A stretch of 37,858 nt of DNA, from the NCBI GenBank assembly GCA_020052445.1, contig JAGVPA010000025.1, positions 1-37,858 of the forward strand, given 5' to 3'. The notes under the pieces are model-generated. The model worked only from the letters and a program-made list of their open reading frames with translations. It made no database searches and had not been told where the DNA came from. The stretch's first letter is position 1. Every line of letters starts with the position of its first letter. Origin of the DNA: a bacterium (GTDB taxonomy: Bacteria; Patescibacteriota; Patescibacteriia; UBA9934; GWF2-40-263). Below are positions 1 to 37,858 of the stretch, piece after piece. Both the position numbers and the translations under genes were made by a program.

Positions 1-24
1 ACCGTTGCAAAATCAGCCCTTCCA

Positions 25-62
25 GCCTCGCCCGCAGGCGAGGCGACCGCACCGCAGGTGCG
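25..62. repeat. two adjacent perfect small hairpins
   Basis: Two perfect hairpins follow each other: GCCTCGCC/GGCGAGGC (25-32 and 37-44, loop CGCA) and CGCACC/GGTGCG (48-53 and 57-62). They lie downstream of the minus-strand tRNA-Ser(UGA) but have no adjacent U-run in either direction. They are better read as palindromic intergenic repeats than as a terminator. Confidence 0.6.
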
Positions 63-93
63 TAAAACTTCCGAAAACTCTGAAATTCTAAAT

Positions 94-183
94 TGGCGGA
101 GAGGGTGAGATTCGAACTCACGGTACCCTTTCAGGTACAACAGTTTTCAAGACTGTCTCCTTAAGCCACTCAGACACCTCTCC
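94..183 (-). tRNA. tRNA-Ser (anticodon UGA)
   Basis: On the minus strand the acceptor stem GGAGAGG pairs with CCTCTCC, followed by discriminator G and an encoded CCA (plus 94-96). The anticodon loop CTTGAAA lies at plus 145-151 and gives anticodon UGA (plus 147-149). A long variable arm is present, as expected of a class II tRNA. It decodes UCN serine codons. Confidence 0.95.
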
Positions 184-320
184 GGGTTTAAATCCCAATT
201 TACAAATAACAAATTCCAAAGTGGAATTTATTTAAAATTTTGTAATTGGTTTTGTTGTAATACAACTAAAATTATGGTTACCATCCCCAACGTAGTCCCG
301 TCCAACGGGACGAAGTGGGA

Positions 321-413
321 TGGCGGAGAGGCAGGGATTTGAACCCTGGCGCCGGGAAAACCCGACCTAGGAGATTAGCAATCTCCCCCCTTCAGCCTCT
401 TGGGTACCTCTCC
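321..413 (-). tRNA. tRNA-Ser (anticodon GCU)
   Basis: The minus strand has acceptor stem GGAGAGG/CCTCTCC, discriminator G, encoded CCA (plus 321-323), and a long variable arm. The anticodon is GCU at plus 377-379 within a GGAGA/TCTCC anticodon stem. It reads AGC/AGU serine codons. It is in the same orientation as tRNA-Ser(UGA), 137 bases upstream of it on the minus strand, so the two may be cotranscribed. Confidence 0.95.
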
Positions 414-424
414 GTGCGCCTTGT

Positions 425-453
425 ATTCTAGCCAAATAGCTCAATTTAAGCAA
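425..453 (-). promoter_or_regulatory. sigma70-type promoter of tRNA-Ser(GCU)
   Basis: On the minus strand TTGCTT (plus 448-453), a 17-nt spacer and TAGAAT (plus 425-430) precede the mature tRNA 5' end (413) by about 11 bases. The spacing and position fit a promoter for the two tRNA-Ser genes. Confidence 0.6.
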
Positions 454-467
454 GGGTCAATATTTCA

Positions 468-496
468 TGGACTAAACCCAAAAAAAGTCTTATAAT
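468..496 (+). promoter_or_regulatory. sigma70-type promoter of the gene at 521
   Basis: TGGACT (468-473), a 17-nt spacer and a perfect TATAAT (491-496) lie 24 bases before the ATG at 521. The predicted 5' UTR is about 18 nt with no Shine-Dalgarno motif. Confidence 0.6.
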
Positions 497-520
497 ATCC
501 TTGGTCTTAAAAACAAAAAT

Positions 521-1024
521 ATGGAGGCTAATCCAAACAATTCGATTACCGAATACGGTAAAATCCTGGCTTCTTGGCAGGTGGACGAATACCCAAACCA
601 TGATCGTTCACGAGCCTGGTATGTGCTTGGCGCCATTGGCGGGGTTTGTTTAATTATTTACGCCATTGCCACAGCCAATTTTCTTTTTGCCATTATTATT
701 CTTATCTCGGGAATTATAACCTTGCTTTCCACTTTTCAGGCCCCAGAAAAATTAGACATCGCCATCACCTCTTCCGGAATAATCGTCGGTAATGATTATT
801 ATGTTTATAAAGAAGTGAAGGATTTTTCCATTATTTACGAACCACCCACCATAAAAGTTCTTTATTTTGATTTTGAAAAACCCTGGTTACCGCTTGTTTC
901 CATTCCCCTCGAAGATTCTGACCCAAATCATATCCGCGAATGCTTGTTGCCATTTTGTTTAGAAAACCTGGAACGTTCCGAAGAAACCTTGACGGATTAC
1001 GTCAGAAGGCTGTATAAACTATAG
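521..1024 (+). CDS. two-TM membrane protein with a cytosolic PH-like domain, unknown function
   Basis: This 167-residue protein is not one I recognise by name. A hydrophilic N-terminus of about 32 residues is followed by two close hydrophobic segments (about 33-50 and 53-70). A roughly 95-residue beta-rich domain follows, including LDIAITSSGIIVGNDYYVYK and a KVLYFDFEKPW strand. Two membrane helices followed by a beta-rich domain resemble small bacterial membrane proteins with PH-like domains, but I cannot prove the fold. The start is the first ATG after a TATAAT box, without SD. The gene stands alone between tRNA genes. Function is unknown. Confidence 0.75.
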   Translation: MEANPNNSITEYGKILASWQVDEYPNHDRSRAWYVLGAIGGVCLIIYAIATANFLFAIIILISGIITLLSTFQAPEKLDIAITSSGIIVGNDYYVYKEVKDFSIIYEPPTIKVLYFDFEKPWLPLVSIPLEDSDPNHIRECLLPFCLENLERSEETLTDYVRRLYKL

Positions 1025-1051
1025 GCTGGATTTTTGGAATGTCCAATTTCC

Positions 1052-1139
1052 AATGTCTAATGACAAATGGTGGAGGTCTATTATTCTAAGGTATTAGACT
1101 TCCTTAATTTGACATTCGATCAATTTGACATTAGACATT
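1052..1139. repeat. intergenic inverted repeat, AT-rich
   Basis: AATGTCTAATG at 1052-1062 is repeated in inverse as CATTAGACATT at 1129-1139. The arms extend to about 17 bases with one mismatch. The TTGACA boxes inside the right half (for example 1109-1114) could also serve as the original promoter of the tRNA-Arg gene. Confidence 0.55.
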
Positions 1140-1150
1140 AAAAACAAAAA

Positions 1151-1269
1151 TGCACCCATAGCTTCCTCCTTCGCTCGTGACGAGCTTCGGACGGACTTCG
1201 TCCCGTGGCGGGACTTCGCAGCTGGAATCAACGATCCAGCTTCGGAAACAACAATATGCACCCATAGCT
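1151..1269. repeat. 13-bp direct repeat of the tRNA-Arg 5' end flanking a hairpin-rich insert
   Basis: TGCACCCATAGCT occurs at 1151-1163 and again at 1257-1269, where it is the 5' end of tRNA-Arg. The 93 bases between hold three hairpins: GCTCG/CGAGC, GTCCCG/CGGGAC and AGCTGGA/TCCAGCT. The left half of the insert resembles the repeat at 25289-25325. The arrangement looks like a small element inserted near the start of the tRNA gene with target duplication. Confidence 0.6.
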
Positions 1270-1334
1270 CAGCTGGATAGAGCGTCAGGTTGCGGACCTG
1301 AAGGTCGGACGTTCAAGTCGTCCTGGGTGCACCA
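1258..1334 (+). tRNA. tRNA-Arg (anticodon GCG)
   Basis: Acceptor GCACCCA (1258-1264) pairs with TGGGTGC (1324-1330), followed by discriminator A and an encoded CCA (1332-1334). The anticodon loop is TTGCGGA with GCG at 1292-1294, reading CGC codons. The first 12 bases are duplicated 106 bases upstream. Confidence 0.93.
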
Positions 1335-1376
1335 TTCGACTCGTCGAACTCGCTCATGGTCTTCGACCACACAAAA

Positions 1377-1399
1377 CAACCCAATCGGGTCGTTTTTTT
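1377..1399 (+). terminator. short terminator after tRNA-Arg
   Basis: A small ACCC/GGGT hairpin (1379-1390) is followed by seven T (1393-1399), about 45 bases after tRNA-Arg. The stem is short, so efficiency is uncertain. Confidence 0.4.
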
Positions 1400-1438
1400 G
1401 TTTCAAAAAAATTTTATTCCAGAACGGAGGTCGACTTC

Positions 1439-1466
1439 TTGACATTTTGGGGTTTTCTGCTACTAT
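1439..1466 (+). promoter_or_regulatory. near-consensus extended -10 promoter of the gene at 1511
   Basis: TTGACA (1439-1444), a 16-nt spacer ending in TGC, and TACTAT (1461-1466) form a strong sigma70-type promoter. The predicted leader of about 38 nt contains GTTGA...TCAAC, which can pair just before the SD sequence. Confidence 0.75.
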
Positions 1467-1510
1467 CTCTCGTTGAGTTGGTCGATTTGTTCAACCCAGA
1501 GGAGCCAAGA

Positions 1511-2047
1511 ATGTCTCGTTACGTCCCCCGATTTTTCGCCGCTGCCGCCGGAAACGACGGCCTCAACGCCTTACTCCACCAACTGGCGGAGATCTTTCCA
1601 AGAAGTGAAACCCAACCAGATTCGAACGGCATCAAGGCAGAAGCAACGGCGGTGTTTCGCGCCTACCTCAAAGCCGTTGGAGATCCTCTCACCGTCGCTC
1701 GTCACCCGCCACACCTCCCATTAGGAGGTAATGAATGGCATGACGCCATCTGCTCATCGTTCGGGATGGCGGTGTACGAGGCGTGGTTCGAAAATGACCG
1801 CCTCGTCGAGTTGGCCGACTTCCGCCAGAGACACGGACTTCGCCGTTGTAATATAGAAGAACGCGGATCGGAAGTTGGGTGTGTCGTCACGTCGCCTGAC
1901 GGACAACGAATCGCGTATATCCAGCCACAAACTTTCCGTATTCGCGCCGGCCAGATGACCGTCGTCCCACTGGTTCCGCCCGAGGGAGCCAAGCACCTCC
2001 GGACGCAGCCCAACGGCACCGAGGTCTACGAGCTTGACCTTCGATAG
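1511..2047 (+). CDS. GC-rich orphan gene, cytosolic protein of unknown function
   Basis: This is a 178-residue protein with no signal peptide or membrane segment, and I recognise no family. The N-terminal half is helical (DGLNALLHQLAEIF), and the C-terminal half has beta-like stretches including SPDGQRIAYIQPQTFRI. The start at 1511 is chosen because GGAG sits 8-11 bases upstream and the consensus promoter ends at 1466. The frame is open upstream to 1439, but that would overlap the promoter. Hand-counted 60-base stretches give about 52-58% GC against about 37-45% in serS. The unit is monocistronic with its own terminator. It may be horizontally acquired. Confidence 0.7.
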   Translation: MSRYVPRFFAAAAGNDGLNALLHQLAEIFPRSETQPDSNGIKAEATAVFRAYLKAVGDPLTVARHPPHLPLGGNEWHDAICSSFGMAVYEAWFENDRLVELADFRQRHGLRRCNIEERGSEVGCVVTSPDGQRIAYIQPQTFRIRAGQMTVVPLVPPEGAKHLRTQPNGTEVYELDLR

Positions 2048-2051
2048 CACA

Positions 2052-2107
2052 CGCACTTCTCCGCGGTTCAACCTGAACCGCACGATGGAGAAGTGCGGTT
2101 TTATTTT
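2052..2107 (+). terminator. strong intrinsic terminator
   Basis: CGCACTTCTCC (2052-2062) pairs with GGAGAAGTGCG (2087-2097), with an inner GCGGTTCA/TGAACCGC hairpin (2063-2081), followed by a T-rich tract (2099-2107). It ends the 1511 transcript 5 bases after the stop codon. Confidence 0.85.
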
Positions 2108-2153
2108 TCCAAAAATTTCAAAAACCGACTTTTTGTGATAGATTAATACTACT

Positions 2154-2522
2154 ATGAAAATGATTAGTGTAAAAAACTTGGTTAAAAATTTTAAGGAAAT
2201 CAAAGCCGTCTCTGATGTTTCTTTTGAAGTTGAGCAGGGACAAATTTTTGCTCTGCTGGGTCCGAACGGCGCCGGAAAATCGACGACAATTAAAATTCTG
2301 ACCACTTTACTCAAACCGACAAGCGGCGAGGTTTTAATAAATGGTTTTGATATCAAAAAAGATCCGGACGATGTCCGACGTTCTTTTGGTATTGTTTTTC
2401 AGGACCCAAGTTTGGATGATGAACTGACGGCTTACGAAAACATGGAATACCACGGCATTCTTTATAAGGTGCCAAAAAAAAATCCGCAAAGAACGAATCG
2501 AACAACTTTTGAATATGGTTGA
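2154..2522 (+). CDS. ABC exporter ATP-binding protein, N-terminal part (frameshifted)
   Basis: The first 122 codons of a DrrA-type ABC ATPase carry Walker A (LLGPNGAGKSTT, about residues 36-47) and a Q-loop (GIVFQDPSLDD). The frame is lost just after codon 107 at a run of nine A (2474-2482) and ends at a stop at 2520. Removing one A continues the reading as VPKKIRKERIEQLLNMVELW directly into the C-terminal part, so the ancestral gene was one ORF from 2154 to 2943. This could be a true frameshift, programmed slippage on A9, or an assembly error. The permease at 2948 follows in the same direction. Confidence 0.85.
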   Translation: MKMISVKNLVKNFKEIKAVSDVSFEVEQGQIFALLGPNGAGKSTTIKILTTLLKPTSGEVLINGFDIKKDPDDVRRSFGIVFQDPSLDDELTAYENMEYHGILYKVPKKNPQRTNRTTFEYG

Positions 2523-2943
2523 ACTCTGGGACAGAAAAGACTCTTTTGTTAAAACTTTTTCCGGCGGCATGAAACGCCGTTTGGAAATCGCTCGCGGCCT
2601 GCTTCATCATCCAAAAGTCATTTTTCTCGACGAACCGACTCTTGGTCTTGATCCGCAAACCAGAAATCACATTTGGGATTATGTAAAAAAACTCAATCAA
2701 GAAGAAAAAATCACCGTCGTTTTTACCACTCACTACATGGACGAAGCCGATAAAGTTTCCGACAAAATTGCCATTATCGATGAGGGAAAAATCATCGAAT
2801 ACGGCACTTCGGAAGAATTGAAAAAAAAGGCTGGTACTGAATCTCTCGAGGAAGCTTTTTTAACTTTTACCGGTCACGACCTAAGAGTCGAATCAGCCAA
2901 CAGTCTGGACCGGATGCGCATGATTCGCAGTCATCGAAAATAA
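2509..2943 (+). CDS. ABC exporter ATP-binding protein, C-terminal part (frameshifted)
   Basis: This frame holds the remaining catalytic motifs of the ATPase: signature FSGGMKRRLE, Walker B VIFLDEPTLGLD, D-loop, and switch histidine TTHYMDEAD. The C-terminal tail (GKIIEYGTSEELKKKAGTE SLEEAF region) is typical of DrrA-like exporters. If translated alone, a TTG at 2509 or ATG at 2515 would have to serve as start, and the product would lack Walker A and be inactive. It stops 4 bases before the permease ATG, so the two are translationally coupled. The pair would export a lipid, drug or polysaccharide precursor; the substrate is unknown. Confidence 0.85.
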   Translation: MNMVELWDRKDSFVKTFSGGMKRRLEIARGLLHHPKVIFLDEPTLGLDPQTRNHIWDYVKKLNQEEKITVVFTTHYMDEADKVSDKIAIIDEGKIIEYGTSEELKKKAGTESLEEAFLTFTGHDLRVESANSLDRMRMIRSHRK

Positions 2944-2947
2944 AAAT

Positions 2948-3694
2948 ATGAGTACTATTTACATTCTTTGGTTAAGACAATTAAAAAGATCGCTGCGTTC
3001 AAAATCAAGAATCATCGGTTCTTTGTCGCAACCGATTTTATTTCTACTGGCTTTGAGTTTTGGTTTTGGTCCGGTTTTTCAAAAAGCCGGCGAAGGCAAC
3101 TACATTCAATTTCTCGCCCCGGGCATTATTGCCATGAGCGTTTTGTTTTCGGCAATTTTTTCCGGCATGGATATTATTTGGGACAAACAATTTGGTTTTT
3201 TAAAAGAAACCCTGGTTGCCCCGGTCTCAAGAATAAACATCATGATCGGTCGAACTTTGGGCGGTGCCACCATTTCCGTCTGCCAAGGTTTTTTCGTTTT
3301 AATAATTTCTTTTATCGCCGGCTTTAGACTAGCCTCAATCACCCCAATTTTCACCGCTTTCATTTTCATTCTACTCATTGCTATTTTATTCACCGCCTTC
3401 GGCACAGCTATTGCCTCAGTTCTGTCAGACATGCACGGTTTCCAACTGATCATGAACTTTATGGTCATGCCCCTCTTCTTCCTCTCCGGCGCCATCTTCC
3501 CTTTAGCCGGACTACCAAAAGCCCTGGAACTCATTACCAAAATGAATCCCCTCTCCTACGGCGTCGACGGTTTAAGAGGCGCCCTAACCGGCGCTTACCA
3601 CTTTGGCTTCTTCCCTGACCTGGCTGTCCTGGGTTCAGTAACCCTTATTCTGATTTTTATCGGCGGCTATTTGTTTTCAAAGATTGAGGCTTAG
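2948..3694 (+). CDS. ABC-2 type transporter permease (DrrB-like)
   Basis: This 248-residue membrane protein has about six hydrophobic helices (roughly 25-42, 56-76, 100-124, 134-158, 165-185, 222-242). It has the ABC-2 permease pattern: a conserved FLKETLVAPVSR coupling segment and MNPLSYGVDGLRG before the last helix. It works as the membrane half of the exporter with the ATPase encoded just upstream, and the genes overlap functionally as a two-gene operon. Length is usual for the family. The gene is intact, which makes the frameshift in its ATPase notable. Its own SD is weak. Confidence 0.9.
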   Translation: MSTIYILWLRQLKRSLRSKSRIIGSLSQPILFLLALSFGFGPVFQKAGEGNYIQFLAPGIIAMSVLFSAIFSGMDIIWDKQFGFLKETLVAPVSRINIMIGRTLGGATISVCQGFFVLIISFIAGFRLASITPIFTAFIFILLIAILFTAFGTAIASVLSDMHGFQLIMNFMVMPLFFLSGAIFPLAGLPKALELITKMNPLSYGVDGLRGALTGAYHFGFFPDLAVLGSVTLILIFIGGYLFSKIEA

Positions 3695-3703
3695 AAAAAT
3701 AAA

Positions 3704-3731
3704 AAAACTTCGAACTAAACCTCGAAGTTTT
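3704..3731. terminator. bidirectional terminator between convergent genes
   Basis: AAAACTTCGA (3704-3713) and TCGAAGTTTT (3722-3731) form a perfect stem with loop ACTAAACC, with A-runs on one side and T-runs on the other. It ends the ABC operon (plus) and backs up the minus-strand gene at 3826-4317. Confidence 0.85.
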
Positions 3732-3825
3732 TTATTTTACCTTTTTAAAATGCAAAACCGCTCCCCGAGAGGCGCGATCTGCACATCCTTTTTGAGGACT
3801 GTAATCGACGCCGGAAAGCGGCAAG

Positions 3826-4317
3826 TTACGGACGCGAGGCGTCCCAGACGGTCACGGTGATGCCTTCGAACGGCACCAAGACCATCTTGGTTCCGTTCCA
3901 CGACACAGATCCTCCGACCCGTTGTTCGATTGCGTACACTGGTGTTCCGACGTTCGACTCGGAGACCGAGAACCACAAGATGGTCGTTGCCGGAAAAGGC
4001 GTACCGGAAGGGGAAACCATGTCCGCAACGATGTTGAAGCCGAACATTTCGTGCCGCTCAAACTTCACACATCCACGATACTGGCCTCCGGCGTAGACTT
4101 GGGTCTGGCCGTCATTACCTACTGGAAATTCCAGGTAGATGAATCCGGCAGGATCGAATGTCATTGGACCGACGGAGGATGCGATTGGCTTGAGTTCGAC
4201 ACGGTCGACGGTCAAATCGACTTCCAGGGCTTTCGTGCCCTGAGGACAAGTGACGGCTCCTGCAGAAGCTGTTCCACAGAAGAAAAACGACAGAAGGCCA
4301 AGAATGATGGCGTTCAT
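3826..4317 (-). CDS. GC-rich orphan secreted protein of unknown function
   Basis: This 163-residue protein has a clear Sec signal peptide (MNAIILGLLSFFFCGTASA, cleavage after about residue 19). The mature part of about 144 residues is beta-rich with two cysteines (VTCPQG and YRGCVKF) that could form a disulfide. I do not recognise the family. The start is set by a GGAGAAGAG Shine-Dalgarno and a consensus promoter about 45 bases upstream. The frame is open further upstream but would run through that promoter. Base composition and C/G-ending codons match the other GC-rich single genes and differ from ComF next door. Confidence 0.7.
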   Translation of the reverse strand: MNAIILGLLSFFFCGTASAGAVTCPQGTKALEVDLTVDRVELKPIASSVGPMTFDPAGFIYLEFPVGNDGQTQVYAGGQYRGCVKFERHEMFGFNIVADMVSPSGTPFPATTILWFSVSESNVGTPVYAIEQRVGGSVSWNGTKMVLVPFEGITVTVWDASRP

Positions 4318-4360
4318 CTCTTCTCCATTGCTGGGGTTGATCGGATTTTTCGGACGATAA

Positions 4361-4389
4361 AATATACCACAAAAAAGCCGTTTTGTCAA
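4361..4389 (-). promoter_or_regulatory. near-consensus promoter of the secreted orphan gene
   Basis: Minus strand TTGACA (plus 4384-4389), a 17-nt spacer and TATATT (plus 4361-4366). The predicted leader is about 37 nt. The promoter starts directly after the ComF terminator. Confidence 0.8.
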
Positions 4390-4403
4390 TCGGCTTATTA
4401 CAA

Positions 4404-4427
4404 AAAACGGCTTTTTAAAGCCGTTTT
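4404..4427 (-). terminator. terminator of the comF operon
   Basis: AAAACGGCTTT (4404-4414) and AAAGCCGTTTT (4417-4427) form a perfect stem with a TT loop, and T/A runs extend on both sides. It lies 27 bases after the ComF stop and can work in both directions. Confidence 0.8.
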
Positions 4428-4453
4428 CCAAATTTTTTCTCAAAAAAATACTT

Positions 4454-5191
4454 TTACTCCGCCGCCCTGACAATCGTAAACCCCCAGACAATTTGTGCGC
4501 CGGCTTCTTTTAAAACCTTAGCTGCCGCGTCCATCGTCGCACCACTTGTCAAAACATCATCGCAGATTAATACGCATGGCGGGACCAATCCGTTTGTTTC
4601 AAAAATTCCATCAAGATCCCCAACTTTACGCTCTTCGGCCGCTCGACGGGCTTGCGGATCGGTCCATTCAATGCGACTTAAAAGATTCAAATGTTGACTG
4701 TCAATCTCGCCTGCCAGCACACGAGCGATTTCTTCGGCTTGGTTAAAACCTCGTTCGCGTTGTTTGGCTTCGTGAAGTGGAATGGAAGTAATGTACCAAT
4801 CGACTGGTGGAAACAGTTGGTTCAGGGAAAAAGTTTTTAGCCAATCAGTCAAAGCTTGGCCGGCCGCTTCATCACCATTAAATTTCCAATTTTGCAAAAG
4901 ACCCCGCAGCACGGGGTCATGATAAAAACTTAAAGTTGTGCAACCATCCAAAAAAGTTTCGGCCGCACAATTTTTGCAAGTCTGCCCTTCTGAATCAGCC
5001 TCGTGACAAAACGGACAACAGCTTGGCGCGCGCTCGACAAAAATTTCACGTTGACAGTCTTTGCAAAACTTCCAACCTTCGGTTTGACAATGCAAACAAT
5101 AAACCGGAAACAAACCGTTTTTCAACCACTGCCAACTTTTTACTGCCAAACCGCGCCGTTCACTTTCCATACAGCATTTTCTTTCAAACAA
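4454..5191 (-). CDS. comF: ComF family phosphoribosyltransferase-like protein
   Basis: The 245-residue protein has the ComF layout. An N-terminal double zinc-finger region is built from CLHC, CKDC, CPFC and CKNC pairs (about residues 32-75). A type I phosphoribosyltransferase domain follows, with PRPP loop VLICDDVLTSGAT and a SIPLHEAKQRERGFNQ segment. ComF proteins support DNA uptake, and in other bacteria act with the competence pilus and helicases. The start is uncertain: ATG at 5191 overlaps the upstream gene by 52 bases, while the next ATG at 5170 overlaps by 31. Either implies translational coupling to the membrane-anchored protein at 5140-5709. Confidence 0.9.
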   Translation of the reverse strand: MFERKCCMESERRGLAVKSWQWLKNGLFPVYCLHCQTEGWKFCKDCQREIFVERAPSCCPFCHEADSEGQTCKNCAAETFLDGCTTLSFYHDPVLRGLLQNWKFNGDEAAGQALTDWLKTFSLNQLFPPVDWYITSIPLHEAKQRERGFNQAEEIARVLAGEIDSQHLNLLSRIEWTDPQARRAAEERKVGDLDGIFETNGLVPPCVLICDDVLTSGATMDAAAKVLKEAGAQIVWGFTIVRAAE

Positions 5192-5709
5192 GACAAAATT
5201 AATTTCTGATATTTTATTTCACTGTTTTGCGGACTGCCTTTTGATTCCTCACGTTGAGTTGAAACTTCAACTGTGGCCGAGGTTTCATCTGAACTCGCAA
5301 CCTTGGTGGTTAAAACTCTGGTGGTTACGCCATAATATTCAGTCGCGGCTTTAACTGAAGCCAAAAACTTTTCGGTTTCAGTTTTAAAAGAGCCGCTCAT
5401 CAAATCCATAACATCGTAGATATTGGAAAAATCACTTTCTGTGGAGTAACTACCGTATCGTTCGGCGAAAGTTATGGCTAAACTCTGAAGACTGGTATCA
5501 ACATTATTTGTCTCGGCTGGAGTTGTCGGACTGGTCACCGCCCCGCCATTTTCTCTTGGTTGAATAACCTGCTCAGTTTTCGGTTCGGTGGTAACCACTG
5601 GAGTTTTGATTGAAGTTTTTTGGCTGTTTAAAAACCAAACCAAAAGGAATAATAAAATTATCAGCAAGACGACAGCGGAAATAATCAAGATCTTTTTTTT
5701 CTTAGACAT
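5140..5709 (-). CDS. single-TM anchored extracytoplasmic protein, possibly VirB8/NTF2-like
   Basis: This 189-residue protein has a Lys-rich N-terminus, one membrane helix (about 7-27), a Thr/Pro linker (about 30-68) and a globular domain. The domain starts with a helix (LQSLAITFAERYGSYSTES) and ends in beta strands (SATVEVSTQRE, ENAVWKVNGAVWQ). One TM plus a small alpha+beta domain with this order is the layout of VirB8/TcpC-like T4SS components with an NTF2-like fold. That assignment is structural inference, not a sequence match I can show. It lies downstream of virB4 and overlaps comF, so it probably belongs to the T4SS locus. Confidence 0.65.
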   Translation of the reverse strand: MSKKKKILIISAVVLLIILLFLLVWFLNSQKTSIKTPVVTTEPKTEQVIQPRENGGAVTSPTTPAETNNVDTSLQSLAITFAERYGSYSTESDFSNIYDVMDLMSGSFKTETEKFLASVKAATEYYGVTTRVLTTKVASSDETSATVEVSTQREESKGSPQNSEIKYQKLILSCLKENAVWKVNGAVWQ

Positions 5710-5719
5710 ATTTTTTGAA

Positions 5720-5946
5720 GGAATCGAATTACTAATTTGATACTAATATACAAATTTGGATTGGTGCCACGCGGCGAGATCCTTCTCCCTTCGACTCGTT
5801 GGCCTCGCTCAGGGCTCTGAGTCCAATCGCCTTTCGATCCGACTCAAGGCGACCATGAGGCCGATCGAATGGTCGAAGAGCTGGCTCAGGATGACGGATG
5901 ATGCGTGCCAAATTCGTATATTCGCCAACATTCGTAATTCGGTTCC
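5720..5946. repeat. nested composite palindrome between virB4-like and VirB8-like genes
   Basis: Outer AT-rich arms (about 5720-5759 and 5908-5946) are imperfect inverted copies. Inside lie GC-rich segments of the dispersed family with GCGAGATCC, CCCTTCGAC, GCTCAGGG and GGATGACGG blocks, inverted copies of which recur at 8004-8095, 9471-9545 and 36768-36836. The element fills almost the whole gap and ends one base before the VirB4 stop codon. Confidence 0.65.
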
Positions 5947-5947
5947 T

Positions 5948-7993
5948 CTACAAATCAGTTAAAGTTTTTCGAATACGGTCGGCTTCAATTTCGCCTTCTT
6001 TTTCGCGAGACAAAGTTTTTATACCTTCGGGAATTGATTCTTCGAGCGGCGAGGTTTCAGCAGCTTCTTCCGGCGCGCCCTCTAGGCTGGACATTTTGGC
6101 TTGGAATTCTTTTTGAGCCTGCTCAATTTCTAGAAGTTGTTGAGGGTTAGTGGTGACCAATTGATCTTCGGTGTAAGAGGCGACGACTTTCATGGCCGCG
6201 TGTTTTGAACCGGCAAAAAACAGACCTTCGCCGACACCGGATTCCAGTAAAAGATATTTTTCACCATCGGTAAGATTAAAAGTTTTTTGAATCAAATCGA
6301 CTGAGGCCGGTGACTGTTTTAACAAAAACTGCATTGATGAGTTGGTCACAATAGCTTGACCGTAAGGCGAAAGCAAAAAGTCGTTGACGTCTTGGGTGAT
6401 GGTGGTAATGCCAAGATAATATTTTCGACAGCGTTTAACCAAAGCGTGAATAAATTTAGCACTATCCTCGTGCATCATAAGCCACCAAGCCTCATCAATA
6501 ATCAGAATTCTTTTTTTGCGTTCCGAACGCACAATATTCCAAATATAGTTGATGATGGTGTAAATAGCCATTGGTCGAAGTTCGTCTTCCAAATCGCGAA
6601 CTGAAAAGACCACCAACTGATTAGTCATTTCGACCGTGGTTGGTGAATTTAAAATTCCGGCAAAAGTACCGTCAGTATATTTTGTTAAACGCGCCACCAA
6701 ACTTTCCGCGCCTTCCATACCACCCAAGACGTCAATCAAATCAGAAAGAATTGGCGGTTCCACGGTCGATAAATTTATTGTATCGGCCGTAATATCTTTT
6801 TTGGCGTAGGCTTCAAGCAAGGCACGGTCGAGAATTGAATCTTCTTCCGGCGAAAAACCAATAGCTCCACCAGCTCCCTGAGGTTGGCCAATCATAATGC
6901 GCAGCAAACCCTTAAGAGTAATGACAGCGCTTCTGATAATATCCTCAGTTTTAGTTTCCTCGCCTTTTGGTTTTGGAATGTCAAAAGGATTGATTTTGGC
7001 CTGGCTAGCCAAAGAAACGCTAATATATGTGCCACCAACCGCCTCAGACAAATGTTTATATTCCATTTCCGGATCGATGATGATAACTTCTGTGCCCATC
7101 ATGAGGGCTCGAAGCACTTCGAGTTTTACCATGTAAGATTTACCGGCCCCGGAGGTGGCAAAAACTACGGCGTTAGCATTTTGCAAACTGAAACGGTCAA
7201 AAAGAATGAGTGAATTGTTGTGGCGATTCACACCATAAAGAATACCGTTGTCTGAAGTTAAGTCGGAAGAAATAAAAGGAAACGAAGCGGCAATCGGCGA
7301 GGTGTTCATGTTATAAGAAATCATGAGTTCGTCGTTGCAAAGCGGCAAGGTAGAATTAAAACCTTGTTCGGTTTGGTAATAACCTTTTTTACTGTAAATT
7401 AATTTACTGCCAAATTCCGATTCCATATCACTGGTAATTTTATCCAATTCCTCGAGCGACTTGGCATAAATGGTGACGTAAAAAGCAAACTGAAAAAAAT
7501 GTTCAATACCTTGAGTTAAAGCGTCGCGCAAACCCTCAATATCACGAAGAGCCGTCTCACGCAAAGGATCGCGAGGTTTTCCTTTCTCGGCATCCATGGC
7601 CAAACCGGCCTCAAGATAACCAACTCTCTTCTGCAATTGTTTCAAAATAACTCCAGCCTTAACCGGATAAAAATACATGGCTAAGTCCAGAGTTTTATTA
7701 AGATTAATAATTGAAGCCGACCAACCAAGACCAATGTAACGTGGGTAGGTAATGATAAAAATCGATCGAATAAAAACCCCGGAAAGAACCAAGTAGGTTG
7801 GTGTAACCTGAAAAGCCGCCGGCGCAATAAGATCGCGTACGGTTACGACACCGCGCCTATAAAGCCGCTCTTCTTCAAGCGTGATTTTTTCTTCAGTCAA
7901 CTTTTGCTCTTCGGCCGAAGGCGGCTTGGGAGCCGAAGCTAACGGAGCCACGGTTTTCAATTCTTCTTTTGTTTTACTTAGTTCTATGGGCAT
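5948..7993 (-). CDS. VirB4/TraC-type T4SS ATPase
   Basis: This 681-residue ATPase energises a type IV secretion-like machine at the inner face of the membrane. The N-terminal part (about 50-250) matches the VirB4 N-domain pattern, including an apparent hydrophobic pair near residues 60-83. The C-terminal RecA-like domain has Walker A ATSGAGKS (279-286), Walker B ILIIDEAWWL (496-505), and a TQDVNDF motif. A charged coiled tail of about 70 residues follows. The start ATG has no SD. It sits in a minus-strand locus with PrgI, a separate TraC N-domain protein and a TrbL-like protein. Length is close to Gram-positive VirB4 homologues. Confidence 0.93.
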   Translation of the reverse strand: MPIELSKTKEELKTVAPLASAPKPPSAEEQKLTEEKITLEEERLYRRGVVTVRDLIAPAAFQVTPTYLVLSGVFIRSIFIITYPRYIGLGWSASIINLNKTLDLAMYFYPVKAGVILKQLQKRVGYLEAGLAMDAEKGKPRDPLRETALRDIEGLRDALTQGIEHFFQFAFYVTIYAKSLEELDKITSDMESEFGSKLIYSKKGYYQTEQGFNSTLPLCNDELMISYNMNTSPIAASFPFISSDLTSDNGILYGVNRHNNSLILFDRFSLQNANAVVFATSGAGKSYMVKLEVLRALMMGTEVIIIDPEMEYKHLSEAVGGTYISVSLASQAKINPFDIPKPKGEETKTEDIIRSAVITLKGLLRIMIGQPQGAGGAIGFSPEEDSILDRALLEAYAKKDITADTINLSTVEPPILSDLIDVLGGMEGAESLVARLTKYTDGTFAGILNSPTTVEMTNQLVVFSVRDLEDELRPMAIYTIINYIWNIVRSERKKRILIIDEAWWLMMHEDSAKFIHALVKRCRKYYLGITTITQDVNDFLLSPYGQAIVTNSSMQFLLKQSPASVDLIQKTFNLTDGEKYLLLESGVGEGLFFAGSKHAAMKVVASYTEDQLVTTNPQQLLEIEQAQKEFQAKMSSLEGAPEEAAETSPLEESIPEGIKTLSREKEGEIEADRIRKTLTDL

Positions 7994-8003
7994 AAATTTG
8001 ACC

Positions 8004-8095
8004 TGTCACTCCGAACATCTTGGAGGAATCTCGCCGCGCTACATCAATTATAAGTGATATGACGTGGCGAGATCCCTCTTTGGCTCGGGATGACA
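8004..8095. repeat. 92-bp imperfect palindrome between traC-N and virB4-like genes
   Basis: The left arm (TGTCACTCC, GGAATCTCGCC) and the right arm (GGCGAGATCCCTC, CGGGATGACA) are inverted copies around an AT-rich centre. This is the dispersed GAGATCC/GGATGAC family. It is followed at 8125-8168 by an AT-rich tract of near-repeated AATTCAATAATT units. Confidence 0.7.
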
Positions 8096-8166
8096 GATGG
8101 TGCAAGGTTTTAAATCAAAGTAATCTTCCTTAATTCAATAATTCGATAATTAAATAATTCAATAAT

Positions 8167-8856
8167 TTAAACAACAGGTGGATTTTCTTCGAATTTTACT
8201 TTATTTATATCGCCGAGCTTTTCAGTATTAAAGACGTCTGGATTATAACATTCATAATACAACTCAATCAGTCCTTGAGTATCCAAAAGCACACCACCGA
8301 CGCCCATGCTGGTGAGTTGGCCATTTATCATGCCGGCTCGTTTTACAACCTCTTCTTTTCTTTCCAATAACTGTTTCTCCTTAAGTCGGATGCCCATAAC
8401 CGGCGAGACTGATTCGGTAAATCTGGTCCAAAAAGTTTTTCGTTTATTGCTGACTGGATCGTAAGGAATAACGACATAAAAACGCTTTTGCATAATTTCA
8501 CCCATTTCCACCAGCTCCTGAATAAAACCTCGGTAGTCGGCAATTTGCGCTTTTAAAAGTTCATTGGAAATTTCTTTTTGTCTGATGGCGAGAGAAATAA
8601 GATAGGGATCAATATTCATCTTTCGTGATTGAATGACGATTTGGATCGGATATTCCAAACCATTCAAAAAAGACATGTAAGCTTGAACAATGGCTTCCTG
8701 TTCATCGACCGATTTAAGAGCAAAATTAATACTCGAAACCATAAGTACCACCCGCACCGTACCGTCTTTCATGATCACCATGTCGTCACGAATTTCAGCA
8801 ATATCCAAATATCGCTGAGTGGCTGGTCCTGGTTTAGTTGAATTTGTAGTAGGCAT
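8167..8856 (-). CDS. stand-alone TraC/VirB4 N-terminal-domain protein
   Basis: This 229-residue protein resembles the N-terminal domain of TraC-like ATPases (YLDIAEIRDDMVIMKDGTVR, LNGLEYPIQIVIQSR, KRFYVVIPYDP) but has no Walker motifs. The full ATPase encoded just downstream (5948-7993) has its own N-domain, so this is an extra separate subunit and not the missing half of a split gene. It probably binds the membrane channel or the ATPase hexamer. There is no membrane helix or SD. Gene order PrgI, this protein, VirB4 is consistent with one T4SS operon. Confidence 0.82.
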   Translation of the reverse strand: MPTTNSTKPGPATQRYLDIAEIRDDMVIMKDGTVRVVLMVSSINFALKSVDEQEAIVQAYMSFLNGLEYPIQIVIQSRKMNIDPYLISLAIRQKEISNELLKAQIADYRGFIQELVEMGEIMQKRFYVVIPYDPVSNKRKTFWTRFTESVSPVMGIRLKEKQLLERKEEVVKRAGMINGQLTSMGVGGVLLDTQGLIELYYECYNPDVFNTEKLGDINKVKFEENPPVV

Positions 8857-8864
8857 ATTTGTAG

Positions 8865-8975
8865 TGGGGGGGTAAAAAGGGGAGGAAAGAGGAGGAAAGG
8901 GATGGAAAGTTGGATGGAACGGAAAAATTTTCCTTCTCTTTCCCTCTCTTCCAATCCCTTTCCTTCCCCACTCGT
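8865..8975. repeat. purine/pyrimidine imperfect palindrome between prgI and traC-N genes
   Basis: A purine-rich left half (GGGGAGGAAAGAGGAGGAAA) faces a pyrimidine-rich right half (TTCCAATCCCTTTCCTTCCC). As RNA it would form one long imperfect hairpin filling the whole gap of 120 bases. The strand asymmetry (nearly all purine, then nearly all pyrimidine) is unlike the other intergenic repeats. Confidence 0.6.
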
Positions 8976-8976
8976 G

Positions 8977-9408
8977 TCATTCCTCCGGATGATAAGCGCC
9001 GCCGGTATTAACTAGGAGAGTTAATTCTTGTAATCGTGAACCTGAAAGTAGAGATTTTCTTAGTGGCGGCGGTGTGGGCATGGCTGGAGGTGCACCCATG
9101 TATTGTCTGATTTCATCTAAAGACAGGGCCTTGTCCCAAACTCGTAACTTAGGTTTACGCAAAGACTGAATAAGATTCAGAACAAAAAAATGAAAAGGCA
9201 TGCCATTAATTTTGGCAAAAGTGAAAGTTACGGTCAGAGCAAAAATTGGTAAGGTGGCCAAAATAAAAGGAATGAATCTTAACATTTTGTACAAGGCCAC
9301 AATAATCAAAACCCCAAACAACAATATGACAAACTGCCGAACCGAAAGCGGGCCCAAGATTTTATCTTCGACTTCAATAAATTGCGGAACAACATATTGA
9401 TTTGGCAT
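8977..9408 (-). CDS. prgI: PrgI family T4SS membrane protein
   Basis: This 143-residue protein opens with the PrgI pattern (QYVVPQFIEVEDKILGPLSV). Two membrane helices follow (about 24-42 and 45-64), then a hydrophilic tail with KPKLRVWDKALSLDEIRQYM. PrgI/VirB3-like proteins are small inner-membrane partners of VirB4 in Gram-positive-type T4SS. The tail of about 35 residues after the core (PPAMPTPPPL) is Pro-rich and may be a flexible interaction segment. The start has no SD. The next gene downstream is the TraC N-domain protein. Confidence 0.9.
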   Translation of the reverse strand: MPNQYVVPQFIEVEDKILGPLSVRQFVILLFGVLIIVALYKMLRFIPFILATLPIFALTVTFTFAKINGMPFHFFVLNLIQSLRKPKLRVWDKALSLDEIRQYMGAPPAMPTPPPLRKSLLSGSRLQELTLLVNTGGAYHPEE

Positions 9409-9427
9409 AATGTGGTACGGGGGGTGA

Positions 9428-9591
9428 GAATAACGAATTTACGAATTTACAAATCTGAATCCAAAACGCTTGTCATCCTGAGCCAAAGAAGGATCTCGCT
9501 TGCCACGCCGTAGCTCGACGTGAGCGAAGGGTGGCCACGTGACTCAACCCAACATTCGTATATTCGTAAATTCGTAATTAATTCGTTATTC
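9428..9591. repeat. 164-bp nested palindrome between the 661-residue gene and prgI
   Basis: Outer AT-rich arms run from GAATAACGAATTTACG (from 9428) to TTCGTAATTAATTCGTTATT (to 9591). Inside, 9470-9545 carries GTCATCCTGAGC, GGATCTCGC, a TAGCTCGACGTGAGC segment and GTGGCCACG. It combines the AT-rich outer arms with the GGATGAC/GAGATCC inner family. Confidence 0.65.
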
Positions 9592-9603
9592 GCACCTCTC
9601 CCC

Positions 9604-11589
9604 CTAAAATCTTAAACTTCCATTCAGTTCATTAATCGCTTTAACTTCAGTTGCGGAAAGAGTTTCTTGGTTAAGTCTGGATCGTTCGGTAGAAATGTCT
9701 TCGATGGTTTTACCAGAAAGCAGCGCGGCTTTTGTCATCTCCAAATATAAACGACTTACTGGCGATGAATGCCAGGCTTTAATACCTAAAATCTTTTGAC
9801 CCATACCCTGCTCTTCCAGTAAATCAATTTTGTCTTTAATTTTAAGTTTCGCTTCTTTTGGGTCTGACGATAAACGACGAAATTCTTCTAAAGTTAAATT
9901 TTGCAACTCATCAATTGGACCGGCTAATTTTCGAGCCGGTGGTGTTATATCGTTTAATATTGGACGCGATGATTGGGAGGTGACAGCTAAATTATTATTC
10001 ATGACCGGAGCTATTGGTTTAGGCATGATTTTTGGTTTAGCCGCTTGAGCCGCCGCCTTGGCTTCGATTTTTTTTCTAGCCTCCTCGGCCAACTTTGTTT
10101 CACGAACGGTTTGTTTATTTTTATCACTTTCTGTTTGCATGACTTTTTGCCAGTCACTGACTATTTCTTCGAGCAGCTCGGTGGTTTTTGCCAATTGCAA
10201 ACCAGAGATTGCCAAACCGCCCTGCTCAACCGAACGTTCCAACACACTTCGCGTCTCAAAAGCATCACGAATATCTTTTAGTCGTGCTTCAATAATAGCC
10301 GCGAATTTTTTCTGATTTGTTTCGTCCAATTTCAATCCAGTCTCGATCATGATTTTTTCCACCGCATCATTGGCCGAAAGAACAGGTTTGGAAACAGGAG
10401 AAATTTTTTCTTTGATCATTGCGGTGGCTGTGGCGATTTCGGTGGCGTTGGTCCCCCACCCTCCCCTTCGCCGGGCTTCGGCGGAGCGGGCCAGGTCCCC
10501 TCCCCCGTTAATGTGGTCTAGGTGGGAGGGGTTGGCAACATCGGCAACATCGGCAACATCGGCAACATCGGCAACATCGACAACATCCGCCTCCGCCGAG
10601 CTACGACGTGATGAAGAAGTAACATTGGATTGGTTGTCTAAACTGGGATTTTGGGGGTTGAGTGGATTAACAGGATTATTGGCCGGAAAAGCTGTGGAAG
10701 CTTTGATGTTGGTCTTTGAGGCAACAGATGCAGCAGAGACGGCGGAGGCAACAATTGGTTGGGTAGCCTGAACCAAATTTTCAACTAATTCTCCCTCCCT
10801 CGCAGCCACTGCGGGGGAGGGTTGGGGAGAGGGCTCACGGGGAACGGGAGAGGGCTGGGATAAGGGGGCCGATACCGGAACGACCGTTTTAATAACTGGA
10901 GACGGGACATAAACTGGCGGTCTTACATCCCTAAACATAGTTGGTTTTGGAGCTTCAGCGACAACAACCGGTTTATCAAAACTCAAACCGCCGGTTTTTT
11001 CTAAAAATCTACTCAAAAACAAATTAGCTTTTGCCTCGTCCAAAGCCAGCCCGCCAACTTTTAACGGCCGCATAAAAGCTGCTTTGGTTTCCTCGGCCGT
11101 CCTTTCACCTTTTACCATGGAGGTTAAAATAAATTCCAAACGGCTCTGCTCCAGATGATCAGGCAGTTTCGTCTCCATTTCCGTCAAAATTCTGGCCACC
11201 ATTTCGGCCGGATCTTCCTTCATCGGTTCCAAACGTGGAACGTTTTTAAAAACCGCCGGATCACCACCCCAATCACGAATCTGTTTTTCAATGTCGGCCT
11301 CGATAAAAAAGGTAAGTGGCAACAAACGATGACCGGCCAAATCTACAGCGATTTTGCAAGCTGTTTCCCAATCAACTTCCAGCTCGGATAAAATTATTCC
11401 CGGTAAAATTTCGAGCAAACTTTCATCCAAAGTCACCCGCTCGGCTATTTCCATTAACACGGCAATTTTTTCCTGAGGCAAACCAAAACTGGCCACAGTT
11501 TTTTTTGCCCATTCCGGCAGAGTGGCGTCAACGAGAAAATTCTGAATGTTTTCTGGAAGTTCGGAAAAATCTTTTGACACAAAATTCAA
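9604..11589 (-). CDS. T4SS-locus helical protein with repeat-derived low-complexity linker, unknown function
   Basis: This 661-residue protein has no signal peptide or TM helix. An N-terminal helical domain (about 1-215) and a C-terminal Lys/Glu-rich helical region (about 390-661) are joined by a linker rich in Pro, Ser and Ala. The linker contains two pieces of repeat-derived sequence: a Pro/Ser stretch (about 242-268) and a DVA tandem plus Arg-rich stretch (about 328-380). The start is TTG at 11587-11589, directly after the TAA of the TrbL-like gene, so it depends on translational coupling. I do not recognise a family. Position suggests a cytosolic accessory of the secretion machine. Confidence 0.75.
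   Translation of the reverse strand: MNFVSKDFSELPENIQNFLVDATLPEWAKKTVASFGLPQEKIAVLMEIAERVTLDESLLEILPGIILSELEVDWETACKIAVDLAGHRLLPLTFFIEADIEKQIRDWGGDPAVFKNVPRLEPMKEDPAEMVARILTEMETKLPDHLEQSRLEFILTSMVKGERTAEETKAAFMRPLKVGGLALDEAKANLFLSRFLEKTGGLSFDKPVVVAEAPKPTMFRDVRPPVYVPSPVIKTVVPVSAPLSQPSPVPREPSPQPSPAVAAREGELVENLVQATQPIVASAVSAASVASKTNIKASTAFPANNPVNPLNPQNPSLDNQSNVTSSSRRSSAEADVVDVADVADVADVADVANPSHLDHINGGGDLARSAEARRRGGWGTNATEIATATAMIKEKISPVSKPVLSANDAVEKIMIETGLKLDETNQKKFAAIIEARLKDIRDAFETRSVLERSVEQGGLAISGLQLAKTTELLEEIVSDWQKVMQTESDKNKQTVRETKLAEEARKKIEAKAAAQAAKPKIMPKPIAPVMNNNLAVTSQSSRPILNDITPPARKLAGPIDELQNLTLEEFRRLSSDPKEAKLKIKDKIDLLEEQGMGQKILGIKAWHSSPVSRLYLEMTKAALLSGKTIEDISTERSRLNQETLSATEVKAINELNGSLRF
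10450..10587. repeat. palindromic repeat plus 9-bp tandem inside a coding region
   Basis: In the 661-residue gene, 10450-10530 carries CCCCACCCTCCCCTTCGCC, CTTCGGCGGAGCGGGCC and GTGGGAGGGG blocks like the intergenic repeats at 17885, 21000 and 36632. It runs straight into six copies of GGCAACATC (10534-10587, the last with one change). Reading stays in frame, as (Asp-Val-Ala)n on the minus strand. Confidence 0.75.
10788..10865. repeat. second intergenic-type repeat inside the same coding region
   Basis: CTCCCTCCCTCGCAGCCACT then GCGGGGGAGGGTTGGGGAG at 10791-10829, followed by GGGAACGGGAGAGGGCTGGG, closely resembles the intergenic copies at 21000-21043 and 21117-21152. It is translated in frame as a Pro/Ser-rich linker. 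Confidence 0.7.
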
Positions 11590-14500
11590 TTAAAATAAAC
11601 TCGGTCCTTTCTTGCTTTCTCGAAGTTTTCTTTTGGCTTCTTTCAACTCTTCATTTAATATTCGCAGCCGATCGGCTATTTCTTGATTAACTTCGCCTCT
11701 GGTTCTGCTTTCTCCGGACTTTGGTCTGGCCAATTCCTGTTGCAACTCTCTGATTGATTCCTTAATTTGGTCAATACCGGCCTGGTTTTCATCCGGCGGC
11801 GCCGACGGCGTCGCCGCTCTTTGTTTTTCAAAAGCGATTTGATTGGCTAAAGTACCATATTGTGCGTGCAAACCGTTAATCGTTGCCACAGCTCTAACCA
11901 TTGATCCGGCATCGCCTTCGCCTCTCGCCTCTGCCGCCTCAGCTCGATCAAGTATCTCTTCACTTCCTAATGAACCGTCTGCATTTTTTTTCCGGACTAA
12001 AACAGTATTAAGAATATAATCCAAATCCGCCATAGCCGCCTGTTGTTCGGCGCCGGTTGATGATTTGGCTTTACGAAGCAACTTCTTAACAACATCAGGT
12101 GTTAAGACTCTGGCTAATGCCAAAGCCGGCTTATTATCCGCACTTCGAGCCGCCGAATCCCTAAGCGCCTGAACCAACAAACGCGGATCGCTGGCCGCGG
12201 CCGTAGAAAATTCTTGTTTGGCCGCATCGTCTTCAAAACGTCCGTCATCTCGGAAATCAAAAGCTTTAAGAACCCCCGAATCTTCTGTCGATCTTTCGTT
12301 TATTAATTCTGCTCTGGCCGCGCTAAGTCGAGCGTCCCAGGCGGCAGCGTCTTCGGCAAAAGGCGCCACACCAGCCTCGCTTTGTCTAGTTGTCGCCAAG
12401 GCCGTTATTTCATCATCGGTCGGTGGAGTTAATGGTGGAACTTTTGTTTTCATTAAACCACCGGCCACCAACTTCTGACGAAAAGCCGCCCGAGCTTTTA
12501 CGGTTCCGGCCGCCGCCAAACCGGCCGTCTTTATAGCCTCCTTATCTGTATCTGTTCGGCCTCTTAATTGCTCAACTCTATCAGCCGAACCGCTTTTAAC
12601 TATTTCTGCCGCGTCTTCTGGCGAGGCATCGGCTGCACTGGCGGCTGATGTAGCCAAAGCTGTTTCACCATCTCGCCAAAGTTTTTGTTTAGCGTTACCC
12701 ATTAAACCTTGCTGGATAGCTTCGGCTGTTGAAATTGCCACTGGTTTTCCATCGGCGCCAAGAACATCATTTCCATCCTTGTCTTTTTTATTAACCGTTT
12801 CAAAACTACCATCTTTATTTCTACGCCTATAAGTAACAGTTCCAAGATGATCCCGAAAATCTTTATCTTGATATTGTCCAGCGTCAACACCATCAATATC
12901 TTCAGCGTCCTTAATTTGCCTTTCAAGATTTTCTTTACCAAATAAAGTTGGGGCTTCTTTTTTCAAAGTATCCATTTGCTTTTCAAATTCAGCGTCGCCT
13001 TTAAAAGTTTCGTCCATTTCTTCAAAAGCCGTCTTGCCGGTTATTGGATCTTTTTTATTCATTAGAGCTTTTAATTTTTCCGGTCCCATTTTCTTACGGA
13101 AAGATTTGTCGGTCATAGCCCGACGCATAAGAGCCATGTGTTCCTGTTTTTTATCGGCATCGAGCGGCACTCCTTGAGCTAATCTTGATTCCATTTCACC
13201 AGAAGAAATGAGTGGCTGACCTTCCAAGGAAGCCATGGCTCGAGCCGCACGTTCGGCCTTAAGTTGGCTGGATTTTTTGGCGGCCATTTGGCCAATAAAG
13301 GTGCCTTTAAATCTGCCGCTTTCAGCCAAACTGCCTAATTTATCTGCAGCTGTATTTTTTAAAGCATTTACACCACGACCGACGGTATTGGCATAAGCCT
13401 TATTCCCGGCCCACTTGCCGCCAGCCATAATTCCCCGACCGGCCAAGGCCGCACCGGCTCCGGCCGCAGCGACCGGGGCCATGGCGATACCTTTGGAGAT
13501 ACCGCCGGCTTTACCGGTCAAACTCTTCATGGCTCCGGTTAAACCACCGGCTTCACAAGCGTCATCAGCTGCTTTAAATCCGGCAAAAATTAGAGCGATA
13601 CTAACAATAAAACCCACCATTTTTGAAGTCGACATCATTTTTAGCATGCTGAAGGTTTCAGTTTCGGTGCCACTTTGAGGAAAAGAATCGCCAAGCGTAC
13701 CGCTGCCAGCCACAGCCAAAGCCAACCATAAAAAGAAAACCAAAACCGGCCCCAATTGTAGACAACAAGTAAACTGTGACCACCAAGTTTTATACGGATC
13801 GCCCTTAAGTTTAAGAATGCCGTCCGTACTTTTAAAAAACCAGGCAAGCGGCGCTACGGTTACCAAAACCCAAAGAGTAACGATACGGAAAGCAAGAATA
13901 AGCGCCAAAAAAATTAAAGTAACCAAGACGATCAACATTAACATTAAAGAAACAATGGCCGCAGCAAAAAGATCGAATGGTTTAACACCGCCGGAAGTTG
14001 CAGTACCACTAAAAAGAACGGAGGTGGTGCTAGCCTCCATAATGTCTTGCAAACCAAACATTTGGATAAAGTTTCCGCCGGCAATATCTTTTATGGCGCT
14101 GACAAAAGTCATCATGATAACCTGACTGAAATCAATCATGAGTCCGCACAGCATGCGACTAAAATTTATGAAAATAGCCACGAGGAGCAAGCGTGGCACC
14201 TGTTGACGCCATTTGAAACGATCTAAGCCACCCAAAATTGTGCCAAAAGCAATGGCAATAAGAATGAGGACAAAAAACATGTTGACCACATCGCGAATAA
14301 CCGCCCAACCAACTCCCACGGCCGGCGAACTGGCAAAATCGTTATACTGCATAAGTGGCACAACGATTGCGCTTATTAAAACTATAACTATCTGCCCCGC
14401 CACCTGAGCCATTGAGATTATCATTTGAGCTAAAACACTCAAAAGTCTCTCAACAACTTCTGGAGCGTCGACATCCAAGTCCCAAGCATAAGCCGGCAAA

Positions 14501-14613
14501 GCAAAAACCAAACCCAAAAAAATCACTGGAAGTATTAACTTTTTTAACCCCCCGGATTTTGATGAAAATAAAGAAAAAAAATCTTCTTTAATGCGAAATA
14601 AAAAACCCTTCAT
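11590..14613 (-). CDS. TrbL/VirB6-like T4SS channel protein with long soluble C-terminus
   Basis: This 1007-residue polytopic protein probably forms the membrane channel of the secretion machine. It has a signal-like first helix (about 26-43, ending ALPAYA-W), then helices at about 58-88, 103-130, 138-165, 213-260, 286-302 and 332-348. TrbL/VirB6-type features include NFSRMLCGLMIDFSQ, LVTVAPLAWFFKS and DPYKTWWSQF. Residues 375-1007 are soluble, rich in Ala, Lys, Asp and Glu and largely helical. That region is much longer than in plasmid VirB6 proteins. An extended -10 promoter lies 10 bases before the ATG, predicting a leaderless mRNA. The 661-residue gene starts directly after its stop. Confidence 0.88.
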   Translation of the reverse strand: MKGFLFRIKEDFFSLFSSKSGGLKKLILPVIFLGLVFALPAYAWDLDVDAPEVVERLLSVLAQMIISMAQVAGQIVIVLISAIVVPLMQYNDFASSPAVGVGWAVIRDVVNMFFVLILIAIAFGTILGGLDRFKWRQQVPRLLLVAIFINFSRMLCGLMIDFSQVIMMTFVSAIKDIAGGNFIQMFGLQDIMEASTTSVLFSGTATSGGVKPFDLFAAAIVSLMLMLIVLVTLIFLALILAFRIVTLWVLVTVAPLAWFFKSTDGILKLKGDPYKTWWSQFTCCLQLGPVLVFFLWLALAVAGSGTLGDSFPQSGTETETFSMLKMMSTSKMVGFIVSIALIFAGFKAADDACEAGGLTGAMKSLTGKAGGISKGIAMAPVAAAGAGAALAGRGIMAGGKWAGNKAYANTVGRGVNALKNTAADKLGSLAESGRFKGTFIGQMAAKKSSQLKAERAARAMASLEGQPLISSGEMESRLAQGVPLDADKKQEHMALMRRAMTDKSFRKKMGPEKLKALMNKKDPITGKTAFEEMDETFKGDAEFEKQMDTLKKEAPTLFGKENLERQIKDAEDIDGVDAGQYQDKDFRDHLGTVTYRRRNKDGSFETVNKKDKDGNDVLGADGKPVAISTAEAIQQGLMGNAKQKLWRDGETALATSAASAADASPEDAAEIVKSGSADRVEQLRGRTDTDKEAIKTAGLAAAGTVKARAAFRQKLVAGGLMKTKVPPLTPPTDDEITALATTRQSEAGVAPFAEDAAAWDARLSAARAELINERSTEDSGVLKAFDFRDDGRFEDDAAKQEFSTAAASDPRLLVQALRDSAARSADNKPALALARVLTPDVVKKLLRKAKSSTGAEQQAAMADLDYILNTVLVRKKNADGSLGSEEILDRAEAAEARGEGDAGSMVRAVATINGLHAQYGTLANQIAFEKQRAATPSAPPDENQAGIDQIKESIRELQQELARPKSGESRTRGEVNQEIADRLRILNEELKEAKRKLRESKKGPSLF

Positions 14614-14623
14614 AGTTAGGTAC

Positions 14624-14632
14624 AGTATAACA
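14624..14632 (-). promoter_or_regulatory. extended -10 promoter giving a leaderless trbL-like mRNA
   Basis: Minus strand TGTTATACT (TG at plus 14632-14631, TATACT at plus 14624-14629) lies 10 bases before the ATG, so transcription should start within about 4 bases of it. The -35 region is weak (TTAATT at 17 nt). The box matches the one before the gene at 36509. Confidence 0.6.
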
Positions 14633-14711
14633 CATTTTCAATTGAAAATTAATTAATCCACAGGTTGAGAAAGTTACAAATCACGAATTGACGAATATTA
14701 AAATTTTCGTC

Positions 14712-14846
14712 CGTAGGGACAGAACACTGTTCAGTCCCTACGACCATCAATATTCTTTTCAAATTCGATGATTCGTGGTTTCGGCAAGATTCGTCCCACC
14801 TCTTAGGTTTGGACGGGATCCCGCCAAAGGCCTCCGTCGGCGGGAT
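14712..14846. repeat. intergenic nested hairpins
   Basis: CGTAGGGAC/GTCCCTACG (14712-14720, 14734-14742) and ATCCCGCC/GGCGGGAT (14818-14825, 14839-14846) are perfect stems. AT-rich flanks (AAATCACGAAT near 14676, ATTCGTGGTTT near 14771) are also inverted. No gene is seen between 14614 and 14899. Confidence 0.65.
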
Positions 14847-14867
14847 AATTCGTAACAAACAAAAAAC

Positions 14868-14893
14868 TCCCGGCCTGAAGAACCAGACCGGGA
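14868..14893 (-). terminator. intrinsic terminator of the M23/MopE lipoprotein gene
   Basis: On the minus strand TCCCGGTCTG pairs with CAGGCCGGGA (one G-U) and is followed by a T6 run. It lies 6 bases after the stop codon. Confidence 0.85.
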
Positions 14894-14899
14894 AACGTA

Positions 14900-17212
14900 T
14901 CAGTCGCAGTTGGCCATCACTATGGCCTCACAACCATCCACCACACCCGATGTTTTGTGATAAACCTCGGGGGCAAGATCGCATTCAACGCCATTCGAGG
15001 CCAGGTAGACGACTTCGTGCGAACCGATTAGGGCATCGCCAGACTCGTAGGACGATGTGGACTCACAGCTCCAGTCGTCGTGACCATAACTGCTCGCGGT
15101 GACGTTGTAGCGAACTGCGAAACCGTTCGGCACCATGAACGAGAAGCTGATGGTGTCATCATCTTCCGTACTGAAGGTTGTACTGAACCAACCGGCGAAC
15201 GCTTGGTCGCTGGCGGCATATTCGTACAGAGCTTCAAGAGAATCGGAGGGGTAACCGAGATCGGTTTCCCAAGTAACGGTCATGATGCCCCAGTCGGAAG
15301 CTTCAGGGGTCTCAGGGGCTTCAGGGGCATCGGTATCGGCATCGGAGTCTGAATCAGCGTCTGCGTCGGCATCGCTGTCGGCGTCCGCATCAGAATCAGT
15401 GTCCGTATCGGTGTCAGAGTCAGAATCAGCATCGACATCGGAATCGGTATCGAGGTTGGTGCCGGTGTCGATGATTTCTTCGGCGGTGTCACAGTAGGTC
15501 ACGGCGGGATCACTCATATCACAATCCTCACCGTTCACCACCCCGTCACCATCGATGTCCGTATCGCACGAATCCCCTACCCCATCGCGATCGATATCGG
15601 TCTGGTCGGAATTGTCGTGATACAAACAGTTGTCATAAGCATCCATCACGCCATCACCATCGGTATCGGTTTCGTCGGCCGGACACAGATCATCAGAACC
15701 CGAACAATCCTCGTCGACACCATTGCCACAGATTTCCGTGGCGCCGGGATAGACGTAAGGATTGTAATCCCAACAATCGTCGCCGCCGGAGTATTCGGAA
15801 CAGTGACCATCCAGGTCGCTGTCGACACAGGGAATTTCTTCACCCGTGTCGCCAAAATCATCATCATCCTCGTTACCACCCAAGTCACCCGGATCCGACA
15901 AGTCAAAACCGCCGCCGCACTCGATGATGATGTCCTGGGTCAGACACCAAAGTCCAACCGAACAGTCGCCGACATTGCCCTGTACTTCCTTCACCGTACC
16001 GTCGGGGACGACGATGATGTTGTGGTCATAGAAGCCGAGCATGAGGTAGGTGTTCCAGTCAACGACCGGCGCAGCCACGCCTTCTGTGATGACGTAAACA
16101 TCCGAACGGGTCTCTTCCTTGACGACCGAGCCGTCACGGAAGTGAGCGTAACCGGAATGCTCGGGCCATTTTTCAAGGTCGTAACCGGAATCGCTTGGCA
16201 GATTGACACTCGAGTAGTTGAGCCCCCATGATTCGAGAACTTCTTCCCAAGCAAAATTATTCACCATCTGACGAAAACGATTCTGGTCGGAATCCGGGCC
16301 CACGATCAGCCAGAGCAAACCAAATTCATCGTAGGTCGCATCGACCAAACCTGCTGCGGTAATCTCCTCCCCATCACCGAGGCAAGTCAGCTCTTCGTCC
16401 GAGACAAGAGCGACGTTTTCGAAGTCATAGCCGAGACTCCAAAAAACTTCTTCGTTCAGGATCCAGCGAGCCACACCTTTCTCGATCAGAAAGACTTCCG
16501 GACTTGAAGGAACTTTGACGAGGGTGCCGTTGGGATGCCACCTGGCGACCGGCAAATCCGACAAGTACCAGTGGCCATCCACCGGATCACCCGCGTCCTT
16601 GATGCCACAGATGAACGAATCGCCCGATTCATTCTCGAGCTCTTCTTCGGCCGTGGCATCGGCGGCTCGAAAATAGGTTTCGACCGAGGTGCCATATTGC
16701 GCCTGCTGCCCAGCATCACCTTCATGGTGACCAAGATGAACATGGTCGCCGGTGCAGTAACCGGTACAGCCCTCGTAACCGAGAAGCTGGCCGGCCGCCA
16801 CCTCGTCACCATCCGAAACGAAAATCTCGGACATATGAGCGATGACGACGTAGGTGCCGTCGCCAAGTTCGATGTTCACGTGGTAGCCGAAGTTGGTACT
16901 GGCCGATTCCAGGTGTACACGAGCGATACCGGCGATCGGAGCGAAAAGTTCTTCATCCCCGGAGTTACTGGTGTCGAAGTCGAGATCGTGGCGGGTGGAG
17001 TTGCCAGTGTGACTGAAAGCACCGCCGGCTCCCTGCACGCACAGGCGATCCTCGTCATCCGCAAAGGGGAGCTGGATAACCAACTCGCCACCACCCATGT
17101 TGTCGTGGTCAGAACCGGCTGTGTCGCCGCCGAAAGGCATCGTGGGAATGTTCAGAGCACAGGCCGACAGAAGCAGGAACAGAAAAACCAGAAAAACGAA
17201 GTAGGAACGCAT
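14900..17212 (-). CDS. modular lipoprotein: M23 peptidase, two propeller-like motifs, MopE and TSP3 repeats
   Basis: This is a 770-residue predicted lipoprotein (lipobox LLLSAC, Cys18). An M23/LytM-type domain spans about 45-185, with candidate Zn ligands H75/D79, H126 and HVH 157-159, suggesting cell-wall endopeptidase activity. Two copies of a surface-protein motif follow: VKVPSSPEVFLIEKGVARWI at 232-251 and a diverged VYVITEGVAAPV. Then come a MopE-type metal-binding repeat (about 462-510, ATEICGNGVDEDCSG), thrombospondin type 3 Ca-binding repeats (514-575), an Asp/Ser/Ala/Thr linker (588-630) and a unique 130-residue C-terminal domain. The start at 17212 has SD AAGGTGAGG; the frame continues upstream to 17296 but lacks a start signal. 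GC-rich and monocistronic. Confidence 0.85.
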   Translation of the reverse strand: MRSYFVFLVFLFLLLSACALNIPTMPFGGDTAGSDHDNMGGGELVIQLPFADDEDRLCVQGAGGAFSHTGNSTRHDLDFDTSNSGDEELFAPIAGIARVHLESASTNFGYHVNIELGDGTYVVIAHMSEIFVSDGDEVAAGQLLGYEGCTGYCTGDHVHLGHHEGDAGQQAQYGTSVETYFRAADATAEEELENESGDSFICGIKDAGDPVDGHWYLSDLPVARWHPNGTLVKVPSSPEVFLIEKGVARWILNEEVFWSLGYDFENVALVSDEELTCLGDGEEITAAGLVDATYDEFGLLWLIVGPDSDQNRFRQMVNNFAWEEVLESWGLNYSSVNLPSDSGYDLEKWPEHSGYAHFRDGSVVKEETRSDVYVITEGVAAPVVDWNTYLMLGFYDHNIIVVPDGTVKEVQGNVGDCSVGLWCLTQDIIIECGGGFDLSDPGDLGGNEDDDDFGDTGEEIPCVDSDLDGHCSEYSGGDDCWDYNPYVYPGATEICGNGVDEDCSGSDDLCPADETDTDGDGVMDAYDNCLYHDNSDQTDIDRDGVGDSCDTDIDGDGVVNGEDCDMSDPAVTYCDTAEEIIDTGTNLDTDSDVDADSDSDTDTDTDSDADADSDADADADSDSDADTDAPEAPETPEASDWGIMTVTWETDLGYPSDSLEALYEYAASDQAFAGWFSTTFSTEDDDTISFSFMVPNGFAVRYNVTASSYGHDDWSCESTSSYESGDALIGSHEVVYLASNGVECDLAPEVYHKTSGVVDGCEAIVMANCD

Positions 17213-17620
17213 AGCCTCACCTTTAGGCAAAACCGCCTTGAGCGAGGTGACTAACGAAACTGTTAGCCGCCTCGACCGGCGCACTAGTACTTTCACGCCG
17301 ATCGAGCGCGGCCGTTCGGCCGTTTTCGCAAGTTCGTTGACTGAACAGGCGGCGCTCCCCCTTGCCCTGAATTAAAAGTCAGCAACAATTCAGGTTCCGT
17401 CACCTATTAACAAACAACTTCACTTGTTTTTTGAAGAAACTCCCCCCAACCCCATTCTGCCGAATAATCCGAACGCCCTCCGTAATCTATTCGCTGTTCG
17501 TATCGATCGGTAAGATCAGTAGCCGGGGGGTTTCTCCAAAAATTTGATAATCAGTTATCAGGTAGCAATCCCGGCAACTTTTTATCGATGGGAAAAATTT
17601 TGTTTAACCTCCATCTGCCT
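17213..17620 (-). promoter_or_regulatory. possible long structured 5' leader of the M23/MopE gene
   Basis: No good promoter is visible close to the start at 17212. The nearest TTGACA on this strand is at plus 17646-17651, with only a weak -10, which would give a leader of about 400 nt. The stretch holds hairpins: TGATAA/TTATCA near 17545, CTGAATT/AATTCAG near 17370-17395, CTAAC/GTTAG near 17255, and AGGC/GCCT near 17230 next to the SD. CACC upstream can pair with GGTG of the SD. Translational control is possible, but no known riboswitch is recognised. Confidence 0.35.
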
Positions 17621-17680
17621 CTAGCAAAACATGAAAAAGCCTCAATGTCAATGATTTATTGGCTAATTTAAGCCTAAAAA

Positions 17681-17706
17681 AGTGTCAGCCGCAGCTGACA
17701 CTTTTT
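17681..17706. terminator. orphan bidirectional terminator-like hairpin
   Basis: AGTGTCAGC (17681-17689) and GCTGACACT (17694-17702) form a perfect 9-bp stem with loop CGCA, with A5 before and T5 after. It is not immediately downstream of any gene on either strand and may insulate the divergent M23/MopE gene and serS. Confidence 0.6.
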
Positions 17707-17834
17707 AAATTGATCTTTAAAAACCCCTTAAAAATCAAAACTTTTTCTGTCAGAAAAACCTCAACGTCTGCGGTGAACAAACCTCTGGACGAAAAACAAA
17801 TTTTGGGGCATTATTTATAGGTGACATCGGTGGG

Positions 17835-17998
17835 GCGAAAGGGATTTAAGGGGCTGAAGAGAGTTTTTATCCGTCCTTTTGGATCTCGTTTCTTCCCCCA
17901 GCCCTCCCCCACCGCGGCGGTGAAGGAGGGAGAAAAAATTTTTGAATAAATAAATTCCCTTCAACCCCTTCCGCCCCCTTAAACCCCTTAACCCAAAA
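17835..17998. repeat. repeat-rich leader region upstream of serS
   Basis: GGGATTTAAGGGGCTGAAGA at 17839 and CCCCTTAAACCCCTTAACCC near 17977-17996 are inverted relatives of the TTTAAGGGGC family seen around the four-helix-bundle gene. Between them, 17890-17933 has CCCCCAGCCCTCCCCCACCG and a GCGGTGAAGGAGGGAG arm. The 704 bases 17297-18001 hold no gene I can support. Confidence 0.6.
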
Positions 17999-18001
17999 AA
18001 T

Positions 18002-19261
18002 ATGATCGACATAAAATACCTAATCCAACACACAGATGAAGTCGCTGAAAATAATCGTCGTCGTAATGTCAATATTGATTTATCTATTGTTAAGGCCTTA
18101 TCCGAAGATCGCATTCGTTCGCTCCAGACGGTCGAGGATTTACGCTGTCAGGCCAGATTGAACGCTGAAACTGTACGGACTGCCGAAGCTAAAGACCGTG
18201 AAACTTTTGTTCAAGAAGGCCGCAATTTAAAAGATCAAACCAAGGAAGCCGAAGAACACTTGGTCGATCTTGAGGTTCAGCTCGAAAACGAAGCTAAAAA
18301 ATTTCCTAACTTACTTAGACCGGATGTCAAAATCGGTAAAGATGGTGATGAAAACGAAATAGTTCGCTTGGTTGGTGAACCAAAAACTTTTACTTTTTCA
18401 GTCAAAGATCATGTTGAGATTGGTGAAAAACTTGGCATCATCGACATCGAACGGGCCAGTAAAGTTTCCGGTAGCCGTTTTGTCTATCTGAAAGGCGACG
18501 CGGTTTTATTGGAACTTGCGCTCATCAATTACGTCATCACAACTTTGGTCAAAGAAGGTTTCACCCCGGTTATTCCGCCACACATTATTTCCACTCAAGC
18601 CATGACCGCTATGGGTTACATGGAACATGGTGGTGAGGAGGAAATTTATCATTTAAAAAACGACGACGCGGTTCTTATCGGCACTTCCGAACAATCCATT
18701 GGCCCAATGCATATGGATGAAATTCTGCCTTTGGCCAGCCTGCCTCTTCGCTACGTCGGTTTCTCCCCCTGCTACCGCCGCGAAGCCGGCAGTCACGGCC
18801 GTGATGTTCGGGGTATTTTGCGCATGCACCAATTTGATAAATTAGAAATGTTCTCATATACCGAACCGGGAAAATCTGATATTGAACATGAATTTTTGCT
18901 TTCCATGGAAGAAAAATTAATGAAAGGTTTAAATCTGCCCTATCGAGTTATGCGACTCTGCTCCGGAGACACCGGTCGTCCGTCAGCTCGAACTTACGAC
19001 ATCGAAACCTGGATTCCTTCACAAAATCAATATCGCGAAACTCACTCCACTTCCAACACCACTGATTATCAAACCCGCCGCCTAAAAATTCGTTACAAAA
19101 AAGCTGACGGTAAAAACGAACTTGTTCATGCCCTAAACGGCACAGCTTTCGCCATCGGCCGAATCATGATCGCCATTCTCGAAAACTATCAACAAGAAGA
19201 TGGCTCGGTTGTGGTACCGGAGATTTTACGGCCGTGGGTTGGGAAGGATTTATTGGGTTAA
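18002..19261 (+). CDS. serS: seryl-tRNA synthetase
   Basis: This 419-residue class IIa aminoacyl-tRNA synthetase charges tRNA-Ser. The N-terminal coiled-coil arm that grips the long variable arm spans about 25-100. The catalytic core has motif 2 RYVGFSPCYRREAGSHGRDV (about 249-268) and motif 3 NGTAFAIGRIMIAILENYQ (about 377-395), with TXE-type GTSEQS near 225. Length is typical. The start ATG follows an A-run with no SD. It is a single gene with repeats on both sides. The two tRNA-Ser genes lie at the left end of the window. Confidence 0.97.
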   Translation: MIDIKYLIQHTDEVAENNRRRNVNIDLSIVKALSEDRIRSLQTVEDLRCQARLNAETVRTAEAKDRETFVQEGRNLKDQTKEAEEHLVDLEVQLENEAKKFPNLLRPDVKIGKDGDENEIVRLVGEPKTFTFSVKDHVEIGEKLGIIDIERASKVSGSRFVYLKGDAVLLELALINYVITTLVKEGFTPVIPPHIISTQAMTAMGYMEHGGEEEIYHLKNDDAVLIGTSEQSIGPMHMDEILPLASLPLRYVGFSPCYRREAGSHGRDVRGILRMHQFDKLEMFSYTEPGKSDIEHEFLLSMEEKLMKGLNLPYRVMRLCSGDTGRPSARTYDIETWIPSQNQYRETHSTSNTTDYQTRRLKIRYKKADGKNELVHALNGTAFAIGRIMIAILENYQQEDGSVVVPEILRPWVGKDLLG

Positions 19262-19292
19262 CGGCTGGAGTGGGGCGTTTTAGGGCACTAAT

Positions 19293-19794
19293 GGGCATTA
19301 AAGGGCTTTAGGGGCATGGAATATTTATGTCAGAAAAAAGATTTGATGAACTTTGGGATTGGCAGGAAGCCGAGGATTTGGCGCAAGAGATTTATAGGGT
19401 GGTCAATAAATTTCCATCAGAAGAAAAATATAATTTGATTTCTCAACTTAGGTCAGCCGCTGTTTCAGTTTTCTCTAATATCGCCGAAGGCTGTGGCCGA
19501 GGAACAGATAAAGATTATGTTCGTTTTTTAATTAATGCCCGTGGTTCAACTCAAGAAATTCTTGCTCAATTGCATTTTGCCGAAACAATGAATTATATTT
19601 CTGAAGAAGAATATAAAATGTTTTATCAAAGATACAACAAACTAGCTGCCGCCATAAACAACCATATTAATTTTTTAAGATCAAAAAAGAAGTAGAGGGG
19701 TGGTTGTTGGGGCTTTAAGGCATTGAAGGGTGTTAAGACAAAGAAAATATTTCTTACGCAAAACCCTCCATGCCCCTAAAGCCCTTTAACGCCC
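19293..19794. repeat. 28-bp inverted repeats bracketing the four-helix-bundle gene
   Basis: The arm at 19293-19320 and the arm at 19767-19794 are inverted copies, matching at 27 of 28 positions; both contain TTAAAGGGCTTTAGGGGC when read outward to inward. Further GGGGCGTT blocks outside each arm (19272-19279 and near 19800) extend the symmetry. The enclosed gene is 19327-19695. Weaker relatives occur upstream of serS. Confidence 0.75.
19327..19695 (+). CDS. four-helix-bundle protein (S23 / intervening-sequence protein family)
   Basis: The 122-residue protein matches the S23-type four-helix-bundle family: WQEAEDLAQEIYRVVNKFP, the hallmark QLRSAAVSVFSNIAEGCGRG, and a final helix YNKLAAAINNHINFLRSK. 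Members were first found in 23S rRNA intervening sequences and also include DGR accessory proteins. No reverse transcriptase or rRNA is present here, so the role is unknown. The protein probably forms a pentameric basic bundle that binds nucleic acid. The gene lies inside a 28-bp inverted repeat and looks like a mobile or recently inserted cassette. No SD is visible. Confidence 0.9.
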   Translation: MSEKRFDELWDWQEAEDLAQEIYRVVNKFPSEEKYNLISQLRSAAVSVFSNIAEGCGRGTDKDYVRFLINARGSTQEILAQLHFAETMNYISEEEYKMFYQRYNKLAAAINNHINFLRSKKK

Positions 19795-19834
19795 CACAAC
19801 GCCCCAAAACCGATAAACACCCCCCCCAACCAAT

Positions 19835-20995
19835 ATGCCCTCCCTCGATCTCCTTAAACAACTTGTCGAAATTGCCAGCGATAAAAAAGCCGTGTCTTCT
19901 GGCGGCCAAGTGGAATATGGCGTGGCTTGTTGGCTGCGTGATTATGTGCAAAAAAATCTACGCGGTTTTGTGGTCGAAGAACAGAAAATTGAAGAAGGTC
20001 GCATGAATCTTTTTGTTCACGATAACAAACCAACTTCCTTGCTCTTTCTTTGTCACATGGATACCGTGGAAGCTGGCAGCGGTTGGACAACATCAGCCAG
20101 TGGCGAACAAAAAGGTTTGCGTTTTTACGGTCGCGGCAGTGCTGATATGAAATGCGGCGCAGTGGCGATTCTGGCCGCTTTGCACCAAGCTCAAGAAATT
20201 AAAAAAACTGGTATAGCCGTACTTTTTTATGCTGATGAAGAATACGATTCCGTCGGTATAAAAAAATTCGTAGCTGAATACGAAAAAAAACTTTCACCGA
20301 AGTTAATAGTTTGCATGGAACCGACTAACGGCAAACTTCGCCGCGGTTGTCGTGGTATCGTGGAACTCCGTTATATTTTGCGTGGTAAGACCGGACACGC
20401 CGCCAGGGCTAGCAGTGGCATTAATGCTTTTGATGGTTTGAATCAAGGTATAAATTCTTTAAATGAATTACTCAAAACTATTGGAGATCCCTACCTCGGC
20501 CACCCAACTCTCAACGTGGCCACTGTACGTTGCGGTGCCATCCAACAAAAACGCCCTGATGATTTCATTGTTTTTGGCAGTGCTGGCAATATAATTCCCG
20601 ATTATTGCGAAGTGGTTTTGGAAGTTCGCACGGTGCCCGGTTTGGATAGTGAAAAAATTAAAAAAGTTTTTCATGAAGGTTTAAAGAAAACCGGCGTGGT
20701 TGTCGAAACCGTGGAAACTCGACTCGAACTCGGTTCGTTTGCCACGCCAAACGAACAGCTAAAACTTGTCGAAGATATTTTTTACGAAGTTGTAGGTGGC
20801 GATATGTATCAAGACATTGAACAAGGCGGCTATTCCGATGTCCAAATGTTAGCCTCGCTCTGGCAAACCCCAACCGTCATCTGGGGTGCCAAAGGCGACA
20901 ACATCCACGGCGCCGATGAATATGTAGATGTCAGCAGTTTTGAAAAACTGGAAACCTGTTTGAAAAAGTTGGTGGATAGGTGGGAAGAAAGTTAA
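19835..20995 (+). CDS. M20 family metallopeptidase (ArgE/DapE/CPG2-like)
   Basis: This 386-residue cytosolic dizinc hydrolase is probably an aminoacylase or peptidase. Metal and catalytic residues are visible: HMD at 74-76, D104 in GRGSADMKCG, the EE pair at 135-136, E162 and a late HGADEY histidine. The dimerisation insert starts near GKTGHAAR (185-191). Substrate cannot be told: ArgE, DapE and carboxypeptidase G2 share this layout. The start ATG at 19835 has no SD and follows a C-rich tract. A 13-bp-stem terminator follows at 21064. Confidence 0.92.
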   Translation: MPSLDLLKQLVEIASDKKAVSSGGQVEYGVACWLRDYVQKNLRGFVVEEQKIEEGRMNLFVHDNKPTSLLFLCHMDTVEAGSGWTTSASGEQKGLRFYGRGSADMKCGAVAILAALHQAQEIKKTGIAVLFYADEEYDSVGIKKFVAEYEKKLSPKLIVCMEPTNGKLRRGCRGIVELRYILRGKTGHAARASSGINAFDGLNQGINSLNELLKTIGDPYLGHPTLNVATVRCGAIQQKRPDDFIVFGSAGNIIPDYCEVVLEVRTVPGLDSEKIKKVFHEGLKKTGVVVETVETRLELGSFATPNEQLKLVEDIFYEVVGGDMYQDIEQGGYSDVQMLASLWQTPTVIWGAKGDNIHGADEYVDVSSFEKLETCLKKLVDRWEES

Positions 20996-20999
20996 TTCC

Positions 21000-21043
21000 C
21001 CCACCCCAACCCTCCCCCGTCGTGGCGACGATGGAGGGAGAAT
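21000..21043. repeat. CCCTCCC-hairpin repeat after the M20 gene
   Basis: CCCACCCCAACCCTCCCCC is followed by a GTCGTGGCGAC hairpin and GGAGGGAG. It pairs in inverse with the copy at 21117-21152, with the M20 terminator between the two. The family also occurs at 17890, 23643, 24100 and 36632. Confidence 0.65.
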
Positions 21044-21063
21044 TATTTGGAGTTAAAATAAAA

Positions 21064-21098
21064 AACAATCGACAGAAGAAATCTGTTGATTGTTTTTT
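21064..21098 (+). terminator. intrinsic terminator of the M20 peptidase gene
   Basis: A 13-bp stem (AACAATCGACAGA at 21064-21076 with TCTGTTGATTGTT at 21082-21094, one G-U) is followed by a T6 run. Confidence 0.88.
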
Positions 21099-21116
21099 AA
21101 TTCCATTCCGAGTACT

Positions 21117-21152
21117 TCTCCCTCTCGGCGGGAGAGGGCTTGGGTGAGGGGA
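21117..21152. repeat. CCCTCTC-hairpin repeat upstream of the M29-like gene
   Basis: CTCCCTCTCGGCGGGAGAGG is followed by GCTTGGGTGAGGGG. This is an inverted-orientation member of the same family as 21000-21043. Confidence 0.65.
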
Positions 21153-21161
21153 ACTAACACC

Positions 21162-21232
21162 TTGACCCCAAACCAAAAAAGTGATGAACTTTAGCCGGGA
21201 ATCCAACGTCACCGCTCGGTCGACGTTTCCCA
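21162..21232 (+). promoter_or_regulatory. possible promoter and structured leader of the M29-like gene
   Basis: TTGACC (21162-21167), 17 nt, and TGATGAACT with an extended TG make a weak promoter. The following RNA would hold a strong hairpin GGGAA..ACGTC/GACGT..TTCCC (21198-21232). Just before the SD lies a second one, AGGTC/GACCT near 21340-21356. Confidence 0.4.
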
Positions 21233-21367
21233 AAACCCCCTCAAAATTCCGCGTATCCACCCAAGGAGACGAAGAAAAGAATGCATCAGCGTTCAACCCC
21301 TTTTCGTCCGCGCGGGGTTTTCTAGTCGCGGGCAACCTTAGGTCAATCGACCTTACAGGAGCCAGAA

Positions 21368-22546
21368 ATGGCCACCCGCGTACTTTCAAAAGAAGCTTTG
21401 GTTAGCTTCGTGATGACTGTCTTCGGTCCCAATTCAAACGATCACAACCTGGCCATCCTCGTCGACCTGCCGACAGGAGAAACTGCAGACAATCCAGACT
21501 GGCAATGGCGACGAGCCTTTGCTCTGGACTGCTGGCGCAAGCTCAACCGGTCTCTGGTCGAGCTTGGCCTCATGGCCGTCAGTCTCTTCTTCTACCCGGC
21601 CACCGGTTCTGACGGCGCCGACCTGCCCAAAAACCTCTGGAGGCATGATTCGGGCGATAGAGTGCCACACCACGCCGGCGAAATTCTGATGAGTGGAGAA
21701 ACACCGCTCGATCAGGTGTTCAAGGGTCACCAGATCCTCTGGGCACTCACAGAATTCTCAACCACCCAGCCGTTCAAGCAAGCCATCTCGGAAGGCAACA
21801 CCTTCCGCGCCGGCACTTCGCCCGGTCTGGCACCAGCCGCTCTGTCAGTTCTGCTTCTCGATCCTAGAGAAACCACTCGCCGAGTGGAAATTCTCACTCA
21901 GCTCCTACAGGAATCCGTGGCCGCAGACATCGTCTTTGAAGTTGATGGACGGCTTCACCAACTTCATCTTGATAAAGATAGACAGTGCCAGGCCCACGCT
22001 TCAACCGGCCTGCTTCACAATCCAGGTGATGTTGGTAACATCCCCTCGGCCGAAGCCTACTCCGCGCTTCGCGGCAACCCGCGAGGCCGTAGCAAGACCA
22101 GAGGTGTTCTACCAATCCAGATCGGCAACACTGTGGTGCTGTGCCAAGTACAGAACAATCGAGTAGTTAGCGTCATTACCAAAGACAAGGTATCGAAAAA
22201 ATTCTGGCGACGCATCAGAAACGATCCGGCTCGTGGCAACATTGCCGAGCTTGGCTTCGGTGTCTGGCGCGCCGTCTTGAAAAAGCCGATCGACCCCAAA
22301 CTGTTCAGGAACGACCTGACGGCCGAAAAGCTCGGCCTTCACATCGCTCTCGGACGAGACGATGGATTTGGCGGTTGTGTTGGACCAGCCGCTTTCACAA
22401 GCGGTGTGTCCGAGCACATCGACCACATTTACATCTCGGAATGCCAACCCGATGTTCGTATGGCGAGTGTGGATCTGGTGATGACCGACGGTTCAACCGT
22501 CAGAATCATCACTGATGATGAGTACGTCGTCAGCCTGTTCTCATAG
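21368..22546 (+). CDS. M29-like aminopeptidase homologue
   Basis: The C-terminal half of this 392-residue protein follows the thermophilic aminopeptidase (M29, AmpS/AmpT) pattern. NIPSAEAYSA gives E229, NIAELGFGV gives E294, LHIALG gives H325, and EHIDHIYIS gives H350 and D352. The spacing of the five metal ligands (65, 31, 25, 2) is close to that known for M29. The catalytic Tyr seven residues after the first His is Asp332 here, unless the alignment has a gap. The N-terminal half is not recognisable. The start is fixed by AGGAG 8 bases upstream. GC-rich, single gene, own terminator. It may be an active peptidase or a metal-binding relative. Confidence 0.75.
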   Translation: MATRVLSKEALVSFVMTVFGPNSNDHNLAILVDLPTGETADNPDWQWRRAFALDCWRKLNRSLVELGLMAVSLFFYPATGSDGADLPKNLWRHDSGDRVPHHAGEILMSGETPLDQVFKGHQILWALTEFSTTQPFKQAISEGNTFRAGTSPGLAPAALSVLLLDPRETTRRVEILTQLLQESVAADIVFEVDGRLHQLHLDKDRQCQAHASTGLLHNPGDVGNIPSAEAYSALRGNPRGRSKTRGVLPIQIGNTVVLCQVQNNRVVSVITKDKVSKKFWRRIRNDPARGNIAELGFGVWRAVLKKPIDPKLFRNDLTAEKLGLHIALGRDDGFGGCVGPAAFTSGVSEHIDHIYISECQPDVRMASVDLVMTDGSTVRIITDDEYVVSLFS

Positions 22547-22564
22547 TTGTCATCTCTTTACTAT

Positions 22565-22599
22565 GCCTTCTTCCCCGCTCGGAAGGAGGCAAATTTTTT
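22565..22599 (+). terminator. intrinsic terminator of the M29-like gene
   Basis: GCCTTCTTCC (22565-22574) pairs with GGAAGGAGGC (22581-22590, one mismatch), followed by T6. Confidence 0.8.
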
Positions 22600-23110
22600 A
22601 CCAAAAAAAACGGACGGCCTCTATTTCGAGAACCGCCCAGACACGATGGACTAAACTCCGCAGCCGAAGCGCGAAGTTAATGAAAGAATCATCGGCGCCT
22701 CGATGGGTGCCGAAAGGAGAACGGGCCAACAGGCCGGTCAGGAACCGACTCGCTGGCTCGAGCTCGAAGCAGGACCTCTCTGAATCCACGACCGTGGTCG
22801 GAATCTTCCAGATTAGCCGACCAACTTTGTCGTCTTGTCTGCCCTTCGAACGTTCGGGACAGGAGACGGGGTCAGGCCGAACCGGAGTTTTGCAACCACC
22901 GTAGCCACAGACGTAGGTGAGAAGAGTGAGATCAGAGATAGACATAGGTGACCCCGTCCCAAAACCGTCGACTGAACTGTCGAAGCGGAGGGTCACTGAC
23001 AGCAGACCGAATCTGCTCCGGATTACTCTAAGGTTCTTTGTGTGCTCAAGGGTTCTGATAACGGGAACGCAAAGCACCTGCTACTCATCTCTCTGCCCTA
23101 CCATGCCTTT
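22600..23110. other. GC-rich noncoding stretch with many hairpins, unassigned
   Basis: About 510 bases hold no gene I can support. There are strong local hairpins: GGCGCC..GGTGCC near 22708, GGCC/GGCC near 22725, CCAC/GTGG near 22787, and GTGCT..AGCAC near 23042-23077. GACGGGGTCA (22865-22874) is inverted as TGACCCCGTC (22949-22958), and a TGCCCTTCGAACGTTCGGGA repeat sits at 22841. A minus-strand terminator ends it at 22603-22638. It could be a structured RNA transcribed leftward, or a pile of palindromic repeats. It does not match RNase P RNA, tmRNA or SRP RNA as far as I can see. Confidence 0.4.
22603..22638 (-). terminator. minus-strand terminator without an assigned gene
   Basis: On the minus strand GGGCGGTTCTC pairs imperfectly with GAGGCCGTCC (plus 22612-22638) and is followed by T8 (plus 22603-22610). 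No coding gene upstream on this strand is convincing. Confidence 0.55.
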
Positions 23111-23150
23111 TTAACAGATGTGAGAGATTAAACAAGGGTTGGTTGTGGAT

Positions 23151-23187
23151 AAAAAAAGACCGTTCACTTCGCGAGGGAAGCGACGGC
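23151..23187 (-). terminator. terminator of the PQ-loop gene
   Basis: On the minus strand CCGT-CGCTTC pairs with GAAGTG-ACGG (plus 23160-23187) and is followed by T7 (plus 23151-23157), about 20 bases after the stop codon. Confidence 0.65.
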
Positions 23188-23205
23188 GACGTGGCAAAAT
23201 ATGGT

Positions 23206-23502
23206 TTAGTAACAAACCATCTGTCCTACGATCACGCAAGAAAAAAAGATCGAAGGAATTTGCGACATAAAAAGTGGTGCACTGTTGATCTCATATTTGG
23301 CGTGAACAAACCACGCCACGCTGGCCAGACCGGCAGAAATGAACATCCAACCACTCAGACCGGCCGTGGAATGAGAGTGATAGTTCAACGAAATCTGCAT
23401 CGGCATGCCAACGAAAACCACAGCAAGCTGTAGAAGACCGCCGATTGCGCCAGCGGGGTGCTTGGAAAACCGGGCGATGAAAGAAGCGATAAATTTTTTC
23501 AC
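23206..23502 (-). CDS. PQ-loop / SemiSWEET-like three-helix membrane protein
   Basis: The 98-residue protein has three membrane helices (about 17-33, 43-62, 70-95). It has the half-repeat layout of PQ-loop and SemiSWEET transporters: VFVGMPMQI in helix 1 followed by NYHSHSTAGLSGWMF before helix 2. SemiSWEETs work as dimers moving small sugars or other small solutes; the substrate here is unknown. I choose GTG at 23502 because GGAGG lies 5 bases upstream; an upstream ATG at 23553 has no SD and lies next to the promoter. GC-rich, single gene, with its own consensus promoter and terminator. Confidence 0.7.
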   Translation of the reverse strand: MKKFIASFIARFSKHPAGAIGGLLQLAVVFVGMPMQISLNYHSHSTAGLSGWMFISAGLASVAWFVHAKYEINSAPLFMSQIPSIFFSCVIVGQMVCY

Positions 23503-23556
23503 GTGTTCCTCCGAAGCAGGCACGGGTGGTAATTTTTGTGCCTTGTAGAACAAAAT

Positions 23557-23585
23557 ATAATACCACTTTTTTGCCCTTTTGTCAA
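23557..23585 (-). promoter_or_regulatory. consensus sigma70 promoter of the PQ-loop gene
   Basis: Minus strand TTGACA (plus 23580-23585), a 17-nt spacer and TATTAT (plus 23557-23562). The leader of about 48 nt contains a GGCAC/GTGCC hairpin before the SD. Confidence 0.82.
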
Positions 23586-23642
23586 GCCCTGCACCTTAAA
23601 TTTTTGTAAAAATATTAAGGTTTTTAATAAAAAACTGTCATT

Positions 23643-23680
23643 CCTCACCCCCAGCACCCCTCTCCTAAAAGGAGAGGGGT
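23643..23680. repeat. CCTCACCCC-hairpin repeat, left copy flanking hicB
   Basis: CCTCACCCCCAGCACC is followed by the perfect hairpin CCCCTCTCC/GGAGAGGGG (23657-23665, 23671-23679). An inverted copy of the whole unit lies at 24100-24136, on the other side of hicB. Confidence 0.7.
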
Positions 23681-23703
23681 TTGAATCGATTATGTAAAAT
23701 AAA

Positions 23704-23737
23704 AACACAGGAACAAATGGCCATTCGCTCCTGTGTT
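23704..23737 (-). terminator. intrinsic terminator of the hicB transcript
   Basis: AACACAGGA (23704-23712) and TCCTGTGTT (23729-23737) with an inner AATGGCCATT palindrome form one long hairpin. On the minus strand it is followed by a TTTTTATTTT tract. Confidence 0.85.
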
Positions 23738-23753
23738 AAAAAAATCTTATGAA

Positions 23754-23850
23754 CTATAATTCCAAAAACTCATCAATCTCTATTCGAACGTCATTCAACA
23801 ATTTACGAACTAAGCCGATACCGATTTCTTTATAAACCCTTTTATTAAAT
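23754..23850 (-). pseudogene. hicA toxin C-terminal relic
   Basis: In a different frame from hicB and overlapping its end, the minus strand reads YKEIGIGLVRKLLNDVRIEI then DEFLEL and a stop at 23754. This resembles the C-terminus of HicA toxins (a KEI..G.L..IL...GIS.EEFLEL pattern). The double-stranded-RNA-binding-like N-terminal part with the catalytic His is absent. A deletion joining hicB to the end of hicA would explain it. The match is short, so confidence is moderate. Confidence 0.45.
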
Positions 23851-24049
23851 TCGGTTCCTCCTTGGCACACAAAAAAATGGCTTCTTTTATATTTACCAAG
23901 CAATCCTCTATGGTTTTGCCTTGACTGTAACAACCTTGAAAAGCCGAACACTCGACCCAATAACCACCGGATTCATTATCTTCGTGAACAATAACCGGAT
24001 AGGTCATGACTGAACGAAGAAAAGTTTTATTTTTAACTTGTTTTTTCAT
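23810..24049 (-). CDS. hicB: HicB-like antitoxin domain protein, probably C-terminally truncated
   Basis: This 79-residue protein has the HicB/UPF0150 core: MTYPVIVHEDNESGGYWVEC, AFQGCYSQGKTIEDCLVNIK, EAIFL. HicB antitoxins neutralise the HicA mRNA interferase. The normal ending is replaced by a short unrelated tail (EEPNLIKGFIKKSVSA), and a hicA-like remnant follows in another frame. The start is ATG at 24049 or, matching family starts better, the internal ATG at 24007; neither has a good SD. The gene is bracketed by inverted repeat copies at 23643-23680 and 24100-24136. Confidence 0.7.
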   Translation of the reverse strand: MKKQVKNKTFLRSVMTYPVIVHEDNESGGYWVECSAFQGCYSQGKTIEDCLVNIKEAIFLCAKEEPNLIKGFIKKSVSA

Positions 24050-24099
24050 ACAATTTCAACTTAACAAAAAAACACCGTTTGTCCAAAAAACCACCCAAA

Positions 24100-24205
24100 C
24101 CTCTCTCCTGCTAGGAGAGGGGTGCCTGGGGTGAGGACCACCGGTCAAAACCCAAAATCCTGCCAAATCCCCTCCCCCTTCGCCCGTGGCGAGCTACGGC
24201 GGGAC
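24100..24205. repeat. right repeat copy flanking hicB plus a further palindromic unit
   Basis: CCTCTCTCCTGCTAGGAGAG (24100-24119) with GGGTGCCTGGGGTGAGGAC is the inverted partner of 23643-23680. At 24170-24205 a CCCCTTCGCCCGTGGCGAGC unit with CGGCGGGAC follows, related to 1168 and 25289. The 375 bases 24050-24424 hold no gene, only these repeats and the promoter/leader of the next gene. Confidence 0.65.
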
Positions 24206-24273
24206 AAGAAAATCCCATTAATCCCAGTCCGACTTATCCACAGAAACCCCAAAAAACAAGCAAAAAACCACTC

Positions 24274-24308
24274 TTGACTTGACAACTTAGCAAAAATATG
24301 GTGAGAAT
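24274..24308 (+). promoter_or_regulatory. promoter of the Asp-rich lipoprotein gene
   Basis: Two overlapping -35 boxes (TTGACT 24274-24279, TTGACA 24279-24284) pair with TATGGT (24297-24302, 17 nt) or GAGAAT (24303-24308, 18 nt). The leader of about 115 nt has a GCGTC/GACGC hairpin (24340-24359) and GGATCC-containing symmetry before the SD. Confidence 0.65.
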
Positions 24309-24424
24309 GGATTAGAGAGGGGCCCAAATGGGTGGTCCCGCGTCAACTTGAGTCGACGCATCTGAGGTCCATGTCGGGCCAACCCACACTCTGCTTAGAT
24401 CCTTCACTGGATCCAGGTGAAACC

Positions 24425-25102
24425 ATGAACGCGAACTTCTTCGCCTTTCTGGTGCTCGCCCTGTTCGCAGGGTGTGGCAATCCGACCGAGACCGAAACCC
24501 CCGACACCGGCGTCGAAGCCGATGCGGACACCGATGCCGACGCTGACGGCGACACGGACGCGGACGTGGACACGATCACGATCACCTTCGAGGTGACAGT
24601 GCCCAACGCCCAAGACTGGTACGCAGTAGATCCGCCCAGTACAGACCCCGCGTACCTGTTCGTCGACGGAAAACAGAAGTCGACCGGCACGTACTACCAG
24701 GGTGAAACCTTCACCTTCGCTTTCGAAGGATCGAAGGACGATCACTTGGTTGAGTTCAACGGCGGTGGAATCACCTGCGCACCGTTCACGACCACGGACA
24801 CCACCGACGTGACATACACTGTTACCTGGGAGCCGGATCAGTGCCGATTCTACACGGCCGCTGGCACCTATGATGACGGTGAAGGCCACCAAGTGGAGGT
24901 CGGGTTCGGCTGGGACGACCTTGACGAAGATGGCAGAGACGAGGCCACCATCCTCTTCATGGATGACTGGGCCGTCACGGAAGGTGACTTCGTGCCTGAG
25001 GTTCCTGCCGGAGGAACCATCGATCTCGAGAGGACTCTCGAGGACATGACCTGGACAGGACCTACTGGAGCGGACGAACACCTCCATCTCGTCGATCGAT
25101 AG
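24425..25102 (+). CDS. GC-rich lipoprotein with Asp-Ala-Asp-Thr linker, unknown function
   Basis: The 225-residue protein starts with a lipoprotein signal (MNANFFAFLVLALFAGC, lipid Cys17). A short Thr/Glu stretch and an acidic linker of Asp, Ala, Thr and Gly (about 29-50) lead into a beta-rich globular domain of about 175 residues. Two cysteines (ITCAPF, PDQCRF) could form a disulfide. Linkers of this kind are typical of Myxococcota surface lipoproteins and match the linker in the M23/MopE protein at 14900-17212. The start is set by AGGTGA about 6 bases upstream. Single gene with promoter and double terminator. No family recognised; probably surface exposed. Confidence 0.75.
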   Translation: MNANFFAFLVLALFAGCGNPTETETPDTGVEADADTDADADGDTDADVDTITITFEVTVPNAQDWYAVDPPSTDPAYLFVDGKQKSTGTYYQGETFTFAFEGSKDDHLVEFNGGGITCAPFTTTDTTDVTYTVTWEPDQCRFYTAAGTYDDGEGHQVEVGFGWDDLDEDGRDEATILFMDDWAVTEGDFVPEVPAGGTIDLERTLEDMTWTGPTGADEHLHLVDR

Positions 25103-25124
25103 TCCAAGAGCCGACCCAAGACAT

Positions 25125-25160
25125 TCGACCTTGTGCGCTTCTCGTACTTGGTCGATTTTT
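25125..25160 (+). terminator. first terminator of the Asp-rich lipoprotein gene
   Basis: TCGACC (25125-25130) pairs with GGTCGA (25150-25155); inner GTGC/GTAC pairs extend the stem, and a T6 run follows. Confidence 0.75.
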
Positions 25161-25170
25161 TATACAAAAC

Positions 25171-25197
25171 CCGCCGGCTTATGCCGACGGATTTTTT
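25171..25197. terminator. second, probably bidirectional terminator
   Basis: CCGCCGGC (25171-25178) and GCCGACGG (25183-25190) pair around TTAT with one mismatch, followed by T7. On the minus strand the same hairpin is followed by GTTTTG and may end the giant gene transcript. Confidence 0.75.
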
Positions 25198-25288
25198 TAT
25201 TTAAATTTTCATGACCGACTGGTTAAGGGCGAGCGGCCTCTCACCCCTACGGTATAATAATCATATTAATCCTTTAATCACGGAAATC

Positions 25289-25325
25289 ATCCTCCTTCGT
25301 TCGTGGCGAACTTCGGAAGGACGTG
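25289..25325. repeat. CCTTCGTTCGTGGCGAAC repeat after the giant gene
   Basis: CCTCCTTCGTTCGTGGCGAA and CTTCGGAAGGACG form a palindromic unit close in sequence to the insert in front of tRNA-Arg (1166-1198) and to 24176-24205. Confidence 0.6.
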
Positions 25326-25340
25326 GTGGTTCAGATAAAC

Positions 25341-28300
25341 TTATTGTGTCGCCCAATCAACAATAATCACACCATCATAATTGATCCAGGGATTTGCTAT
25401 ATCACCAACTCTATCTTCTAGTGCATCTACGCACCAATTACTCGATGCTTCACTTGGACAATCTGTTGGGTTGCATTCTTCTCCATAACACCCTGTGCCT
25501 TCGCCAGTATCGGCATCTTCTGTTCCTGCATCACAATACCCCGTACACCACCCCCAATTGTCCTTCACGTGGACGCGGGGTTGATAGACGCATTTACCGG
25601 CGGCGTCTTCGGCAAAGCCGACGCCATTAATTGGATTTCCGGTACACGGTGAGTTGAGTAGACGGCCGGTGGCTTCGTCGGCCCATTGGCATTTTCCTTG
25701 ATCGGCGTCATCATCAAACAACATTTGGGCAAAATCTTGTGAACAGTAATAGTCGTGTTCAAAACTGAAGTAGGCGGTTTCGCAGGCGTCGGCGGTTAGG
25801 CCCCATTCGTCTGGATCTTGGGTAGCTCCGCCGCCGCAGATGGTGACATCCTCTTCTTCCAAACCACGACGATTTTTGTAATAACTGCTGGTGCTGCCGA
25901 CGTCGCCGGTTTGACTGTCAGGTGGCCAATTATAACCTGCGCTTTCCGTGATACGATCCCCATCACCCCAGTCGACAATTACGTTTCTGATTGGCATCTG
26001 GTTGGAATTGGCCCAAGCATAGAATTTAACTGCGGCATGGTAGTTACCATCGGAACCCAACAAGTCATCGCTATCAAAACCGTTGACACTGAATTTTCCT
26101 TGATTGAGCTCAAGACAATTACTGTCATAGCACTCACCAACCGAAGCGATAACCGGCGGAGTTGGCGTGCCACTATTGGGACCGGAACCATAAATATCGC
26201 CAGTGCCGGAAATATCGTCTGTACCGTCTGTAACTAAATCTGAATATGTCGCACTAAGACCAACCTGAACATAAGCACCATTGCTTGTAAGACCCGCGTC
26301 CCAATCATACTGCCAAACATCAAACACCTTGGCAAACCATTGCTGTAACAATTCCTTCACTGAATAAGCTGTTTCATTGGAACTAAGGCCCTGATCATCA
26401 AAACCGTCTTCGCTTATTCCACCTTGTGCTATGTCGGAAGAATCACCGGCTGTCCATTCTTCAAACGGAGCGGCCAGAACCGAGTAAGAACCACCGTTGG
26501 TTAATTCGTCGTCATCAACCGTTTGCCACTGTTGTTCTTTGGGGTAGTCGTAAGAATCGAGACAATCGTTTGGTGGCTTTATATAAAGACCCAGACTGTT
26601 TGAACCGCAAGAAGCTACCGGCAATGGCCAAGAATCAGCAAAATCCAACATTTCGCTTGGAGTATTTAATCCGAAATACTCCTTAAACAAAGCGCGACCG
26701 GCATTATCGGGGTCAGATTCAGAAGTGTAATCATAATTATCGGCAAAATGACTACCTGAATCGCCGGTGACTGATGTAAACAACGATGGTGCATCATTCC
26801 AAAGACGATTGGCCCAAGCTTTGTTGCCGTCTGTAATATTGGAAACTTCTGTTAGTTCATAACAACCGACGTAAGGAAAAAAGGAACCGAAAATTTCTGT
26901 TTGCGACGGAAGAATGCAAGATTGAGAAGTTGGGCAAAAAATACTATCTTCGTCGCAAGACCCATAAGTTATACTGCAACTTCCACCGCATTCAAAACCA
27001 GTACAACTACAATCATTGGAACTGATATCTAAACAATCCCCACTTGAATAACAAATTCCGCCAGTCTCTGAACACGAACCAATTTGACCCAAAATCGGCA
27101 AATAAGATACCCCGTAAGCGCCATGTTCTAAACCATCACCATAAGCATAAAAATAACCACTCGTGATTCCGGCGTTATCACCATCTCTGACAACATCTTG
27201 AACAGCTTCCGTTAAATTTGTACCAATTGTAGAATCCCCAACCGGCACGCCTCTTCTTACACAATCCATGAATTTAGTTTTAACAGAATAACCCTCCGCC
27301 CAATCCCAACCGGTATCTGCCGTTTGATAATTATATAAATCATAAGCCGTAATTACCGGCGTATCAAAGCGACTGATTTCACTGCCAAGACCGCCGTCAA
27401 TTTCATCAGCATAATCAGATGAACTGTAATATACACTCTCCAAACTTTCTAAATCATCGTTACATGAGGTATTAACATCGTCTCCTTCGATGTGATAACT
27501 ATCCAAAGGAATACAGAAATACGGGCAATCGAGTACATTATCTTCGAGGTAAGTACCATTGGCCTTGATGGTGGTATCGTCTGGATTTCCAGTGTTATCG
27601 TCATCATGGCAAATCGTGTGTTCACCGGGCCAGTCGATATCGTTTACATAATCTCCGCTACTTCTGTCCAATTCGTTAGTATAACCCTCAAAAGGGTACA
27701 TTGTTTGTGTTTGCGCATCGTCCGGATCCATATCTTGATTGCAAACACCCATTATAGCCACATAACCCCCGGGGCAATAAGCATTGTTTTGGCAATAATG
27801 TGTGGTGTCTTGTCCGTCTGCTCCACCGTACAGACTATAAAAACAACCGCCTCTTCCCGGTCGACCGGTTTCTCCATGAATTTGATTAGGATCACTAAAC
27901 GCACAAGCATAATCCATTTCTTCAACTCCACCTATTTCGTCAATCGTCACGCCGGTCGGATACAGGTCGGCGTACAAACCCAATTCTGTGCAATAATAGG
28001 ATTCTTCGTTTATACCAAAACCGGCATCGGTATCGTTGGCGTAGGCGTTACGTGAACCGATTAATTGGTCGCTTGGAAACCAGGTAAGACAAGCCGGATA
28101 ATCATTGGTATCTGAACCGAAAAGTTGGATGGAAGTATCGCGTTCAATGCAGTAACCGTCCCAACCGTACATTACGTCTTTACGAGTTAATTTTTGACAA
28201 ATACCGGTGCCTGGGTAGCCATCACTTACCAAAGCGCTCGGATTACAAGTTACATCGTCTTCACAAGAAGCGCCCGGAACATCACCGCCGACACAAACCC

Positions 28301-31300
28301 CTGACAAAACCAATTCAGTTGGCGTATTTAAAGGATAATAACGAACCGCCGCACTCTCACCATATTCGGCTTTATCGTAAGAGCAGAGACAGTCATTGTT
28401 TATTTCATAAGAACCGTCTGGCAATATGGTCGGAGCGCAAGTTGTAGCGTTGTTGAAACCGTAAACGTAAGTGTATGGCAAAGCGTCCAGGTATTTGTCC
28501 CTGGTGTAACATGTTTCATCGGTGGTTCCGTCATCGTCACTATCGCATGAATATGTAGCATAACGATCTGACAAGAAACCGGAAATTTCGCCGTAATTAT
28601 TAAGACTGTTGTCATCAAAAACATCGCCCAATTCATCCGGATCAATCCAGTTTTCCACCACCAAATAAGTAAACGGTGAGGAAATTTCCGGATAACCGCG
28701 ACAGGTTTTATCCTCGGCGTCATCTATTTCAAAAGCATTACCATCTATTCCAACCAAACACGAACTGTCGTAACAAGTACCGGTTTTGGCCAAAACACCC
28801 GGCACACAAGTAGCTCCTCCGGAACAAGAATGAGTTCCGGTTTGATCGCAAGTTTCCACAGAATTTGCCGTGCCGGTTGTGGTATCGGTGCAAACACCGT
28901 TTTTACAATCGTTGTAAGGAAGTGTGGTGCAGTCAAGATCAACACTGCAATAAGTTGCACCAGCCTCTTCGCAATAACCAATAATACACTCACCACCTTG
29001 GGAACACTCATTACTATCAGAACACGAGTTGCCTGAATCGGTGCAATAACCGGCCGTACAAGTATCCCCATTGTTGCCATTACAAGCCGAGGCAGTATAA
29101 ACCAAATGATAATTATTTAATTCAATGTCATAATTTTCAAGATCAGCCTGATTCAAATCAAGAACGTCCGTACAAACATAACCCTGAGCCGGAGGACAAT
29201 CAGCATCAACCGAGCATGAAACAACGGGATTTTCCAGGTAATACGGTATTTCCCCATCGCTATTGGTACAATAACCGCCCGACGAAAGATTCACTTGATC
29301 ATAATATTGAACCGGCAATTGCTCCGGAATGGCAAAACCGGAATAATCCATACCATACCAAGAAACATCGCGAGAGGTGTAACGTTCGGAATCCAAAACC
29401 GTCGGCACGTCCCTAGACCAACTGGCACAAGCGCCCTCATCGCTGGTAGTTGAGTAAGCATTACAAAGATTCACTCCCTGGCAAACATCCGTCCACTCGG
29501 CCGTACGTTCGTCCCAAGCGTCATAGGAATCCGAGCAAGCCAACCATTCGGCGCACTCACGGTCACGATAAACTTTAAGGACACGATTGGTGTCGTCTTC
29601 AAAAACATAACCGGCAAGATTAAAATCGTGGCGATCGTCTACAGCATCAACAATGCCATCATCATTTGAATCAAACACTGCTTCATCATTACCCACACTA
29701 CCATCGTTATCACTATCCAAATTCGCACAGATTCCTTCCACTTCATTGTTAGAAATACTATCCGTACCTAACTGACAATCCGTATCATAGACGCAAGCTG
29801 AGCCATAAAAAACCGTAGAAGTACCGGCTGAATTTGCCGGTCCCTCAACTGTACTCAAATTAGAAATTCCGCTGCCGGTACTGACAAAATAAGCGCAACG
29901 ATTGTAACAAACATTAATTGAATCGCCGGTCGTGGTGGTAAATTCTCCATTGTTTGGATCACTGCAAGAAACCGGGTCTTGGAACGAACGCGGATTTTCA
30001 CCAAAGAAAATGTCGGCGTGTTCGGAAATCAGGTAACTTGGTGAAGAAGAATAAGTTAATTCTTGATTCATGACATCGTCAAAAAGTACGCAACCTTCTT
30101 GCAAACTCACTTGGCCATTGCAACGATCAGTCGAGGTACTATTTTCTTCGTCGATGGTTTCGTTATCAAGATAGAAATAAGACGTACCTTCGAGATTTTC
30201 GTTTTCTTTGGTATCGAGTGGATCGATAAATTCCGTACAATAGTCGTAATTCGAACTGCAAGTACCGGCCCAACCGTCGTAATCATCATCGCCACTAAAC
30301 CAAAGACTGGATAAAGTGCCATTTTTTAAATAACTGCCGTTTGTGATAGTGCAAGTACCGAGGTCAGAAGAAGCACAGCCGGCATCGTTTGTACATGAAG
30401 TGGTATTATCGCTACAGATACCGGTGCCGTAGCAGAACTCGGTCGTACCGGTTCTAAACCAACCGTCATAAGAAACTGAATTTAAAGATACGCCGGACTT
30501 ATATTCGCAAGACTTATTGCCCGGGTCTTTAAAGTAATAATTTTCAGCTTTGGTTGTCACCCATTCGCCGCAGAATAATTCATTGTTGTTACAGAGAATA
30601 TCGTCATAAGAATCCGGCTGATTCAAAAGATAAGCCGATTCAAAACTCGTAACTAAAGAACCGTCGTCGCTGAAAGTCGGGAGTCCAACTTCTGTACAAC
30701 CCATATTGGCGGCCGAACAACTAAAGTTACCGTCATCGATAAGATAAGCCACTTCATCGGCCGGCACAAAAACCGTTTCTGGCCCAAGCGCCAAATGGAC
30801 AGCGAGCGGCGTTGGCAAAGTGCCGTCATAATCAAACTGACACTGATTGTGACCAGCGGTAATTGTGCACAATTCTTGACCGGTCAAAGTGCCATCGAGT
30901 GTGCAGGACGTAGCCGAAGCAACGGCGTCTTCCTCGGTATCATGAGCCGTGTAAGCAAAATTAGTATCGCCGTCGGTTGAGACAGGATTATAACAGGTGG
31001 CGTTGAAAATTTGAGCGTAAGTGGCGTCCGAATTTTGCGTAACATAGAAATCGTCGCAACCCACCGCCCCCTCGGAACAGATACTCGAGAATTGATAAAT
31101 ATTAAAGGTGCTATTATTTTGATCGGCGTATTCCTCGCAACCTAAATAATACTGTGCCGAAACCGCGCCTTCCGGAGTTTCGTCGCAAGTTGAAGGTGTG
31201 ACCCAAGAATTTTTTATCAAAGTCAAATTTTCCTCGGTCTGTTTGAGTTGAATATTATCGATGTAAAAAGTTTGGGCGCCGGCACTCAACGAATAAAAAC

Positions 31301-34300
31301 CAAGAATGGCGTTGTCATCAAAATTTGTCAGTAGTGAAGTATCGAGCGGCCCCAATTCGTACAACTGCCAGCTACCGGATAAAGCGACTGAAGTTAAATT
31401 GGCTATCGAAGTTGGGGCAGCCTGACAATTTGGCACCGACAAATTTGGTGCGGTTTCACAATCCGGAACAGCGGCCGCCAAATCTCGAATTATTCCACCA
31501 GTTGTGCCTCCCTGCTCTGTTAGAGCTACGCCAATGTTACCAGAACCCTTGGCCCAGAATTTAAGCACGTAAGTTTTTCCAACCACCAATTCATCCACCA
31601 GAGTCCCGCAACTTTCTGCGCCGTTTTCTACCGTACAAAGAGTGCCGGACGAAGCACAACCATCGGCTGTCGCACAAGCGCTTGTGCGATTTGCATTGTA
31701 ATAATCCTGAAGAGTTTTAAAACCATCTCCGGCTGCCGTGGCGTAAACCCGCAAAGAATGTCCGTCTACCGCCACCGATTCATTACTAATTGTCAAAGTA
31801 GAATTTGTGGTTCCGGACTTAACATAACTATCATAAGTTCCATCCTCAAAATAATCGGTCAAAACAATTGACGAATTACGACTGCCGCCGCCAGTGTATT
31901 CTCGACAACCGGCTGATGAAGCTGAACAGACCGTGCTTTCATCGGGCTCGATAAAATATCGACACTCACCGGAACCGGTCCAGTAACCGCCGGAGTCGTT
32001 GCAATCAGTTGCATTAGCATCGGTTTTTCGGTAAGCGGTACAAACATCGGAGATACTGATAGTTTCGGAATATAAACGATAATGGATATCGCCGAGGTTG
32101 TCGTAGAATTCGCGACAGTCGGGATTTATTAAGACGTCACCATGCACCCGACAAGTCGTTTCGGCGGCCAAAACTGTTATGCTGTCTTGACAAACTAACG
32201 TATTTTCGGAAGTCACATCCCAAGTGGTGCAAGGAGCATTACCAAGAATTGAAAATTCTGTGGCATCCAAAACATTATCAAGATCAGTGTCCACAAAAGC
32301 AGGGGTTGTAAGATTGGAACTTAATAACTGATAAGAAACCAGTTGATAACCGGTCATGTCCGAGCCTTCCCAGGTAAAATAAACAGCACTCCGATCTACA
32401 TTATTTACATCTGCCATTTCTGGCGTCAGACAAGCGCGCAAATGAGAATAAGCCTCTATCCCTTCAGTTTCCAAATTAGTAAATTCGTCACAACCAACAT
32501 CTGAAGAACTGCAAGTCTGGGCTGAGTCGGCGATAAAATAAAGCGGGAATTCTTCGGTATCATAATCAGTCGACTCCTGTTTGTAAGTCGCATAACCGAC
32601 GCACTCGCTCGGACATTGATCGCCGTCAGAAATAACAGCTGGTACGGCCGGGTCACCGTCACTCGGCGTGTAAAGAGAACAACCTACTTCGGTGGCCGAA
32701 CAAAGCTGAGCATAACTGTCGCAATCGGCCGGATCGGTTGCTTCGCCAGTGCAGCCTAGCCAGTCTGGTGGAATTTGCAGGTATTCAGCAGTTGGACTGC
32801 CATTATAATCAGAATGAAAACTGGAAGCGGTTTCACGGGCCTCGAGTTGAATAGCATCAATATAAGTTCCGAGGGTCGGGGCTCCACTAAAACTTAAATC
32901 GGCCACAATCCACAAACGATCATTGGTTAAAATTGGCGTGTTGAAAGTACATTCATAACTTGTAAAAACAGAAACTGAGGTTGTTGTTGCAGACTTTGTA
33001 ACACTGTTACCGGCACTTGTTGTGCAATTCGAACTGTAGCCGGTCAAACTGACAACCGAATTATCTGAAGCGCTAAGGGTTAGCGAAGCTGTAACAACAT
33101 TACCCACAGCTGCTCCTTTAGCATAAAAAGATAGGACGTAAGAATGATTTTGTTGAAGAGGAATATCGTCTTGACTAAGAACACTCCCGACACTTAATAA
33201 GTAATTACTGTTTCCTTGCTGACTCAAGGAATCGTTTTCATTATAAACAGGTGGGCTAACGGTCGACACTGACCACAAATCGGCCAAACCATCTTCATCC
33301 TCATCGTCTTCAAAACTGGGATTCTGGATAATATTTAAAGAAAGTTCATTGTCTCCAATAGCATAAACTTCGGAACAACCGGCTTCGGACTCAGTACAAG
33401 TTTCGACTTCAGAATTAAAATATGCACGGTCCTCATAAGCATAAACATTGTATGAACCGTCATCGTCTACCCCATCGGCATCGGTGTCGTAAGTAAAAGA
33501 GGCGCGAGTTGAATAACTGTTGTTGCTATAATACTGCTCCGAATCATCACGAATCGAAGTTTCATAAACTTCGTCACCCGGCAACCATTCATAAGCATCA
33601 TCACTAACATCATCGGCCGTGCCGGCATTATCTAAATATTTATTGGTGCGATACCACAAACAACCGGCATTGGCCGCCGAACAAACACCTTGGTCAAGGC
33701 TGTTAAAAAGCCAAGTGCCAATTTCGTTGGAATCAGAATTGGTAAAATTTAGACAAGAAAGACTTTCTTCGGGACAAGAATCACCGTTAAAATCCCAAGT
33801 GTTTTTTTCACGAACACAATTACCGTAAGCTTCACAGGTGCCATCATCATTCTCAGCTAAACAGCTTGGCGAATCAACACAAGCCGCTGAACGAGCGGAA
33901 ATCATGGAACTGATGGACAATTCCCCGATCATGGAAGCGTCACAGCGTTGCTGGGGATATTTGATAATCCAATTCGGATCAATCATGTGACACCAAGGAA
34001 GCGAAGAACTGGCCTTCCCTTCACTGTCACAACTATTAAAATTATCCACCACTTCCTGAAGAGTTATCGGATCGCTGGTATCAGACAATGCCGCGGCCAT
34101 TTCCCAACCGACGGGGATAATACGCGCTTTGCGCAGTTTAACTAAATTACCGTAACAATAACCATAGGTATAACACAAAGAATCTTGATTATGAATTCTA
34201 TCGTCCGGAGAATAAAGCGGCCAGTCGCCATGCAAATAACCGGCCTCAAGAGCATCGGCTACGGTAATAACCTCGGTACCAAAAGTCCGACCGATCCCTT

Positions 34301-35519
34301 GAATTAACGAGGCGTCAGCCACGCAATTATTAATTTGGCGAATACTTGGACTTTGCGGACAGACAGCTAGTTCGGACAAAACATTATATTCGCTTAAAAC
34401 AACCGGCGTGGTGGAAATCAGATCGGCATAAAACACCTCAGCATCGGCTGAAGTTGAAGAATTTTGCGACAAGTCATCGAAAGGATCTATATCAATATCT
34501 TCGGCCTCAAAAAAACCGGTTTGCAAATTTTGAATAAAAGTCCCGACTAAAGTAGTGGTAAAAATTTTAACCGTCTGATAAGCGATGGATGTCCAAATAT
34601 CTTGGTTGGCCAACATGGTGGCAAAAAATTTATCCCTCTTCCCTGTGGTTGCCTCCTCGGCCGCACTTTTAAGTTGTTGTTGAACCATGACGCTGGGAGT
34701 CAAAACAGCTCCGGTGGTCGGATCGGTAACCGGTTTAATACCCAGACTAAACAAACTCTCCATGAAATCGGCATTTTTTTTATCCCAACTTTTTTCCAAT
34801 ATTTTATTATTAACAATGGATAAATAGGCCACACTGCTTTGACCAGGCTGAAAACTTTTGGCCAGCATATTTAAAGCTTGCCCGGTTGGGTCCTCGGTTG
34901 ATTCCAAGGTGTTTTGTATAAAACCGTCCCAATTTTCCGCCACCGCCTGCCATTCGCATTTTGGCGGACGTGGTGCATACATGCCCTGAATGCCGATTTG
35001 CAAACCCAGTCTAAGTGCAGGGCTTGATGGAGCACAAAGATTAAAATCTAAATCAGTATAAGCAACAATAACATTTGATAAGCTACCCAAACCCTCAGCC
35101 GCCAAATCCAAACCAAAAGCCTTCCAGCTTTCATAACCGGTGAGCACCTGATAAAGAGGTTCTTCGCCCGGAGCGCCGTTGGCTATCCAAACCGCCGCAT
35201 TATAAGCCACCGTATCAGCCGAATAACTAACCAGATCAAAAATCGCACTTACGGCCATTTGTTGCAAAATTGGAGCGATGTGATTTTTCCAAAGATCGAG
35301 TATATACTTTCCGGTATTTCCAGCTGACTCCGGAATATTTTCTGGCATTAAGGGAATTGTGGAGACTAAATTAGCCGATTCAATAGTCGTGGTTACTCCT
35401 ATGTCAGGTAAGCTTGGTCTCGCAGAACCCCCCTCGGCCAAAACGTAATTCGCCGAAAACAAACCACTAAAGAAAACCAATAACAGAAAAACCCCGCCTA
35501 TTTTTTGTTTTGAAAACAT
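25341..35519 (-). CDS. giant cysteine-rich secreted surface protein (3392 residues)
   Basis: It has a Sec signal peptide (cleavage after VLA, about residue 28). A Cys-poor helical N-domain (about 30-340) comes first, then a Cys-rich body. The body repeats C(S/T)xxxxGCxx(Y/F/V) at least seven times (near 610, 705, 943, 1003, 1197, 1482, 1602). Two jelly-roll carbohydrate-binding-like modules lie at about 720-896 (NPSFEDDEDEDGLADLW) and 1220-1436. An EF/dockerin-like Asp repeat sits near 1935-1960 and EGF-like CxxxxxC runs near 2145-2220. A PKD-like segment (VIVDWGDGD, about 3180) precedes a conserved-looking end (RVHVKDNWGWC). It is presumably an extracellular adhesin or pilus-like fibre tied to the T4SS locus. 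No SD; a TATAAA lies 8 bases before the ATG. Confidence 0.88.
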   Translation of the reverse strand: MFSKQKIGGVFLLLVFFSGLFSANYVLAEGGSARPSLPDIGVTTTIESANLVSTIPLMPENIPESAGNTGKYILDLWKNHIAPILQQMAVSAIFDLVSYSADTVAYNAAVWIANGAPGEEPLYQVLTGYESWKAFGLDLAAEGLGSLSNVIVAYTDLDFNLCAPSSPALRLGLQIGIQGMYAPRPPKCEWQAVAENWDGFIQNTLESTEDPTGQALNMLAKSFQPGQSSVAYLSIVNNKILEKSWDKKNADFMESLFSLGIKPVTDPTTGAVLTPSVMVQQQLKSAAEEATTGKRDKFFATMLANQDIWTSIAYQTVKIFTTTLVGTFIQNLQTGFFEAEDIDIDPFDDLSQNSSTSADAEVFYADLISTTPVVLSEYNVLSELAVCPQSPSIRQINNCVADASLIQGIGRTFGTEVITVADALEAGYLHGDWPLYSPDDRIHNQDSLCYTYGYCYGNLVKLRKARIIPVGWEMAAALSDTSDPITLQEVVDNFNSCDSEGKASSSLPWCHMIDPNWIIKYPQQRCDASMIGELSISSMISARSAACVDSPSCLAENDDGTCEAYGNCVREKNTWDFNGDSCPEESLSCLNFTNSDSNEIGTWLFNSLDQGVCSAANAGCLWYRTNKYLDNAGTADDVSDDAYEWLPGDEVYETSIRDDSEQYYSNNSYSTRASFTYDTDADGVDDDGSYNVYAYEDRAYFNSEVETCTESEAGCSEVYAIGDNELSLNIIQNPSFEDDEDEDGLADLWSVSTVSPPVYNENDSLSQQGNSNYLLSVGSVLSQDDIPLQQNHSYVLSFYAKGAAVGNVVTASLTLSASDNSVVSLTGYSSNCTTSAGNSVTKSATTTSVSVFTSYECTFNTPILTNDRLWIVADLSFSGAPTLGTYIDAIQLEARETASSFHSDYNGSPTAEYLQIPPDWLGCTGEATDPADCDSYAQLCSATEVGCSLYTPSDGDPAVPAVISDGDQCPSECVGYATYKQESTDYDTEEFPLYFIADSAQTCSSSDVGCDEFTNLETEGIEAYSHLRACLTPEMADVNNVDRSAVYFTWEGSDMTGYQLVSYQLLSSNLTTPAFVDTDLDNVLDATEFSILGNAPCTTWDVTSENTLVCQDSITVLAAETTCRVHGDVLINPDCREFYDNLGDIHYRLYSETISISDVCTAYRKTDANATDCNDSGGYWTGSGECRYFIEPDESTVCSASSAGCREYTGGGSRNSSIVLTDYFEDGTYDSYVKSGTTNSTLTISNESVAVDGHSLRVYATAAGDGFKTLQDYYNANRTSACATADGCASSGTLCTVENGAESCGTLVDELVVGKTYVLKFWAKGSGNIGVALTEQGGTTGGIIRDLAAAVPDCETAPNLSVPNCQAAPTSIANLTSVALSGSWQLYELGPLDTSLLTNFDDNAILGFYSLSAGAQTFYIDNIQLKQTEENLTLIKNSWVTPSTCDETPEGAVSAQYYLGCEEYADQNNSTFNIYQFSSICSEGAVGCDDFYVTQNSDATYAQIFNATCYNPVSTDGDTNFAYTAHDTEEDAVASATSCTLDGTLTGQELCTITAGHNQCQFDYDGTLPTPLAVHLALGPETVFVPADEVAYLIDDGNFSCSAANMGCTEVGLPTFSDDGSLVTSFESAYLLNQPDSYDDILCNNNELFCGEWVTTKAENYYFKDPGNKSCEYKSGVSLNSVSYDGWFRTGTTEFCYGTGICSDNTTSCTNDAGCASSDLGTCTITNGSYLKNGTLSSLWFSGDDDYDGWAGTCSSNYDYCTEFIDPLDTKENENLEGTSYFYLDNETIDEENSTSTDRCNGQVSLQEGCVLFDDVMNQELTYSSSPSYLISEHADIFFGENPRSFQDPVSCSDPNNGEFTTTTGDSINVCYNRCAYFVSTGSGISNLSTVEGPANSAGTSTVFYGSACVYDTDCQLGTDSISNNEVEGICANLDSDNDGSVGNDEAVFDSNDDGIVDAVDDRHDFNLAGYVFEDDTNRVLKVYRDRECAEWLACSDSYDAWDERTAEWTDVCQGVNLCNAYSTTSDEGACASWSRDVPTVLDSERYTSRDVSWYGMDYSGFAIPEQLPVQYYDQVNLSSGGYCTNSDGEIPYYLENPVVSCSVDADCPPAQGYVCTDVLDLNQADLENYDIELNNYHLVYTASACNGNNGDTCTAGYCTDSGNSCSDSNECSQGGECIIGYCEEAGATYCSVDLDCTTLPYNDCKNGVCTDTTTGTANSVETCDQTGTHSCSGGATCVPGVLAKTGTCYDSSCLVGIDGNAFEIDDAEDKTCRGYPEISSPFTYLVVENWIDPDELGDVFDDNSLNNYGEISGFLSDRYATYSCDSDDDGTTDETCYTRDKYLDALPYTYVYGFNNATTCAPTILPDGSYEINNDCLCSYDKAEYGESAAVRYYPLNTPTELVLSGVCVGGDVPGASCEDDVTCNPSALVSDGYPGTGICQKLTRKDVMYGWDGYCIERDTSIQLFGSDTNDYPACLTWFPSDQLIGSRNAYANDTDAGFGINEESYYCTELGLYADLYPTGVTIDEIGGVEEMDYACAFSDPNQIHGETGRPGRGGCFYSLYGGADGQDTTHYCQNNAYCPGGYVAIMGVCNQDMDPDDAQTQTMYPFEGYTNELDRSSGDYVNDIDWPGEHTICHDDDNTGNPDDTTIKANGTYLEDNVLDCPYFCIPLDSYHIEGDDVNTSCNDDLESLESVYYSSSDYADEIDGGLGSEISRFDTPVITAYDLYNYQTADTGWDWAEGYSVKTKFMDCVRRGVPVGDSTIGTNLTEAVQDVVRDGDNAGITSGYFYAYGDGLEHGAYGVSYLPILGQIGSCSETGGICYSSGDCLDISSNDCSCTGFECGGSCSITYGSCDEDSIFCPTSQSCILPSQTEIFGSFFPYVGCYELTEVSNITDGNKAWANRLWNDAPSLFTSVTGDSGSHFADNYDYTSESDPDNAGRALFKEYFGLNTPSEMLDFADSWPLPVASCGSNSLGLYIKPPNDCLDSYDYPKEQQWQTVDDDELTNGGSYSVLAAPFEEWTAGDSSDIAQGGISEDGFDDQGLSSNETAYSVKELLQQWFAKVFDVWQYDWDAGLTSNGAYVQVGLSATYSDLVTDGTDDISGTGDIYGSGPNSGTPTPPVIASVGECYDSNCLELNQGKFSVNGFDSDDLLGSDGNYHAAVKFYAWANSNQMPIRNVIVDWGDGDRITESAGYNWPPDSQTGDVGSTSSYYKNRRGLEEEDVTICGGGATQDPDEWGLTADACETAYFSFEHDYYCSQDFAQMLFDDDADQGKCQWADEATGRLLNSPCTGNPINGVGFAEDAAGKCVYQPRVHVKDNWGWCTGYCDAGTEDADTGEGTGCYGEECNPTDCPSEASSNWCVDALEDRVGDIANPWINYDGVIIVDWATQ

Positions 35520-35543
35520 ACGACTAATTTATAATTGAACTAT

Positions 35544-35637
35544 GTAGGACTTTCTTATTTGGATGCAGAACGAGGAATCCCTCCTTTCGCGAAAGGACAG
35601 GGATGACGAAGTTATGCGCCAAATAAGAAAGTCCTAC
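35544..35637. repeat. 94-bp element with perfect 19-bp terminal inverted repeats
   Basis: GTAGGACTTTCTTATTTGG (35544-35562) is exactly inverted at 35619-35637. Inside lies the perfect palindrome TCCTTTCGCGAAAGGA (35582-35597) flanked by GGAATCCC and GGGATGAC of the dispersed family. It fills the gap between the giant gene and the Ca-binding protein gene and reaches the stop codon of the latter. Confidence 0.85.
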
Positions 35638-36509
35638 TATTCTAAAACACCGGAAGCCGAAGCTTGATTATAAGCTTCGTCAAGCATTTGATTAATTTGG
35701 TCATCGGTTAATTGATCCAAATCAGATTTTGGTACACCTTGTTCAATCAAAGCGGCGCGAATTTCTTCTGGAGTCATACCAGCGAAAGGATTGGAATTTT
35801 CCGTGGCTGTACCGCCAGTTTCCGGAATAATGCCAGCCAAAGCCCCAGAAGAGGTGGCTTCCTTTATTGTTTCGCTAAGCAATTGTTTAATTTGTTCGTC
35901 GGTCATTTGGTCAACAACGTCTTTGGAAACACCTTGAGAAATAAGCATTGACCGAATTTCTTCCGGACTCATTTTGGCTAGAAAATCTTGAATGTCTTGA
36001 GTTGAATCAAAAGTCACGCCGCCCAAACTGCCGGAATTCAAATTAAAAACATTGGAAAGAATATTGTTGTTTTCGTTACCGGTATCGGCACTACTAGCGG
36101 TTTCCAAACCCTCAGAAGTTCCGGCACAATCCTTGCCTTCCGGACAATTAGGGTTGTTGCTGGAGAAAATTTCCGTCTTATCGTCAAAACCATCGGAATC
36201 AGAATCAGACAAATATGGACTGGTTTTATAAACATAAAGTTCGTCGTAATCAGTCAAACCATCGTTGTCGGTATCGGCGGCTTTTTGACGAGCGATTTCT
36301 TCTTCCTCCTGCTGGCTAAGGGTTTTAAAATCTACACCGGTATAACTTGCGAGCTGAACTTCGAAGGGGCGACTGAGCGTGGCCGGGAATGATTTAAAAC
36401 CAAAAGATACGCCAAGAATACTAACCACAAACAACAAAAACAAAACGGCCTTTTCCTCTTTGGTTAAGGCTTTTTTCTTTTTCGGCGACATCAACCGTTG
36501 TTCGTCCAT
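35637..36509 (-). CDS. membrane-anchored thrombospondin type 3-like Ca-binding protein
   Basis: This 290-residue protein has one membrane helix (about 22-40). An extracytoplasmic Ca-binding stretch (78-115, DTDNDGLTDYDELYVYKTSP then DSDSDGFDD) follows. A Ser/Asn linker leads to two 38-residue helical repeats at about 180-217 (MSPEEIRSMLISQGVSKDVV) and 245-283 (MTPEEIRAALIEQGVPKSDL). I do not know the repeat's function. It lies directly upstream of the giant gene, separated by a 94-bp palindromic element, and probably works at the cell surface with it. The start ATG is 11 bases after a perfect TATAAT, so the mRNA is nearly leaderless; the second ATG at 36491 is an alternative. Confidence 0.85.
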   Translation of the reverse strand: MDEQRLMSPKKKKALTKEEKAVLFLLFVVSILGVSFGFKSFPATLSRPFEVQLASYTGVDFKTLSQQEEEEIARQKAADTDNDGLTDYDELYVYKTSPYLSDSDSDGFDDKTEIFSSNNPNCPEGKDCAGTSEGLETASSADTGNENNNILSNVFNLNSGSLGGVTFDSTQDIQDFLAKMSPEEIRSMLISQGVSKDVVDQMTDEQIKQLLSETIKEATSSGALAGIIPETGGTATENSNPFAGMTPEEIRAALIEQGVPKSDLDQLTDDQINQMLDEAYNQASASGVLE

Positions 36510-36520
36510 AGTCGATGAAT

Positions 36521-36529
36521 ATTATAACA
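36521..36529 (-). promoter_or_regulatory. extended -10 promoter giving a leaderless mRNA
   Basis: Minus strand TGTTATAAT (TATAAT at plus 36521-36526, TG at plus 36529-36528) lies 11 bases before the ATG at 36509. The same TGTGTTATAnT box precedes the TrbL-like gene at 14613. Confidence 0.7.
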
Positions 36530-36535
36530 CAAAAA

Positions 36536-36835
36536 GTGATGAAAGGGGACGAAGGGGTGGAAGGGGTTGGAGGGAGGTTGTGGAAAAGTAAAACCCGTCA
36601 TTCTGAACCGAGAAAGACTTCACTGCATTACTTCCCCCACCCCACCCTCCCCCGTCGCGGCGACAGGAGAGGGAGAGTTCTTTTTTGCATTCTTTTTTAA
36701 ACCAAATTCCGATAATCAAGAAGATCCTTTAATCCTTGTAATCATGGTTCAGACAACCAACTTAACGAGGCGAGATCCCTCTCCCTTCGACCCGGCTCAG
36801 GGCTCTGAGTCCAATCGAAGAGCTGGCTCGGGATG
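36536..36835. repeat. cluster of three dispersed repeat families
   Basis: The 416 bases 36510-36925 hold no gene. From left to right there is a G-rich tract of AGGGGxxGAAGGGG units (36541-36575), a CCCCACCCTCCCCCGTCGCG hairpin unit (36637-36680), and GCGAGATCCCTCTCCC with CTCAGGGCTCTGAGTCC and GGGATGACGG (36770-36836). Confidence 0.65.
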
Positions 36836-36855
36836 ACGGTGGTAAAAAAACAAAA

Positions 36856-36882
36856 AAAATCGCCACCAAAGACGATTTTCCA
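36856..36882 (-). terminator. intrinsic terminator of rsmA
   Basis: AAAATCG (36856-36862) and CGATTTT (36873-36879) form the stem. On the minus strand it continues into a T8 run (plus 36852-36859). It lies 44 bases after the stop codon. Confidence 0.75.
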
Positions 36883-36925
36883 AATATCAAACCGGTCCCC
36901 TTAGTCCCTTCAACCCAAACCAACC

Positions 36926-37735
36926 TTAATCCCTTAATCCGTGCCAAAACCCCACCCAATCCTCAACCGATAAATTCTCAGCCCTGGCCTTTTCGCCCAA
37001 ACCAAGTTTTTTCAAAATTTCCCGAGTTTTCTCCGAGGTACAAATTCCCGCCTTGTCTAAATTTCCATGTAACTGTTTACGACGAGAAGAAAAGCCAACC
37101 TTAACAATTTTCAAAACTTCCTCCGGATCCACCTCACCCAATCGTTTCGAACGAAGATCGAGGCGAATGACGGTCGAATCAACTTTTGGGGCTGGCCGAA
37201 AAGAGCCTCGACTAACTTTCATCATCTTCTTCCCTTCTGAATACAGCTGACAGGCAATCGAAAGGACACTCGTATTTGGTGGTACGGCCAAAATCCTATC
37301 AGCCACCTCACGCTGAACCATAAGCGTCAACCTCGACGGTTTCGGCTCGGCTCGAAACAAGGTTTCAAGAATTGGTGAAGTGATGTTGTATGGAATATTG
37401 GCAACGACGGAATATTTATTTTTTCCAATCAACCGACGAATTTGTTGCCAAGTTTGCTCGGCCAAAATATCGCCTTGAATTAAATTAATTTTATCACCAA
37501 ATTTTTCCTTAAGCGGTTCAATAAGATCCTCGTCCGTCTCAACAGCAATCACCCGGGCCTCAGCTTCCAACAAAGCCTCGGTCAGAGTTCCCTGTCCCGA
37601 GCCGAGTCGAGGGGCCTGCCCCGGACCAATCTCCAAAACCAAATCACCCGATTTTACCTCGGCCGATTCGACAATTTTACGAACAATATTTTTATCGTAA
37701 AGAAAATTTTGCCCGAGAGATTTTTTGGCTTTCAT
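36926..37735 (-). CDS. rsmA: 16S rRNA adenine dimethyltransferase with an 8-residue insertion in motif I
   Basis: This is a 269-residue RsmA/KsgA, which dimethylates the two adjacent adenines near the 3' end of 16S rRNA. Family features include KKSLGQNFLYD at the start, SAM motif I from 34 (LEIGPGQ), VETD near 65-68, catalytic NIPY (113-116), and FRPAPKVDSTVI (179-190). Between LEIGPGQ and GTLTEALL sit eight extra residues, APRLGSGQ (41-48). These come from a 24-bp repeat-like insertion in the glycine loop that contacts SAM. The start at 37735 matches the family start; the frame is open further upstream to 37792 but that part is not RsmA-like. No SD is visible. Confidence 0.95.
   Translation of the reverse strand: MKAKKSLGQNFLYDKNIVRKIVESAEVKSGDLVLEIGPGQAPRLGSGQGTLTEALLEAEARVIAVETDEDLIEPLKEKFGDKINLIQGDILAEQTWQQIRRLIGKNKYSVVANIPYNITSPILETLFRAEPKPSRLTLMVQREVADRILAVPPNTSVLSIACQLYSEGKKMMKVSRGSFRPAPKVDSTVIRLDLRSKRLGEVDPEEVLKIVKVGFSSRRKQLHGNLDKAGICTSEKTREILKKLGLGEKARAENLSVEDWVGFWHGLRD
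37592..37615. repeat. 24-bp repeat-derived insertion inside rsmA
   Basis: CTGTCCCGAGCCGAGTCGAG (from 37592) resembles the inverse complement of 22841-22862 (TGTCCCGAACGTTCGAAGGG on the minus strand) and the CCCTTCGAC/GCTCAGGG family. On the coding strand it is bounded by GGGCAG and GGACAG, a possible 6-bp target duplication. It keeps the reading frame. Confidence 0.75.
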
Positions 37736-37858
37736 AATTTTATTTCGCCGCGTTACCCCCCCAGGGCAAACGCACCAACTATTTGTGTCCACAAGGCAGT
37801 CTCACTTAAATCCCCAATAAAAATGGAATTTATAATTCAAATGAGAGAAAGTCGTATA

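Follow-up and report, generated by a model that had tools for sequence, protein, structure and literature searches.

The RPE of Rickettsia and the WPE of Wolbachia are dispersed palindromic repeats that have entered a wide range of unrelated housekeeping genes with the reading frame kept (PMC3767692, PMC10969869). Intragenic REPs are known in several phyla; REPs are 20-40 bp long, form a short stem-loop, are found as composites and dimers, and have some copies inside ORFs (PMC3733652). Even tnpA-REP genes have been described with such repeats inside them and their frame preserved (PMC6006769). Here we analyzed a 37,858-nt stretch of the 105-contig draft genome of an uncultivated, small-genome member of the Patescibacteriota (contig JAGVPA010000025.1 of assembly GCA_020052445.1, hereafter the window), in which a short repeat interrupts the gene for the near-universal 16S rRNA dimethyltransferase RsmA.

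The repeat family to which this insert belongs resembles RPEs in being dispersed and in frame in several unrelated genes (those for RsmA, a MurE-like ligase, the RplS N-terminus and a membrane protein, as well as genes of other genomes), and the likeness to Rickettsia palindromic elements drawn in an earlier note on this DNA fits the behavior of the repeat. However, RPEs are described as ~100-150 bp long and confined to Rickettsia/Wolbachia and are reported at solvent-exposed sites, whereas the units described here are 20-24 bp, are found in many phyla and include one in a cofactor-binding loop; the family is set apart from RPE/WPE on the basis of size and host as described. With REPs and GTAG-/CGTC-tagged repeats the family shares its size, a putative short stem-loop, composites and dimers, and some copies in ORFs, but neither GTAG nor CGTC stands at the ends of the RsmA insert, none of the Y1 transposase loci read links a RAYT gene to the repeat, and many members of the family lie within genes. 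The insert works like an RPE, yet it is neither a described RPE nor a GTAG/CGTC-tagged REP, since size, host and tag differ. Searches of open-licence full text by element sequence and by encoded peptides retrieved no description of the family, and nothing relevant was retrieved on such repeats in Patescibacteria, both being weak evidence of absence. In-frame palindromic repeats as such are already known (RPEs, intragenic REPs); what is new is the repeat family, its breadth, and an insertion in a catalytic loop.

The insert in motif I of RsmA

The following features of the window define the locus:

36929..37735, minus strand: rsmA/ksgA, 16S rRNA (A1518/A1519) dimethyltransferase, assigned by TIGR00755, PF00398 and PDB KsgA structures
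37591..37618: insertion region, CCTG + 20-bp core TCCCGAGCCGAGTCGAGGGG (37595-37614) + CCTG, encoding APRLGSGQ on the minus strand; defined by the gap in relatives, the empty site of a genus-mate and genomic copies
37595..37614, plus strand: core repeat of family A (CCCGAGnnnnnTCGAGGGG), from pattern searches and stem-pair covariation with family B

The gene lies at the right end of the window, near the contig end (37858), with its likely ATG start at 37733-37735 and its stop at 36926-36928. TIGR00755 matches the protein over its whole length (residues 1-261, E=4.1e-68, 229.5 bits against a curated cut-off of 171), and PF00398 also matches it with E=1.5e-50 and 172 bits, but RsmA of the window departs from the RsmA/KsgA family in carrying eight extra residues in motif I. 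The coding strand reads LVLEIGPGQ-APRLGSGQ-GTLTEALL, with APRLGSGQ between GPGQ and GTLT. The uninterrupted motif E-I-G-P-G-x-G-x-L-T is absent from this protein, split by APRLGSGQ, and G-S-G-Q-G-T-L-T is re-formed downstream. Elsewhere in the window, positions 25341-35519 on the minus strand hold a single ORF of 3392 residues, whose product is rich in cysteine, has a signal-like N-terminus and is putatively a surface protein.

The earlier note had proposed a 24-base in-frame insert in the SAM-binding loop of RsmA, and alignments with relatives confirmed it. The protein sequences of 29 relatives (46-77% identity) align with the window RsmA along its whole length, and all 29 show an eight-column gap opposite APRLGSGQ, at a point where their loop has a fixed length; the three PDB KsgA alignments listed have the same gap and no eight extra residues. 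Occurrence of the eight residues across distant relatives, named in the note as a possible refutation, was looked for and found in 0 of these 29 relatives. A DNA alignment with a relative of the same genus (G001, 77% amino acid identity) shows a clean 24-bp insertion, the empty site being CCGGGG followed directly by CAGGGAA (in context, GGTCCGGGG before CAGGGAA), with a single copy of CCTG. The insertion into rsmA postdates the split from this genus-mate and is recent on roughly the scale of the genus.

On the plus strand the occupied site reads TTC-CCTG-TCCCGAGCCGAGTCGAGGGG-CCTG-CCCCGG, with the 20-bp core flanked by 4-bp CCTG direct repeats. The net insert is 24 bp and can be placed in five equivalent ways, between 37591-37614 and 37595-37618, one of which (37592-37615) is the position first given for it. 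Its ends are TGTCCC/GGGGC, and all six reading frames of the element are open. The 24-bp pattern of insert plus flank has one match in the window, with 0 expected in shuffles. The description of the repeat as palindromic holds in part: the family has a putative short stem with one covarying pair, but the RsmA copy is not an unusually stable hairpin (folding energy z ~ +1.3). Rfam returned no RNA family at the insert, its matches being tRNAs and the tmRNA only.

A dispersed repeat family

The genome holds four further copies of the 24-bp pattern with at most three mismatches, a lower bound, as are all genome copy counts here, which come from pattern searches. A 23-nt stretch of the insert, GCCCCTCGACTCGGCTCGGGACA, is identical in copies behind tRNA-Arg (contig C2) and tRNA-Leu (C105), the 23 bases shared by the insert and these tRNA-linked copies being TGTCCCGAGCCGAGTCGAGGGGC. 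Close variants of the module lie behind tRNA-Val, tRNA-Pro and tmRNA. A commoner variety, family B (CCCTTCGACTCGGCTCAGGG), makes up the majority of the 26 matches in a looser genome search. The main difference between families A and B lies at a single pair of the putative stem (T-A, 17 copies; C-G, 7; C-A, 2), and there is one other, single compensatory case; the covariation at the one pair suggests a stem. Two related elements lie elsewhere in the window:

36783..36802, plus strand: copy of family B (CCCTTCGACCCGGCTCAGGG) in the intergenic DNA downstream of rsmA, within a larger composite (~36765-36839) resembling 5769-5897
22841..22861, minus strand: related palindrome (TGTCCCGAACGTTCGAAGGGC) that shares the arms and has a shorter center, in overlapping ORFs without clear function

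The latter site had been singled out in the earlier note as the likeness of the insert. Its arms do match (TGTCCCGA....TCGAAGGGC, expected 0.01), but its center is shorter, and the copies adjacent to tRNA and tmRNA genes outside the window match much better. As judged from these comparisons, the closest family members are the modules behind tRNA/tmRNA genes and the in-frame gene copies, and not mainly the 22841 site.

We also noted larger composites around such modules. A ~105-bp composite begins directly at the encoded CCA end of tRNAs for Arg, Val (two genes), Leu, Pro and Ser and of the tmRNA (L036, L033, L037, L040, L039, L042 and L046; alignment A3). It consists of a hairpin (TTCGACTACAGCTGTA...GCTGTAGTCGAA) followed by the repeat module and ends near CGCTCATGGCAGGCCA. 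Its half-hairpin was matched 15 times in its own genome but not once in 34 relatives, among which the same genus is represented, and the composite looks like a lineage-specific tRNA-end element. A shortened form (1332-1370) lies behind the tRNA-Arg(gcg) of the window. The intergenic stretches at 5765-5897 and 36765-36839 are two composites related to each other, built of ACGNGGCGAGATCC..., one copy of family B and GCTCAGGGCTCTGAGTCCAATCG, and closing in a sequence like that of CGTC-tagged REPs (CCGTCATCC); near 5897 and 36839 these composites carry CCGTC. A RAYT/IS200 link to the repeat was rejected, as none of the five Y1-type transposase loci of the genome that were read (L061-L064 and L213, the last a weaker RAYT-like match) has a repeat copy at its flanks.

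In-frame copies in other genes and genomes

Within the same genome, family B copies lie in frame in the genes of a MurE-like ligase and of a membrane protein, and at the N-terminal end of RplS. The MurE-like copy has no clean empty site in comparison with relatives, because its loop varies in length anyway. RsmA itself has been hit more than once. In one relative (G012), a composite with a family B repeat lies in frame ahead of motif I (L205:1085-1195), and related family B composites are in frame in the IleRS (L194) and GreA (L203) genes; the repeat copy in G012 RsmA is nested between GGAGTTTCCCCCC...GGGGGGAAACTCC arms. In another (G020), RsmA (L207:419-1348) carries a different repeat in frame twice (PPLSKG..LPLGKG; PPLSKGRVAE.SYLPLGKGEHEGV). 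Three or more independent insertions have thus struck RsmA in this bacterial family, and only that of the window genome falls inside motif I.

A scan for CCCTCGACTCNGCTCGGGACA with one genome per species returned at least 115 stretches. By title, the MAGs among the matches listed belong to Patescibacteria lineages, Acidobacteria, Chloroflexi, Omnitrophota, Phycisphaerae, Zixiibacteriota, Eremiobacterota, Bacteroidota and others. The ORFs were read at 16 of these stretches, chosen independently of coding status, and in ~12 of the 16 the repeat lies in frame within a recognizable gene. Hosts in unrelated MAGs include methionine aminopeptidase (VPSGVEG), GlyA, ArgS (LSRAESR), a glycosyltransferase (LDSARD), a XerC-like recombinase (PSTPLGT), PfkB, RseP, a metallo-hydrolase and others, assigned by sequence reading save for three that were compared with PDB sequences. 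In these three, the residues that are extra at the repeat number ~9 (methionine aminopeptidase), ~12 (XerC-like recombinase) and 10 (GlyA, a variant copy). Location in genes does not amount to enrichment, bacterial genomes being mostly coding; the in-frame position within conserved genes is the point.

State of the gene and origin of the insert

The rsmA gene is single-copy in the genome, with an intact frame and no stops. With the insert excluded, comparison of the window and G001 genes gave a dN/dS of 0.098, an average over the whole branch that says little about the time since insertion. Changes away from the consensus specific to each lineage number 13 in the window gene and 16 in that of G001, and 5 in each at columns conserved at 80% or more; there is no sign of relaxed selection, and the rate is no faster than the sister's. 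The h45 GGAA target loop of the genome's own 16S rRNA is intact (GCGGAAGC; GTAGCGGAAGCTGTGGGTGGATCA in L246). The conserved sequence, the balanced changes and the intact rRNA loop fit a still-working gene, but give no date for the insertion within that branch. The generic profile Methyltransf_25 aligns from residue 43, taking LGSGQG of the insert as motif I, and a single-sequence AlphaFold model of the protein, with a pLDDT of only 43, was set aside. We infer from the sequence that RsmA activity has probably been retained and that either the old or the new glycine loop could hold SAM. The earlier note expected the insert to alter SAM binding; this may overstate the case, since the insert brings back G-S-G-Q-G directly before the conserved TLTEALL and relaxed selection is not seen.

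The origin that we consider probable is the copying of a REP/RPE-like family A module in frame into rsmA after the split from the genus-mate, with the protein probably still in use because the element brings its own G-S-G-Q. What is established is the insertion and its recency, its correspondence to a genomic family, the presence of one rsmA only, with conserved coding sequence, the intact rRNA target loop, and the recurrence of in-frame insertion by the family. The short module (core TCCCGAGCCGAGTCGAGGGG) would most likely have been donated by the identical modules behind tRNA genes. It would have landed in frame either with a 4-bp CCTG duplication or via microhomology to CGGGGCAGG; a target-site duplication would be in keeping with the CCTG direct repeat, and microhomology equally with the likeness of the target CGGGGCAGG to the element end CGGGACAGG. 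With every one of its six frames open and a length divisible by three (24 bp), the insert adds eight residues to the glycine-rich loop of motif I. The G-S-G-Q supplied by the element would let LGSGQGTLTEALL read again as motif I (G-x-G-x-G-x-L-T), beside a second, now extra, GPGQ loop, and the insertion may be tolerated through this re-created G-x-G-x-G (GPGQ-APRLGSGQ-GTLT), should the new loop be the one in use.

That the insertion instead inactivated RsmA, leaving a very young pseudogene that cannot bind SAM and whose frame has not yet decayed, strikes us as rather unlikely. RsmA is dispensable in E. coli, hence its loss is survivable, and no rsmA match was found in 3 of 60 relatives, so loss occurs. 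The insert sits in a loop of fixed length among all 29 aligned relatives, the slipped register turns the invariant Glu of EIGPG into Arg (RLGSG), and a 96%-conserved Gly just downstream is Glu in this protein. Set against inactivation are the open frame, the lineage-specific rate equal to the sister's and the intact rRNA target, together with the G-x-G-x-G pattern that the insert keeps.

Two further accounts each appear highly improbable. A local tandem duplication of VLEIGPGQ (imperfect EIGPGQ / RLGSGQ) could draw on the resemblance of the last bases of the insert, CGGGACAGG, to the target CGGGGCAGG, and on the freedom of the aligner to put the gap on either side. The insert, however, matches the neighboring 24 bases at only 11/24 (counted by hand) and the distant genomic repeat copies at 23/23, and on this ground we discarded the duplication. 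A repeat-mediated misjoin, adding 24 bases during sequencing or assembly, has in its favor the draft state of the genome, the multicopy nature of the repeat and the closeness of the gene to a contig end, but one and the same gene runs on across both junctions, in frame with the genus-mate, the 24-bp repeat is shorter than a read, and in-frame family copies occur in many independently assembled genomes.

A wider reading is tentative, and we hold it to be possible, with the odds somewhat against it: palindromic repeats of 20-25 bp, open in all six frames and present in many uncultivated phyla, would be protein-coding selfish DNA that inserts repeatedly in frame into essential genes, with RsmA surviving insertion into its catalytic core via a supplied glycine motif. 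For annotation, VPSGVEG, SLDSARD, PSTPLGT, LSRAESR and similar peptides of predicted proteins are to be taken as derived from the repeat and not as features of the protein family. In-frame palindromic insertions have so far been regarded mainly as a peculiarity of Rickettsia/Wolbachia, placed where the protein surface tolerates them. A family of far shorter repeats across many uncultivated phyla would make in-frame insertion a general route to protein change, and the RsmA case offers a direct test of whether an insert can be tolerated within a cofactor-binding loop.
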